The notes under the pieces: model-generated | The model's input: the letters and a program-made list of their open reading frames with translations, nothing else | What the model was told of the DNA's origin: nothing | The model's database searches: none | Shown: in pieces, positions 1 to 47,556 of the stretch | How the letters are laid out: every line of letters begins with the position of its first letter | Position numbering within the stretch: position 1 is the stretch's first letter | IMG/VR virus record: IMGVR_UViG_3300036846_000442 | Span: 1-47,556 of that record | Source of the DNA: a virus | Length of the DNA stretch: 47,556 nt | Reading direction: 5' to 3' (one strand) | Position numbers and translations under genes: made by a program

Positions 1-4
1 GCAA

Positions 5-439
5 ATGATTGACAAGATGGCGACGGCCTATGGCCCTGGGGCGCCGCAGCTGGATCCAGTTGCTCGTGGACTGGAGCTTGGCAGCCAGGAGTACCTCGAC
101 GCCGCCAGCGACTACAAGAATGGTCAGTTGATCATGGTTAGGCCGATGGCGTATATCGGGCTGATCGAGTCCGGTGCGGTGCGAGATGTCGTCACGGACG
201 ACGAGACAGGCGAGGAAGTCATCGAGGACGAAACACTCCTTGATATCGGAACAGCTACTGTTGACGAACTAGCCGACTGGATTAGCTCAGAGCGGCCTAC
301 CGTCAACGACGTTGTTCAGGCATCAGATGGCGACGCAGAGCTAGCCAAGAAGCTCCTGGAAGCAGAATCCAAGGCGACCAACGGTGAGGCTCGCAAGGGT
401 GTTCTGGAGGGCCTATCGGCCGTCATCGCCCGAGCCTAG
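5..439 (+). CDS. hypothetical head-region protein, possibly 5'-truncated
   Basis: A 144-residue acidic protein that I do not recognise. It has a VVTDDETGEEV-like acidic stretch near residue 65 and an Ala/Glu-rich helical C-terminus. The ATG at 5 is used, but the frame is open to the window edge, so the true start may lie upstream. It stands just before the connector and head-completion genes, where head decoration or fibre-type proteins often lie. Function is unknown; a virion role is inferred only from position. Confidence 0.6.
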   Translation: MIDKMATAYGPGAPQLDPVARGLELGSQEYLDAASDYKNGQLIMVRPMAYIGLIESGAVRDVVTDDETGEEVIEDETLLDIGTATVDELADWISSERPTVNDVVQASDGDAELAKKLLEAESKATNGEARKGVLEGLSAVIARA

Positions 440-443
440 AAAC

Positions 444-483
444 GTGGGGGCCAGGCCACTCCCAAGCCAAGTCTGGCCCCCAC
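444..483 (+). terminator. intergenic 11-bp hairpin
   Basis: A perfect 11-bp inverted repeat, GTGGGGGCCAG and CTGGCCCCCAC, encloses an 18-nt loop between two late genes. There is no T-tract after it, so it may be a partial terminator or an mRNA processing/stability hairpin that sets head-to-connector expression ratios. Confidence 0.5.
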
Positions 484-498
484 AACTAGGATTGAATT

Positions 499-990
499 AT
501 GCCATTTGACGACAAATTCCGACCCACCACGCAAAATGTTGCGTCGTTCATCAAGAACCGCACTGTAGATGGCAACAACAACTTTATAGGTGACTTTACA
601 GCAGATACTATCGTCACGCAGTCAGAGGTTGATCTGATTATCAACCAGGCGGGCGAGATGGTCCTGGCGGCGCTTCGCTGGGACCCAAATGTGCCGACGT
701 CAATCCCTGACGACAACGTGCCTGCTGCTACAAGCCTCATTGCACTCTTCAGCGCGATCTTTGTCGAGGTCACGAAGTTCAGCGAGCAGATCGCTCGCCA
801 GGTGTCGCCATACCCGTACCTCAAAGAACTGTTTGACGGGATGTTGTCGCAGAAGCAGGCTGAGCTAGGGATCCAGCCGCCGCAGACTGGCCGCAGCCTT
901 ACACTGGTTGACCTTATCGCTAGTGAGTACGGCTTGCCCATCTATGAATTCCCCGACGACCTGATGGTCAATTGGCAGACCGCGTTCTGA
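499..990 (+). CDS. putative head-tail connector/adaptor protein
   Basis: 163 residues, starting at ATG 499 behind an AGGA ribosome site. It is mostly helical (for example a segment around residues 50-105) and ends in a short hydrophobic tail. Size and place, between the capsid region and the virion morphogenesis gene, fit the head-completion adaptor (gp6/gp15-like class) that bridges portal and tail. Its TGATG overlap with the next gene indicates translational coupling. No diagnostic motif is visible, so the call rests on synteny. Confidence 0.5.
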   Translation: MPFDDKFRPTTQNVASFIKNRTVDGNNNFIGDFTADTIVTQSEVDLIINQAGEMVLAALRWDPNVPTSIPDDNVPAATSLIALFSAIFVEVTKFSEQIARQVSPYPYLKELFDGMLSQKQAELGIQPPQTGRSLTLVDLIASEYGLPIYEFPDDLMVNWQTAF

Positions 991-1472
991 TGCCTGATCC
1001 TGGCTTCATAGTCCCGACTGAGAGGATCGAGGACTTCGCCTATCACCTGGAAGTGTTCGGTGATAAGGCAGAGGTTCTGAAGCCGGTGCTAGAGGACATC
1101 ACCGACAAGATTCTGGAGCGCGAGCGTCGTATGTTCGAGACACGTGGAGCGACCAGCGGTGTATATTGGTCTCCGCTGCGTGGCTCAACTGTCAGGCGCA
1201 AACAGCGGGCTGGCGATCCTCTTGTGCGGAGTCCATTGATCGCTACTGGTGCACTGATGCGCAGCCTGTCGGTGCGGCGCGCTAAGTATCAACACCTCAG
1301 CATTGATGATAAAGGGATCGAATTCGGAACATCTCACCCGGCTGCTGGCTATCATGAGACAGGCACTCGTTACATGCCGCGCCGTCCGCCGCTGATCATT
1401 CCGGCGAAGCACGCTCACGAGTACATCGGAATGTTGAACGACTTCATCTTTGGTGAGGGCAACTATGCCTGA
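990..1472 (+). CDS. phage virion morphogenesis / tail completion protein
   Basis: 160 residues from ATG 990, which overlaps the preceding stop as TGATG. An upstream in-frame TTG at 972 is less likely. The C-terminal half shows the pattern of the Mu gpG / virion-morphogenesis family: a basic stretch, ATGALMRSLS, a beta-rich segment, then a YHETGTRYMPRRPPL-type signature near residue 125. Family members act at the head-tail joint during tail completion. It is followed by the tail terminator-like gene, the usual order in contractile-tail phages. Confidence 0.65.
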   Translation: MPDPGFIVPTERIEDFAYHLEVFGDKAEVLKPVLEDITDKILERERRMFETRGATSGVYWSPLRGSTVRRKQRAGDPLVRSPLIATGALMRSLSVRRAKYQHLSIDDKGIEFGTSHPAAGYHETGTRYMPRRPPLIIPAKHAHEYIGMLNDFIFGEGNYA

Positions 1473-2106
1473 AGTCGGCCCGCTGAATGCGTTCACTGAC
1501 GTCGAGTCTCTGGTGCTTGCTCACTACAAGTATTGGGCGCATACATGGCTCCTAATTCGTGAGGCCCAGCAAGGTCTGGACTATGGCACGATTGCCAGGC
1601 CGAGGAGCTATATCGTCAAGCAGACGTTTACGGCACTACCCGGAGAGGAGCAGACACCGTGTGTAATCGCTGTCTCCGACGGATTCTCGGAGCAGCCGCA
1701 GCGTAGAGGCTCTGGGCGGTATGACACGTATTTCCGCTTTGGTATCGCCGTCGTCTGCATGGCGAATGGTCCGTTCAGCGCACGGGCTATGGCGGGTCAC
1801 TATCAATCCGTCATAATGGGGATTGCACTCAGCCATCGCACGGTTGATACCGATGGGAAGATCAGCATGTGCCAATTCGTCAACCTACGAATGGAGGACA
1901 TCGACGAGGAAACGATTGGGCGCTCTATGGCGGCAGCCCGTCTGGAGGTAGTGTACTGCGCCAAGGAGTTCGCTGCTGAGTATCCGAATCCAGACTACGT
2001 GCCGGATGATGAGCTGCCAGGACCTGTTGTTCCAGGCGCTACTGTCGAGCAAGTCCTTGTTGATGTAGACCCCTACCGAGTAAGTGAGGTAATGCCGGAT
2101 GGCTAA
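1465..2106 (+). CDS. putative tail terminator protein
   Basis: 213 residues from ATG 1465, behind GGTGAGGG and overlapping the previous gene by 8 nt; GTG/TTG codons further up are weaker choices. It has mixed alpha/beta composition with an extended Pro/Asp-rich C-terminal tail. Directly before sheath and tube genes a protein of this size usually caps the tail (gpU / gp37-type terminator). No clear motif is visible; the assignment is positional. Confidence 0.5.
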   Translation: MPEVGPLNAFTDVESLVLAHYKYWAHTWLLIREAQQGLDYGTIARPRSYIVKQTFTALPGEEQTPCVIAVSDGFSEQPQRRGSGRYDTYFRFGIAVVCMANGPFSARAMAGHYQSVIMGIALSHRTVDTDGKISMCQFVNLRMEDIDEETIGRSMAAARLEVVYCAKEFAAEYPNPDYVPDDELPGPVVPGATVEQVLVDVDPYRVSEVMPDG

Positions 2107-2326
2107 GAGCCAGAGCTTCGTCGCACCAATTGATATGTCGGAGCGTGTGCTTGCGGACGGTCGTGTCTTGGTCCCTGGTGAGCACATTGACCTTGATGAT
2201 GAGGCACGAGCCGACGATCACAACGCACGTTTGATCGAGGAGGGCCAACTCCTGGAAGCTCCGTCAGCTGGCGAGCAGTCGCCAAAAACTAAATCAACTC
2301 AGAAGGATAATGGAGGTGAGGTGTGA
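2099..2326 (+). CDS. small tail-region protein
   Basis: 75 residues, charged, ending in a Lys/Glu/Gly-rich tail. The start at 2099 overlaps the previous stop, and the stop overlaps the GTG of the sheath gene, so it is coupled on both sides. Proteins of this size commonly sit between terminator and sheath genes; the role is unknown. Confidence 0.6.
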   Translation: MAKSQSFVAPIDMSERVLADGRVLVPGEHIDLDDEARADDHNARLIEEGQLLEAPSAGEQSPKTKSTQKDNGGEV

Positions 2327-3807
2327 GACCAGGGGTCAACGTCACGACGCTTGACAACGCGCCGCCCAGCACAGTCCCTACTGATGTCGGTACTGGCTTC
2401 ATGGTCGGTATCACAGAATCAGGGGCGGCTACTCCGTCGGCGGCCAATCTCGTTCAGAATCTGGACGAGTTCACCAGAAACTATGCTCCTAGTCAGGGGA
2501 ACTACAGCGGCGGGCTGGCTGCATACAATGGAGCGGCCACCTTCTTCTCTGAAGGCGGGAATCGTTTGTACGTAAGCCGTGTGTTGGGCCCAGCGGCTTC
2601 ACCAGCGACAGGCAATCTTCCAGACAGCGTCGCTGCTACGTCACTTGTCGTGACTGCTAACGGGCCGGGCGAGTGGGGCGACAACCTCGACGTCAAGGTT
2701 GACGACCCAACTACCGATCCAACAATCGCCGCCGGGATGTATCGTATTAAGATCATCGATCACACAACGAGCAACGTTCTGTACGCCAGCCCTGATCTGC
2801 TAGATCAGGCGGCTGCGATCAGTTGGGCTTTGGGCACAAACGTTCAGATCAGCGCTGGAGCAAGTACGCTCATTCCGGCTCCGGGAACTGTGTCACTATC
2901 TGGCGGCTCCAACGACATCTCGTCAATCGACAATACCCAATGGCAGAACGCGATCAACGGATTCTCATATGTTCTGGGTCCGGGGCTGATGTTCGCACCG
3001 GGAGCCACCACAACAAGCATCTATGGTTATATGGCCGAAGCTGCTCGTCGTGATCTGCGGGTTGCGATTCTTGATGGCCCCGATACGCCGACGGCAAACA
3101 CCCTGATCACGTCGGCCAAGAGTGTCGCGGATTCGATGATGGCTCATTCGCGCTACGCCGGTCTGTTTGCTCCGTGGCTGATCGCAGCTGGGGTTACGTC
3201 TGGTACGTACAAGAAGGTTCCGCCAAGCCCAGCAGTTGTGGGTCGGTTCTGCAAGAACATGGGACTTGGTTACAGCGCCAACGAGCCTGCTGCTGGTGAG
3301 CTAGGCCGTCTGTTGACTGTGCTAAGTTTCACGCAGGAGTACAGCGACTCTGACCGGCAGAGTCTGAACGACAACGGCGTCAACGTGATCCGTGACATCT
3401 ACGGTGCAGCCAAGATTTACGGATGGCGAACGACTGCTGACCCAGTCAACGATCCCCGATGGATCAGTCTCAGCAACAGCATTCTGCAACGTCAGATCGT
3501 GGCTGAGTGCAACGCCGTCGGAGAGCGGTTCATCTTCCGTGAGATCGACGGTGGCGGTCGTTTGATCGGTGAGTTCAACGGAGCACTGGTGGGCGAGGTC
3601 TGCCTGCCACTCTTCTTGGATGGCAGTCTGTACGGCGACAAAACAGATGATGCATACAAGGTCGATACCGGCCCCAGCGTCAACACAGTCGATACCATCT
3701 CGAACAACGAACTGCACGCCGTCATTTCTGTGCGCATGGCCCCATTCGGGGAAGAAGTGGATATCGAAATCGTCAAGTACCTCGTAACAGAGGCAATCCC
3801 CGCGTAG
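2323..3807 (+). CDS. contractile tail sheath protein
   Basis: 494 residues from GTG 2323 behind GGAGGTGAG. The N-terminus (RPGVNVTT) and a LYVSRVLGP strand near residue 85 fit sheath domain entry. The C-terminal third is the conserved sheath core: GVNVIRDIYG, KIYGWRTTADP, WISLSNSILQ and a closing DIEIVKYLVTE strand. Sheath subunits stack around the tube and contract on infection. The tube gene follows 10 nt downstream. This is the main evidence for a myovirus morphology. Confidence 0.93.
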   Translation: MRPGVNVTTLDNAPPSTVPTDVGTGFMVGITESGAATPSAANLVQNLDEFTRNYAPSQGNYSGGLAAYNGAATFFSEGGNRLYVSRVLGPAASPATGNLPDSVAATSLVVTANGPGEWGDNLDVKVDDPTTDPTIAAGMYRIKIIDHTTSNVLYASPDLLDQAAAISWALGTNVQISAGASTLIPAPGTVSLSGGSNDISSIDNTQWQNAINGFSYVLGPGLMFAPGATTTSIYGYMAEAARRDLRVAILDGPDTPTANTLITSAKSVADSMMAHSRYAGLFAPWLIAAGVTSGTYKKVPPSPAVVGRFCKNMGLGYSANEPAAGELGRLLTVLSFTQEYSDSDRQSLNDNGVNVIRDIYGAAKIYGWRTTADPVNDPRWISLSNSILQRQIVAECNAVGERFIFREIDGGGRLIGEFNGALVGEVCLPLFLDGSLYGDKTDDAYKVDTGPSVNTVDTISNNELHAVISVRMAPFGEEVDIEIVKYLVTEAIPA

Positions 3808-3816
3808 AGGTGAACA

Positions 3817-4254
3817 ATGGCAGGTACTGGAACAGCATCAGTTCGGCAGAACGAGATCACCGTTTCTGTCACGTATCGCGGCGAGACACGCCGCTTTGGT
3901 GTCTTCGATACCTGGTCGGGCGCCAATGTGACTGCCGACAACACGAAGCATCGTCGTGGCGGTATGGGTCCGCAGGTGGCGATTGGTGGCCCGGTGACCA
4001 TCGAGGACCTCACTGTGACCCGTGACTACGATTTGGCTCGCGACAATCCGAATGGCCATTGGCTAGCCAATGCAGTTGGTCGCGCAACTGCTGTGGCAAC
4101 AAAGCAGTATCTCGACTCTGATGGCCTGGCTTTTGGCACTCCGACCGTCATCACGGGAGTGTTGATTGGTTACAACGAGCCGGGTGCTGACTCGGATGCA
4201 GGCGATGTCGCGATGCTCGAACTCATCATCAATCCCAACGGAGCCGTCGGATAA
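3817..4254 (+). CDS. tail tube protein
   Basis: 145 residues, starting at ATG 3817 with a GAGGTG ribosome site. It is beta-rich with VSVTYRGETRRFGVFDTWSG and GPVTIEDLTVTRDYD segments, as in the compact tube proteins of contractile tails. It directly follows the sheath gene and precedes the tail assembly chaperone. The protein polymerises into the inner tube through which DNA passes. Confidence 0.88.
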   Translation: MAGTGTASVRQNEITVSVTYRGETRRFGVFDTWSGANVTADNTKHRRGGMGPQVAIGGPVTIEDLTVTRDYDLARDNPNGHWLANAVGRATAVATKQYLDSDGLAFGTPTVITGVLIGYNEPGADSDAGDVAMLELIINPNGAVG

Positions 4255-4271
4255 CAGCTGAGAGGCCACAG

Positions 4272-4838
4272 ATGGAGATTCCTGATAACAATGACCTGGA
4301 GAACATTGGCACGGCACTCCAGGGGGCGCAGAGCTTGTCGCTGCTGAAGGAAGCGGAGGATCGGCGACAGAAAAGGGAGCACACTCTATTCCTCGATGTT
4401 CCGAGTTGGAATGGCGATCTGATCGCAGAGTATCGTGTAGTGCCGCCAGATGACTTGCGCAAGCTTGCTGAGGCGGCACTACGCAAGTCACGAAACGGGA
4501 ATGGCGATCAATTGCCAAACAACGACATCACAGTGATTGCGGCGTCGTGTGTCGGACTTTATGTCAAGGACCCAGAGACTGACGAGCGGGTGCCGGTCGA
4601 GGATGAGTATGGTCACGTCAAGTACGACAGGATCGCACATGTGCTCGGCAAGGACGACGAGATCAAGTCTTCTCCAGACGCGGTTCGATATGTCATGGGC
4701 GAGCGTGATAAGGACGGTGATGGAGGCTGGACAGAGAACATCATGGCAATGAGCATCCACGCCAACACCATCGGTAAGTGGATGCGCGATCCAAGCAAGG
4801 GCGGAGTTGATCTGGAAGAGCTACTGGGGGAATTCTAA
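4272..4838 (+). CDS. tail assembly chaperone (short form)
   Basis: 188 residues from ATG 4272 with a GAGAGG site. Charged and helical, it lies between tube and tape measure, where chaperones that coat the tape measure are encoded. Its last codons, ctg-ggg-gaa-ttc-taa, contain a G-rich slippery run at 4826-4832, and the -1 frame continues open to 5089. This matches the G/GT arrangement of phage tail chaperones. A C-terminal charged region and a size near 190 residues fit the family. Confidence 0.75.
   Translation: MEIPDNNDLENIGTALQGAQSLSLLKEAEDRRQKREHTLFLDVPSWNGDLIAEYRVVPPDDLRKLAEAALRKSRNGNGDQLPNNDITVIAASCVGLYVKDPETDERVPVEDEYGHVKYDRIAHVLGKDDEIKSSPDAVRYVMGERDKDGDGGWTENIMAMSIHANTIGKWMRDPSKGGVDLEELLGEF
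4826..4832 (+). promoter_or_regulatory. candidate -1 programmed frameshift site
   Basis: G-GGG-GAA in the zero frame, two codons before the stop of the short chaperone. The -1 frame is open from 4811 to 5089, and the downstream frame has no credible start of its own: the TTG at 4850 is only 3 nt after AAGGA. A slip here would fuse the two parts. GAA to GGA re-pairing is imperfect, so the exact slip codon is uncertain. Confidence 0.55.
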
Positions 4839-5089
4839 GCGACAAGGATTTGAGCATTGAGTTCTTGGCAGGAGCATCGCTCGTAGGCATCACGCCAGAC
4901 AAGTTTCTTCGAACAGAGAGCGATATTGAACTTCGGTGTCTTATCCTTGTCGCAGAGAAGGCAGTTGAGTTCCAACAAATCCTCTACAAAAACCTAGCTG
5001 CACAAATCGTCATTTTCTTCGGTCAGGCACTAAGCGGAAACAAGTCACGTGGCGTTCAGAGAGACCATCGAGGCGATCCTCAAAGTTAA
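4829..5089 (+). CDS. tail assembly chaperone, frameshifted extension
   Basis: An open -1 frame of about 86 residues that would be joined to the short chaperone by a -1 frameshift. It holds a hydrophobic helical stretch (ILYKNLAAQIVIFFGQAL), typical of the T part of GT chaperones that contacts the tape measure. It overlaps the tape measure start by 41 nt. It should be translated mainly as a minor fusion of about 272 residues rather than alone. TTG 4850 is the only alternative start. Confidence 0.6.
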   Translation, partial: GILSDKDLSIEFLAGASLVGITPDKFLRTESDIELRCLILVAEKAVEFQQILYKNLAAQIVIFFGQALSGNKSRGVQRDHRGDPQS

Positions 5090-7265
5090 GGACGCCGCCA
5101 GATTCAAGGCGGCTATGGATTCGTCTGCGCGCGCTGTTCGAAAGCTTGGCCACGATGAAGACGCCGCCGCCGCTCAGACTGAAATTCTCAAAGAGATTGA
5201 GAGCAAGCTTGAGAAGCAATCTCTTGAATTAACTGCCGCACTTGAGCTAGTCGCTCATTCGGTCAACAATCTTGGCGACCAAATGGTTGAAGCGGCTGCT
5301 AAGACAGAATTGGCAAACCGGGCGATGAAGAAGTCCGGCACGAACGCCGTGTTCCTGGGGAAGTCCTGGGCGTTCTGGAAGGACAGGTTGTCGCTGACGC
5401 GCTCGGAGATGATGACGACTGCGTTGACAGCTGGCGCATACCTCTCGCCAGCCATCATCGGCCTGGGGTCAAGCCTCGCCTACGCTGCTGTCGGTGGCGG
5501 CGGCGTGGCTCTTGGCGGCCTCTCGACGCTGATTTTTGGCTTCGGCACATTCTACACCATGCTGAAGCCGGTCACGAACGGCATCAAGGCAGTCATGAAG
5601 GCTCAGGATGAGTATAATGTTACGGTACAGCAATATGGTGCGGCAAGCATACAGGCAAGCCGGGCCAGCGCTCATATGTATGCTGTCATCCAAGCAAATG
5701 GCGGGAAGCCGGTTCTTGATGTCGTAACAAATCTTCGCAAGCTCAAGAAGGAGTGGGCTGCGACTACGGCCCCTGGTCGAAGGAGCCTGCTTGATGTAAT
5801 TGGCGAGGGCCTGGATACAGCCAGAATGATGGCGCCGACCATCTCGGTTGGTGCCAATCAAATGGCGTCCGCTTTCCATAAGGCAATTCAACCTGTCTTT
5901 AAGGATCTGAGGGGTCCAGAATTCAGGAAGCTCTTCAGCGACCTTGCTGATACCTTTAGTAGTGCCATCGGCCCTGCGCTGAAGGGCACATCGAACTTCA
6001 TGGTCGTAATGGCTCGCGTTATCAGGGCGACATTGCCTTATGTCGTTGAGCTAGCCAAATGGTGGGAGAACATAACCGCAGGCTGGCGCAAGAGCACTCG
6101 TGATCAGAGCAACCTCGACAAGTTCTTCAAGACAGCAGTCTACAACTTCAGGCTCTGGGCCAAATTCGGCTCGGCTCTATGGAGAGTGCTTAAGATCATC
6201 TTCAGCGTTAGTCACGGCGAAGGCGAAAAGACTCTCACCACATTAACTAAGCTCGTGAATAAGTTTGGTGACTGGCTACAAAAAATGAAGGACACAGGCC
6301 AGATTGATCGGTTCTTTCGCGCTTGGAACCAATCAGTCAAAACTGCCTTCTGGGCCATTCAGCATCCAGCTGATGCGTTCAATAGATTCTTCCCTCAAGT
6401 GCTTGCTCTGATCGATAAGTGGCTGCCTGTGGTCATGGATCACATCGCCAATGCTTTCGTGAATAACGCCGGGAGCATTGCTGAGACCTTCATCATAGCT
6501 TGGCTTAACGCCGGGGCCTGGGCGAAGCTCCTGACGGCTGCGGCGATTCTGCGCAAGTTTGGATTCTTTGGCTGGCTTGGCAAGCAGGTCGCCGGGATGT
6601 TTATAAAGCCGTTCATTGCGAAGTTCGCAGCTGAGTTCGCAGCATCAATCGGAATTGAGACCGCTGCTGGCAGCGCCATCTCTACGGCAATGGGCACAGC
6701 TGGTGGCCGAATGGGCGGTATTTTTGGTCGAGCATTCCGAAAGTCCTGGATCGCCATCGTGATCGCTGCCGCTGCGACACTCTGGCCCTCTATCAAGAAG
6801 CAGCTTGGTCTTGACAAGGCCGCGGTCCAGAACAAGCCAGGCGCGCGATCCAATCTGTTCAAGAGTACGCAGAACAAAATGTCGAAAGGCGGGACGCTTG
6901 GTCAGATCCCAGTCGACCCTAAGAGTGTGCTCAAAACGGTCTGGGGATGGATTACTGGTGGGCAGACCGGCGGCGTCATTCCTCCTGGTGGTACGTCGTT
7001 GGTTGGCGAGGCTGGGCCTGAGCTAGCCACCGCCGGGCTTCGCGGAACAGAGATTCGTCCGCTGAGCAGCAACTCTCGTCACACCCTGCCGAGCATAGGT
7101 GTTCCGGCAATGCCTGATCTCAGCAATATGATGAACATTACAGTTCACTCATACGTTATGGTAGACAAGCGCGAGGTTGGTCGAGCCGTCAGCAACCAGA
7201 ACGCTTACGACAAGGCGCGCCGTGGAGGTCGAGCAGCGCCGTCTGTGGGATTCGACCTTGGCTGA
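5049..7265 (+). CDS. tape measure protein
   Basis: 738 residues from GTG 5049. The first ~110 residues are coiled-coil-like. A Gly/Ala-rich hydrophobic stretch at about 120-165 and a second at about 480-580 look membrane-active, as expected for a protein that enters the cell envelope. The C-terminal part (TGGVIPPGGTSLVGEAGPELAT) carries the common tape-measure GPE motif. Taking about 0.15 nm per residue, the tail tube would be near 110 nm (inference). Confidence 0.88.
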   Translation: MAFRETIEAILKVKDAARFKAAMDSSARAVRKLGHDEDAAAAQTEILKEIESKLEKQSLELTAALELVAHSVNNLGDQMVEAAAKTELANRAMKKSGTNAVFLGKSWAFWKDRLSLTRSEMMTTALTAGAYLSPAIIGLGSSLAYAAVGGGGVALGGLSTLIFGFGTFYTMLKPVTNGIKAVMKAQDEYNVTVQQYGAASIQASRASAHMYAVIQANGGKPVLDVVTNLRKLKKEWAATTAPGRRSLLDVIGEGLDTARMMAPTISVGANQMASAFHKAIQPVFKDLRGPEFRKLFSDLADTFSSAIGPALKGTSNFMVVMARVIRATLPYVVELAKWWENITAGWRKSTRDQSNLDKFFKTAVYNFRLWAKFGSALWRVLKIIFSVSHGEGEKTLTTLTKLVNKFGDWLQKMKDTGQIDRFFRAWNQSVKTAFWAIQHPADAFNRFFPQVLALIDKWLPVVMDHIANAFVNNAGSIAETFIIAWLNAGAWAKLLTAAAILRKFGFFGWLGKQVAGMFIKPFIAKFAAEFAASIGIETAAGSAISTAMGTAGGRMGGIFGRAFRKSWIAIVIAAAATLWPSIKKQLGLDKAAVQNKPGARSNLFKSTQNKMSKGGTLGQIPVDPKSVLKTVWGWITGGQTGGVIPPGGTSLVGEAGPELATAGLRGTEIRPLSSNSRHTLPSIGVPAMPDLSNMMNITVHSYVMVDKREVGRAVSNQNAYDKARRGGRAAPSVGFDLG

Positions 7266-7932
7266 CGTAGATAACATTTTCACCATCACAAGCCAGGAGG
7301 ATGGCACTCGCTTTTGGGCTAGCTTCGCCGATGGTGCGCCGCTCGTGACCGACGGGTATGGCGGATGGCAGATTGTTAACCGACCCAGGGCCGTCGGCAT
7401 TGTCGAGTGGCAGGGGCGCAACCCTCTGGCAATTGAAATTCCTTTCATGATCGATTATTGGATGAGAGGAATTGATAGTCCTGGCATCCATTGCGAAACT
7501 CAGGTCAGAAGATTGGAGCGTCTTCTGGGCGTCGGTATGGCGCACCAGCCGCCGATCTGTCGAGTCGATAGCCAAGGTGTCATCCCGCATGACTATACTC
7601 TTAACAGAGGTAAGTTCTGGGTAGTCGAGAGTGTGTCCTGGGATCGTGAGCTAGAGCTACGTCATCCAAGCACGGGCCGACGGCTTCGTTGTGGAGGAAC
7701 CATGACGATCCGTCAGTTCATCACGCCTGGCGACATTCTTCGCACAATCAAGGCTACCGACAAAGCTCGTATCCCCAAGACGTACCGCGTCAAGGGTGGA
7801 GACACACTGAGCAAGATTGCCAATAAGTTCTATGGTGATCCGCATAAGTGGAAGATCATCGCCGACGCGAACCGTATCCGTGACCGCCGCCATCTTAAGC
7901 TCGGTCAAGTCCTCAAGATTCCTCCTGGATAA
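7258..7932 (+). CDS. LysM-domain baseplate/hub protein
   Basis: 224 residues if TTG 7258 is the start (overlapping the tape measure stop); TTG 7177 would add 27 residues. The last ~47 residues form a LysM domain: YRVKGGDTLSKIANKFYGD, then KLGQVLKIP. The N-terminal region is beta-rich. In Mu- and XkdP-like tails this gene follows the tape measure and links tube to baseplate hub, the LysM module probably aiding contact with peptidoglycan or hub assembly. The stop overlaps the next ATG. Confidence 0.82.
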   Translation: MADVDNIFTITSQEDGTRFWASFADGAPLVTDGYGGWQIVNRPRAVGIVEWQGRNPLAIEIPFMIDYWMRGIDSPGIHCETQVRRLERLLGVGMAHQPPICRVDSQGVIPHDYTLNRGKFWVVESVSWDRELELRHPSTGRRLRCGGTMTIRQFITPGDILRTIKATDKARIPKTYRVKGGDTLSKIANKFYGDPHKWKIIADANRIRDRRHLKLGQVLKIPPG

Positions 7933-10046
7933 TGACGACCGCAATTGATCTGATCTCAGACCCGAATCTGGGCATCGACCCTATTACCTCGATGACGACA
8001 CTGCGGCGCACTGGGTCGCAGCGCGGATACACAAACTCTGAACTGGAGCATTTCCGTATCGGCCACGGCGATATCAATTCGCTCGTACTTCAGGTCATTG
8101 CTTTTGGCAAAAAGAATCATCCAGAGCGCCACGACGCTCGGACCATCGTTTCAGATGCCACGTTCGAGGACAGCATAGACAAGACAAATACCTTCACATT
8201 AGTTGTTCACGATCCAGATTGGGACCTTCTTAATACAGGGGCGCTCGATAAGCCAATCGACCTTAACCCTGGTAACATTCCGAATTTGATCTATCGTCGT
8301 GATAGCTTCGAGGTCAGCAATGATGACATCACGATAACGTTCGTCACACGGAACGCGGCCTATATGTCGTACTACAAGCGGCCAAAGAAGGCCAATCGAA
8401 AGAACACAACGCGAGCCGAGTTCCTTCTCAGTTTGACCAGGGACGTCAAAGAAGCCAAAATTCCTTTTGTCTGTCCGCAGCTTCATCAGAACCAGAAGAT
8501 CGCGCGCACTCAGTTCCCGAATGAGATAGCTCGTCGCAAGGGCCGGGAGCATGGCTTCACCGCAAGCGACAAGATTACAGTGAAGGGCGCCACGGCCTCG
8601 CCAGCTCAGCGGCAAACCATCGAGAAGGTAATCTTGGCTGGTGAAGACTTGAAGATGCCGGGTTTGGTGATTGTATCAGCGGTGATGTGTATTACTCAGG
8701 AATCGACCGCTGGCGCCGGTACAACTGGCAACCCACCATATGTCGGAGCTTTCCAGCAGAATCGCAGTGATGGTTGGCCGGGCACAGGCGACGCATACAA
8801 AGACGCCAAAGGCAATGGTAAGATCGGCGTCAAGCAAGGTGGATACTACGGCTATGCCTATGGCATCTGGAAGGCACACGGCGGCGATATGGACTTGGGG
8901 CTGCTGGTAGCTACCACACAGGGAGTCATCGGCTCGACTAACCCGCTGAACAACGGTTATGCCCAGAGCACTAACCGATGGCGCGGAGAGGCTCAGCACG
9001 CAGTCAATGCCTTTGGAGGAATAGACGTCAGTGATCCTGGTTCCTCGACGCACAACGTTTACTACAAACAGAAGTATGAGTTTATGGTAGGTCCTCCTGA
9101 CGGCAACCGTAATGAGAACTACCTCGCTGCTTCATACCGGCTCGCCGATGAGGTGAATTGGTCTGCCTTCTGGGTTCGTGATGCTTTGCACTTTATCAGC
9201 GAGGAGGACCTGTTCAAGAGCAAGCCTCAAGCCAGCATGCGCCGCTTTGGTCGTGGCATTGAGGGAGTCAGCTTCGGTTGGGATACGCAGCAGCGCATCA
9301 ACCAGATGACGTTGAGCGTTCGTATGGAGCGGTGGGTATGCCCGCTCGGCACTGTCGTTCATTTCGAGGAGGGCGGGCCAGCAGAAGGTCGCTGGCTCGT
9401 AACCAATATACGGCGCTCTATGTTCGATGAGCTTGGCGAGATTACCCTGAGCAAGCCAATGCGCGAGAAGATGGAACCAGCCAATCAGCCTGGGGAGCGC
9501 CAAGTCAGGTCTGGTGGCAAGAACCGCTCCATCACCGATATTAGTGGGACCACCGTGGATGGGTTCAACAACCCGTTCCCGGATGGCTGGACACCAGGTC
9601 GGTTGGACATGGGTTACGATGGCACGTTCAGGAATCGGATCGTCGCGCCGTTCGATGGCTTGATCACCTATGCTGCTCAAAGGTTCTCCAACTGGGGCGG
9701 TTTCATCGTTCTTCAGTCACCAACGGATATCGGCCTACCGACCAAGACCCTGTACTTCGCGGAGGGTCTGTCCCCGACTGTTCACACCAACCAGTCGGTG
9801 AAGGCGGGACAGACAATTGCCACGCCAACGCCATCGGTGCAGGGTGGCGCAGGATCAATCGAGTGGGGAGTGGGGAATGAGGCGCACGCACTCGGCCCTG
9901 TTGATCCTTACGGCAAGACACTCGGCGGCGGATCGAGTTCTGCATCAGCAGCGTCGAGGAATATGGTGCTTGAATTCTCGGCATGGTGTCAGTCGGTCCT
10001 TGGTTTGCCAGCACCTTCAACGACAGCGGACGCGGGGCATTTCTGA
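7932..10046 (+). CDS. baseplate hub with lysozyme-like and degenerate M23-like domains
   Basis: 704 residues. Residues 1-225 resemble gpD/XkdQ-type hub proteins. About 234-370 is a transglycosylase-like region with a candidate catalytic Glu in CITQESTAG (~255) followed by Gly/Tyr-rich [10 protein letters not shown]. About 545-650 is an M23-like beta fold: DMGYD occupies the place of the usual HxGxD and EWGVG replaces the HxH region, so Zn ligands are lost. YFAEGLSP and VKAGQTIA fit the non-catalytic M23-like domains of actinophage tails. Probably punctures or remodels cell wall at injection. Confidence 0.75.
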
Positions 10047-13000
10047 TGCCCATTCTTCTTTATCAAGGCATCGTTGCCGACACGCCGGTTAATCTGACAG
10101 ACAAGATCAGGGTTTCAGTTCCTGATATGAAGACTATGCCTCGTCAGGTCTATGGGCCGCTGCCGTTCGACCCGGTAGTCTCCGGGCAGGGTGGGACACG
10201 GCTCCCTAAGGCTGGAGACAGGGCTGTCGTCGGCGTAGAGGAGTCTACGGGCGAATCTTGGGTCTTAGGGTGGCATCGGGATGATACAACGCCCCCGCCG
10301 TATACAGAGGCGGGTGGTGGTGGCGCTCCTGGTCCTCCTGGTCCTACAGGGCCAACAGGTCCTCCGGGTTCTACAGGGTCAACAGGGGCCCAAGGACCTA
10401 CAGGGCCAATAGGACCAACTGGATCAACAGGTCCGAAGGGTGCCGACTCAACCGTACCGGGTCCAACAGGTCCACAGGGTTCTACGGGTGCAACTGGACC
10501 TCCCGGCGCAACAGGACCACAAGGTCCAGTCGGTCCCACGATCTATGACAGCGATCAGATCGGTGTCATCAAGACCTGGTCGGGTGCAGTAATACCAACG
10601 AACTGGATGCTCGCTGATGGCCGAGCATTGCAGCGCTCCAGTTACCCGGATTTGTTTACAGCACTTGGTGGCACAAGTAGTCCTTGGGGTCTGCCTGACT
10701 CAAACACTTTCAACATTCCTGACTTGCGTAGCAGGATGCTGGTTGCCGCTAGTGCAGTTGCGCCTTCTGGTTTGACAGCACGGGCACTCGCTGCTGCTAG
10801 TGGTGCAGAAGGCATCACGCTTGACGCCACGATGATTCCTGGGCACAGTCACAACTTCAATGTAAACTCCGGTTATGTGTCAAGTGATCACTCTCATACC
10901 TATAGTGGCACAACGAGCGGTCGCAGCACGGGTCACTTGCATGGACCACTCTCGGGAAGTAATTACATCGTAGGTGGCGGCAGTGCTCAGAATATCAGGC
11001 TAGCAAGTGGTACCGCATTCACTGGTAGTACTGATGCCACTACCAATGCAGATGACCGTGATCACTCTCATACATTTTCAGGTACATCGAGTGGCATTAG
11101 TGCGAACCACTATCACAATGTAGCTGGCGGAACTGACAATGGCAGTGGGGGCGGCGGTTCGCATAACAACATGCCGCCCTGGTGCGCTGTGGCCATGATC
11201 ATCAAGGTACTTGGTACTTCGATCAACCCTGGTGGCGCGCTGCAAGGTGCTACAGGGCAACGTGGCGCCATCTGGTATATGTACAACGGTGCTGGCACTC
11301 CTGCTGCTGGCACGTTCGTCGGTGAACTCGATGGTGACTGGGCAATTCGCAAGTCTGACGGCGAGAACTTCCAGCGCGTCGGCGGGGTGTGGGTCGACCA
11401 GGGATTCACCAACCGTTCGACAGCAACGACGACTGCGGCACGGGCGTATCGAGTAGCAGCGTTGAGTACAACTGCCTCAGCTGCGATCAAAGTACCGCTT
11501 GATGGCCTTGATTTTGATGTGAGTAGCAATCTGTTCAATTCGGCTAGTGGTCGGTTCAACATTCCAACTGCTGGCAGTTATCAGATCGACGCGCAGGTTA
11601 TGCTGAATCCAGGCGGCGGTGTTGCAAACGCAAACACTACTGTGGAAGCTTTGATTTATGTAAATGGGGCACAACGCAGCGGTGGCACCAGAGTATCTAA
11701 CGTGGATAATCAAGGTTATGCCTGCTCGGTAGCTACTGACGTCTTGCGACTGAATGCTGGTGACTACGTTGAGTTATACGTCTATGCGACCAGTGCGTGG
11801 CCGCTAGGTCCAATCAACAGCACTACTTGGAACTCAATGGCCGTAGCGTTGATCACCGCAGGATCAGGACCGCAAGGCGCTCGCGGTGCGCAGTGGTGGA
11901 CTTACGCCGGTACTGGTACACCGGCTAGCAACGCTTTTCCAACTGCTATTGTCAATGACCTGTGCGTAAGAACTTCAGACACTGAAGTCTTCGCGCTAAC
12001 TGCCAGCGGCTGGGTGGATCAAGGTTACAAGGCCGGTGGTTCGATTGCCAGTACACCGGTGGTTGCGAAGGCGCGACGTAATGGTGGTGTGTCTTGCGCG
12101 GCCGGTTGGAACCGAATCCCGATGGATACGCTGGTGTTTGATACGGTGGGGTCGATAGCGAACACTAGCGCGGGTCGCCTGGTCGCGCCATATATGGGCT
12201 ACTATCAGATAAACGCGCAGGCTGGTGAGAGTGGCGCAGTCGAGTTGCTAATGTTTATTGCCGTGGGAGGCTCTGCTCCTGAAACGAACGGTTTCCGTGG
12301 AACCAGATATTCGGGAGCAGGAAATAACAACGGTGTAGCGGCTGGGCACCTGTACCTGAACGCTGGTGACGCTGTCGATCTGTGGGTTTGGGTTGCTAGC
12401 GCCTGTACGCTGAGTAGCTCGAATCCCGATATGACGTGGATGACAATGGCGCTGGCTCAACCGGGTGTTGGACCACAAGGCACTCGTTGGTTTTCGTACA
12501 GTGGCGCAGGAGTTCCGCCTGCCAATACGTTCACTGGTGAAACTGATGGCGATATGGCGATTCGCACTTCAGACAGTGAAGTGTTCAAACGAATCAGTGG
12601 CGCATGGGTTGACCAGAATTGGAAGATGGCAGCGGGCGTCAACCAGACAGCTAGTGCTGCCCGTATGTACAGGTCAGCGGCATTTACACCAGCTGCTAAT
12701 GCATGGACGAAAATTCCACTTGATACGGTTAGCTTTGATACAACTGGGGCAGGCATGGCATCTGTCGCCAACGGTCGAATCAACATTCTGACTGATGGTC
12801 TTTACCAGGTGGATGCTAACGTCTTTCAAAATGTAAGTGCGACGGGCACATACACGAACTACGGGGTACAGGTAGCTAAGAATGGTGTGACGTTCTTGCA
12901 GAACTACAACGGCCCGGCAATTGCCACTTATAGTGGGATGGCAGGTTCGGACAAGGTTCAATGCAAGGCCGGTGACTACTTGGAACTTTACATTGCAAGT

Positions 13001-14683
13001 AGCCAATCTGCCGCACTCAACACAGGACTATTCGTAAACTACTTGTCAGTCGCGTTGATCGCAGCTGGCCCCGGTCCACAAGGCCAACGCGGTTCAAACT
13101 GGTTTACGTACACTGGCGCGGGAACACCTGCTGCCGGTACGTTCACTGGTGAACTCAATGGCGATATGGCAGTTAGGGCATCTGATGGCGAAGTGTTCAC
13201 TCGTGTTGCTGGTGCGTGGGTCGATCAGAACTGGAAGCAGTCAACCGGCATGGCTACGATGGATGCTATGCACATAGTTGGTAATCCTAACGAACCAGCA
13301 TTCCAGAATGGTTGGGTCAACTACGATATTGCCAACTTCAATCCATGTGGCTTCCGTAAGTATCCAGACGGCAAGGTTAGGCTGAAGGGCCTAATCAAAA
13401 GCGGAACAGTCGGTGGGCCTCCTATATTCAATCTTCCTCCTGGGTATCGGCCAGTACGTGAGTCACTTCACGAACCTGATAATGTAGGTTCGATAGCTGA
13501 CTTGCGCGTTCGGATGAATGGCGACGTTTGTTTGAATACAGGTTCAAACGGTTGGCTGTCACTTGATGAAGTTGAGTTTGACACTGAGACAGTAACAACG
13601 TACGCAGTTGGGACTCGCGGGTCGAACTGGTTTGCGTATAGTGGGGCGGGTACGCCGCCGACTCCATCGTTCACGAGCGAGATTGACAACGATATGGCGG
13701 TGCGTACTTCGGATAGTGAAGTGTTCAAGCGGATCGCCGGTATTTGGACTGACCAGTCTTACAAGGCGGGTTCAACTCTTACAACGATACCGACTGTTGC
13801 AGCGAAGGCATACTTGGCGGGCGCGTTCACCACAACCAATGCGATGCAGAAGGTTCCACTGGACACCCTAGCGTTCGATGTCTCTAACAACTTGTGGGAC
13901 GCGACTAACAAGCGCTTTGTTTGTCCGGCATCTGGCGTCTACCATGTCGATGCGAACCTGGCATGGGGTGCATCCTCCTGGTCAGGGCGTTGTCTCGTGG
14001 CGGTGTACAAGAACGGACTTGAGGTTCTCCGTACCGATGGTTACCGGACAAGCGACGCTTCTGATTTTCGAACATTCACGTTCTCAGATGAGATTCGTTG
14101 TAACCAGGGTGACTACCTTGAGTTGTACGCATGGTCGGCAGTTGGATTCTCATTGCAGACGTCAAGTGGCATAATGAGCTTCCTATCGGTTGCTCTTATC
14201 AACGCTAGTCAAGGACCGCAAGGACCACCAGGACCAGGGCCAGGTGGTGCAGTTCAGCGCAATCCGGGCAAGTACACCGGATACAACACAATGTCAGGAA
14301 CGGCGAACATTCTGGATGGGGCAGGTGGCGGTGGTGCTGGAAGTCCGCTGACTTTGACGATCACACCGACTGTGCCATCGTGGTGGGAAGTCAACTTCAA
14401 CTGCTCGAACATCCTTGCTTTGACGGCCGCGTACTACTATACACAGTTGCAGATGAACTTATCACCAGCCGATCTTGATGGACTTTCTATTTTCAACGGC
14501 TCGGTAATTACACAGCACAGCCAGGTTCAGCAGTACGAGGGCCGCACGTTCATGCGAAAGTTCCGGTTGGCTGCGGGTCAGTCATACACGATGACACCGG
14601 CCCTCGCAACGTCGGGTGGTTCATATCAATACTACACCGCGCCAACGCACCTCTGGATCGAAGGTAAGTTATGGCCACAGTAA
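10046..14683 (+). CDS. spike-collagen-collar-C1q tail fibre fusion
   Basis: 1545 residues from ATG 10046 (TGATG overlap). Residues 1-88 resemble the gpV/gp5 OB-fold spike ([24 protein letters not shown]). About 92-165 is collagen-like Gly-Pro-Xaa. A phage tail collar domain follows (~170-250), then a His-rich segment closing in NMPPW. After that come five ~50-residue modules ending in WVDQ (DNA starts near 11260, 11872, 12469, 13074, 13612), interleaved with C1q/TNF-like jelly-roll domains, and a distinct C-terminal tip. Likely a trimeric receptor-binding fibre joined to the central spike. Confidence 0.8.
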
Positions 14684-14698
14684 GGGGAGTGAAATGAG

Positions 14699-15205
14699 AT
14701 GACTGCTTACATTGTCTTTGTAACTGCTGTGCCACCAACTGGCACTGTAATGCCTGACCCTACGCCAGTATGGGCAGTGATCAAAGAGGCAAGTTCAGCT
14801 GATGAAGCAGTGAGTGCTGTTGTCGCACTCGGTTCGCTGCCTTCTAATAACGAGCTTCATGCTAGTGACTTGTCCACTGAAAGCACAGAGCACTTTGTGG
14901 TTACACACGATGTTACGGTCAATCCTAAGCCGCCAAGCGCCGAGCGCCGAATCGACTCAGTCAACCCAAACACGGGACCAGAGGCAGGTGGTACAGAAAT
15001 CACCTTGACCGGCGGTGGGTTCACCAACATCGGCGGCGTCCGATTTGAGGGCCCAAGCGGTACACAGTGGGCTTACTCATTTGAAGTAATTGATGACCAA
15101 ACTATGACTTGCCCGACGCCGCCTGGAACAGGAACTGTCAATGTGATCGCATTCAACGGTGATCCTGGTGATGCAACTCTTGAAGGTGGATTTACTTACT
15201 CATGA
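14699..15205 (+). CDS. IPT/TIG (Ig-like) domain virion protein
   Basis: 168 residues, ATG behind GGGGAGTG. Residues ~80-168 form an IPT/TIG immunoglobulin-like domain: IDSVNPNTGPEAGGTEITL, GGGFTNIGGVRFEG, CPTPPGTGTVNV, and a closing GGFTYS. Such domains decorate phage tails and heads and bind cell-surface carbohydrate weakly. It lies between two fibre genes, so an adsorption accessory role is likely. The N-terminal 75 residues are unrecognised. Confidence 0.75.
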   Translation: MTAYIVFVTAVPPTGTVMPDPTPVWAVIKEASSADEAVSAVVALGSLPSNNELHASDLSTESTEHFVVTHDVTVNPKPPSAERRIDSVNPNTGPEAGGTEITLTGGGFTNIGGVRFEGPSGTQWAYSFEVIDDQTMTCPTPPGTGTVNVIAFNGDPGDATLEGGFTYS

Positions 15206-15248
15206 GCATTGGACAAATGCCACCTACCGAGGATTCTGATATTCAGCG

Positions 15249-16070
15249 ATGACAATTCAATATACACCTAGGTTCCAACTTCCGTTCCCACAGAGAACTG
15301 ATACGTCAGATGTGCCACGAGACATTGCTGCTCTGGCGAATTCTCTAGAGGCTCTGATCAATCAACTGATCCCCATCGGGGCGCTGCACCCTTGGACTGT
15401 TACTGCTCCGCCAGCAGGCTGGCTGGTCTGTGACGGATCGGCGCTGGCCCGCGCTGGAACCTACGCGGCCTTGTTCGCAGTGATCGGCACGACCTACAAC
15501 TTCGGAACTGTCGATCCTGCTAATTTCTGTCTCCCAAACCTTGCGGGCCGCGTTCCTATGGGCTCTGTGTCAGGATCGCCGCTAGGACAATCCGGTGGAG
15601 CGTCATCTGTAACTCTCAACACGTCAATGATTCCGTCTCATAGCCACGCGGGGTTCAGCGGCTATACCAATACCGACCACTACCACACCGGCTCCATCTC
15701 GGGATCAGGGTCAGGGTCAGGAGGCACAAATGCCGCAACCGCTGACGGCAACGGCTATAACGCTCCGGTCTGCACCAACTCAGGCTGGGGAGGATTCACG
15801 CCGGGATCATCATCGTCGGGCGGCAACTTCGCTAGGGCCGGGACCGCCAGCGTCGTCAACAGCAGTCTAAACCACGCACATTCTTTCAGCGTAGCAGTAA
15901 GTGTGGGTGGTAGCATGAGTTCATATTGGCAGTCCTACATGCGCAACAGCGTCGATGGTAACAATAATGACCCTAACCATCGGCACAGCATCCCTGCTGA
16001 GGGTGGCGGCGGATCGCACGAAAACATGCCGCCCTACCAGGTCGTCAACTACATCATTAGGTATCAGTAG
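15249..16070 (+). CDS. tail collar fibre protein
   Basis: 273 residues. Residues ~40-115 are a phage tail collar domain (IGALHPWTVTAPPAGWLVCDG, FCLPNLAGRVPMG). It is followed by a His-rich part with HSHAG, HYHTG, HAHSF and HRHSIP clusters, likely metal-stabilised trimer strands, and the standard ending ENMPPYQVVNYIIRY. It repeats the collar architecture inside the large fibre gene upstream. Its stop shares a base with the GTG of the gp25-like gene. Probably a second, short receptor-binding fibre. Confidence 0.85.
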   Translation: MTIQYTPRFQLPFPQRTDTSDVPRDIAALANSLEALINQLIPIGALHPWTVTAPPAGWLVCDGSALARAGTYAALFAVIGTTYNFGTVDPANFCLPNLAGRVPMGSVSGSPLGQSGGASSVTLNTSMIPSHSHAGFSGYTNTDHYHTGSISGSGSGSGGTNAATADGNGYNAPVCTNSGWGGFTPGSSSSGGNFARAGTASVVNSSLNHAHSFSVAVSVGGSMSSYWQSYMRNSVDGNNNDPNHRHSIPAEGGGGSHENMPPYQVVNYIIRYQ

Positions 16071-16420
16071 TGACGACTTACAATCAAAAGAAGGTACTCA
16101 ATCCTCACCTGCGGCTGCCGTTGCAGTTCACCGGGGTGAACGGTGGCGCGCTCGTCAACGAACAGGATACTCCAGAAGACATCGTTGATTGCATCAAAGC
16201 GGTTATCGCCTATCCAATCGGCGTTCGTCACGACATGCCGGAGTTCGGAATTCCTGACCTGGTCTTCAGACAGGATAGCGCGACAAAGATTCAAGAGCTT
16301 CGCGATCACATCTCCGAGTGGGAGGAGCGCGCACAAATAGACACGGAAGGAGGCCCCTTGATCACTGACTCGATGATCTGGGATATCTTGGTAAAGGCAG
16401 GGGTGACGCAGGATGCCTGA
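16070..16420 (+). CDS. gp25-like baseplate wedge protein
   Basis: 116 residues from GTG 16070. It has the features of the gp25/gpW family: a loop VNGGALVNEQDTPEDIVDCIKAVIAYPIGVR and the conserved PEFGIPDLVF segment. These proteins form the sheath-initiating wedge core of contractile baseplates. It overlaps the gpJ-like gene by 8 nt, so wedge parts are coupled. Confidence 0.88.
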   Translation: MTTYNQKKVLNPHLRLPLQFTGVNGGALVNEQDTPEDIVDCIKAVIAYPIGVRHDMPEFGIPDLVFRQDSATKIQELRDHISEWEERAQIDTEGGPLITDSMIWDILVKAGVTQDA

Positions 16421-17897
16421 TTACATCCTAGAACCGCTCGATACTGACGCCGAAGAAATCTTCCAGGGCTTCGTTGACTACGTTAATCAGAGCTTCCCCG
16501 ACTGGCAGCCGTCAGAGGGACAGCTTGATGTAATAATCGCTCGCTACTTCGCCATGCAAGCGGCCTTCACGGCAGATATGGCGACTCGCGTGCAGCGGGC
16601 CATCTTTCGATACTTTGGGAGCAGCTTGGCAGGAATCCCGCCATTGGCCGGCAGCCAATCGACTGCCATAGTTCACTTTGTGATCTTCGATGTAAATGTT
16701 CCGCCAGTCGACCATTTCCTGCCGCTTGGTACGCTCGTCGCCCTGACAAATGACAACGGCGACAGCATCGCGTTCTCGCTTACGATTGATTTGGTTGCTC
16801 CAGCAGGGACTACTGAGTCTGAGATCGAAGTCCGGGCGCTCGACCTCGGTGAAGATGGCAACGGAATTACAGGAACCGTCGAGATGATTGAACAGGTCGA
16901 TTGGATCCAGACCGCCTGGGTAGTTGGGTATAGTGCGAACGGCTCAGACCCTGAAGATGACGACGTATACATTCAGCGTCTGTCCGACAACCTTGCCTTG
17001 ATGGCCCCGAGGCCGATTCTAGCTGACGACTTCGCTGTTTTCGCACAGAATATACCAGGAGTCTGGCGAGCATCTGTGCTCGACAACTTCCGGCCCGGCA
17101 CTCAGGAAGTACAGACTATCACGAGCAACTACACTGGCGGCACCTGGACGGCAAACTTCAACGGCCTCATAACAGCACCGATTCCTGCCAAAGCAACCGC
17201 CGCCAATGTTCGTGACGCTATGGCTCTTCTGGCAAACTTCGACATTGAAGACGGCGACTTCGCTGGAGGCCCGCTCGGCACCGCGCCGATCACAATTACA
17301 TACAAGGGCAAGTATGTGTACATGGATGTGCCAATGCTCACAGCCGTCACGAGCGGTTTGACGGGCGGCTCCTCGTTCACCATCGTTGAGACCAAGAAGG
17401 GCACAGCTTACGCTCTCGATATGGAGAACGCGATTGCCATCAGCGCCATCGATGAGTCTGGCAATCCGCTATCAGCAGAAGTCAAGGCAGAACTGATCGC
17501 ATATCTTCAGAGCACCAGGGCGCAGAACTTCGTCATTACATACGTCGATCCTGCGTACCATACGGTCGATGTGACGTATACCGCACACGCGCTCCGCTAC
17601 CAAGATCCAAACTCGGTCGAAACTGCCATCAACGGCTCTCTGGCATACTACCTCGATCCTTCACAGTGGGGCATGTATCCGAACCAAGCACAGTCGCGCA
17701 TTTGGAACCTGCAACCCATGGTTCGATATCTTGAACTTACAACAATAATCGAGAACACCACTGGTGTCGATTACACATCGAGCCTGACATTCGCGCTCGA
17801 TGGTGGCGCTATGAACTCTAGTGATAAGAGTTTCACTGGGCCATTCAGCCTGACTCGGCCTGGCAATTTTAACGGCACAATCGTCCTTCCCACCTGA
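16413..17897 (+). CDS. gpJ-like baseplate wedge protein
   Basis: 494 residues. N-terminal helices are followed by a beta region with LPLGTLVAL and a gpJ signature EIEVRALDLGEDGNGITGTV near residue 140. The middle holds an inserted beta domain (about 230-330). The C-terminus is the late J-like fold including ALRYQDPNSVETAINGSL. Partner of gp25 and gpI in wedge assembly, and in the same order as in P2/Mu baseplates. Confidence 0.85.
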   Translation: MPDYILEPLDTDAEEIFQGFVDYVNQSFPDWQPSEGQLDVIIARYFAMQAAFTADMATRVQRAIFRYFGSSLAGIPPLAGSQSTAIVHFVIFDVNVPPVDHFLPLGTLVALTNDNGDSIAFSLTIDLVAPAGTTESEIEVRALDLGEDGNGITGTVEMIEQVDWIQTAWVVGYSANGSDPEDDDVYIQRLSDNLALMAPRPILADDFAVFAQNIPGVWRASVLDNFRPGTQEVQTITSNYTGGTWTANFNGLITAPIPAKATAANVRDAMALLANFDIEDGDFAGGPLGTAPITITYKGKYVYMDVPMLTAVTSGLTGGSSFTIVETKKGTAYALDMENAIAISAIDESGNPLSAEVKAELIAYLQSTRAQNFVITYVDPAYHTVDVTYTAHALRYQDPNSVETAINGSLAYYLDPSQWGMYPNQAQSRIWNLQPMVRYLELTTIIENTTGVDYTSSLTFALDGGAMNSSDKSFTGPFSLTRPGNFNGTIVLPT

Positions 17898-17914
17898 GGA
17901 ACCTTTCACCGAAT

Positions 17915-18583
17915 ATGTCTAACGGTAGCCTTCCTGATATCTACCCGAACAACATCGGCGATGAGGCTTGCTATGTAGACTTCGCTCCGATCATTGATAT
18001 GTACGGCGATACTGATGGAGCACTGTGCACTTATCTACACGGCATCGCTTTGATGTATAAGCAGGTCGATGACATAGCTCAGGATGGTCCGAACGACGAG
18101 CCTGGCTGGTCACAAATCTTCGACCTCACCCGAGCTAAGACTGGGTGGCTACCTTGGACCGGACAGCTTGTAGGATACTCTGTACCGGCTCAGCCGAGCA
18201 ACCAGAGTCTTGAAGATTACGATGCTAATCAGCGCGAACGAGTCATTACAAGATCGGCTTACCGGCGCGGTGAGATCGCTATGTTGTTCGACATTATCGA
18301 TGAGCAGCTTAACCCGCCAAAGCGGGTCATCATCCTAGAGCGCAACGGCGGCGATCCATATGCCATTCAGGTCTATGTGATTATAGACGACATAGCCACG
18401 AGTCAGGCTGAGGTGATTAGAGCCGCTCTATCGCAGAAGGTGGCTGGGCTGCTTATGAACGTTAGTTTCTTCAACGCATCTGATAAAACATACGATGTGT
18501 TAATAGCCGTCACAGTTACCTATCAAGGCGTCCTTGACAACTACCCGACGTATCAGGATGTCTATGCAAATATTCATCCGTAG
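17915..18583 (+). CDS. gpI-like baseplate/tail protein
   Basis: 222 residues starting at ATG 17915. N-terminal acidic helices are followed by a central RSAYRRGEIAMLFDIID segment and a C-terminal alternating beta region. The gene stands last in the tail operon after gp25 and gpJ, as expected for gpI/DUF2612-type wedge proteins linking baseplate to fibres. It is the final gene of the late operon; the promoter of a structured RNA begins 30 nt downstream. Confidence 0.7.
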   Translation: MSNGSLPDIYPNNIGDEACYVDFAPIIDMYGDTDGALCTYLHGIALMYKQVDDIAQDGPNDEPGWSQIFDLTRAKTGWLPWTGQLVGYSVPAQPSNQSLEDYDANQRERVITRSAYRRGEIAMLFDIIDEQLNPPKRVIILERNGGDPYAIQVYVIIDDIATSQAEVIRAALSQKVAGLLMNVSFFNASDKTYDVLIAVTVTYQGVLDNYPTYQDVYANIHP

Positions 18584-18596
18584 GTCTTCGATGACC

Positions 18597-18605
18597 TTAT
18601 CCACA
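18597..18605 (+). other. single DnaA-box-like 9-mer
   Basis: TTATCCACA matches the bacterial DnaA box exactly. It is a single copy just upstream of the RNA promoter and far from the candidate origin, so it may be chance or may link RNA expression to host DnaA. Confidence 0.3.
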
Positions 18606-18613
18606 AATTGGGC

Positions 18614-18642
18614 TTGCAATCCGCAGCTGTCGGTGCTACGAT
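18614..18642 (+). promoter_or_regulatory. promoter for structured RNA
   Basis: TTGCAA, a 17-nt spacer, then TACGAT preceded by TGC (extended -10). Predicted transcription start is near 18649. The pattern matches the other promoters of this phage, but faces the plus strand where no gene follows, only a structured RNA. Confidence 0.6.
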
Positions 18643-18648
18643 AGCTGA

Positions 18649-18998
18649 GCGCTGAGTAGGCGACGGCTGAATCGGCGTATGGAGTGCCTGAGTGCAGAAA
18701 CCAGTCTAGGCCCCTTGGCTCTGGCTGGCGTTATGTAAAGGGCAGCCTAGTCAGGATGAGCCGCTACGTCAAGGGAGCTACCGGCTTGATGGCGTAGTAA
18801 CCCGCTGAACAAGCGGTGTAAGAGCGGCCCTGTGCCGGGGCAACTCTGGCGGAAACTCTGACCGTGGTAAAGCCACGGACGCGGCAGAGCATACGGCTGG
18901 CAAGCTGGGGGCCGTCAATGGAACGGCTTAGTCAAGCAGCACGCAGGTTAGCCGCCTGCCTCCACCATTAGGGGCCATCCTTCGGGGTGGCCCTTTTT
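18649..18998 (+). ncRNA. structured non-coding RNA of unknown class
   Basis: A ~350-nt gene-free transcript between a promoter and a strong intrinsic terminator. Visible helices include an 11-bp stem formed by CTAGGCCCCTT and AAGGG-CA-GCCTAG (about 18710-18752), CCGCT/AGCGG, GCCGG/CTGGC, a CTCTG-CCGTGG nested stem, GCCGT/ACGGC with a 7-nt loop, and GCAGG/CCTGC just before CTCCACCA. The run of helices and unpaired purines resembles a folded RNA. Short resemblances to RNase P RNA and tmRNA are not supported by their core motifs. Class unknown. Confidence 0.6.
18972..18998 (+). terminator. intrinsic terminator
   Basis: A 9-bp stem (GGGCCATCC with GGGTGGCCC) closed by a TTCG tetraloop and followed by TTTTT. 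This is the strongest rho-independent terminator in the window and ends the structured RNA. Confidence 0.9.
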
Positions 18999-19010
18999 GG
19001 TGCTCTAATT

Positions 19011-19091
19011 TTCCCAGCTTCTCCCAGCCTCCGACGCCTACCCTGCCCTACCCCCTCGGACGAGCATGGCAAGCTGGGAGGAGGCTGGGAA
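19011..19091. terminator. bidirectional terminator between convergent transcripts
   Basis: A near-perfect inverted repeat of about 19-21 bp, with arms at 19011-19032 and 19071-19091, separates the plus-strand RNA from the end of the minus-strand early block. It lies between converging transcripts, so it can stop RNA from both sides. Confidence 0.6.
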
Positions 19092-19111
19092 CAGGGTTGG
19101 TATTCTGTACT

Positions 19112-19447
19112 TCAGCGCTCTAAGCGCTCGGAAGCGTCCTTACAGTGCGAATCAAGAGTGCGCTTGATCTTAGACAGAGCATCCTCCGCTGCCAGCGCCC
19201 GCTCTCTCCAGTAGAACGCATCATGTGATTGGTTAGGGTCAAAGTACAACCAGTAGAGCAGCAATACTGTGATCTGTCCTATGTCGCCCTGCTCCCATCG
19301 GTAGAACGTTCCTCTGCTCACACCGGCTTGCTTGGCAGCTTCGGCTGGTGTGATGTCGCGATTGAGTCGAGCCTCTCTCACTAAGCGCCCGACAAACCTA
19401 TGCTGTTCAGGAGTCGCTACAGCCGATGTGTAGTTCCGCGTACTCAC
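19112..19447 (-). CDS. XRE-type helix-turn-helix DNA-binding protein
   Basis: 111 residues from GTG 19447, whose first bases overlap the ThyX stop. A longer in-frame opening upstream runs antisense-like through thyX and is unlikely. Residues ~13-58 form an HTH: LVREARLNRDITPAEAAKQAG followed by VSRGTFYRWEQGD. A C-terminal helical region with WRERALAAEDALSKIK may dimerise. It is the last gene of the leftward block, next to the terminator; it could be a late switch regulator, not obviously an immunity repressor. Confidence 0.8.
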   Translation of the reverse strand: MSTRNYTSAVATPEQHRFVGRLVREARLNRDITPAEAAKQAGVSRGTFYRWEQGDIGQITVLLLYWLYFDPNQSHDAFYWRERALAAEDALSKIKRTLDSHCKDASERLER

Positions 19448-20394
19448 CGTATCCAGCCGGCTGTTGGATCTGCAAGCCACTCCTCGACCCTGACCTCGTC
19501 CTGGCGCCCTGAGTCCATGCGCTCGCGGATGGTGCAACCTCTGTCGAAGTCTGCCTGGAACGGACACCTGCCCATGGCAAAGCAGACCGGCCTGAACAGA
19601 TCGGACGAGGCTATGTATCTGAACTGCCATGCTGAGTCCTCAAACTGCTCGACCTCGTTCTCACTGCCGACTGTCTGGATATCGTACATATGTCCGTACT
19701 CCGCAATGGCCTTGACGATCTGTGCGCCGACGAGTCGCCATTCAAACTGGGCCTGGGTACAGAGCCGGTTCCCTAGGTGGTCCACGAGGTTGCGCAGATT
19801 GGTCTTGTAGTTGAGGCGAGTCAATGTGTCGTGCGGTAGTAGCCCCCTGGCTTCCTCAGCTGGTATGCCGTTAGCGATGAGCCACTTGTAGGCGTCCCAG
19901 ATATGGTCAATTGTCATATCCCAAAGACGGGTCGCCTGCTTGTTGGCCGCTACCAGTGGGCCGGACCTGGCAGCGATCTGCTCCTTCACCGCGAAGCGCA
20001 GTGACTCCTGAGCGTAGACTGCTGTGCGCTGCCGAACCATCTGGTGTGTGAATGCTCGTGTGACATTCTCGACCATGAAGTGTAGGTCGATTGCCTCCAA
20101 TGGCGCCTTGAGATGAGTCTTGTTGGCCTGATCCCAGTAGCGCCGTCGGTCGTCGTCATCAAGGTCAGAGAGGTCCCGAATGACTCGCCCCTCGTACATA
20201 GCGCACATCGCCCCTAGTGCGCCAAGCGGGTCAGGTGTTGCGCTCAAGAGGGTGACCTTGGGGAACAACTCCTCAGTAGGCTCCGCTTCGTACATTGCTT
20301 TGTCTACCCAGGTGCTGACTTCTGTGCCGCGCTCTTCCACTTGAACCTCCTGCCAATAGATTTTGCCAGCATCGTCTTTGAGCGGGATTCTCAT
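19444..20394 (-). CDS. thyX: flavin-dependent thymidylate synthase
   Basis: 316 residues. ThyX makes dTMP from dUMP using methylene-tetrahydrofolate, NADPH and FAD. The signature RHRx7S appears as RQR-TAVYAQE-S at residues 121-131, with Gln in place of His. Upstream are helices with MVENVTRAFTHQM; downstream are ARGLLPHDTLTRLNYKTNLRNL and HLGNRLCTQAQFEW, all typical. The size is a little above the usual 220-250. It is coupled by overlaps to the glycosyltransferase (upstream) and HTH gene (downstream). The product could be dTMP or, if specialised, a modified dUMP. Confidence 0.92.
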   Translation of the reverse strand: MRIPLKDDAGKIYWQEVQVEERGTEVSTWVDKAMYEAEPTEELFPKVTLLSATPDPLGALGAMCAMYEGRVIRDLSDLDDDDRRRYWDQANKTHLKAPLEAIDLHFMVENVTRAFTHQMVRQRTAVYAQESLRFAVKEQIAARSGPLVAANKQATRLWDMTIDHIWDAYKWLIANGIPAEEARGLLPHDTLTRLNYKTNLRNLVDHLGNRLCTQAQFEWRLVGAQIVKAIAEYGHMYDIQTVGSENEVEQFEDSAWQFRYIASSDLFRPVCFAMGRCPFQADFDRGCTIRERMDSGRQDEVRVEEWLADPTAGWIR

Positions 20395-21203
20395 TGCTTC
20401 GTCCAGTCGATTCGCTTCTCCCAGTTAGGTACATGGTCATCCATAAACTTCTTCCACCAGCATATCATGCGGCTGCCGTTATTCGGTGTGCTGATGTATC
20501 TTGGACCCCACTTGTTGTAGATGATCTTGTGCGAGTGTAGCTGTCCTTTGATTCGTCGATCCTGGTTTTCGTCGTGCAGGCTGTTGATGCCGCCCTCTGT
20601 GTAGCGACCGGCGATGCTCGTTCCATGCACTCCTGCGTGTACGTACCAAGTGGCCTGTAGGTCTGCCATTCCCTGCCGCACTAGCTCGTCATCGCCCCAA
20701 CCCGAATGCAGACGTACATCGAAGTTACCGACTGCCAACACGCGCTGCACGTTGAGACTGAAGAGCCGCTTGCCCAAAGCGCCCTTGCTCATAAGCGGGC
20801 GGTCCTCGTTCTTGATCGTTTGGTTTCCGAACATGAGTCCGTAGAACGGCACCATGATGCCGATGCCGAGTGTATTGAGTCCGTTCCATTCGTACAGCCG
20901 ATTGACGTCGTACTCGGGTCGTGGGTATATGTCGTCGTCCGACATGATGATGCGGTCGCACCCCATATCGAACGCCCTCTTGACGATTTGATTTCGGCTG
21001 TAGTTAATCCCTCGATTGCTCTCAGGCAAGATGCTGATCGAGAACTTGTTATCTCGATACCTTGCCAGCCTATTGTGATAGGCCGGGTAGTCATCCTTCT
21101 CTATGACAAAGATAACCTGTTCAACTTTCTGTCTCTGCCATTTAGGCACAATTCTGTCGATGAGGAATTCCCGCTTCCTCGATGGTATGAATACTATGCT
21201 CAT
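20391..21203 (-). CDS. GT-A-like glycosyltransferase, possibly TET-associated (TAGT-like)
   Basis: 270 residues. The N-terminus (IVFIPSRKRE) and central IIMSDDDIYPRP with Asp89-Asp91 fit a GT-A fold glycosyltransferase with a metal-binding DDD motif. A GWGDDELVRQG segment (about 170) supplies the later acidic/acceptor region. This pattern recalls phage TET-associated glycosyltransferases that act on hydroxymethylated bases, but no TET/JBP oxygenase is visible here. It lies 7 nt from dnaE and overlaps thyX. Alternative: glycosylation of a virion protein or cell-wall sugar. Confidence 0.65.
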   Translation of the reverse strand: MSIVFIPSRKREFLIDRIVPKWQRQKVEQVIFVIEKDDYPAYHNRLARYRDNKFSISILPESNRGINYSRNQIVKRAFDMGCDRIIMSDDDIYPRPEYDVNRLYEWNGLNTLGIGIMVPFYGLMFGNQTIKNEDRPLMSKGALGKRLFSLNVQRVLAVGNFDVRLHSGWGDDELVRQGMADLQATWYVHAGVHGTSIAGRYTEGGINSLHDENQDRRIKGQLHSHKIIYNKWGPRYISTPNNGSRMICWWKKFMDDHVPNWEKRIDWTKQ

Positions 21204-21210
21204 AGCTCAC

Positions 21211-24200
21211 CTAGTCCGGTTGAATTAGCCATAGTTTGTCTACTTGTACTCCGTACCTTGGCTTTCGTCCGGTCACGAGCATCAGTACGTTCTGGTCCTT
21301 TGCTTCAAAGATGTCCTGCTTATACTGAGGAAACCTCCATCTGTTGATCTTGAGCATCGTCTGGTCGTCGGCGTCCCGTGCATAGATGATGCAGAACTCC
21401 CTGAGTTCTGGGTCTCTGATGTTTTCGAGGTCGGTGGTATTACCACGTGCTACGTTGATCTCGAAGATGTCGCGGATGTTGTACTTAACCATCTCTCCTA
21501 GCCAGGTAACTCGTGTGCCCTGCGGGGCCTCATCGAGTTCGCGGCTAGTGTGAGTTGGGAACGGCAGGGGCGTTCCGTTGTCTGTGAGCTTACTTTCAGC
21601 AAGCTCTAGCTCGACAGCGTAGATGCTCTTTTCCAGACGATGAATGTCGAAGGGGTCCTCCTGTCCGATCCAGTCTTTGATTTTCTGCACTGTCTTTGGT
21701 CCAATCCCTTTAATCTCTACTAGCTCATCCCAGTTGGCAGGCTCTGCTGTAATTATGTTCTCTGACGTCTTTCTTCCAATTCCTTTGATCTGACTGTAAC
21801 CTGCGCGAATGCGATGTCTACCATCCGGCTTCCAACTTCCTGAAGATCGCCCAATTCGAGGTTTGAGGATACGGATACCGTGTCGGCTAGCGTCACGGAG
21901 GATGTCTCGCTGCTTATGCTCACCGTAATGTTTAACTGACGCTGCATAGAACTCCGCTGGGTAGTGTACTTTAAACCACATCGTCCAATACGCAAGCAGC
22001 CCATACGCCACGCAGTGTGCTGCGTTGAAGGCATACGAGCCGCTCGTGATCATATCTCCCCAGACCTTGCGGGCCTGAGCTTCCGTGATCGGCGGAAAGT
22101 CTGTGCGCTCATGCAGCGTTTGGCAGCCCTCCCAGAACCTGCCCCAGCTGCGATTGAATTCTTGTTCGCCTATCTTTCTTGATATGATCTTGCGGATGTA
22201 CGCAGCATGGGTCCATGGAAAGTCTCCCACTTCCCTGACGATGCGTAGGATTTGCTCCTGGTAAACAATCTGGAACTGCGTAGTTTCAGTGATCGTATCG
22301 ACAGCCGGATGAAAACGCTCTGCTTTGGATCGACCAAATTTGATTGCAGCGTACATACTAGCCGCGCCGTTGTGGAGTGGCCCCGGTCTGCTGAGAGCGT
22401 TGCAGTCCATGATCTCACTAAATCGCTCTGGCTTGAGTATCTGGCACACAGAGCGCATAGCTCGACCGTCAAACTGAAAAACCGCTGTGACGTCGTTGTT
22501 CTTGAAGGCGTCGTAGACTTCCTGATCGTCGAGGGATATTTTGTACAGATCGTCGATGGTCTGATTAGTCCAACGCAGCATTGTCCAGAGCGCGCTCATT
22601 GTGCTCAAGCCCAGGAAGTCCATCTTCAGCAGACCCTGGCGCTCGGCGTCGTACTTGTCGAACGCAACTACGTCAGCGTAAGTGTCGCCGATCTTTTTGT
22701 GGTAGATAGCTGCCACGTCCCTGATGTCGGAAGATGCGACAACATATGCGGCAGCATGTACTCCTGAGCCGCGAACGTTACCCTCAAGCAACTCCGCCCT
22801 TCTGAGGTCTGGATAGCGTTCGACAACATCAGCTGCTTGCGGGAACTGTTCAATAGTATCCTCAACTGTCGCGCTCGCTCGTAGATCACCGGATGACCTT
22901 TCTATCAGATAGTTCTTGATTGTCTCGACTTCAAACTTTGGCACTCTGTAGACCCGTGCGATGTCGTCCAGAGCGAGCTTGCCTTTGAAGTAGGTAAATG
23001 TACCAATGTTAGCCACACTCGGATAGCGAGTCGCCAGATAGTCACGGAGAATACCCTGGTCCCTGACCTCACTTGGGAAGTCGATATCAATATCAGGAAG
23101 GTCCTCGCGTGTAATGTCGATGAATCGTTCAAAAATGAGAAGAGGAAATTGAAGCGGATCGACTTCGGTGATGCGCAGAACAAATGCAGCCAGTGAACCG
23201 GCCGCTGATCCGCGCGCAGGCCCAACTGGAATCCCACGATCCTTAATGTATGTGATCGCGTCGGCCACGATGAGGAAGTAGTTTTCATAGCCCTTCTGTT
23301 CTATGAGGTCTACCTCGTACTGTAGACGCCGTTTGTATTTGGCACGCTCGGCTCCTGGCAGTTTGTCGAAGCCACGGAACTTCCAGCCCTCGCGGAGCAG
23401 GTGCCGCCAGTACTCGCGCACATCTGTCCATCCCTTCGGCAATGGGAAGTCAGGCATTGGAATACGTGGCAGCGTTACAGTGCATTCTTCTGCTATGTCG
23501 GCAGTTGACTGCACCGCCTCGATGGCCTGTGACTTGGAAAGTCCAGTTCCAAGTAGTTTTCTGATGATGGTTCCGTCGTTAATTGGAGGACATAGCCCGA
23601 TATCGTATCCCCAGTCTCGCTCCATTTCCTCAAGAGTACGACGTTCACCAGGACGAAGATTGTGGAGAATCTTCTGAACCTCGGCCTCCTCCAAAGCTGT
23701 GTAGTGGCAATCCATCGAGGCAACGAGTCGGATTCCAAGTCTATGTGCAATTCTTGCCAACAATGGGTTCGCCCGTCTATGACCGTCAAGCTCAGGAAAC
23801 CCCTGGACTTCAATGAAGTAGTTCCCTTGGAACGATTGCTTGAAGTGACGTGCGACTTTGAGCCCTCTAGCATACGAAGCATGTTCGGACGCAAGACCCT
23901 TACCTCCCACAAGACTACAGAACAATAGAGAACCTGAACAACCCGATGTAATTATCAAACCCTTTTTGTGCTGTACTAGTGTCTTGAAAGCAACCGTCGG
24001 TTCATATCGATGGCCGGTTGTACCAGCCGGGACCGGCCCGCCATCTTCAGCGCGCGCCCAGCTAAGCGTGACCATGCGCAGGAGATTCCTGTACCCCTCA
24101 GGGTTCGCAGCCAGCACGGTGAGGTGCATCTTGCGACGGCCCTCAGGGTCCCACGGACACGGTGTGTATATCTCGCAGCCAAAGATCGGCTTGACGCCCT

Positions 24201-24507
24201 GTCCTACCTTCTCGATGGCCTCCTCGAACTTGACGTGGCTATCGACATTGCCGTGCTCCGTCATTGCGATGCTACCCATCTGCAACTCAGTGGCCCGTCG
24301 AACGTGAGCCTCCGGCAGTTGGTAGCCATCCATGTAAGAGAAGGTGCTATGGTGATGCAGACTGGCGAATCTCATCGGTTTGAGATTCCCACGAACCACC
24401 TTCCGAACCGCCAGTAGCGGTTCCTTGTGAGTCGGTATCTTGTCCGCGGAGAGACTCTGTGCTAGCGGACCTCTGATGCGCTTTGGTTTCTCCTCTGTTG
24501 CCGACAT
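21211..24507 (-). CDS. dnaE: DNA polymerase III alpha subunit (phage DnaE)
   Basis: 1098 residues. PHP domain with LHHHSTFSYMDG at about 50-61; polymerase core with GPARGSAAGS (429-438), PDIDIDF (catalytic Asp 472 and 474) and a later QGLLKMDFLGL Asp; C-terminal helix-hairpin-helix repeats (IKGIGRKTSENI, IKGIGPKTVQKI) and an OB-like end. The replicative polymerase of the phage. The ATG at 24507 overlaps the upstream gene by 161 nt; ATG 24375 behind GGGAA is an alternative that leaves the PHP domain intact. Confidence 0.95.
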   Translation of the reverse strand: MSATEEKPKRIRGPLAQSLSADKIPTHKEPLLAVRKVVRGNLKPMRFASLHHHSTFSYMDGYQLPEAHVRRATELQMGSIAMTEHGNVDSHVKFEEAIEKVGQGVKPIFGCEIYTPCPWDPEGRRKMHLTVLAANPEGYRNLLRMVTLSWARAEDGGPVPAGTTGHRYEPTVAFKTLVQHKKGLIITSGCSGSLLFCSLVGGKGLASEHASYARGLKVARHFKQSFQGNYFIEVQGFPELDGHRRANPLLARIAHRLGIRLVASMDCHYTALEEAEVQKILHNLRPGERRTLEEMERDWGYDIGLCPPINDGTIIRKLLGTGLSKSQAIEAVQSTADIAEECTVTLPRIPMPDFPLPKGWTDVREYWRHLLREGWKFRGFDKLPGAERAKYKRRLQYEVDLIEQKGYENYFLIVADAITYIKDRGIPVGPARGSAAGSLAAFVLRITEVDPLQFPLLIFERFIDITREDLPDIDIDFPSEVRDQGILRDYLATRYPSVANIGTFTYFKGKLALDDIARVYRVPKFEVETIKNYLIERSSGDLRASATVEDTIEQFPQAADVVERYPDLRRAELLEGNVRGSGVHAAAYVVASSDIRDVAAIYHKKIGDTYADVVAFDKYDAERQGLLKMDFLGLSTMSALWTMLRWTNQTIDDLYKISLDDQEVYDAFKNNDVTAVFQFDGRAMRSVCQILKPERFSEIMDCNALSRPGPLHNGAASMYAAIKFGRSKAERFHPAVDTITETTQFQIVYQEQILRIVREVGDFPWTHAAYIRKIISRKIGEQEFNRSWGRFWEGCQTLHERTDFPPITEAQARKVWGDMITSGSYAFNAAHCVAYGLLAYWTMWFKVHYPAEFYAASVKHYGEHKQRDILRDASRHGIRILKPRIGRSSGSWKPDGRHRIRAGYSQIKGIGRKTSENIITAEPANWDELVEIKGIGPKTVQKIKDWIGQEDPFDIHRLEKSIYAVELELAESKLTDNGTPLPFPTHTSRELDEAPQGTRVTWLGEMVKYNIRDIFEINVARGNTTDLENIRDPELREFCIIYARDADDQTMLKINRWRFPQYKQDIFEAKDQNVLMLVTGRKPRYGVQVDKLWLIQPD

Positions 24508-24763
24508 AGTCTATGAGGTAGATTGAGATGAGTATGTTGCCGAGTAGGTCTTCAAGAATCTCCCTTGGTTCCTCGCCTTTGAGCCGTTCGCCCTCCCACA
24601 TGTACCTTCTGAGCTTGTGCATCTTGCGGTGCATGTCGCTGTACTGTCCTGCCAAACCGAGGTCGAGAAAGACGTTGCCATAGTCAGACGACTTCCTTTG
24701 GAGGCGATTCACTGCTTTCGGCAGGATGCTCGCCACCATTACTTTGTACGGGTCCTTGTTCAT
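24347..24763 (-). CDS. DUF1599 / nucleotide-modification-associated (Nmad1-like) protein
   Basis: 138 residues. The sequence LQRKSSDYGNVFLDLG (residues 21-36), then HRKMHKLRRYMWEGE and EILEDLLGNILISIYLID, fits the DUF1599 pattern (Lys/Asp-Tyr-Gly, then a helical D-x2-GN segment), a family tied to base-modification loci. The C-terminal ~50 residues are Ser/Thr/Gly/Gln-rich and lie within the dnaE start region, so they may be constrained by it. The start overlaps the HAD gene by 80 nt. The activity of this family is unproven. Confidence 0.6.
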   Translation of the reverse strand: MNKDPYKVMVASILPKAVNRLQRKSSDYGNVFLDLGLAGQYSDMHRKMHKLRRYMWEGERLKGEEPREILEDLLGNILISIYLIDYVGNRGETKAHQRSASTESLRGQDTDSQGTATGGSEGGSWESQTDEIRQSASP

Positions 24764-25403
24764 ATGTCTCTTTCCAGCGCTTGATGCGGTCGTTGATGAA
24801 TCTGCTGGCCATCTCTAGGTTTGTGGCCTCCGCCCTCCACCTGATCGCTCTGTTGAATGATTGCTTGCGCAGGATCGGCACCCAGTCACCGAACAGGCCG
24901 TATGCTTCTTCAAGCTCTTCCTGTAAGTCGTCCAGGACGGCGCACACCCGTTCGGGGCCGACGAGTTGGGCCAACTTTCTGTACTTGAGACCGTCGTAGA
25001 TCAGGTAGTCGTATGGGATGCGGTGCCGCCTTAGCCACTCCCTCGTGTCCGGGTCGATGTTGTCGTGTCGGATGTACGGCCTCGTCGTTGTTACCCATAG
25101 CTCGGCACCCGCCTTTTGAACGCTCTGGCACAACTCCCTGGCATCTGGGTAGACGGGCATTGTGCGCTTCAGTCCGCCCTGACGATACGCGAGCTTGATG
25201 TCGTGCCATACGTCGATGGTGACTCTGTAGTTTGTGCAGAACCATTCTTTGAACGGCTGGTTACCGACGTAGTGATCCTTTACTTTCTGGTTCAGGTAGT
25301 TGCTGGCGAATTCAAGGAAGTGCTCGTGATACCTGCCCATCGTGCCGTCGATGTCTACGGCGACGACCGGCTTGATCGTTCGGTTGCATTCAGTGCATTT
25401 CAT
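24684..25403 (-). CDS. HAD-superfamily phosphatase/5'-nucleotidase
   Basis: 239 residues. Starts MKCTECNRT, a small Cys pair, then VVAVDIDGTMG with the HAD nucleophile and acid/base Asp17 and Asp19. Motif II-like WVTTTRPY and motif IV-like CAVLDDLQEE (about residue 145) follow. HAD enzymes of this type remove phosphate from (deoxy)nucleotides. The C-terminal tail is low-complexity and overlaps the Nmad1-like gene. The start codon lies inside a dispersed repeat (25401-25450). Likely nucleotide metabolism or base-modification precursor handling. Confidence 0.75.
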   Translation of the reverse strand: MKCTECNRTIKPVVAVDIDGTMGRYHEHFLEFASNYLNQKVKDHYVGNQPFKEWFCTNYRVTIDVWHDIKLAYRQGGLKRTMPVYPDARELCQSVQKAGAELWVTTTRPYIRHDNIDPDTREWLRRHRIPYDYLIYDGLKYRKLAQLVGPERVCAVLDDLQEELEEAYGLFGDWVPILRKQSFNRAIRWRAEATNLEMASRFINDRIKRWKETYEQGPVQSNGGEHPAESSESPPKEVV

Positions 25404-25450
25404 TTTGAATGGAAAACCAAAAATTAAACTGATTTCGCGCTGTGATCAGA
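25401..25450. repeat. dispersed 50-bp repeat, copy A
   Basis: Begins cattttgaatggaaaac and ends atcaga, with aaactgatttcgcgc in between. It spans the end of the FAD gene and the start codon of the HAD gene. Four related copies lie near the origin (45375, 45437, 46386, 46443). This one sits alone, 20 kb away. Confidence 0.7.
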
Positions 25451-26245
25451 ACAGGGCATCACGCCAAATTGCTCTGAGATGGCTTCGATTGTCCGCTCAA
25501 AGGCGTTGTGTGTCAAGACGCCGCGAGTCCACGTCCCCATGCGCCCCGCCTTGATCACAGCAGGGTGACAATCGCAGTTGGTTCCCACTACCTTGAAGCC
25601 GGGCTGCCAGAACTTGTTGTTAAGAAAGACTGGTGACATCCGAGCCTCGACGCTGGGGTGGCCAAAGATGCAACTCGCTCTGTACCATGTGAACATATGG
25701 GTGCCGTTATACACGACCCAGTTCTCATCGCGCTTCTCGACCATCGGGACCTCATGGAACTCGATGTCCTTGCGCACCATGATATTCTGGGACACGAACA
25801 TGTGCTCGTTTGTCTTAGCGCAGATCGACCAGAGCGGGATTGTGCTGATGACGAGGTCGAACTCGGCGCTGAATTCATTTACATCGTCGGCGCTGACCGA
25901 GTAATCGACGATGTCGTCAGAGAACTTATCCCAGGCCGCATCGTATGTTCGGCGCAAATCCCAGGCGTCGGCGAACGGGACGACTCGATCCCACGATGTA
26001 GGGGCTGTCTCCATCCCGTAGACACGCTCCGCGTAGACTTCCGGGGCACCTACCCGGTACGTGCTGACCGAGCCTGTAGGAAGCTGGGAAGAGAGGTCGG
26101 GGATTGGCTTGTGCAGATACTGTGCGCCGTACAACTCTGACTTCTTCTTCTTGCTGATAATGACCGGCTTGATGCCATGGAGGCTAATCGCCTGTGCGGC
26201 GAACAGACCGGCGGGGCCACAACCGAGGACAGCTACTGTTGGCAT
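25424..26245 (-). CDS. FAD/NAD(P)-binding oxidoreductase-like protein
   Basis: 273 residues. N-terminal Rossmann motif VAVLGCGPAGLFAAQAI with GxGxxG at 8-13, a basic SKKKKS stretch where the second nucleotide-binding strand ends, and a middle FDLVISTIPLWS strand. The protein is shorter than full flavin oxidoreductases, and residues 195-235 hold Cys/His (TNCDCHPAVIKAGR). Neighbours are HAD and Nmad1 genes, so a role in nucleotide or base modification (oxidase/lyase-type) is possible; thyX flavin partnering is another. Confidence 0.72.
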   Translation of the reverse strand: MPTVAVLGCGPAGLFAAQAISLHGIKPVIISKKKKSELYGAQYLHKPIPDLSSQLPTGSVSTYRVGAPEVYAERVYGMETAPTSWDRVVPFADAWDLRRTYDAAWDKFSDDIVDYSVSADDVNEFSAEFDLVISTIPLWSICAKTNEHMFVSQNIMVRKDIEFHEVPMVEKRDENWVVYNGTHMFTWYRASCIFGHPSVEARMSPVFLNNKFWQPGFKVVGTNCDCHPAVIKAGRMGTWTRGVLTHNAFERTIEAISEQFGVMPCSDHSAKSV

Positions 26246-26565
26246 ATCATCTCCAGTGCTCCTTGGACTATGTTATCTACATAACTGACCTTCTCGGACC
26301 TAGCCATCGGTTCGTCAGTAATCCGTAGCTCACGATGGAAGTTGTTGTTCCAAATCATAGCAAGCAGTGAGTTATCGAAATGGTTCCAGATTACCTCGAC
26401 CTTGATGTCTTCTGGAAGCGCAAACCGTAGCTTGGCGTAAAGCAGCCGACCAGTATCTAGAGGCTTGTTTTGAAGGGCTGCTTCAAGGTCCTCATACAAG
26501 TCGTTGTGCTTTTGGCTGATGCTGTCGAGATCAGTTATCTGTGACATGCGCTCACCGATGCGCAT
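26233..26565 (-). CDS. hypothetical protein
   Basis: 110 residues from ATG 26565 behind GGAGG at 8-nt spacing. Mixed alpha/beta with an IKVEVIWNHFDNSLLAMIWN core. It overlaps the FAD gene by 13 nt, so they are likely made together. Not recognised. Confidence 0.65.
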   Translation of the reverse strand: MRIGERMSQITDLDSISQKHNDLYEDLEAALQNKPLDTGRLLYAKLRFALPEDIKVEVIWNHFDNSLLAMIWNNNFHRELRITDEPMARSEKVSYVDNIVQGALEMICQQ

Positions 26566-26663
26566 AGTGCTGGCCTCCGGTTGTTACCTTCATTGCCCTA
26601 TCGAGGCCCCGGTTGCTTAGCCCGCTGTGTTACTCTAGTCACCACGGGTACCAGCGCCATTGC

Positions 26664-27446
26664 CTAGACCGGCTCCTCCACGTCGTCAGTCCGCAGCCTG
26701 GCGATGAGGACGGTGCGCTTGCCCTTGGTCTCCAGTTCCCTGTCCTTCAACTCGGAGCGCAACGCTGCCACGCTCATTGACTCGTAGTTGTCGCTCTCCT
26801 CGTCCTCCTCATCCTCATCTTCTTCTTCATCCTCGTCCTCCTCTTCATCCTCCTCTTCTTCATCCTCCTCCTCGTCCTCCATCATCTCCTGGATGGCAGC
26901 GCGGAGGTCATCGTCGGACATCGACTTCTTGACCTGTACGTCGAGTTCGTTGTCCTTGATGTACTTCTTCAACTCGGTGCGGCTCATGGAGTCGAGGTCG
27001 CTCTCCTCCTCCTCGGTCTCATCCTCATCCTCCTCAACCTCAGGAGCCTGGACCTTCATGAGCTTGCCGATGTTGGGCCGGTAGTCGCCGTTCAGATCGG
27101 TGTCCTCACGGAGCCGTGCCATGCACTCCTTGCCCTCGATCACAGCGAGGTTGCCGCCGCTGGCCTTGAGGCCAAACGCATTGACGAGTTCCTTCAGTCG
27201 CCGCGCCCAGGAGGCGTTGACGTCGACTGGTGCGTAGTACCACAGGCGGCCATACCGCTCCTTGAGCTTCTTGCCGTTGGCGTCCTTGGTCGGCGTGAAG
27301 ATGACCTCAAACTGCGGGTCGCCGCTGTTCTTGCTCGTGACCTGCTCGATGGACTCGCACTTGAGGTAGTACAAGCCGACCGGAGCCTGCTTGAAGTCGC
27401 CCTCGATTCCTGACGTGTTACCGTACTTCAGAACCTTCGCCATCAT
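26664..27446 (-). CDS. ssDNA-binding-like protein (DUF669-like) with SAP-type repeats and acidic linker
   Basis: 260 residues. Residues 1-130 resemble DUF669-type phage DNA-binding proteins (GLYYLKCESIEQV, FEVIFTP, then LKELVNAFGL). It carries two ~35-residue helical DNA-binding motifs (SMSRTELKKYI and SMSVAALRSELKDREL, the second SAP-like), separated by an Asp/Glu run of more than 25 residues. An acidic tail of this sort is typical for SSB partner recruitment. It overlaps the RecA-like ATPase by 4 nt. Likely coats ssDNA for recombination. Confidence 0.7.
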   Translation of the reverse strand: MMAKVLKYGNTSGIEGDFKQAPVGLYYLKCESIEQVTSKNSGDPQFEVIFTPTKDANGKKLKERYGRLWYYAPVDVNASWARRLKELVNAFGLKASGGNLAVIEGKECMARLREDTDLNGDYRPNIGKLMKVQAPEVEEDEDETEEEESDLDSMSRTELKKYIKDNELDVQVKKSMSDDDLRAAIQEMMEDEEEDEEEEDEEEDEDEEEDEDEEDEESDNYESMSVAALRSELKDRELETKGKRTVLIARLRTDDVEEPV

Positions 27447-28222
27447 GCTCCCTTCTTGACGCGAGTGCGTCGTCGTGGCGGCTTATGGTTGCCCATAGGC
27501 CCGTGTTTCGCTTCGATTGATGCCATGAGCTTTGGCATCGTCGGGTTCAGCAGATAACCCTTTGGTGTGCTGTCAAATTGATCCTTGGCGTAGATGTGCT
27601 CTGTCTCGTTCAGTTGCAGCCGCCTTGTTCCTTTCGATGTAACTGTACCGAATGCGACGATGTTGGTGTACCCGCATACCTTCATCGCCATGTTCTTGCC
27701 CTGCACCCAAGGCATCATCTTGCGGTCTATCTCCTCATCTTCTGGGGATGGAGATAGCTCAGCCGGCCATGCAGTGATGCCGAAGTTGAAAGCGCCCGAG
27801 TCGCTAAGTGTTGCCATATCGCGCACCCAGCGCCCGAGCCGCTGCATGTTGATCCAGTAGTCGCCCTTGTCTAAGCCATACCGCTTTCGATGAGGCTTCT
27901 CGTCGATGATGAGTTGCCATAGGTCGTCGAGGCCGATGTCCTGGTAAGAGCTAATGCTGTCGAACCAGACCCAGTCGTAGAGATCACTGCCCTCGTGGCG
28001 GCAATGTTCGTAAACGTCCTCCATAGCAGACCAGTCGCGCACTACCCACTGCTTATGTCGAGGCTTATCCTCCGGATTGATGCTGTCGATGTAGTCAACA
28101 GGAGGCCGAATGAACAGGGCGTGACCTGGGCTTGTACCAGCGAGCCGGGTCTTGCCCCAGCCACTCGGTGCGACCACGAATATCTTGATCGACTTACTAT
28201 CGGTAAGTGGGGTCGCTGGCAT
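27443..28222 (-). CDS. RecA-like ATPase / Sak4-type single-strand annealing protein
   Basis: 259 residues. Walker A APSGWGKT at 18-25, Walker B YDWVWFDSIS (Asp88), and later FNFGITAWPAEL. Size and motifs fit Sak4/RecA-fold phage recombinases or the AAA_24 group. It lies between an SSB-like protein and a Cas4-like nuclease, the standard recombination trio. The C-terminus is Lys/Arg-rich (PPRRRTRVKKGA), a likely DNA-binding tail. Acts in annealing of ssDNA during replication-linked recombination. Confidence 0.78.
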   Translation of the reverse strand: MPATPLTDSKSIKIFVVAPSGWGKTRLAGTSPGHALFIRPPVDYIDSINPEDKPRHKQWVVRDWSAMEDVYEHCRHEGSDLYDWVWFDSISSYQDIGLDDLWQLIIDEKPHRKRYGLDKGDYWINMQRLGRWVRDMATLSDSGAFNFGITAWPAELSPSPEDEEIDRKMMPWVQGKNMAMKVCGYTNIVAFGTVTSKGTRRLQLNETEHIYAKDQFDSTPKGYLLNPTMPKLMASIEAKHGPMGNHKPPRRRTRVKKGA

Positions 28223-28377
28223 CAGGCTTCTGTTACTGACACGTCAAGGTCGTCAGGGTCGAGCAGGGCTTCCAGAGCATCGTAGGCTGCCCGCTCTATG
28301 GCACTTTCCATCTCTGCGGACACGGCAGGCTTGGCAGACTTCGCCATTGAAACTTCGACTTCAAAGTTGAACTTCAT
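28222..28377 (-). CDS. small protein between ATPase and nuclease
   Basis: 51 residues from ATG 28377 behind GGAGAG, overlapping the nuclease stop as ATGA and the ATPase start by one base. N-terminal beta (MKFNFEVEVS), then an acidic helix (ESAIERAAYDALEALLDPDD). Coupled tightly to its neighbours, it is probably expressed with the recombination genes. Confidence 0.65.
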   Translation of the reverse strand: MKFNFEVEVSMAKSAKPAVSAEMESAIERAAYDALEALLDPDDLDVSVTEA

Positions 28378-29372
28378 CGTCTCTCCACTCGTTCGTGCGC
28401 GCTGTACGGCTCCCATCGTACAAACGCTGCTTTCCTGAAGGCTTTCCAATCGTTGCCTGTCTCGTGCAATTCACACATATCGCGGAATGAGCAGAACTTG
28501 CAGTTTGGCATGAATTGTGGTCCTGGGTTCTTGTATATCTTGTCTGGGTTGCCGCGTGCTTCCATCATGTCGACAATCTCCTGTCGAACCCGAGCCTTGA
28601 CTCGCTCTGCTTCAATGTCACCTCTGAACGTAAGCTGCCTGTCGAAGTATTTGGGTGGCTGCCGTTTGCTGATGGTCCCGTTCTTGTTTAGACGGCGACC
28701 CTGCTCGTCCCACTGACCATCGTCCGGTCGAATGGTCTTGCGGAGCCAGTTGTATATGATGCCGTCAAGCCGCTCGCCCTCTTTGAGAAAGCCATGCAGC
28801 CTGAGCCAGCGTGGGCCGTATGTCCAGTAGGCACCCACCTGCTCATCCATCGGCAGCGCGGCTCCGCTGATCGCAGTTGTTGTTTTGTGCTCTGCGAATC
28901 TGATCTTGGTCGTGGGCAGGTGCTTCCACACGCCATCGATGGTGCCAACGTAATAGATGCGCGCGCCATGCATCCGGCCAATCGGCAGCTTGAAGGTCTG
29001 CTCACTGCTGATAATTTGGTACTCCTTGTCCTCCTCCTGCCAGTGCTCGACGTAGCGATTGAGCATGTCGATTCCTAGCTCGCGCATATCAACGACTTGT
29101 TCTTCCTCCCATAGAGCGGTGTCTTGCTCTTCTGAGAGTGTCTCGCACAACTTCTCGAAAGTGATGGTCGGATGAGGACCGCGCTTCCTGCCCTTCTTGT
29201 AGTACGCTGCCAGAGCTTGGTGTACCAGATCGCCGAACAAAAGCTTTGTATCTGTCGTTGGCGCTCTTAGCTGCTCGACCCACCCCCATTCCCATTTCTG
29301 ACGACACGTCAGGAATGCCTGCCTCTCGGATGTACGAACCAATATGGATCCATTTTCCCTCCCCGCTCTCAT
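28374..29372 (-). CDS. Cas4/RecB-like PD-(D/E)XK nuclease
   Basis: 332 residues. Cys23 in FLTCRQKW and a C-terminal CKFCSFRDMC cluster make four cysteines, as in Cas4/AddB-type Fe-S nucleases. Catalytic elements are GDLVH (47-51), GTIDGVW (Asp146) and FAEHKTT (Glu161, Lys163). It degrades or processes DNA ends for annealing. ATG 29372 has GAGG 5 nt upstream. The first codons contain the CGGGGAGG-N4-ATG repeat. Positioned with the Sak4-like ATPase and SSB-like gene. Confidence 0.82.
   Translation of the reverse strand: MRAGRENGSILVRTSERQAFLTCRQKWEWGWVEQLRAPTTDTKLLFGDLVHQALAAYYKKGRKRGPHPTITFEKLCETLSEEQDTALWEEEQVVDMRELGIDMLNRYVEHWQEEDKEYQIISSEQTFKLPIGRMHGARIYYVGTIDGVWKHLPTTKIRFAEHKTTTAISGAALPMDEQVGAYWTYGPRWLRLHGFLKEGERLDGIIYNWLRKTIRPDDGQWDEQGRRLNKNGTISKRQPPKYFDRQLTFRGDIEAERVKARVRQEIVDMMEARGNPDKIYKNPGPQFMPNCKFCSFRDMCELHETGNDWKAFRKAAFVRWEPYSAHERVERR
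29351..29365 (-). repeat. CGGGGAGG-N4-NTG motif 1
   Basis: Spacer GAAA and ATG, inside the first codons of the nuclease. The motif's ATG is out of frame with it and opens only a 14-codon frame. Confidence 0.6.
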
Positions 29373-29408
29373 CGCGGCCTCAATTCAATAGCTTTACAAA
29401 ATCCCATT

Positions 29409-29453
29409 GACGGGCTGATGCGTCGAGACCACCCTTTGACGCACCAACCCGTC
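29409..29453 (-). promoter_or_regulatory. leader hairpin of the recombination operon
   Basis: Arms 29409-29424 and 29438-29453 form a 16-bp stem with a 13-nt loop in minus-strand RNA, including two G-U pairs. In plus-strand RNA the same positions would mismatch, so the fold belongs to the minus transcript. It lies between promoter 29490-29518 and the nuclease start. Could be a protein-binding or attenuation hairpin. Confidence 0.5.
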
Positions 29454-29489
29454 TTTGAGAGCGGCTGACTGCACGAAAGCCGCTAGCGT

Positions 29490-29518
29490 AGCCTAGCAGA
29501 CCCAGCGTGGCGGCGCAA
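29490..29518 (-). promoter_or_regulatory. promoter for recombination genes
   Basis: Minus strand TTGCGC, 17 nt, TGC-TAGGCT. The predicted start is near 29483, giving a ~110-nt leader before the nuclease. One of the family of similar promoters in this half of the genome. Confidence 0.6.
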
Positions 29519-29542
29519 GTTCGCCGCATCGCGCGATGCTGC

Positions 29543-29683
29543 TTAGGAACCACTCTTTGTTAGTACCCATGCAGACAAGATTCCGACCCAGAATAACGTC
29601 ACATGGTTGAGCGGCAGCCCGAATATCAATGCCATGATCAGCAAGATAAACCAAGCTGCCATACGTGGATTGTTATTTCGCAT
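29543..29683 (-). CDS. small membrane protein
   Basis: 46 residues from ATG 29683, with GAGG 8 nt upstream and overlapping the end of the helicase gene. One or two transmembrane segments: MAAWFILLIMALIFGLP and HVTLFWVGILSAWVL. Unknown role; it could be membrane-anchored, perhaps holin-like or superinfection-related. Confidence 0.65.
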   Translation of the reverse strand: MRNNNPRMAAWFILLIMALIFGLPLNHVTLFWVGILSAWVLTKSGS

Positions 29684-31592
29684 GTCGCAGCGCCTCAATT
29701 TCCTTGGCGTAATTGAGGATGTTGCGGTTGGTGATTTTCTTGTCACCTGCAACCTGTGCGACGTACTCCTGGATCGAATTTGGCGTTCGGTAGATGTAGC
29801 ACTTCAGAGCGGTTTCCCGCGCACCACGATCCCCTCGACCAAAGAACTGATGTTGCTGGTCTGGGTCCCACGGCTCATCGAGCATGTGCGCGCTGTTCGC
29901 TCGCTCTAGGTTCAGAGCGGTGCCGCCCGTCTGTATTGTCATGACGATAACGAACGGGCGCTCATCATCACCTGCGAACCTGTCGAGGATCGGCTTGCTG
30001 TCTTTGGTGCCGCCGTGCAGTGTGGCGTTGTCGATGCCCTTCCTCGTCAATTCCTGGGCGATGACCTCCATGAAGCCGACTTCCAGGACGCCGATGTATG
30101 CGCGAGCGCCTGGCTCGTATGGCGTGTCGGCTGAGCCCTTCCAGATGCCGTGCTCATCGAGTCGCTCGAACAGATGCTCAAGTTTGCAACTGTCCTTGCT
30201 GGCAACAGGCTTTCCGAGCTTGTTCCATTCAAGACGAGCGTTCGCCATTTGCCGCAGTCTGAGGTACTGCGTCAGAACGATGCCACCAGACAGGCGCTTA
30301 TCGTCAAGCACAATCTCATGATCGTCATCGAACCTTTTGTACTCGCGCAGTTGTCGGCCGGCCATTGGCGTCGGCACGATGATCTCGATGGCATCTGGAA
30401 TACCTGGTAGGGCATCCTTCTTGGTGCGGCGCACCATGTGCGTCCTGTGCTCGTTGTAGAAATCCTCCTCCAGACCCGGCTTGATGCCGCCGACCTTCTT
30501 GACGTTGATGGTTGCTCCGCCACCTCCGCGCCTGTAGACCTTCTCCTCGTCAACGACGAGCCACTCATCTATCCAACGCCACTCGCTGCTGTATGCCTTG
30601 GCGTCGATGAAATTAAGCAGAGGCCAGAACCGTCGTGGCTTGCCGCCGATTGGCGTGCCTGACATCGGCCAGCGGTAATCCGCTCTCACTAGCTGCGCTG
30701 CGATGTGAAACAGTGACTTCCTGTTCGGCAGCCCCATCGTATGGAACTCGTCAACGATGAACGCGCCCCATTTGATGTCGAACAAAGCGGCTTGCGTTTC
30801 ACTTCTGAAGCGATACCAGTTGCCCTTGTAGTCACGACCTGCATGTAGCGGGTCCGTTTCAGTCGGCTTTACATCCTTGATGTCGTAGTATTTGTCGACA
30901 CGAAGGTCATCAGCAATCAGACACAGGACTCGACGTGTAGGGCTGCGCTTGAGGAACTTCTCGATCAGTCGCCCGCGCTCTGCTGGGCTTTCGCTCGTGA
31001 ATACTTCGTAGTCAGTTAGACGATGAAACTCCGTCTGCCAGACATTTTCAAGGCTGCGCTTTGGAGCAACGATCAAGATCGGCCTTGGATAAATGTCGGC
31101 CTCATATATCGCTCCGATGGCCTCCAGGGTCTTTCCTGTGCCGACATCGTTAGCGTTGATCGATGAGCTTAGACTCATCATCTTAATGTCGGCTCGCTGA
31201 TACGGGCGCGGCTTCCGCCTACGCCGCAGCACATGTCCCGGCGGAATCGTGGGATGCCCAATCGGCCTCCCCGCTATGATCTGTTCGATCACCTTGGGCA
31301 CGCGCTCCAGCTTGGCGTCACTCGCGTTCTGGAGTTGCGCTCTTTGTTTCTCCTGCTTGATCTGGTCCTTGGCCCAGAGCTTCACTGCCGGTCCAAGCGT
31401 CATACGATCACCAAAGATCTCACGTAGCCTCCGCGCAGCCTTCAGGTTCATCGGCACGGTATTGATCTTACGGTCCCAATCAAATCGTCGTCCAGGGATC
31501 GTCTTCACGGCGGCGACATCTCGCTCGTCGTACTTGAAGTGAACCTCGATCCTATCGACTGATTCGTTTAGTTCAACGAATACGGTGCTCAA
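29673..31592 (-). CDS. SNF2-family DNA helicase
   Basis: 639 residues from TTG 31592 behind GGAAGGG; TTG 31625 is less likely. N-terminal HARP-like region, then Walker A NDVGTGKT, IVDEFHTMG (motif II as DEFH), a SGTPIGG motif III region, and helicase C with LTQYLRLRQ and QTGGTALNLERA. Acts on DNA forks or recombination intermediates. The gene contains one CGGGGAGG-N4-TTG motif in coding sequence (31259-31273). It overlaps the zinc-ribbon gene upstream. Confidence 0.88.
   Translation of the reverse strand: MSTVFVELNESVDRIEVHFKYDERDVAAVKTIPGRRFDWDRKINTVPMNLKAARRLREIFGDRMTLGPAVKLWAKDQIKQEKQRAQLQNASDAKLERVPKVIEQIIAGRPIGHPTIPPGHVLRRRRKPRPYQRADIKMMSLSSSINANDVGTGKTLEAIGAIYEADIYPRPILIVAPKRSLENVWQTEFHRLTDYEVFTSESPAERGRLIEKFLKRSPTRRVLCLIADDLRVDKYYDIKDVKPTETDPLHAGRDYKGNWYRFRSETQAALFDIKWGAFIVDEFHTMGLPNRKSLFHIAAQLVRADYRWPMSGTPIGGKPRRFWPLLNFIDAKAYSSEWRWIDEWLVVDEEKVYRRGGGGATINVKKVGGIKPGLEEDFYNEHRTHMVRRTKKDALPGIPDAIEIIVPTPMAGRQLREYKRFDDDHEIVLDDKRLSGGIVLTQYLRLRQMANARLEWNKLGKPVASKDSCKLEHLFERLDEHGIWKGSADTPYEPGARAYIGVLEVGFMEVIAQELTRKGIDNATLHGGTKDSKPILDRFAGDDERPFVIVMTIQTGGTALNLERANSAHMLDEPWDPDQQHQFFGRGDRGARETALKCYIYRTPNSIQEYVAQVAGDKKITNRNILNYAKEIEALRHAK
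31259..31273 (-). repeat. CGGGGAGG-N4-NTG motif 2
   Basis: Spacer CCGA and TTG. It lies inside helicase codons (reading IIAGRPIG), so here it is not a gene start. Confidence 0.55.
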
Positions 31593-31770
31593 CTTTATCC
31601 CTTCCTGGTATTTTGTTCGTGGCAAAGCAGTAGGTACAGGGGCGGGTTGGATATCCGCCCTTGCCCCATTCAGGCCCGACGATGGTACGTTCGCCGCATC
31701 GTGGGCAGGTGATCCATAGCCAATCCGGGATCACCTTCTTGCTGACTCGTACTTCCCATTCAGGCAGCAT
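31573..31770 (-). CDS. small zinc-ribbon protein
   Basis: 65 residues. Two Cys pairs, CPRCGERT (residues ~22-25) and CTYC (~45-48), form a C-x2-C...C-x2-C zinc ribbon. The N-terminus is basic. It overlaps both neighbours by 11-20 nt. Likely a nucleic-acid-binding accessory to the helicase. Confidence 0.68.
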   Translation of the reverse strand: MLPEWEVRVSKKVIPDWLWITCPRCGERTIVGPEWGKGGYPTRPCTYCFATNKIPGRDKVEHRIR

Positions 31771-31993
31771 ATGTTACCCTGATGCGCACCTGATCGTCTA
31801 CTTCACAGCGCTCCCTGTCGAACCCCTCCTCATTTCGCCAAATGAAATATACATCTCGTCCTTGAACGCCAATTTCGCAGACGTGGTAGTAGGCCCGCCT
31901 GTCTCCTTCGTCAACTGCCAGGATATCACCGGCGTGTAGGTCGCCAGCGTCTATCCAGATGACACGTCGCTTTTTGGGTAGCCGTTTTGACAC
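31760..31993 (-). CDS. small beta-rich protein
   Basis: 77 residues, mostly beta: VIWIDAGDLHAGDILAV, YYHVCEIGVQGRDVYFIW, VDDQVRIRVTY. The alternating strands resemble a small SH3/OB-like barrel. It is translationally linked to the zinc-ribbon gene. Function unknown. Confidence 0.6.
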   Translation of the reverse strand: MSKRLPKKRRVIWIDAGDLHAGDILAVDEGDRRAYYHVCEIGVQGRDVYFIWRNEEGFDRERCEVDDQVRIRVTYAA

Positions 31994-32003
31994 CCTTCTC
32001 CCA

Positions 32004-32681
32004 CTATGAGTAGACGTTCTCGGTCGGGTCTAGGCCGCGCTCCTGCAAGGCTGACCTAGCGCTGTTGACACGTCTCTCCCAGCTTCCCCCGTAGACGCGC
32101 CCGCCGCAGATCGGCCCAATCCCTAGTTCACGGCTCAGCCTGTTGGTGATTCGGGTGTTGCATTGACTGCACCGGCCGATGGTTCTGCCGTACAGGACGG
32201 CGGCATCGCCCAGCCCGAATCGAATGATCCGTTTGATGGCATCCTTCGCAGCCTGTCCCTTGAGCAGGTGCTCGCTGGGCCCGGCGATCTGAAAGATGAT
32301 GCGGTACTTGCTCTCCTGTCCTACCTCCTTGACTCGATAGTAGCCGATGTCGTTGGCGTCCTGCCCGATTTGGACGGCATACCTTCCTGGCGGCACGTCG
32401 TTGATCGTCGGTTTGTTGATGCTCTTGTTGTCTGCATCGGGCTTCAGCGGCCGAGCCTTCAGATGCTTGATGATGTTGCCCGCATCGCCCTTCTTCAGAC
32501 CGCCCTCGGCCTCCATCAACTCTTTGATCTTGAGCAGCCAGGACTCGGGAGTGTCGCGGCTCTCAACTAGGCCCTTGATGTAGCCAATCTGCGGCGGTGT
32601 GGCCGGTTCTTGCGTCCAGGCCGGTAGCTCTTCAGGCGGCTTCTCGCCGCGTACTGCCATTAACTGTTCGTCAGTAATCAT
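32004..32681 (-). CDS. DUF6011-like zinc protein
   Basis: 225 residues. The C-terminal region GRCSQCNTRITNRLSRELG followed by GIGPICGG is the DUF6011 pattern: C-x2-C, then Ser-Leu-Gly-Ile-Gly-Pro-x-Cys. N-terminal helices (PPQIGYIKGLVESRDTPE) resemble those of phage recombination-linked proteins. The family occurs in actinophage early operons; role unknown. The start codon overlaps the small gene upstream (TCATGA). Confidence 0.72.
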   Translation of the reverse strand: MITDEQLMAVRGEKPPEELPAWTQEPATPPQIGYIKGLVESRDTPESWLLKIKELMEAEGGLKKGDAGNIIKHLKARPLKPDADNKSINKPTINDVPPGRYAVQIGQDANDIGYYRVKEVGQESKYRIIFQIAGPSEHLLKGQAAKDAIKRIIRFGLGDAAVLYGRTIGRCSQCNTRITNRLSRELGIGPICGGRVYGGSWERRVNSARSALQERGLDPTENVYS

Positions 32682-32854
32682 GATGATTTCTTCTTCTTCT
32701 TTGGTTTCTCGATTTGATTGTCTAAGTCGAGGACGATGGCCTGCACGATGTCGCCGCCTGCCTCTGTAACCGTCACGTGAGCGCGGTAGATTGTCTTCAA
32801 GAGCACCTTGGCGCCCTTCTGACTAAGTGCCAGGTGAACCATCCGCTCTGCCAT
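32678..32854 (-). CDS. small basic protein
   Basis: 58 residues: ATG 32854 overlaps the preceding stop as TGATG, and TGA 32678 overlaps the next ATG. N-terminal amphipathic region (MAERMVHLALSQKGAKVLLK), central beta, and an eight-residue Lys-rich end (PKKKKKSS). It fits exactly between two coupled genes. Possible nucleic-acid binder. Confidence 0.72.
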   Translation of the reverse strand: MAERMVHLALSQKGAKVLLKTIYRAHVTVTEAGGDIVQAIVLDLDNQIEKPKKKKKSS

Positions 32855-33201
32855 CAGTCGATTACCCAGCCGTCATCGAGCATCCCGTCGATGTCGTCGT
32901 ACCGCTTGATGACGTTTTCCTCGTACACCTTATACATCTTGCTGTCTTTGGGCTCGTGGTGGTTCTCCTCTTCTGGGCGGCCCACGACTGGCAGGCCATC
33001 GCCATCCTCGCAGGCAAGTTGAAGAAGGATGCCTTTCATTGAAGGGCGCTGCCTCAGAACGACGTTGGGGAAGTCGGCTGTGACAAAGCCTAGGTTCGGG
33101 CTATGGTCCATCGACCGCTTCATCGGCAGCACCGGCCAGTACGGCCAGGCATTCGGGTCCTTCAGCATATCGTGGTGCCGCTTGCGATCTTGTGCGTTCA
33201 T
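32854..33201 (-). CDS. hypothetical protein
   Basis: 115 residues, Asp/Glu/Lys-rich with LRQRPSMKGILLQLACEDG in the middle and an acidic, helical C-terminus ending DDGWVID. Coupled on both sides by one-base overlaps. Not recognised. Confidence 0.65.
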   Translation of the reverse strand: MNAQDRKRHHDMLKDPNAWPYWPVLPMKRSMDHSPNLGFVTADFPNVVLRQRPSMKGILLQLACEDGDGLPVVGRPEEENHHEPKDSKMYKVYEENVIKRYDDIDGMLDDGWVID

Positions 33202-33593
33202 TATGCGCTCCTTGCTACGCGCTTGTGCGAAGTGACGCCGTGGCCGGCGACAAGCCGCAGTTCCTCTCGTGGCTTCTGATAGTGACGGACCCCACCGATT
33301 CTCGTTGTATCCAGAGTGCCATCCGCTTGCATCTGATCGAGGATTCTGTAGATATGGGTAGAGCTTCTCCCAATCTTGCGCCCGATCTCCATCGTGGTGA
33401 GTTTCTCTCCTCGGCCGAGAGCTTCCAGAATGGCCGTCCTGTACTGCTCGGCCGATGTTCTCACTCTGATCTCCGGCGGCGGGTCGATAATGTCGAGTGC
33501 CTGGCTGATGCGCGTGATCTGCTCCTGGATATGAACAATCTCTGCTCGCGCGTCCCTGCGGGCCTTAATCAGAAGTGCTACGATGTCCTTCAT
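33201..33593 (-). CDS. winged-helix DNA-binding protein
   Basis: 130 residues. Residues 1-40 are a coiled coil (IKARRDARAEIVHIQEQITR). About 45-110 is a winged-helix fold: YRTAILEALGRGEKLTTMEIGRKIG and SSTHIYRILDQMQADG, then a wing TTRIGGVRHY. A transcription regulator of the early block is likely. ATG 33593 overlaps the stop of a 17-codon frame upstream and has AAGGAG 5 nt away. Confidence 0.75.
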   Translation of the reverse strand: MKDIVALLIKARRDARAEIVHIQEQITRISQALDIIDPPPEIRVRTSAEQYRTAILEALGRGEKLTTMEIGRKIGRSSTHIYRILDQMQADGTLDTTRIGGVRHYQKPREELRLVAGHGVTSHKRVARSA

Positions 33594-33643
33594 ATTAGCT
33601 CCTTTGTGTTACCATTGGTGAACGTCAGCTTGACCTCGATCAT
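33590..33643 (-). CDS. 17-residue micro-ORF
   Basis: MIEVKLTFTNGNTKELI: the start overlaps the previous stop (GGATGA) and the stop overlaps the next ATG (ATATGA). Both ends are perfectly coupled, and it carries the AAGGAG ribosome site for the regulator gene. May be a real micro-peptide or a reinitiation bridge. Confidence 0.35.
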   Translation of the reverse strand: MIEVKLTFTNGNTKELI

Positions 33644-33846
33644 CCGTCGAACTCCCCGTTGATCACACGCTGACGCAACTCCATGTGGCCGTCCTCGGCG
33701 AGCATGGCCGCTAGGTCCATCTTCGGGGCCGCCAGATCGGTCTTGAAGTCCGACCAGTGGCCGCGCCGGGCCTGGTTTACCACGCTCGGTGGATATCCTG
33801 CCTCCTTCAACGCCCTGCCAAGAGCAGCGTCATGCGGATCGACCAT
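33640..33846 (-). CDS. hypothetical small protein
   Basis: 68 residues, ATG 33846 with AAGGAG 6 nt upstream and TAATG overlap. Mixed, with an AALGRALKEAGYPPSVVNQA helix and a short C-terminal acidic end. No family recognised. Confidence 0.6.
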   Translation of the reverse strand: MVDPHDAALGRALKEAGYPPSVVNQARRGHWSDFKTDLAAPKMDLAAMLAEDGHMELRQRVINGEFDG

Positions 33847-34070
33847 TATGTTCTCCTTGGTTCGAACATTTCTTCAGCAATAGCTGCTACGACACTCTTT
33901 GTCTCTTGTCCGGCCCTTTGTACGGCTCGACCGATGAACGCATCTGCCGTCATTTCGGAGATGTACTTGTGAACTTCTTTGCGGCTCAGGCCGGTCTTGA
34001 ACCCAATGGCTTCCGCCACAAAGCTATCATGCAGCACCCTTTCAAGAACTTCGTAACTGTATGTGCTCAC
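33846..34070 (-). CDS. hypothetical helical small protein
   Basis: 74 residues from GTG 34070 behind GGAAGG, overlapping the upstream stop as GTGA. Entirely helical: VLERVLHDSFVAEAIGFKTGLSRKEVHKYI, then AVQRAGQETKSVVAAIAEEMF. Could be a small DNA-binding or anti-host protein. Unknown. Confidence 0.6.
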   Translation of the reverse strand: MSTYSYEVLERVLHDSFVAEAIGFKTGLSRKEVHKYISEMTADAFIGRAVQRAGQETKSVVAAIAEEMFEPRRT

Positions 34071-34309
34071 CTTGCCTTCCTCTCTGAAGCACCAAGATGT
34101 AAGTGCATGGCATGGGTCCGCTGCCCATTCGGGAGTATAGCACAGTCACATGGAGTCATAGTCATTACGTCGCAGCGGACATGCATCCCTGGACGACGAG
34201 CGATCAGGTTGTCGTCTGCTTGATTGCCCTCGACTAAATCCCACTCACCTTTGTAGCCTTCAACGGTGATACGTGCGTTTGATTGCCTGACATTACTTGG
34301 CATCGTCAC
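34067..34309 (-). CDS. hypothetical small protein with Cys/His cluster
   Basis: 80 residues; GTG 34309 or ATG 34303 as start. The C-terminal third carries CDVMTMTPCDCAILPNGQR followed by THAMHLHL, with Cys and His residues that may bind metal. The upstream 51-residue gene overlaps it by 17 nt. Unknown. Confidence 0.55.
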   Translation of the reverse strand: MTMPSNVRQSNARITVEGYKGEWDLVEGNQADDNLIARRPGMHVRCDVMTMTPCDCAILPNGQRTHAMHLHLGASERKAR

Positions 34310-34448
34310 GCATGTAACTGAACTTGGCGTCGGCGCGGGCGGACTTCACGTTGTGCCATCTTGCGTCATAGCCAGTAGCGAACATCTTCTTGACCTGCTC
34401 AAGCGTGCGCTCGCGCTTCGGCTGTTTGTCTTCTTCTTTGATTATCAC
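34293..34448 (-). CDS. small basic protein started from CGGGGAGG motif
   Basis: 51 residues from GTG 34448, with GGGGAGG exactly 4 nt upstream: the start lies in the CGGGGAGG-N4-NTG repeat. Highly charged, Lys/Arg-rich (QPKRERTLEQVKKM) with an ADAKFSYMRDDAK end. It overlaps its downstream neighbour by 17 nt. Unknown function. Confidence 0.65.
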   Translation of the reverse strand: MIIKEEDKQPKRERTLEQVKKMFATGYDARWHNVKSARADAKFSYMRDDAK

Positions 34449-34460
34449 CTTGCCTCCCCG
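34446..34460 (-). repeat. CGGGGAGG-N4-NTG motif 3
   Basis: Spacer CAAG and GTG, the likely start codon of the 34293-34448 gene. Flanked upstream by TCATAG, as at motif 2. Confidence 0.7.
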
Positions 34461-34817
34461 CTATGACTTGTGCGTCCGCCACGCAGATAGCTCATCTCCC
34501 GGCAGTAGCTCCAGAGTTTCGCCGTCCACCATGTCGGTAAACTTCCACCTCTCCTTGAGGACGTAGGCTTTGGCGCGGAGCGGAGTCGCTCCAATAATGG
34601 GGTAGTCCGTGAGCTTGAATACGGTCCCCGGACTGATGCCGATGGTGCCTTGTTCCTTCATGAGGCTTCTGGCCTCCTCGACGAAACCCTTCATATCCTC
34701 ATACGGACCTGCACCTGAGTCAGCGCTCGCGGCAATGACCATGGCAGCAACGTGGAAGCCGCCCCACTTGAGGGGCAGCACTTTGCCGTCACGCTTGATC
34801 CGCGTGTTTAGTGGCAT
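34461..34817 (-). CDS. hypothetical protein
   Basis: 118 residues from ATG 34817 (AAAGG 8 nt upstream); ATG 34847 would add ten. Beta-rich: RDGKVLPLKWGGFHVAAMVIAAS, then ISPGTVFKLTDYPII and TLELLPGDELSAW. A virion- or enzyme-like beta sandwich is possible. Its TAG stop lies in the motif that starts the next gene. Unknown. Confidence 0.6.
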   Translation of the reverse strand: MPLNTRIKRDGKVLPLKWGGFHVAAMVIAASADSGAGPYEDMKGFVEEARSLMKEQGTIGISPGTVFKLTDYPIIGATPLRAKAYVLKERWKFTDMVDGETLELLPGDELSAWRTHKS

Positions 34818-34943
34818 ATGTAGACCTTTCGGTTGAATGAATGGCACCGTTCCCCTGGTGCCTGCCAGGCAATATCCGCTTTGGCGGTTCGGCCCCGCCT
34901 TCAGCGGCCACCGCGCTGGGGCAGCGCCCTGGCCCGCGTCCTG

Positions 34944-35234
34944 TTACAGAACTATATCTTCAGCCGTTACCGTTATCAGCTTACCTGTACGGTCATAGAA
35001 CTGTATGAGGTCCTGCCGCCGAACCCCTCCACCTGCAAGGGGTCCAGCGGACAGGTACTGCTTGAACTTCTGTACTTTGTGAGTGCGCTCGATCTGTTCG
35101 GCGTACTCAGAGCCGTCAGCTTCTCGACCGAACACTTTCGTGATAACGGTCACTCGACGGCCCTCAATGAGGCGAGCTATGTCCCTCTCCGACTTGGCGC
35201 CGATGAAAGGGTTAGCTTTTCTTGGACCTCCCAC
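34944..35234 (-). CDS. hypothetical beta-rich small protein
   Basis: 96 residues from GTG 35234, overlapping the end of the histone-like gene by 23 nt. Basic N-terminus, then KYLS-type strands and a TGKLITVTAEDIVL end. Unknown; may act with the histone-like protein because of coupling. Confidence 0.55.
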   Translation of the reverse strand: MGGPRKANPFIGAKSERDIARLIEGRRVTVITKVFGREADGSEYAEQIERTHKVQKFKQYLSAGPLAGGGVRRQDLIQFYDRTGKLITVTAEDIVL

Positions 35235-35850
35235 CCCGCTTGACTGCTACCCTCTTGGACTTGGGCGCGGGCTGGGGCTCAGGCTCCTCCTCCTCGTCCT
35301 CATCTTCCTCGTCCTCATCCTCCTCTTCATCTTCCTCGTCCTCGTCCAGTTCCTCCTCGTCCTCCAGTTCCTCCTCATCCTCGTCTTCCAGTTCCTCGTC
35401 CTCCTCCAACTCCTCCACGTCCTCCGGCTCCTCAACCTCCTTGACCTTCTTCCTGGAGGCTCCCTTCTTGGCCGCTGTCTTCTTGGCAGCCGCCTTTTTG
35501 GCGCCGGAGCGGTCCTGCTTGATGATGGCCTCCTCGGCGTTGTCCGGGCCGTACTCCCTCAGGAGCCGACGGCCGGTCATCGAGCCGGGAAGTGCCCAGT
35601 CGTACTTGTCCTCGACCAGCTGCGTGATGTCGGGCCAGCTGGTGGACGGCGACTTGGAGCGCTCACGGAAGATGAGCTTGGCGATATTGCGCTTCTTGGC
35701 TTCGCTCAGACCCTCCAGCTTGTCGGGGCCGCGCGTCCGGCCTGTGGTCTTCTTGGCGCCGTTCTCGGCGCTGTCGGTGCTGGCCGCCTTCTTCGTGGCG
35801 GTGCGCTTCGTGGCAGTGGACGCCTTGTTGGCGGTCCGCTTCGTGGCCAT
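35212..35850 (-). CDS. histone H1-like lysine/alanine-rich protein with acidic tail
   Basis: 212 residues from ATG 35850, with AGGAGG at ideal spacing behind promoter 35888-35916. Residues 1-45 are Lys/Thr/Ala repeats (TKRTANKAS, TATKRTATKKAA); the middle is KKAAAKKTAAKKGASRKK-like, as in bacterial histone H1-like proteins; then comes a long Glu/Asp run of more than 40 residues (ELEDEDEEELEDEEEL) before a basic C-terminus. Likely DNA compaction or nucleoid competition. The frame is open further upstream (35851-36189). Confidence 0.72.
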   Translation of the reverse strand: MATKRTANKASTATKRTATKKAASTDSAENGAKKTTGRTRGPDKLEGLSEAKKRNIAKLIFRERSKSPSTSWPDITQLVEDKYDWALPGSMTGRRLLREYGPDNAEEAIIKQDRSGAKKAAAKKTAAKKGASRKKVKEVEEPEDVEELEEDEELEDEDEEELEDEEELDEDEEDEEEDEDEEDEDEEEEPEPQPAPKSKRVAVKRGGRSKKS

Positions 35851-36189
35851 TCGATCCTCCTTGGATCTGTTGGTTGTTGACTGCGGGAGCTTAGCAGGGT
35901 AGCGCGGGATTGGCAACAAATTTGTGCCAGTGAACAGGGAGGGGCTATGTACTCTCCATATACCCTTTAATGTTCTTCCGAAACCCCTGCTTCTCCATTT
36001 GACCCTAAAGAGGTCATCATCAGGGACGATACCTATGAGAGTGCCTCGCTTCCAGCGCTTCTCTTCAGGCAACCAGACGACGACCTTGTGCCCCATTAAC
36101 TTCTGTGCGACGACCCAGTAGTTTACTGGACCGCCTGTGGTCCTGTAGGTTCTGTCCTCAACAGGATGTCGTTTGCGTCGCTTTTTCAG
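35851..36189 (-). other. in-frame SH3-like extension upstream of the histone-like gene
   Basis: The reading frame of the histone-like gene continues open to a CTG at 36189, directly behind GGGGAGG with a 4-nt spacer. It would encode about 113 residues, including KVVVWLPEEKRWKRGTLIGI and RVKWRSRGFGRTLKGIWRV, which resemble an SH3/KOW-like small barrel. ATG 36096 is an alternative start. Either a longer form of the protein or a separate gene with no stop before the promoter. Non-ATG start and read-through are uncertain. Confidence 0.4.
35888..35916 (-). promoter_or_regulatory. promoter for histone-like gene
   Basis: Minus strand TTGCCA, 17 nt, TGC-TAAGCT. It lies about 40 bp upstream of ATG 35850 and would give a separate mRNA for the histone-like protein. 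Confidence 0.6.
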
Positions 36190-36365
36190 CTTACCTCCCC
36201 GCTCTGAGTTGAATTTTTATCAGCTTGCCTCCCATCGATGAGCGGGCGCTGAGCGCCGCACATCCAGCACTTCCGCTCCCACCCGTAGTTCAGATGTCCG
36301 CAGTAGATCGGCCCGGTGGCGCCGTGACAGCGCCAGAGCTTAGCCAAAAACAGAGGCTTGAACAT
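36186..36365 (-). CDS. small zinc-finger protein (RanBP2-like spacing)
   Basis: 59 residues from ATG 36365 (GGAGG 8 nt upstream). Cysteine pattern: C after WR, then C-x3-N-x6-C-x2-C (YCGHLNYGWERKCWMCG) matching the RanBP2 zinc-finger core apart from a longer first gap. Followed by QRPLIDGR. An N-terminal FLAKLW hydrophobic stretch is present. Its stop lies in motif 4. Nucleic-acid or protein binding is inferred. Confidence 0.55.
   Translation of the reverse strand: MFKPLFLAKLWRCHGATGPIYCGHLNYGWERKCWMCGAQRPLIDGRQADKNSTQSGEVS
36187..36201 (-). repeat. CGGGGAGG-N4-NTG motif 4
   Basis: Spacer TAAG and CTG. The CTG opens the in-frame extension of the histone-like gene. Confidence 0.6.
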
Positions 36366-36681
36366 AATCAACGCCTCCAAATCCCAAAGCCCCAGCCAGC
36401 CCTTGGTTCAGGTCCCAAACCCTTCCACCAGCATACGGCCCTCGGTCTTGTACGACGGCCCAGACGGATCGCCTATGATAGCGAAACAGGACTCTTGTGC
36501 CGCATCTTAGACGTTTGTTAGCGACACCGTATCTCGCGTGGAATCCGCAGGCTGTTTGGCCTCCATCGTAGTACCACGATGCCAACTGCGTATACATTCG
36601 AGGCTTCTTATGATGATGCCTGGTCTGTGTCTTCTCCGCAGACGGAATGATCAGAGCCATCAATGATAACGCTATCGCCAT
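36340..36681 (-). CDS. secreted RlpA-like double-psi beta-barrel protein
   Basis: 113 residues. Signal-peptide-like N-terminus (MAIALSLMALIIPSAEK) followed by an RlpA/DPBB domain: ASWYYDGGQTACGFHARYGVANKRL, CGTRVLFRY, VVQDRGPYAGGRVWDLNQGLAGALGFGG. RlpA-like proteins cleave peptidoglycan denuded of stem peptides or bind septal wall. Possibly a lysis accessory or host wall modifier. Its start overlaps the upstream stop as TGATG. Confidence 0.78.
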   Translation of the reverse strand: MAIALSLMALIIPSAEKTQTRHHHKKPRMYTQLASWYYDGGQTACGFHARYGVANKRLRCGTRVLFRYHRRSVWAVVQDRGPYAGGRVWDLNQGLAGALGFGGVDYVQASVFG

Positions 36682-36908
36682 CAGTCATTCTCCTCACTCT
36701 CATAAGGCCAGATTACATTATCGGTTGCCAGGCTTTGGGCTGCGACATGCTCCATCTGCACTGGCTCGACCATCTCCATGCCCTCCTCCGTCTGGGCTAG
36801 GTCCAATGCGTAGGCCCGTGCATCACTCTCACCAATGAACGGGCCGTACACATACACATAGTTGTCGCCCTCAGCGGGTTCCTTCCCAACGACGTACCAG
36901 GGACTCAC
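36681..36908 (-). CDS. small acidic protein
   Basis: 75 residues from GTG 36908. WYVVGKEPAEGDNYVYVYGPF, ESDARAYALDLAQTEEGM, then an acidic end (YESEEND). Beta then helix, resembling small GP-type early proteins. Resembles the 37440-37643 protein (A-DLA and tyrosine patterns), suggesting a duplicated fold. Function unknown. Confidence 0.6.
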   Translation of the reverse strand: MSPWYVVGKEPAEGDNYVYVYGPFIGESDARAYALDLAQTEEGMEMVEPVQMEHVAAQSLATDNVIWPYESEEND

Positions 36909-37108
36909 GCCTCCGGGTCGTGCGGCTCGATTGTGACCTTGACCGCGTCAGGATTCCCGAGCTTCTGGAGGCTCTCCCGAGACAGATAGATGTTAGTGAT
37001 CGCTACAGGCCGATCATCCGTAGTGAACTTAACCACCCCCTTCATTGGCTTGCTATCTGAAAGGACAACCTCGACCTTATTGTTGTCGGACTTCTTGGCT
37101 GCGGGCAC
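36905..37108 (-). CDS. hypothetical small protein
   Basis: 67 residues from GTG 37108 with AGGAGG 4 nt upstream. Beta-rich, basic N-terminus (PAAKKSDNNK), then VKFTTDDRPVAITNIYLSRESLQKLG. Unknown; coupled to neighbours. Confidence 0.6.
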   Translation of the reverse strand: MPAAKKSDNNKVEVVLSDSKPMKGVVKFTTDDRPVAITNIYLSRESLQKLGNPDAVKVTIEPHDPEA

Positions 37109-37443
37109 TATGCCTCCTGTTGTTTGGTCAGGTCCACGATAACGCTGCCGGTGTTCGGGTCCATCGCGTGCTTCTCAAGCAACTCCTGAACCTCGAATGT
37201 GACGAGGTCCTGGATTTTGGGAGGGCAGCTATCCCAAAGAGCCTTCACCGTCGGGAGTTCACTAGGGATGTAGCCTTTGAACGCGGCCATTTCCTCCCAG
37301 TCGTCCCAATCGACCTCCCCGCTCTGGTCTGGCTCCGGCTCCTTGTTGAAGTGCTGCCAGTAGAACGTCGCCAACGGCCTGTCCCAACCGACAACGAACT
37401 TCTGTTCGCCGTTCGGGTATGTTGCTAGGATGATACGGCTCAT
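37108..37443 (-). CDS. hypothetical acidic protein
   Basis: 111 residues from ATG 37443 (ATGA overlap). YPNGEQKFVVGWDRPLATFYWQHF at the N-terminus, then an Asp/Glu/Trp-rich stretch and a helical end. Includes one CGGGGAGG-N4-TTG motif in codons (37307-37321). Unknown function. Confidence 0.6.
   Translation of the reverse strand: MSRIILATYPNGEQKFVVGWDRPLATFYWQHFNKEPEPDQSGEVDWDDWEEMAAFKGYIPSELPTVKALWDSCPPKIQDLVTFEVQELLEKHAMDPNTGSVIVDLTKQQEA
37307..37321 (-). repeat. CGGGGAGG-N4-NTG motif 5
   Basis: Spacer TCGA and TTG, within the codons of the 37108-37443 gene (reading QSGEVDW). The frame differs from that of motif 2. Confidence 0.55.
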
Positions 37444-37643
37444 GCGATCCTTTCTGGGCCGCCATTGACCCACTTGTAGTTTGGCTCCTCATCTGTCTCG
37501 ACAACCCGCGTTTCGCGGACCATAATCCATCGACGAGCCAGATCTTGAGCGTACTGATGTGCTTCGTCCTCTGTGGTCCAGACGAGTGCGTTGCCCGCCC
37601 ACTTGCCACTGTCGTCAGCTATCACTTCCGCTTTGTACGACAA
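37440..37643 (-). CDS. hypothetical small protein
   Basis: 67 residues from TTG 37643 (AAGGGAG 4 nt upstream). KAEVIADDSGKWAGNALVWTTEDEAHQYAQDLARRW resembles the 36681-36908 protein. Probably a small alpha/beta domain. Unknown. Confidence 0.6.
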   Translation of the reverse strand: MSYKAEVIADDSGKWAGNALVWTTEDEAHQYAQDLARRWIMVRETRVVETDEEPNYKWVNGGPERIA

Positions 37644-37702
37644 TTTGCTCCCTTTTGTTTGGCCCACCCCTCAGCTGTCAAAATTCTGCCAAGGGGAGGG
37701 TG

Positions 37703-37888
37703 TTATAGCTTGATAGCCCCGCTGGCTACCAAGATCGCAGCACCCACAATCGCAAGAATCAAGAGGATGCTGAGAAACATGATGATCCGATCCCTCCAGG
37801 ATCGTCGTCCCGACTGATTACGTCGAGCCTCAGAACGTTCCTGGCTCTGAGCGAACTCGCGCTCGATAGTGTCGATGCTCTCGTTCAC
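37703..37888 (-). CDS. small single-pass membrane protein
   Basis: 61 residues from GTG 37888, overlapping the previous stop. N-terminal polar helix (REFAQSQERSEARRNQSGRR) then IIMFLSILLILAIVGAAILVASG as a transmembrane segment, ending in GAIKL. Topology N-in with a short C-terminal tail; possibly a membrane anchor. Confidence 0.68.
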   Translation of the reverse strand: MNESIDTIEREFAQSQERSEARRNQSGRRSWRDRIIMFLSILLILAIVGAAILVASGAIKL

Positions 37889-38097
37889 GAGATGTCACTC
37901 GTGTAGAGCTTCTGCCCCATACCCTCTCCCAGCCCGACGCCGACGTTCTGATAGTGGCGCTCGCACATATACGCCCAAGGACCCATTTGTGTCTTGCCGT
38001 CGTACACGGCCTTTGTGCCATTTGCACAGAGGTCGCAGTTGGGCATTGTGCTAACTACTGCTTCACGGCCCTTTGTAGCGGCAAACCGCTTGCTCAT
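37885..38097 (-). CDS. small zinc protein
   Basis: 70 residues. CDLCANGTKAVYDGKT followed by CERHYQ gives C-x2-C ... C-x2-H, a zinc site. Basic N-terminus. Coupled to the membrane protein downstream. Unknown; perhaps a host-interaction zinc finger. Confidence 0.62.
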   Translation of the reverse strand: MSKRFAATKGREAVVSTMPNCDLCANGTKAVYDGKTQMGPWAYMCERHYQNVGVGLGEGMGQKLYTSDIS

Positions 38098-38303
38098 TCC
38101 TTGCTCCTGGTTTTTTGTTCTTCGTAGTTCAGTTCGCTGAACGAGAGCACATCTTCTGTACCGTCATCGAACAGCACGACGCACGCATCAGGAATCGTCG
38201 GATCGTCAGACAATGCAGTGATGCGACCAACTCGCTCATGCGGCTCCAACTCTGTATGGCCGATGATTTCGACCCTGGCTCCTTCCGATGGGTTTTCAAT
38301 CAT
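38094..38303 (-). CDS. small beta-barrel-like protein
   Basis: 69 residues from ATG 38303 (ATGA). Strands GARVEIIGHTELEPHERVGRITAL and ACVVLFDDGTEDVLSFSEL fit an SH3/KOW-like or Tudor-like fold. Overlaps both neighbours. Confidence 0.6.
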   Translation of the reverse strand: MIENPSEGARVEIIGHTELEPHERVGRITALSDDPTIPDACVVLFDDGTEDVLSFSELNYEEQKTRSKE

Positions 38304-38482
38304 ACGCTGATCCGCTGCTTGCGCAGCGCCTTTCGGACACCACGAGCGATAGCCCACAACTCTTGGCGCTCGGCGGCGATAAATTCGTCACGCACCGAAT
38401 GTGAGACGCACCGGCGGTCGCCAGCGCTAATGATCATTGCAGCTACATAGCGAGCGACCATCTTCTCTCGTCTGGTCAACAT
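38300..38482 (-). CDS. small basic helical protein
   Basis: 60 residues: RREKMVARYVAAMIISAGDRR then ELWAIARGVRKALRKQR. Very basic; a nucleic-acid or host-factor binder is possible. Coupled to the RHH-like gene and to 38094-38303. Confidence 0.58.
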   Translation of the reverse strand: MLTRREKMVARYVAAMIISAGDRRCVSHSVRDEFIAAERQELWAIARGVRKALRKQRISV

Positions 38483-38679
38483 TACCCTTCTTCCTCCAGT
38501 TGCTGTAGGCCGAGGTCCAGAATGTGCCGCACAAACGGCTCGCGCGGAATCAGGTCCGGGCGAATGGCGTCGATGCGGTCGATCAGTTCCGGCGTGATAC
38601 GGATGGGGATCGGCAGTCGCGTGACTTCCGGCTGCTTCTTTGGCTTCAACTTGCCTCCCCGCTGCTGACTTGTCTTCAT
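38482..38679 (-). CDS. small RHH-like DNA-binding protein
   Basis: 65 residues from ATG 38679 (GAAGG); TTG 38649 behind the CGGGGAGG motif is an internal alternative giving 55 residues. TRLPIPIRITPELIDRIDAIR and LIPREPFVRHILDLGLQQL fit ribbon-helix-helix: a short strand then two helices with a basic N-terminus. Possible autoregulator of small early genes. Whichever start is used, the RHH part is kept. Confidence 0.65.
   Translation of the reverse strand: MKTSQQRGGKLKPKKQPEVTRLPIPIRITPELIDRIDAIRPDLIPREPFVRHILDLGLQQLEEEG
38647..38661 (-). repeat. CGGGGAGG-N4-NTG motif 6
   Basis: Spacer CAAG and TTG, in frame with the RHH-like gene at its 11th codon. The N-terminal codons (M-K-x4-R-G-G-K-L) resemble those around motif 7 (M-K-x4-R-G-G-N-L). 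Confidence 0.7.
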
Positions 38680-38801
38680 TTTGCCTTCACTGGCTCCTTC
38701 CTGGGTGTGACCGGTTCTTCCCGAACCGGCTCTGGTGCCGGTGGCACCGGGTTCTTGATTGGTTCGATGATTTGCTTGTCGTGTTCCTTCCCGATCTCCA
38801 C
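38676..38801 (-). CDS. 41-residue proline/glutamate-rich peptide
   Basis: GTG 38801 shares its G with the TAG of the upstream gene, and TGA overlaps the RHH start. AAAGGAAG lies 5 nt upstream. Composition is Pro/Glu/Lys-rich (KNPVPPAPEPVREEPV), like a flexible linker. Probably expressed, unknown role. Confidence 0.55.
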   Translation of the reverse strand: MEIGKEHDKQIIEPIKNPVPPAPEPVREEPVTPRKEPVKAK

Positions 38802-39241
38802 TAATGCTTCCTTTCCAGGTTATACAGCTTGTACGGAACACCGTAGGCGGCGGCGACTTGTTTCGCAATCCGCCAACGAGAGTACGGGACCAGCAGCTTC
38901 TTTGGGTAAGCAAACTGAGCCCTCCATCCTGTATCTGCGGGGATGATCCCGCCCCACAAATTCACCTGCCCAGCGATGGAAACTACGCCACGCGGGACCG
39001 AGAACAAACCGTTCCCCTCTCTGGCATAGCCCATCGCGAACAGGCGGTTGAATGTGGTCGTCGCGTATGTGCCGCATCTGCACCTTGGATCCGGCACTTC
39101 GTGGTTATGCAGTTCGCACATCGCTTCAAACGTCTGGTGCGGCTCCCACATGCTCATATGCATGATCGAATACAGGAGGCCATTCTCGACTATCCAAGCT
39201 CTGTATCCGACTGCTGGTTCGATTGCGTCAGGAACTTTCAT
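38801..39241 (-). CDS. actinophage early protein with CxCG motif
   Basis: 146 residues from ATG 39241; a longer in-frame opening runs backwards through the ATPase gene. GYRAWIVENGLLYSIMH, HQTFEAMCELHNHEVPDPRCRCGTYA, GQVNLWGGIIPADTGWRAQFAYPKKLLVP. This Trp/Cys pattern resembles a family of unknown function in actinophage replication regions. Cys/His residues may bind zinc. The overlap with the ATPase gene is 14 nt. Confidence 0.68.
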   Translation of the reverse strand: MKVPDAIEPAVGYRAWIVENGLLYSIMHMSMWEPHQTFEAMCELHNHEVPDPRCRCGTYATTTFNRLFAMGYAREGNGLFSVPRGVVSIAGQVNLWGGIIPADTGWRAQFAYPKKLLVPYSRWRIAKQVAAAYGVPYKLYNLERKH

Positions 39242-40223
39242 CAAGTGTTTCGACCAAGGCGTCGGGCAGTCTCCACCACCACTCGTTGCCGCGCTTGATC
39301 GATTCAACCTCCGCTTCCGCCTTGGCTCCTTCCAAGGTCCGTTTGGTGATACGATAATGCTTGGCGTCCTCGATGATCTCGGTCGCCCGCCGCTCGTGAT
39401 TTGGCGCGGCCCCGAGGTACTCAATCAAGAACTCAACCGCCTGCTCCCGCTTTGTCGGCGGTCGGCCCTGCTTCCCACCCTTGCTCGCTTTGGCAAGCAT
39501 CACCATCGGGTCGAAGCCATCCTCAATCTCGCCTGTGTAGGTGAGAAGTGGCTGCGGACGCTCGATGCCAGGAACGTCGGCCTCGTCCATCTCGAATTCG
39601 AGTGGCAGAGGATCGTCACGCAGCTGGCTCTTGATGTTGCACATGACGACGCGATCCTTGTCTTCAGGATCACGACCGACGATATAGATCATGCGACCGG
39701 CGGCGGGCAAGCCTGAGCTTGCACCACCGATGGCATTTAGCGGATGGCTGTTCTTCGCCACGTTCTTGATAACGTGGTCTACGAGAATGATCGCGCATCC
39801 TGTTTCCTGCGCAAGCTTCTTGAGTGGACGCGTGGCCTTGCGGATGCTGTCGCTTGTCCGCTTGACGCCCTCGCTCAGATGCTCGTTTACTGGGTCGCAG
39901 ATCAGGAGCTTGACCCTGTAACGCTCGATGAACTTCCTGGTGCGCTCGATGTCCTCAGGGAACAGCGGATCGAAGTCATACTCGATTCGCTTCTTGTTCG
40001 CCCCGACCGCCGACAGGCGCGGCCCGAGCATGGTGCTGTCGATTTCCTCCGTCTGTGACAGAATCACAGTGCCCTTCTTAGCAACATCAGTTGCGATGCG
40101 AACGCCCAGGAGCGACTTGCCGCCACCCGGCCTGCCCGCTATGACGTGGACCGTACCCTCAAAGATACGATCCATCCATAACGACTTAATGTTCGCATTC
40201 TGGATTTTGTTGGCTCTAGCCAA
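39228..40223 (-). CDS. RepA/DnaB-like RecA-fold ATPase
   Basis: 331 residues. Walker A AGRPGGGKS at 29-37, Walker B-like KLLICDPV, and DHVIKNV/GRMIYIVGRDPE further on. A C-terminal winged-helix-like part (EIIEDAKHYRITKRTLEGAKAEAEVE) suggests DNA binding. Similar to AAA_25/RepA-type helicases and to the C-terminal half of the 43101-44999 primase-helicase. Unwinds DNA or loads helicase at the fork. Confidence 0.78.
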   Translation of the reverse strand: MARANKIQNANIKSLWMDRIFEGTVHVIAGRPGGGKSLLGVRIATDVAKKGTVILSQTEEIDSTMLGPRLSAVGANKKRIEYDFDPLFPEDIERTRKFIERYRVKLLICDPVNEHLSEGVKRTSDSIRKATRPLKKLAQETGCAIILVDHVIKNVAKNSHPLNAIGGASSGLPAAGRMIYIVGRDPEDKDRVVMCNIKSQLRDDPLPLEFEMDEADVPGIERPQPLLTYTGEIEDGFDPMVMLAKASKGGKQGRPPTKREQAVEFLIEYLGAAPNHERRATEIIEDAKHYRITKRTLEGAKAEAEVESIKRGNEWWWRLPDALVETLDESS

Positions 40224-40224
40224 C

Positions 40225-40656
40225 TTATACCTCCTTGATTTCTACAGGAATGTTGAGCCTACGAGCGATGTTTATCGTCATCCATTCGCCAGAGCGGTAG
40301 AATTTAGCCGACCTGACGAACGCTACCAGCTTGTCCGACCCCTGCACCATTAGCTCATTCCGCTGGCGATATGGCTCAAGCCCCAACGGGCACTGATATA
40401 CTTCGCTAGCGTATCCCAGCATTTCCTCGACCAGCTGTTCGTTATGAGGCGCGCCCGGAACATATAGCTCCAGATCGAACATGAATACGTGCGCGGCCTG
40501 AGCGGCGAGAGTGTCGACGCCATACGCGCATCCTGATCGCCAAGTTGGCCAATTCGGGTCCTCGTTGGCTACTACATCGAGCGCATCCTGTACGAAGCGC
40601 ACCTGATTATCCATCAGGCGGCTCGGGCCTGTGAACGATATAATCATGCTACTCAT
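40225..40656 (-). CDS. SLOG-domain nucleotide-binding protein
   Basis: 143 residues from ATG 40656 (ATG 40647 is the alternative). IISFTGPSRL, SGCAYGVDTLAAQAAH and SDKLVAFVRSAKFY form a SLOG (DprA/LOG-like) Rossmann fold that binds nucleotides. In phages such proteins may manage nucleotide pools or take part in signalling. Coupled to its neighbour by an 8-nt overlap. Confidence 0.7.
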   Translation of the reverse strand: MSSMIISFTGPSRLMDNQVRFVQDALDVVANEDPNWPTWRSGCAYGVDTLAAQAAHVFMFDLELYVPGAPHNEQLVEEMLGYASEVYQCPLGLEPYRQRNELMVQGSDKLVAFVRSAKFYRSGEWMTINIARRLNIPVEIKEV

Positions 40657-40810
40657 CCATGGTAGTGAGAAGGTCCGTAACCCAATCAAGTTCCAGGACC
40701 GCCTTCTCAATCCGGTCCTGAAGGATTGCCGCGAGCGTATCAACGCCCGCGTCCTGCGACAAGGCGTCGTTCTTGACGCCTATGGCGATGCGGAAGATAA
40801 TGTCTTCCAA
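40649..40810 (-). CDS. small hypothetical protein
   Basis: 53 residues from TTG 40810 behind GGGGAGG-N4; ATG 40840, immediately after the tRNA-like element, would add ten residues. EDIIFRIAIGVKNDALSQDAGVDTLAAILQDRIEKAVLEL is helical and resembles a short helper protein. First gene of the leftward block, right behind the long RNA. Confidence 0.62.
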   Translation of the reverse strand: MEDIIFRIAIGVKNDALSQDAGVDTLAAILQDRIEKAVLELDWVTDLLTTMDE

Positions 40811-40822
40811 ATTACCTCCCCG
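40808..40822 (-). repeat. CGGGGAGG-N4-NTG motif 7
   Basis: Spacer TAAT and TTG; starts the 40649-40810 gene. The base before CGGGGAGG differs from most copies (T instead of G). Confidence 0.65.
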
Positions 40823-40840
40823 ATGTGGTTTGTACTTCAT

Positions 40841-40903
40841 TCGCGCAGGCGGGGAATTGAACCCCGCAACAAGATAAATCGTGGCCTTGTTCCATTCTGC
40901 GCG
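40841..40903 (-). ncRNA. tRNA-like element (acceptor and T-arm, no D-arm)
   Basis: Minus strand CGCGCAG pairs with CTGCGCG as a perfect 7-bp acceptor; a GCGGGG-TTCAATT-CCCCGC T-arm has a near-consensus T loop. Between them only ~30 nt remain, with an AACAAG/CTTGTT stem around a 12-nt loop. A D-arm and a standard anticodon loop are missing, so it cannot be an ordinary tRNA. It resembles the 3' module of tmRNA or other tRNA-like RNAs. Confidence 0.55.
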
Positions 40904-41354
40904 CGTGTCCCTTAGTGGTCTGCCAGCCTACACTCTCGATGTAGGTTATGGCTATTGCGTCGTCTGTCACACGGCTTGCACTCGCACTGTACTGTGACCC
41001 ACGCAGGTTTACGTGATTCCGCGGCTACCATCGTCCCTTGTTTTGCTCATCTGCTTGCTAATCGGTTCATCGCTTCACTCCCTCCGGTCCATCGCGTTTC
41101 GCTCAAAAAGGTAGAGCTACTAACTTCACCGGACTTCGCTCAGCGTCCCTCCGATCACTCGGGCAGGATCGGCTAACAAAGTCTGCGTCACCGTTCTGTG
41201 GTCTCTGCTTCCTGGCTTAGCCTGCCAGTCTCCGGGGGTCAGGACGGTCCCCCTTGCTCCTCACGGTCCACCGAATCACTACCCGCGAGGCCACCCTACA
41301 CTTTCACCCTTCACCGACTTGTTTACTTCACTGTTCCCGGCGCGGGGCGTCCGC
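40841..41354 (-). ncRNA. long structured non-coding RNA
   Basis: About 510 nt with no gene, downstream of promoter 41361-41389. Helices seen in order: GGGGC-GGAC-GCCCC at the 5' end, GGGGG/CCCCC, CTGGC/GCCAG, CCGATC/GATCGG, GTCC/GGAC, TCCGGT/ACCGGA, GTCACA/TGTGAC, CCTACA/TGTAGG and the tRNA-like 3' end. Many GAA/GNRA-like loops and repeats of GATGRACCG type. No class identified; the size is near the large RNAs known from phages (GOLLD or ROOL), but this is a guess. Reading continues into the leftward operon, so it may be a processed leader. Confidence 0.6.
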
Positions 41355-41360
41355 CCCTAG

Positions 41361-41389
41361 AGCTTAGCAGAATCCGCTCGCAGACGCAA
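41361..41389 (-). promoter_or_regulatory. promoter for long RNA and leftward block
   Basis: Minus strand TTGCGT, 17 nt, TGC-TAAGCT. The predicted start is near 41354. Likely the main promoter of the leftward early operon. Confidence 0.65.
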
Positions 41390-41418
41390 GCAAGTGCTAG
41401 GTCACTTCGCGTCATGGG

Positions 41419-41433
41419 CGGGGAGGTTTCCTG
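41419..41433 (+). repeat. CGGGGAGG-N4-NTG motif 8
   Basis: Spacer TTTC and CTG on the plus strand, between divergent promoters. It shares GGGCGGGGAGGTTTC with motif 9. Confidence 0.6.
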
Positions 41434-41470
41434 GCGCATTTTCAGGTCAGGATTACACTGTTGAGGAAGG

Positions 41471-41508
41471 AAGGCCGCAAGAAGTAGCGCGCGAGTTCTC
41501 GCGGCCTT
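41471..41508 (+). terminator. AAGGCCGC hairpin upstream of resolvase gene
   Basis: AAGGCCGC pairs with GCGGCCTT, and AGAA with TTCT inside. Related to the hairpin at 42592-42632 (shared AAGGCCGCAAGAA). It lies upstream of the resolvase promoter, so it may stop minor read-through or act as a protein site. Confidence 0.4.
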
Positions 41509-41533
41509 GCGCTCAGCATGGCCTGCCTGAAAG

Positions 41534-41542
41534 TGCTAAACT
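41534..41542 (+). promoter_or_regulatory. extended -10 promoter for leaderless resolvase mRNA
   Basis: TGC-TAAACT followed 6 nt later by ATG 41549, which puts the transcription start on or next to the start codon. There is no ribosome site. The -35 box is weak (CAGCAT at 17 nt). Leaderless starts are common in actinobacteria. Confidence 0.5.
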
Positions 41543-41548
41543 GCTAGC

Positions 41549-42067
41549 ATGGCCAACTCAACATCGATTGCCGTCCTTGCCATCGACCCCGGAGGGACCA
41601 CTGGCTGCGCCACGGCCCTCATTGATCTCCGACAGATCACAGTGGCAAAGGCGATGCGGAGAGCACACGCCAAAAAGAACATAAATACCTGGACTGAGAA
41701 AGGAAGCTACACTGAGCAGGCATGGTCGATAGCGCGGAAGATCGTGGACTTTAACTTCAACGTTCACATCGAGCGCTCACTAGTCGAGAACAGCAACTTC
41801 CTCGTCGTGTGCGAGAAGTTCGAGATCAGACAAATGGGCGCCGACCTCTCACCAGTCAGAGTCGCAGCCGGAATCGAGACACTGATCTGTGATGTCTTTA
41901 AGGACCGCTGGGACCATGACGGCTTCTACAGCTTGCAATCAGCCAGCGAGGCCAAGGGTTTCTGTAACGACGAAATGTTGGATAGATGGGGATTGCTCAA
42001 GGGCCGCACGCCTCATGAACGTGATGCCCTCAGGCATATCGCCAGACGTATAGACAAACTCCTATGA
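41549..42067 (+). CDS. RuvC-like Holliday junction resolvase
   Basis: 172 residues. AIDPGGTTG at the N-terminus is the RNase H-fold catalytic-Asp strand of RuvC-like resolvases, followed by LVVCEKFEIRQ and a C-terminal ERDALRHIARRID with the late acidic residue. It resolves branched DNA made by replication/recombination. The mRNA looks leaderless. Transcribed away from the leftward block and toward the lysozyme gene. Confidence 0.78.
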   Translation: MANSTSIAVLAIDPGGTTGCATALIDLRQITVAKAMRRAHAKKNINTWTEKGSYTEQAWSIARKIVDFNFNVHIERSLVENSNFLVVCEKFEIRQMGADLSPVRVAAGIETLICDVFKDRWDHDGFYSLQSASEAKGFCNDEMLDRWGLLKGRTPHERDALRHIARRIDKLL

Positions 42068-42150
42068 GGAAGGTGAACTACCGGCTTGCGCGCTGGGCTT
42101 GCCCTTGGCGAAGTCACGTAGCGACAAAGCTCGCAAGCTGAGGTTAATTT

Positions 42151-42579
42151 ATGTCTACTCTGAAAGTCATCTCTGTAGCACTCATAGCTGGATGCATGAT
42201 GGCCATTCCGGCCATTGCCTCTGCTGACGCACCGATCTGCCACGACGGAATCCTGTCGGATGACGCCGGGCAACACTGCGCCGACGGTCTGTACGAGAAG
42301 GTGTACGGGCACGGTTCCAGCGGCAGCTACCAAACACCGTCGGCCGTTGTGAGCGGCTACAGCGGTGGCTCAAGCAACTCGATGGTCAACCCGTACTGTG
42401 AGAGCAGCGGCAACTCCCAGGCCATCTCACCGGACGGCCAGTACTGGGGCAAGTACCAATTCGACTACAGCACATGGGTGGCTTTTGGAGGGTCGCCCAG
42501 CGCGTATGGCAATGCCATCGCATCATACCAGGATCAGATAGCGGCTCGTGTAAACTACGACGCTTGGCCAAACTGCTAG
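42151..42579 (+). CDS. secreted Rpf-like muralytic transglycosylase
   Basis: 142 residues. Signal peptide (ISVALIAGCMMAIPAIASADA), a Ser/Gly-rich linker, then a C-terminal Rpf-type lysozyme fold: NPYCESSGNSQAI with catalytic Glu84, YWGKYQFDYSTW, GGSPSAYGNAIASYQDQIAARV, closing in AWPNC. Rpf enzymes cut glycan of actinobacterial peptidoglycan. Ribosome site GAGG. Could be an endolysin or wall-weakening factor; this supports an actinobacterial host. Confidence 0.85.
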   Translation: MSTLKVISVALIAGCMMAIPAIASADAPICHDGILSDDAGQHCADGLYEKVYGHGSSGSYQTPSAVVSGYSGGSSNSMVNPYCESSGNSQAISPDGQYWGKYQFDYSTWVAFGGSPSAYGNAIASYQDQIAARVNYDAWPNC

Positions 42580-42591
42580 TGATGTGATTGG

Positions 42592-42632
42592 CAAGGCCGC
42601 AAGAACTCTTTTGTCGCAACCTTGCGGCCTTG
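42592..42632 (+). terminator. 12-bp hairpin after lysozyme gene
   Basis: CAAGGCCGCAAG and CTTGCGGCCTTG pair perfectly with a 17-nt loop, followed by TCACTTTGG, so only a weak T-run. It ends the lysozyme mRNA or separates it from the following peptide gene. Confidence 0.6.
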
Positions 42633-42649
42633 TCACTTTGGGGTGATTT

Positions 42650-42742
42650 ATGTTAGCTGGCTTCATCATAGGTTTTGTTGTTGGGTTCTTCTTGGGGGTC
42701 GCTTTGATAGCCATACTCTCGATGAGCGATACCGATGAATAG
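42650..42742 (+). CDS. 30-residue membrane peptide
   Basis: ATG 42650 with GGGGTGA 4 nt upstream. MLAGFIIGFVVGFFLGVALIA is a strongly hydrophobic transmembrane helix with several Gly residues (GxxxG-type packing), then a short acidic tail. It may be a minimal holin-like partner of the Rpf-like enzyme, or a membrane regulator. Confidence 0.6.
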   Translation: MLAGFIIGFVVGFFLGVALIAILSMSDTDE

Positions 42743-42760
42743 CCTGCAAACAGACCGAAG

Positions 42761-42789
42761 TTGCGCGGCCATTGTGAAGGCGCTAGACT
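42761..42789 (+). promoter_or_regulatory. promoter for primase leader
   Basis: TTGCGC, 17 nt, TAGACT. Predicted start near 42796. Directs transcription through a ~95-nt leader with an attenuator-like hairpin. Confidence 0.6.
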
Positions 42790-42826
42790 CCCGTAACTGC
42801 CCGAGGTAGCTCCTTGGAGTCAGCGG

Positions 42827-42866
42827 GTGGGGTCAGTGTGGTAGCTGGCCTCACCCCACATTTTCT
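42827..42866 (+). terminator. attenuator-like hairpin before replication genes
   Basis: GTGGGGT pairs with ACCCCAC, with AG/CT pairs further in around a 12-nt loop, then ATTTTCT. It lies only 30 nt from the promoter start and ahead of the 66-residue gene, so it may limit primase expression until read-through occurs. Confidence 0.55.
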
Positions 42867-42890
42867 ACCACGACTTGAGAGGGAGTACAA

Positions 42891-43091
42891 TTGAACACTC
42901 AAGAAGCGACAGAACTTTTCTGTGACAGAACAGGAAGCCTGATTTTGGGCGAGGAAACTGCGTATGATGATAACGACATCTCAGCTTTATACTTGAAACT
43001 AAGGGAGGCAATGAATGAAATAGCCTTTCTTAGACAGGAATTGGATGGGAGATTGAAGCAGATCGACCTGGCCCTGTCAGTACTTCCTTAG
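42891..43091 (+). CDS. small coiled-coil protein upstream of primase
   Basis: 66 residues from TTG 42891 with GAGGGAG 5 nt upstream. The first half is acidic (ATELFCDRTGSLILGEET); the second is a long helix with heptad-like pattern (LREAMNEIAFLRQELDGRLKQIDL). Could be a helicase-loader or primase partner. Unknown. Confidence 0.62.
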   Translation: MNTQEATELFCDRTGSLILGEETAYDDNDISALYLKLREAMNEIAFLRQELDGRLKQIDLALSVLP

Positions 43092-43100
43092 TGATCACCA

Positions 43101-44999
43101 ATGCTCATGAAAGGGACCGAGGAGTATGTCTACCAGGATGAGAACGGAGTCGAGCAGTACAAGGTCGTGCGGCGACCTGGCAAGAGATTCCACATCGAAA
43201 GTCTGAATGGGAGCGGCATTTGGGAAAAGGGTCTCAACGGTAAGCGGCCAGTACCTTACAACCTTCCAGCAGTTAAGGTCGCTGTCAGACATGGGCAGGC
43301 AGTATACATCTGTGAGGGAGAGCAGGATTGTAACAGCGCCGCAGAACATGAGATGGTTGCAACTTGCAATCACGGCGGTGCAGGGAAGTGGACAGATGAG
43401 CATAGCAAGTGGCTAATCGGCGCTCATCGAGTCATCATAATTTGGGACCTCGATGCAGCTGGGGAGAAACATGCTCTTGAGGTAAGCCAATCGCTGCGTC
43501 GTGTTGGGGTTAGCGATATCCAGTACAAAGTCGCGGCTGCTGGCAAAGACCTTACAGATCATCTAGGCGAGGGTTACGAGGAGAATGAGCTTCTCGACAA
43601 GCGTCCGGTAGCCAAGCCGTCCGAGCAAACTGATCAGCTAGAAGTTACTGGCGACGAGTTCGATCCTGGTATGTTGCAACTTGTGCTTGGGAAGTTGCGA
43701 CAGATCGGCCAGGTCACAGCAGAGCACGGCAAGATTCATCAGTACAACGCGATCTGCCCTGCACACGATGATCACGCACCTAGCATGAGCGTAAGTCTAG
43801 GTGATCGAGGCCAGATCATCTTTAAATGTCACACTGGTTGCTCATTCGAGAAGATCGCCAATGCGCTCGGAATCAGACGAGTAGACCTCTCAAGAGGCGA
43901 TGGAAAAAATAAGTCCCGTGAGGAGCGTGTACATGATCGTGTTGAGTATCTGTCGATTAATGACGATGCCCAAACGATCCGCAACCTACAGAGAGCAAGG
44001 AACATCGTGCGCATCAAAGAGGACGACGGCCACACCGGAGCCGACGAGCTACTGATCCCTGAAGAGGAAGCGATCTGGGTATTTGATAGCTGGTTCCCAA
44101 ACGGCTCGATGGTACTCCTCAACGCTGATCGCAAGACTGGCAAGACTCGGTTGTGTCTTTCGATAGCCAAAGCGATCTGCGATCAGGAGCCGTTCCTGGG
44201 TCGCTTTGAAACTACTGTGCCAGACGGCGCTCGGGTGCTTTACTTGAACTACGAAATGCCAGCCGCTACATTCCGTAGATGGTTCCGAGAGTCTGAGTTC
44301 AAACGTCCAGAGAACTTTCTGGTGCAGCATCTCAAAGGCCGCTCACTGCCGTTTAATGATATGACAATTCGAGATGAGCTTGCGAACTACTGTGCTCGCA
44401 ATGAGGTTCACCTTATCATTTTCGATACCCAGATTAAAGCTATGACGGACCTCGGCGTAAACGAGAATGATAACTCCGAAGTGACTATGTTTCATGCGGC
44501 TCTTGAGGCCCTTATGGAAATCTCAGGCGTGCCCAACGTGATACTACCTCATCATATTGGAAAGTCTGACCGCGTGCATGGTCGTGGAGCTTCGCGCATC
44601 GAGGATGGTCCTGACGTTATATGGACGCTCTCCAAGAGTGACGACGGTGACGATCTGTCAGGCCGTGTTCCCAGGCTCCTAGCCGGAGAGGGCAGGGACG
44701 TGCTGCGAGAGCCGGTCAGTCTGGCGTACAACGATGACACAGGCTTGTACACATATGAGGGTCGGACGGTCGAGGCGCAGGTCCGACTCGACAAGGTGGA
44801 CGCTCTTGTGGGTCGTGTGCTGGAGTTTTGGAATAGTTCTGGCCGCTGGCCGAACTTTCGTGAGACGCGCGGTATGTGTACTGGGCGCGGTGCGGCGCGG
44901 TCTGAGTTAATTGAATCGGCGGTTGATCGAGGGTTGTTGCGCAGGGCCCATGTCAAAGGTTCCAGAGCAGTTCGTTACAAGGTTCCTGATGAGAGTTGA
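43101..44999 (+). CDS. Toprim / CHC2-like zinc finger / RecA-like primase-helicase
   Basis: 632 residues. Toprim: EGEQD (72-76) and DLDAAG (116-121). Zinc finger between: ICPAHDDH... with C219, H222, C243 and C247. RecA-like helicase: NADRKTGKT (341-349), IIFDTQ Walker B, and LPHHIGKSD. A winged-helix-like end follows. The order Toprim, zinc, helicase is unlike DnaG (zinc, Toprim, helicase); no separate DnaG catalytic N-domain is visible. Primes and unwinds at the adjacent origin. The start has a weak ribosome site. Confidence 0.8.
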   Translation: MLMKGTEEYVYQDENGVEQYKVVRRPGKRFHIESLNGSGIWEKGLNGKRPVPYNLPAVKVAVRHGQAVYICEGEQDCNSAAEHEMVATCNHGGAGKWTDEHSKWLIGAHRVIIIWDLDAAGEKHALEVSQSLRRVGVSDIQYKVAAAGKDLTDHLGEGYEENELLDKRPVAKPSEQTDQLEVTGDEFDPGMLQLVLGKLRQIGQVTAEHGKIHQYNAICPAHDDHAPSMSVSLGDRGQIIFKCHTGCSFEKIANALGIRRVDLSRGDGKNKSREERVHDRVEYLSINDDAQTIRNLQRARNIVRIKEDDGHTGADELLIPEEEAIWVFDSWFPNGSMVLLNADRKTGKTRLCLSIAKAICDQEPFLGRFETTVPDGARVLYLNYEMPAATFRRWFRESEFKRPENFLVQHLKGRSLPFNDMTIRDELANYCARNEVHLIIFDTQIKAMTDLGVNENDNSEVTMFHAALEALMEISGVPNVILPHHIGKSDRVHGRGASRIEDGPDVIWTLSKSDDGDDLSGRVPRLLAGEGRDVLREPVSLAYNDDTGLYTYEGRTVEAQVRLDKVDALVGRVLEFWNSSGRWPNFRETRGMCTGRGAARSELIESAVDRGLLRRAHVKGSRAVRYKVPDES

Positions 45000-45000
45000 A

Positions 45001-45134
45001 TGCGTACCCAACTTTTCCCTGCAAATGTGTGTGTTTTCTGCTATGCGTACCCAAGCGCACTCTGTGCGTACCCAACAGGCTACGGTGAATGCGTACCCTC
45101 GGCCCCCTTATAGGGGAGGCCGTGGGGGTACGCA
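45001..45134. repeat. iteron-like TGCGTACCC repeats, candidate replication origin
   Basis: Direct copies of TGCGTACCCAA begin at 45001, 45044 and 45065, with a shorter TGCGTACCC at 45090 and an inverted GGGTACGCA at 45126. They lie just behind the primase-helicase gene. An AT-rich tract (45160-45200: gatatgatttatatgttta) follows. This combination is typical of an iteron-type origin. Confidence 0.6.
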
Positions 45135-45148
45135 ATGCACTTCACCGT
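45082..45148. repeat. 67-bp nested dyad at the origin
   Basis: ACGGTGAA/TTCACCGT outside, TGCGTACCC/GGGTACGCA next, then CGGCC/GGCCG and CCCTTATAGGG in the middle. The whole region could extrude as a cruciform or fold as a hairpin in single-strand DNA. It includes two of the iterons. Confidence 0.65.
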
Positions 45149-45374
45149 GGCCCGCGCGAGCCATGATATGATTTATATGTTTATGGGTTGTGTGGTTCTG
45201 GCGTATGCGCGCGTGCGCACGTACCGGGTCAGAAGTACCTGCACTGACACAAAATAGCCACATCACAGCCTGAAGTCATGTCAACACAAGGGGGCTGCAT
45301 ATTAGTGATGTGCTTCATCTGTATCATGCTATCCACACTGTTGTATCTGTGTGTTGAGCTGGGTGTCTTCAAGT

Positions 45375-45424
45375 CATTTTGAGTGGAAAACAATGATTTT
45401 AACTGATTTTGCGCACACATCAGA
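45375..45424. repeat. dispersed 50-bp repeat, copy B
   Basis: cattttgagtggaaaacaa, then actgattttgcgc and catcaga. It lies in the gene-free region between origin and HNH operon. Confidence 0.65.
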
Positions 45425-45436
45425 CCAAGACAAACT

Positions 45437-45489
45437 CATTTTGAATGGAAAAACAATGATTCGGCTGATTTCGCGGCCCACATCAGAAC
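45437..45489. repeat. dispersed 50-bp repeat, copy C
   Basis: cattttgaatggaaaaaca, then ctgatttcgcgg and catcaga. Twelve bases after copy B. Confidence 0.65.
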
Positions 45490-45526
45490 AGTGAAACAAC
45501 CCAATTTCACATCAGCTCATTGGGCG

Positions 45527-45541
45527 GGGAGGTTTCTTGGC
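45527..45541 (+). repeat. CGGGGAGG-N4-NTG motif 9
   Basis: Spacer TTTC and TTG, followed by a GGCCCC-TTCG-GGGCC hairpin (45542-45557). There is no gene behind it. Confidence 0.55.
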
Positions 45542-45631
45542 CCCTTCGGGGCCTGCGCCCCCGCGCGAGACACATCAGCTCACATCAGCTGGGGTCACAA
45601 GCGCAGGCCACGCTGAGGTGGCCTGGCTCGG

Positions 45632-45760
45632 CTAGCCGCGCTGGTTGCTGTGGTCGCGTCGCTGCTGTTGCATGAGGCGCTTGTGAGCGTGGCATCCTAG
45701 CCACCAACAGAAGACGCCTTGACTTACCACGATGGCCAGGAACACCCAGAACGCGATCAT
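45632..45760 (-). CDS. 42-residue membrane protein
   Basis: ATG 45760 overlaps the previous stop as ATGA. MIAFWVFLAIVVSQGVFCWWL is a transmembrane segment, then a basic Cys/His/Gln-rich tail (HAHKRLMQQQRRDHS). Possibly a membrane anchor of the HNH operon. Unknown. Confidence 0.6.
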   Translation of the reverse strand: MIAFWVFLAIVVSQGVFCWWLGCHAHKRLMQQQRRDHSNQRG

Positions 45761-45852
45761 TGGTTGAGCACCGCTGGCATGTCGGCTATGACTTGTAGCA
45801 CCACGTAGAGGATGATCAGAGCGGTGACGCTGAGGGTGACTAGTCGGGTCAT
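45757..45852 (-). CDS. 31-residue membrane peptide
   Basis: ATG 45852 overlaps the previous stop (ATGA), and its stop overlaps the next ATG. MTRLVTLSVTALIILYVVLQVIADM is a single hydrophobic helix. Coupled to its neighbours, so likely made. Confidence 0.55.
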   Translation of the reverse strand: MTRLVTLSVTALIILYVVLQVIADMPAVLNQ

Positions 45853-45989
45853 GGCTTCAACGCCTTCACAATCTCGGCCTTCAGCTCCTTGAGCTGGGCC
45901 TTGGTGAGATGCCCTTGTAGGATGAATACGTTGTCGTCTGTGCCGATGACGTTGTATCCGTCGCTGTCTGTCTTGATTACTGCGATCAT
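45849..45989 (-). CDS. 46-residue small protein
   Basis: ATG 45989 with AGGAG 6 nt upstream. Short beta (MIAVIKTDSDGYNVIG, VFILQGHL) then a helical Lys-rich end (KAQLKELKAEIVKALKP). Looks like a small regulatory or coil-forming protein. Made right after HNH. Confidence 0.62.
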   Translation of the reverse strand: MIAVIKTDSDGYNVIGTDDNVFILQGHLTKAQLKELKAEIVKALKP

Positions 45990-46001
45990 GCTGTTCTCCT
46001 G

Positions 46002-46286
46002 TTAATCGGTGTAGTCTGCCCCGCCAGCGGCGGGGAGGCTGGGTGTGTACGGTGTGATTGGTGAGTTGCCGCGCCTGACGTTGCATGGGCGGCAGCTTGG
46101 CTGGATGTTTTGGCGGTTGTAGGGTCCGCCCGGTATGATGCGGTCTGCCTCGATGGTCTTGAAGTCAAGCCCCTTGCCGCAGTGTACGCATGGTGCGGTG
46201 ACGGTGTCGCCGAACATTGCCAGCATCCAGGCCTTGCGCCTACGCCGGTCTGCGGCCTTGCCACGTTTATCACCTCCATTCCTCAT
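46002..46286 (-). CDS. HNH endonuclease
   Basis: 94 residues from ATG 46286 behind AGGAGGTGA. C33-x2-C36 and C65-x2-C68 hold zinc; EADRIIPGGPYNRQNIQPSC is the HNH core, with Asp-Arg instead of Asp-His and a conserved Asn60. Nicks or cuts DNA; in phages often tied to packaging or homing. It has its own promoter (46329-46357). Basic N-terminus (KRGKAADRRRRKAW). Confidence 0.82.
   Translation of the reverse strand: MRNGGDKRGKAADRRRRKAWMLAMFGDTVTAPCVHCGKGLDFKTIEADRIIPGGPYNRQNIQPSCRPCNVRRGNSPITPYTPSLPAAGGADYTD
46031..46045 (+). repeat. CGGGGAGG-N4-NTG motif 11
   Basis: Spacer CTGG and GTG on the plus strand, antisense to the HNH gene. The one copy clearly opposed to the local gene. Confidence 0.45.
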
Positions 46287-46328
46287 CTTTCACCTCCTTT
46301 CGTCGTTCGCTTCCTGCTCTGCTCGCAG

Positions 46329-46357
46329 ATGCTAGCAGGCGCTCGCGACAGGCGCAA
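46329..46357 (-). promoter_or_regulatory. promoter for HNH operon
   Basis: Minus strand TTGCGC, 17 nt, TGC-TAGCAT. Motif 10 abuts its -35 box (46358-46372). Confidence 0.6.
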
Positions 46358-46372
46358 CATCACGCCTCCCCG
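46358..46372 (-). repeat. CGGGGAGG-N4-NTG motif 10
   Basis: Spacer CGTG and ATG, directly joined to the -35 box of the HNH promoter. It lies upstream of transcription start, so it cannot serve as a ribosome site for this mRNA. Confidence 0.6.
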
Positions 46373-46385
46373 CTACCAGCTCAGC

Positions 46386-46437
46386 CGTTTTGGATGGAAA
46401 ACAATTGATTAAACTGATCCTGCGCTGACCATCACAC
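46386..46437. repeat. dispersed 50-bp repeat, copy D
   Basis: ttttggatggaaaacaatt, then aaactgatcctgcgc and accatcaca. More divergent than the others. Confidence 0.55.
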
Positions 46438-46442
46438 CAACT

Positions 46443-46493
46443 CATTTTGAATGAAAAACAATGAATTAAACTGATCCTGCGCCGCCGGTCAGA
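46443..46493. repeat. dispersed 50-bp repeat, copy E
   Basis: cattttgaatgaaaaacaat, then aaactgatcctgcgc and ggtcaga. Six bases from copy D; D and E may have arisen by duplication. Confidence 0.6.
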
Positions 46494-46912
46494 TCAGGCC
46501 AGCTCACCCTATTCCAGACCACTGTCACACTGCCATCCGGTCACACATCACACCGGATGTCGGTTCATCAGACCACCGGACACCGGTACATCAGCACACC
46601 TCACTCCAGGCGGGTTGCCAGCGCAACAACCCCAGCTCAGCTCACCGCCCGGCCACGCGCGCTGTCGCGCCGCCTGCGGCGCTGGCGCCGCTGGTCTGGG
46701 GCGTCGGCCGACCCTGGTCTGGCCTGGGCCGCTAGCGGCCTGGCAGAGGTGTCTCTGGGCCTGTCGGGCCGTCGGGCCGTCGGCTGTTCTGTCCGGGCCG
46801 TCGGGCGGTGGATGTCGGTCTTAACGTGCCGTTAATACAACTGGGCTGCTTCTACGCTAAGCTTGTCTTGCAAGTCCGGGAACGGCCCGGACTCCACCGA
46901 GAGGAGCCAGAA
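46494..46912. other. GC-rich gene-free stretch
   Basis: Base composition rises strongly from about 46590. It contains short tandem GGGCCGTC repeats (about 46768-46808) and a TTAACG-TGC-CGTTAA inverted repeat near 46820-46834 that looks like an operator ahead of the next gene. A TAAGCT -10-like box lies near 46857 with a poor -35. No gene seen. Confidence 0.5.
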
Positions 46913-47404
46913 ATGGCCCGACGTACCAGCAGCACTCCGCAGGATGTCCGCCCCTTCAGCGCCGACGCGCCGGAGGCCAAGCAGTTCGGGGCGCTTAGCG
47001 CGTCCGCCCAGACGGCCGTCGCCAAGGCGATTGCGGCCGACAAGGCCGCCGGACTCAGCGGCGACGAACTCCGCGCCAAGTACGGTGCCCGCCTCACCGG
47101 CCCCACCCGGCGCAAGGTGCTCCGCGCCGCCGGGTTCGACGGAACCGGGTACATCGCCCGCTCGTACACCGCGTACCGCGACGGCGACGGCCGAACGGGT
47201 ACCAGGCACGCCAGGGAGCACGGCGCGCTTGCCCAGCAGCGCCGCCGCCAGGCGGCGGAGGACCAGGCCGCTAGCACGGACCTCAAGACGGTCCGGGCGG
47301 ACCTCCGCGAAAGCGGACTCCAGCGCCTGCCGCGCCAGGAGGCAGCGCTCCGCGCCGCCTACGCGGAACTGCTCATCGCGGCCGCCACGGCGATGCCCGC
47401 CTAG
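46913..47404 (+). CDS. high-GC hypothetical protein, probable moron
   Basis: 163 residues from ATG 46913 with GAGGAG 6 nt upstream; other starts upstream are not backed by a ribosome site. Very Ala/Arg-rich (AAGLSGDELRAKYGARL, QQRRRQAAEDQAA) with helical end regions. Third codon positions are almost always G or C, unlike the phage genes to the left, and it stands alone between an operator-like repeat and two hairpins. Probably acquired from a high-GC actinobacterium. Unknown function. Confidence 0.62.
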   Translation: MARRTSSTPQDVRPFSADAPEAKQFGALSASAQTAVAKAIAADKAAGLSGDELRAKYGARLTGPTRRKVLRAAGFDGTGYIARSYTAYRDGDGRTGTRHAREHGALAQQRRRQAAEDQAASTDLKTVRADLRESGLQRLPRQEAALRAAYAELLIAAATAMPA

Positions 47405-47415
47405 CACGGCGACCA

Positions 47416-47443
47416 GCGGACCCCGCCGCTCGGCGGGGTCCGC
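47416..47443 (+). terminator. hairpin terminator after the lone gene
   Basis: GCGGACCCCGCCG and CGGCGGGGTCCGC form a 13-bp perfect stem with a 2-nt centre. No T-tract follows, as is common in high-GC actinobacteria. Confidence 0.7.
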
Positions 47444-47460
47444 ACCAGCCAGCCGGACTC

Positions 47461-47484
47461 GGCCCGCCCCAGGCGGGCCGTTTC
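47461..47484 (+). terminator. second hairpin with short T-run
   Basis: GGCCCGCC and GGCGGGCC pair around CCA, followed by GTTTCC. A back-up terminator. Confidence 0.6.
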
Positions 47485-47556
47485 CACAGGCAAAACTCTG
47501 CGGCTCATGCCACAGGGTGTGGCCTCCCAACCCCGGATGACCCCTACCCTGTTCTG

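Follow-up and report, generated by a model that had tools for sequence, protein, structure and literature searches.

To our knowledge, few structured phage RNAs have been described beyond tRNAs, GOLLD and ROOL, and most of them have no known function. The pRNA of phage phi29 is likewise a structured phage RNA, shorter than the RNA considered here and found in a different setting; the latter has no Rfam match. GOLLD and ROOL are ornate phage RNAs whose function is unknown and which form RNA-only cages (PMC12286853). The most abundant transcript of phage ICP1 is a non-coding phage RNA, the same phage is reported to transcribe another region of about 300 bp that holds no gene, and the PLE transcript shows antisense homology to its own leaders (PMC7567579).

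The window, that is, the whole stretch of 47,556 nt of viral DNA analysed here, almost certainly contains a structured RNA gene at 18649-18998 on the + strand with its own promoter and a UUCG-loop terminator, as judged from sequence comparison. GOLLD and ROOL are nearest to it in kind, being borne by phages or prophages, non-coding, stand-alone and highly structured with pseudoknots, but they measure about 600-800 nt or more against about 350 nt here, their covariance models do not match, and the window has no tRNA array. The RNA also recalls tmRNA in its core of about 300 nt, its short terminal helix, the hairpin abutting the 3' strand of that helix and its 3' end CTCCACCA; it differs in that the end helix has 5 bp, the T-loop is absent, the CCA is not conserved and there is no conserved tag reading frame. 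With phage morons it shares the organization of a self-contained promoter-to-terminator cassette placed between conserved genes and sporadic among relatives, whereas it yields a structured RNA where a moron encodes a protein. The ICP1 and PLE transcripts are comparable as non-coding phage or satellite transcripts in gene-free spaces; they belong to other phages, are compared by description only, and no such antisense homology was found here.

The locus is the gap between the last tail gene (17915-18583, + strand) and the convergent early genes, which end at 19112 on the - strand, and these gene coordinates bear out the placement between the late operon and the early block given in an earlier note on this DNA. 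That note was also right that the interval has no coding capacity: inside it, the + strand has no ORF of at least 50 aa in the ORF list, and no ORF is conserved, the longest small ORFs differing among homologs. The tag-like frame is not kept either, the window reading ATG GAG TGC where the most divergent homolog, L034, reads ATG GAG TGA. A peptide gene was ruled out on the grounds that the ORFs are not conserved between homologs. The predicted transcript, about 350 nt long, opens with the 5' hairpin P0, continues into a core of about 290 nt and ends in the terminator. The features are as follows.

18614-18642, + strand: putative promoter, -35 TTGCAA (18614-18619), 17-nt spacer, -10 TACGAT (18637-18642)
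18649-18678, + strand: P0, 5' hairpin at the presumed transcript start, pairs 18649-18655/18672-18678
18679-18967, + strand: RNA core, closed by P1 (18680-18684/18960-18964)
18685-18744, + strand: domain I, with P2 (18685-18689/18739-18744, bulged G18742) and P2b (18693-18696/18734-18737)
within 18685-18744, + strand: domain I, continued, with P3 (18701-18706/18723-18728) and P3b (18710-18712/18717-18719)
18714-18936, + strand: proposed pseudoknot of the P3b loop (18714-18716, CUU) with 18934-18936 (AAG)
18763-18798, + strand: P5, variable hairpin, CTACG..CGTAG in the window
18802-18806/18812-18816, + strand: P6 hairpin, within the invariant 28-nt stretch GTAACCCGCTGAACAAGCGGTGTAAGAG (18797-18824)
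18827-18841, + strand: P7 hairpin with a conserved TGTGC loop
18856-18889, + strand: P8 (18856-18860/18885-18889) and P8b (18862-18867/18873-18878)
18898-18908, + strand: invariant segment TGGCAAGCTGG, identical in 3/3 homologs
18911-18927, + strand: P9 hairpin
18943-18959, + strand: P10 hairpin GCAGG/CCTGC, immediately adjacent to the 3' strand of P1
18970-18998, + strand: intrinsic terminator, 11-bp stem (18970-18980/18985-18995), UUCG loop, T5
19014-19096, no strand assigned: inverted repeat TTCCCAGC..CTCC / GGAGGCTGGGAA at the convergent junction, part of the ancestral locus and not of the RNA cassette

The RNA is known from three sequences, those of the window phage, L002 and L034. L002 is a 94% relative whose neighbouring tail gene is 100% identical at the best protein segment. 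Between the two, the core (18679-18967) differs at 4/289 positions and the third codon positions of that tail gene at 13/222. The low divergence of the core, amid a changed promoter spacer and a changed P0, looks like selection on the RNA rather than a recombination tract. The second homolog (L034:5635-5312, - strand), found with a degenerate pattern that left the helix positions free, is 71% identical over 333 nt. Its record, G018, comes from a phage with a contractile tail and with genes for terminase, portal, baseplate and endolysin; the detectable counterparts of the window proteins there share mostly 23-37% identity, rising to 60% over short stretches. When 2.9 million viral contigs were searched with four patterns, two contigs were recovered besides the window. 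The pattern GGCGGAAACTCTGACC matched only L010 (the L002 contig) plus unrelated sequences, GTAACC...GGTGTAA matched L034, L010 and one unrelated sequence, and GGAGTGNNNGAGTGCAGAAA retrieved the L034 and L010 contigs again; the extra matches of CGCGNCAG...TGGCAAGCTGG were all unrelated. Two patterns gave nothing in the genomes of 84,980 prokaryote species, and blastn gave no credible match in phage and plasmid collections. As all these searches used exact patterns or blastn, more diverged members would escape them. With three copies in hand, the RNA looks like an undescribed accessory RNA family in phages.

Only 8/12 positions of the window promoter match the consensus, and simple scans for promoters and terminators listed neither the window promoter nor the terminator. 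The promoter call is based instead on comparison: L002 has the same -35 hexamer and a single change in the -10, against 7/17 differing spacer positions, and in L034 a promoter-like pair, TTGCGT-17-TAAACT, recurs at nearly the same offset (37 vs 36 nt before the core) in a region alignable to the window (GCTTGC..TCC.CAGCTG..GTGC.TA). Of the promoter first read as TTGCAA-17-TGC-TACGAT, the hexamers stand and the extra TGC does not, the 17-nt spacer already including it. The terminator proposed at the 3' end is confirmed as an 11-bp stem capped by UUCG and followed by T5, with 0/31 differences between the window and L002; in L034 the loop is UUCG too and the stem sequence is different. A 5' hairpin, about 10 bp long, is also present in the L034 copy. 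Because promoter, 5' hairpin, core and terminator all recur in L034, the whole cassette is homologous. Just upstream of the L034 promoter (L034:5690-5760, - strand) lies a T-arm-like sequence, GCAGGGTTCGAACCCTTACTCGCTCA, which could be the remnant of a tRNA 3' end; ARAGORN calls no tRNA there.

In the predicted fold, all 7/7 pairs of P0 are present in the three sequences, two of them changed on both sides, and between the window and L002 the region 18646-18678 has diverged by 24% (8/33) with every pair kept. In domain I, P2 and P3 have two compensatory changes each, and the same bulged G occurs in P2 of the window and L034. The proposed pseudoknot pairs CUU with AAG in the window and L002 and CCC with GGG in L034, so that 2/3 pairs are changed on both sides. 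The partition function gives the P5 pairs of the window a probability near 1; P5 was omitted from the pair count because the alignment to L034 is unreliable there. P7 has one pair changed on both sides in alignment A2 and one cell unpaired, at a gap placement. P8, P8b, P9 and P10 have one compensatory pair each, with one cell unpaired in P9. P1 and P6, of 5 bp each, are invariant and therefore neutral as to covariation, the 28-nt stretch around P6 being identical between the window and L034. Alternative pairings may also occur in the modelled fold. Fifteen bases of the invariant P6 region (TAACCCGCTGAACAA) recur in sense orientation at 8939-8953, within the tail-region gene 7932-10046, probably by chance. 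The description of about 320 nt with many helices, including an 11-bp stem, holds for the structure; the 11-bp stem is not an extra helix but the terminator itself.

Folded alone, the window RNA gives a modest signal (z -2.3 sense, -0.2 antisense) and the L034 RNA a strong one (z -4.3). For the core of the window and L034 together, the RNAalifold energy is -83.6, compared to -55.3 +/- 5.6 for column shuffles (z -5.1, with 0/200 shuffles reaching it), and adding P0 brings the score to z -6.9 (again 0/200). A model of 61 pairs including the loop pseudoknot, curated on the same sequences as were used to test it, has 98.4% of its cells paired and shows two-sided changes in 13 pairs; 0/500 shuffles did as well, and slid controls were 32-47% paired. 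Since two of the three sequences are nearly identical, this covariation is essentially one deep comparison. When every possible helix was counted without guidance, 11 had at least two compensatory changes against a null of 7.6, and 21/200 shuffles attained 11. This raw count is not separable from the null, and the evidence for the fold is thus that of the energy-based shuffle test and of the coherent model.

Searches against Rfam, at gathering and relaxed thresholds, returned only chance matches for the window RNA (e.g., microRNAs in the downstream hairpin) and likewise for the L034 RNA, which rules out the Rfam families covered. The comparative evidence is decisive for a structured RNA, and the original proposal of such an RNA with its own promoter and terminator is supported. 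The tmRNA model RF00023 had no match at E<=10 in records G000 or G018, compared to matches in 14/14 control genomes, and the GOLLD and ROOL covariance models of Rfam gave no match at E<=10. ARAGORN found 0 tRNA genes in the window, which rules out a tRNA; a tmRNA is ruled out by the lack of an RF00023 match, of a T-loop and of a conserved tag frame. GCAGG/CCTGC and CTCCACCA are indeed present and the TTCRA loop is indeed missing, the loop at the tRNA-like 3' end being TTAGCCG or CCAGCCT. The resemblance to a tRNA-like 3' end holds for the topology, in which P10 abuts P1; it does not extend to a T-loop, to an ARAGORN or tmRNA match, or to a conserved CCA, the end CTCCACCA of the window being CTCCACCCC in L034.

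The other structured RNA of the window has no similarity to the 18649-18998 RNA. A long gene-poor stretch at 40830-41400 (- strand), probably the first structured RNA of the earlier note, ends in a tRNA-like module with a 7-bp acceptor-like stem, CGCGCAG/CTGCGCG, and the T-arm GCGGGGTTCAATTCCCCGC; this module weakly resembles mascRNA (E 0.32). Two relatives, L055 and L051, carry related DNA, and this RNA therefore seems more widely kept in the phage group than that at 18649-18998.

Two dnaE relatives, L026 and L027 (protein level: 89% and 86%), retain the last tail gene followed by the inverted repeat of the convergent junction, with no RNA between them. A hairpin corresponding to the 19014-19096 repeat follows the tail region in both, and in L026 the place of the RNA is taken by a small ORF. 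This inverted repeat probably stops transcription of the convergent operons from both sides. A search of four related records (G012-G015) with a sequence profile, not a covariance model, found no copy in the sequence covered, which in two records stopped at most a few hundred bases short of the end. In L034 the RNA comes before the terminase genes, shares their strand and is near the contig end. Missing at the L026/L027 junction and placed elsewhere in L034, the RNA thus counts as an accessory element that is independent of the late/early boundary. Like a moron, it has a predicted promoter and terminator of its own and is placed between genes that are adjacent in relatives. In the window, the terminator and then convergent genes follow it, unlike a riboswitch or leader, and since the downstream genes are convergent the RNA is not cis-acting there; the L034 copy may have a cis or packaging role.

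We propose that transcription would begin at a sigma-70-type promoter and give an RNA of about 350 nt headed by the 5' hairpin P0, that P1 would close and the loop pseudoknot brace a compact core of about 290 nt, and that the UUCG-loop terminator would end the transcript. Transcription would be independent of the late operon. The accessory cassette appears to have moved as one unit, as the RNA counterpart of a phage moron. The folded RNA would act in trans, with the P6 region, TGGCAAGCTGG and GAGTGCAGAAA as contacts to a protein or ribonucleoprotein of the phage or of its host, which is probably an actinobacterium. Most likely it would modulate takeover, defence or lysogeny and would not be needed for any essential function of the phage. 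The RNA is read as trans-acting and partner-binding because of its predicted stand-alone transcription, the concentration of selection on a folded core that includes long invariant segments, and its sporadic occurrence. On sequence evidence, a trans-acting accessory cassette is likely; a binding or decoy mechanism, reached by elimination, is advanced tentatively. We put the probability of the whole statement (RNA gene, mobile accessory cassette, trans action and partner binding) at about 0.45. Its narrower form, an undescribed, mobile family of RNA morons acting in trans on a host machine (RNA polymerase, the ribosome or a defence complex being proposed examples) through structural mimicry or sequestration, is conceivable but rather doubtful. 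The RNA is of a size that suits probing, cryo-EM and pulldown, and its secondary structure model is testable; since it is apparently optional for the phage, its effect should be measurable by presence and absence.

The earlier note had suggested an RNA that regulates the late/early switch; it could do so as an antisense RNA or riboregulator of neighbouring phage genes. The gene does sit, with a promoter of its own, right where the late tail operon meets the convergent early block, which agrees with this, but L026 and L027 have the same junction without the RNA, the L034 copy precedes the terminase genes, and within the genome no 12-mer complementarity to + strand transcripts was found and - strand matches were at chance level. 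The switch is therefore not supported and seems unlikely, and the same search rules out a long antisense target within the phage's own DNA. Similarly improbable is a small relative in kind of GOLLD and ROOL, self-assembling into a homo-oligomeric complex. The RNA is phage-borne, stand-alone and accessory, with an intricate pseudoknotted fold, and GOLLD and ROOL do form RNA-only cages (PMC12286853); it is, however, about half their length or less, matches neither in Rfam, has no palindromic loop conserved for kissing contacts that we noticed, and is accompanied by no tRNA array in the window.

Less probable still is an RNA counter-defence, in which the RNA would mimic a host guide or defence RNA in the manner of RNA anti-CRISPRs: a sporadic cassette with its own promoter is the typical setting of counter-defence genes, but no repeat-like segment was identified in the RNA. 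A packaging or virion RNA like phi29 pRNA is very unlikely, as the location of the L034 copy upstream of terminase genes is offset by that of the window RNA downstream of the tail module, by the lack of a profile match in related phages, which must package DNA, and by the smaller size of the phi29 pRNA. That there is no functional RNA, with conservation due to recent recombination and the fold to GC-rich sequence, would fit the window z of only -2.3 and helix counts within the null, but is largely contradicted by the column-shuffle (0/200) and 61-pair tests, with compensatory changes at 71% identity and hexamers conserved amid a diverged spacer, and is highly improbable.

Elsewhere in the window, dispersed repeats sharing ATTTTGAATGGAAAACAATGA..CTGAT occur at 25400-25470, 45371-45507 and 46388-46501, and segments at 26797-26890 and 35284-35457, in two distant early regions, are repeated with up to 82% identity. 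At 19444-21203 (- strand), a thymidylate-synthase-like gene adjoins a TET-associated glycosyltransferase-like gene, a pair that suggests modified bases in the phage DNA.

Follow-up and report, generated by a model that had tools for sequence, protein, structure and literature searches.

In the window analysed here (the whole stretch of DNA under study, an IMG/VR record of 47,556 bases from an uncultured phage), we identified a predicted noncoding RNA of about 515 nt that lies on the minus strand and closes with a tRNA-like structure (TLS). On balance, we think that this is a large noncoding phage RNA of a new family, in which the TLS lets host tRNA enzymes separate the RNA from the mRNA of the replication genes. 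A covarying RNA fold, the TLS, the strand, the promoter layout and the gene order are conserved across three phages; we infer that the RNA is expressed and that its TLS is cleaved and receives CCA. The locus contains the following features:

41549..42067, plus strand, divergent neighbour gene (phrog_1981, function unknown; present in relatives too)
41361..41389, minus strand, predicted promoter (TTGCGT-17-TAAGCT, consensus match)
40841..41356, minus strand, predicted noncoding RNA of ~515 nt (gene-free gap conserved, fold covaries, no shared ORF)
40649..40810, minus strand, small downstream gene (TTG start at 40810, 31 nt past the TLS)
39228..40223, minus strand, DnaB/AAA_25-type helicase-like gene of the leftward block (query for finding relatives)

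The gap between the divergent phrog_1981 gene and the leftward block spans 40841-41548, and the leftward block starts with the small gene, followed by a GTP-binding-domain-like gene (phrog_289) and the DnaB/AAA_25-type gene. No DNA-level similarity to the window was found among the records of the cultured-phage collection. The DNA polymerase III alpha protein shares at most ~42% identity with its Microbacterium phage counterparts, and on this ground the host is probably an actinobacterium. The small downstream gene has a phage-type RBS (CGGGGAGG, 40822-40815) and an in-frame ATG at 40840, immediately past the TLS discriminator. We note that start codons in this phage group are repeatedly associated with one motif, CGGGGAGG plus ~4 nt and then NTG (CTG in some cases); it precedes many of the leftward genes (e.g. 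minus-strand positions 40822, 38661, 37321, 36201, 34460, 31273 and 29365 in the window) and is also found on the plus strand (e.g. 41419, 45525 and 46031).

Using the helicase-like protein as the query, we were able to find three related contigs (L002, L003 and L004), with protein identities of 85–87%. L002 and L003, from samples 3300015372 and 3300015371, are identical in the RNA region, and the distinct RNA members number three, all from uncultured phages. The relatives share with the window the promoter, the gene-free stretch (~670 nt in both), the RNA body, the TLS and the downstream gene order; the window RNA lacks ~150 nt that both relatives have between the body and the TLS. Among the three phages the mean column identity of the RNA is ~65%, as compared to 85–89% identity at the protein level. 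Searches of viral contigs with DNA patterns of the two conserved blocks returned 55, 66 and 19 stretches; beyond the three known phages no stretch had further RNA similarity or a TLS, and the remaining ones look like chance matches. One pattern match from an actinomycete MAG (L198), along with two further ones, was likewise rejected as chance. A helicase profile search of viral and genome contigs gave no additional relatives, distant blastn searches gave nothing for all three RNAs against cultured phages and nothing for the window RNA against plasmids, and no recognisable RNA was found in phages whose polymerases are 38–62% identical (G004-G010). In Microbacterium phage Krampus, the 487-nt gap before the primase contains no TLS on reading.

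Two side observations concern the flank of the locus. In each of the three phages, an inverted repeat with GGCCGC-type arms precedes the RNA promoter by ~100 bp (window 41471-41508; L002 2087-2132; L004 1455-1499), with terminator, operator or origin hairpin as its candidate roles. In L002 only, the RNA promoter and the divergent gene are separated by an A+T-rich GIY-YIG endonuclease gene (1608-2078); its confinement to one relative suggests that it was inserted recently next to the RNA locus.

The inferred 5' end of the RNA is set by the promoter and its 3' end by the TLS. The -35 box TTGCGT is at 41389-41384 and the -10 box TAAGCT at 41366-41361, with a 17-nt spacer ending in TGC; the counterparts are TTGCAA-17-TAGCAT in L002 (2222-2250) and TTGCAA-17-TACCCT in L004 (1554-1582), so that the three phages have in common TTGC at -35, a 17-nt spacer ending in TGC and a -10 box of the form TAnnnT. 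A strict consensus promoter scanner did not list TTGCGT-17-TAAGCT. The earlier note had placed a phage-type promoter here: a promoter match is present at 41389-41361, whereas the label fits less well, and it is better called a putative host sigma-70-like promoter whose -10 box has TGC as an upstream extension. The coordinates given by that note are correct at both ends (41389 is the first base of the -35 box, and 40841 is the TLS discriminator), and so is its description of the gap as gene-free, as there is no minus-strand ORF of at least 60 aa inside the RNA region and no single reading frame common to the three homologues. A coding gene on either strand was rejected, the three homologues sharing no frame; short protein-level matches are scattered over many frames of both strands of the region, as expected of conserved noncoding sequence.

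The first of the two structured parts is the TLS, whose elements are as follows:

40841..40903, minus strand, TLS, 63 nt (same layout at L002:2845-2928 and L004:2174-2254)
40903-40897/40848-40842, minus strand, acceptor, 7 bp
40896-40892, minus strand, unpaired AAUGG replacing the D-arm, 5 nt
40891-40885/40874-40868, minus strand, middle hairpin, 7 bp with a 10-nt loop
40867-40862/40854-40849, minus strand, T-arm with a 6-bp stem (loop UUCAAUU, 40861-40855)
40841, minus strand, unpaired discriminator A (CCA not encoded)

The acceptor pairs in all three phages (CGCGCAG/CTGCGCG, AGCGTGG/CCGCGCT and AGCGTGA/TCACGCT), with four of its seven pairs changed on both sides; together with the T-stem it makes 13 bp, in which 39 of 39 cells pair and six of the 13 pairs are changed on both sides. 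Both the base preceding the acceptor and the discriminator are A in all three phages, and the stem therefore cannot lengthen. The T-loop is UUCAAUU in the window and UUCGAUC or UUCGAUU in the relatives. The folding z-score of the TLS is -3.25 in the window (-3.3, -5.4 and -7.7 for the three phages). Thus the tRNA-like 3' end described in the earlier note (acceptor of 7 bp, T-arm with UUCAAUU loop, neither a D-arm nor a normal anticodon loop) holds up.

We scanned 543 kb of the window and related phages with a descriptor of the TLS (7-bp acceptor and a T-arm with TTCRANN loop), and found nine sites as compared to 0.25 expected in shuffles: four ordinary tRNAs, the three TLSs and two further intergenic elements. 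Exactly one site, the TLS, is in the window. One of the two intergenic elements (L170:3289-3359, minus strand, i.e. 43289-43359 of G003, IMGVR_UViG_3300036841_000070) has a perfect acceptor and T-arm (TTCGATC loop) and an irregular middle, and receives no ARAGORN call; it lies between a FAD-binding-type gene and an NT5C-type gene, 14 nt ahead of the next start codon, and no tRNA-like element accompanies this gene pair in the window. The other (L164:6976-7038, plus strand; G008, IMGVR_UViG_3300021067_000001) is a tRNA-like element of 63 nt, compact and with hardly any unpaired bases in its junctions, ~8 nt past one stop and ~26 nt ahead of the next start; it suggests that phages may use tRNA-like punctuation between their genes more often. 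Since tRNAs are present in phages of this group and such odd intergenic elements are found in G003 and G008, the TLS could be viewed as a decayed phage tRNA gene beside an unrelated structured intergenic region. We find this hardly credible, because compensatory changes preserve the acceptor and T-arm: at this one place, each of the three phages keeps perfect pairing despite two-sided changes.

Phages carry tRNAs and decoys, and the conserved T-arm and acceptor with a free A discriminator would also suit a TLS that engages host translation, tRNA-modifying or tRNA-targeting defence factors, the body serving to present or protect it. The TLS has no anticodon-like 7-nt loop, however, and its middle arm is wholly different among the phages (7 bp in the window and 15–17 bp in L002 and L004), and we give this explanation little credence.

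The second part is the RNA body, for which we were able to define these elements:

41234..41253, minus strand, hairpin H1, GGGGG/CCCCC (loop GUCCUG, 41245-41240, is a pseudoknot strand)
41212..41228, minus strand, hairpin H3, 5 bp (two pairs changed on both sides)
41201..41207, minus strand, pseudoknot 3' strand CAGAGAC, partner of the H1 loop
41142..41193, minus strand, core helix P4-P9, 5' strand (holds the conserved GACGCAGACU...AGCCGA)
41022..41074, minus strand, core helix P4-P9, 3' strand (terminates in the conserved GGRACGAUGGUAGCC)

The sequence blocks kept in all members are GACGCAGACU..AGCCGA and GGRACGAUGGUAGCC. The long core helix is agreed on by RNAalifold and by minimum-energy folds computed separately for the window and for L002, which have 29 pairs in common, and its helices change sequence while keeping their pairing (P8: UGAUCGG/CCGAUUA in the window, UGCUAGU/GCUAGCA in L002 and UGCUUGA/UCAAGCA in L004; P7: CUGC/GCAG, CUAG/CUAG and CAAG/CUUG, respectively). 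A local hairpin CUAG-CCGAGUG-CUAG in L002 and L004 was rejected, as only the long-range core helix pairs in the window too. The pseudoknot is also conserved with changes on both sides (GUCCUG/CAGAGAC with one bulged base in the window, GUUCGG/CCGAAC in L002 and L004; one pair meeting an alignment gap was read by eye). Over ten helices and three sequences, 97.5% of 162 cells pair, and 18 pairs are changed on both sides, as compared to 6.6±2.0 in shuffles and 0–1 in slid controls; the fold was derived from the same three sequences and is thereby biased against the slid versions, but neither control comes near the two-sided counts. Among the 54 pairs plus the acceptor there are 12 G-U cells and no A-C cell, which identifies the minus strand as the functional RNA. 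The single-sequence stability of the whole region is modest (z of -1.5 to -1.7), so folding energy alone is insufficient proof; covariation supplies it.

Known families do not account for the RNA. ARAGORN predicted no tRNA or tmRNA in the window, and an Rfam scan agreed with the earlier note that no class is recognised, giving no family for the RNA at either the gathering thresholds or a relaxed E-value. A tRNA was rejected (no ARAGORN call, no D-arm, and a middle-arm loop of 10 nt); so was a tmRNA, as both acceptor strands lie at 40903-40897/40848-40842 and not at the ends of the RNA, and neither ARAGORN nor Rfam reports one; a group I intron or other Rfam ribozyme has no Rfam match. Covariance models of ROOL and GOLLD had no match in the window, L002 or L004 even at E-values up to 5–10. 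Under relaxed settings, the window TLS alone matches mascRNA-menRNA (RF01684), its best Rfam hit below threshold, over the whole model with 19.7 bits (cut-off 42.5), and the TLSs of L002 and L004 have their best tRNA-type match in tRNA-Sec (RF01852) at 16–17 bits, below the threshold of 47. The reading in the earlier note, a large phage RNA with a tRNA-like fold at its end, is thus supported by covariation, by no coding gene and by no Rfam family, and the gene-free region has a conserved, covarying secondary structure. The processing by RNase P or CCA enzymes that the note thought possible would fit the substrate features, which the TLS has and conserves.

The place of the RNA in the genome bears on two further explanations. 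No terminator-like site is found in the gap of the window, L002 or L004, and the next gene starts 31 nt past the TLS in the window and ~26 nt past it in L002 and L004. The whole structure could then be the 5' UTR of the leftward replication operon, with the TLS as a switch that, through processing or sensing, governs how the mRNA is translated or how stable it is, and with a body that has no separate life. L002 and L004 agree with this in having the start-associated motif CGGGGAGG plus TTG inside the TLS middle hairpin (in L002 the hairpin frame is TTG ATC TCT GCT CTC GGC CCG GCT TTC TGA). However, the window has its RBS outside the TLS, the body far exceeds a typical leader in size and complexity, and the most conserved blocks are ~170–400 nt from the start codon; we regard a purely cis-acting leader as rather unlikely, and the RBS-like CGGGGAGG and TTG in the two relatives as hints that the TLS has a translational role too.

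The global minimum of the cumulative GC skew of the window is at 41379, 23 bp from the inferred RNA start, and is a possible replication origin; the minima of the relatives are ~0.3–0.8 kb upstream of the RNA start. ColE1 RNA II is a primer RNA of comparable size and structure, and the neighbours here are helicase and primase-type genes, so we considered a transcript that begins at the phage origin and has a part in initiation (e.g. as a processed primer). We judge it very unlikely: divergent transcription alone predicts a skew minimum, a search for iterons and typical origin repeats found none, and a primer requires no conserved TLS.

In the mechanism that we favour, separation of a large noncoding RNA from the replication-gene mRNA by host tRNA enzymes, a strong host-type promoter at the divergence of the two gene blocks would drive the structured RNA, and transcription would run on, without a terminator, into the leftward operon. 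The RNA would fold as a pseudoknotted multi-helix body, followed by a TLS that, lacking a D-arm, would present a 13-bp acceptor/T-arm stack and a canonical T-loop, the element that RNase P and RNase Z of bacteria recognise; bacterial RNase P gauges the acceptor/T-arm stack (PMC4919913). Host tRNA enzymes would cut 5' and/or 3' of the TLS: a cut by RNase Z (plus CCA addition) would part a stable RNA of ~515 nt from the mRNA behind it, in which the first gene is 26–31 nt on, and a cut by RNase P would detach the 63-nt TLS from the body, as happens in MALAT1. Two features count against processing by tRNA enzymes: the stack of 13 bp (7+6) is one longer than in most tRNAs, and the T-loop has no D-loop partner for docking, a part that GG in the TLS junctions might take. 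The body presumably acts alone in trans, perhaps in a structural role like ROOL and GOLLD.

Several known RNAs resemble this one in part. The tmRNA likewise has a tRNA-like domain without a D-stem in a large RNA and is an RNase P substrate, but its acceptor strands are at the two ends of the molecule, whereas here both are within the last 63 nt and no tag frame is recognised. The tRNA-Sec shares the 13-bp acceptor and T-arm stack, built as 8+5 and not as 7+6; the TLS, in addition, has neither a D-arm nor an anticodon loop. C4 and M3 are small RNAs, while the RNA here has a ~515-nt structured body ended by the TLS. The M3 RNA and the C4 antisense RNA are phage-encoded and cut by host RNase P (PMC11143913), whose substrates beyond tRNA include tmRNA, phage M3 RNA, phage-derived C4 RNA and mRNAs (PMC11143913). 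Nearest to the phage RNA in size and setting are ROOL and GOLLD, large ornate pseudoknotted phage RNAs of 600–800 nt, of unknown function and often near tRNAs (PMC12286853); they show no sequence or structure match, and we did not find a covalently attached TLS described for them. Few large structured phage RNA classes are known, and the RNA here adds an unrelated family, with a covarying TLS as a built-in clue to its biogenesis.

The closest parallel in layout is with MALAT1 and NEAT1 (mascRNA/menRNA), also long noncoding RNAs with a ~60-nt tRNA-like 3' end and a poor or missing D-arm. Their tRNA-like 3' structure is cut by RNase P and RNase Z, and they have been termed the only lncRNAs using the tRNA-processing machinery (PMC12941219). 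MALAT1 and NEAT1 are animal RNAs, while the phage RNA scores below the RF01684 cut-off and has no sign of the U-rich/A-rich triple helix (no U-rich motif pair was found by inspection of the window sequence; L002 and L004 have a purine-rich tract before the TLS, but no U-rich partners). The resemblance is surely convergent, not homologous. In the predicted structure, a long noncoding RNA terminates in the tRNA-like element at its 3' end, as has so far been described chiefly for these two animal RNAs. Tentatively, and with somewhat less than even confidence, we propose that this is the first phage or prokaryotic lncRNA with a 3' end made in the manner of MALAT1 on a D-arm-less TLS, which would also serve as punctuation before a replication operon. 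RNase P and RNase Z cleavage and CCA tails offer a simple handle on the role of such RNAs, and a MALAT1-like layout in a phage RNA would be a striking convergence.
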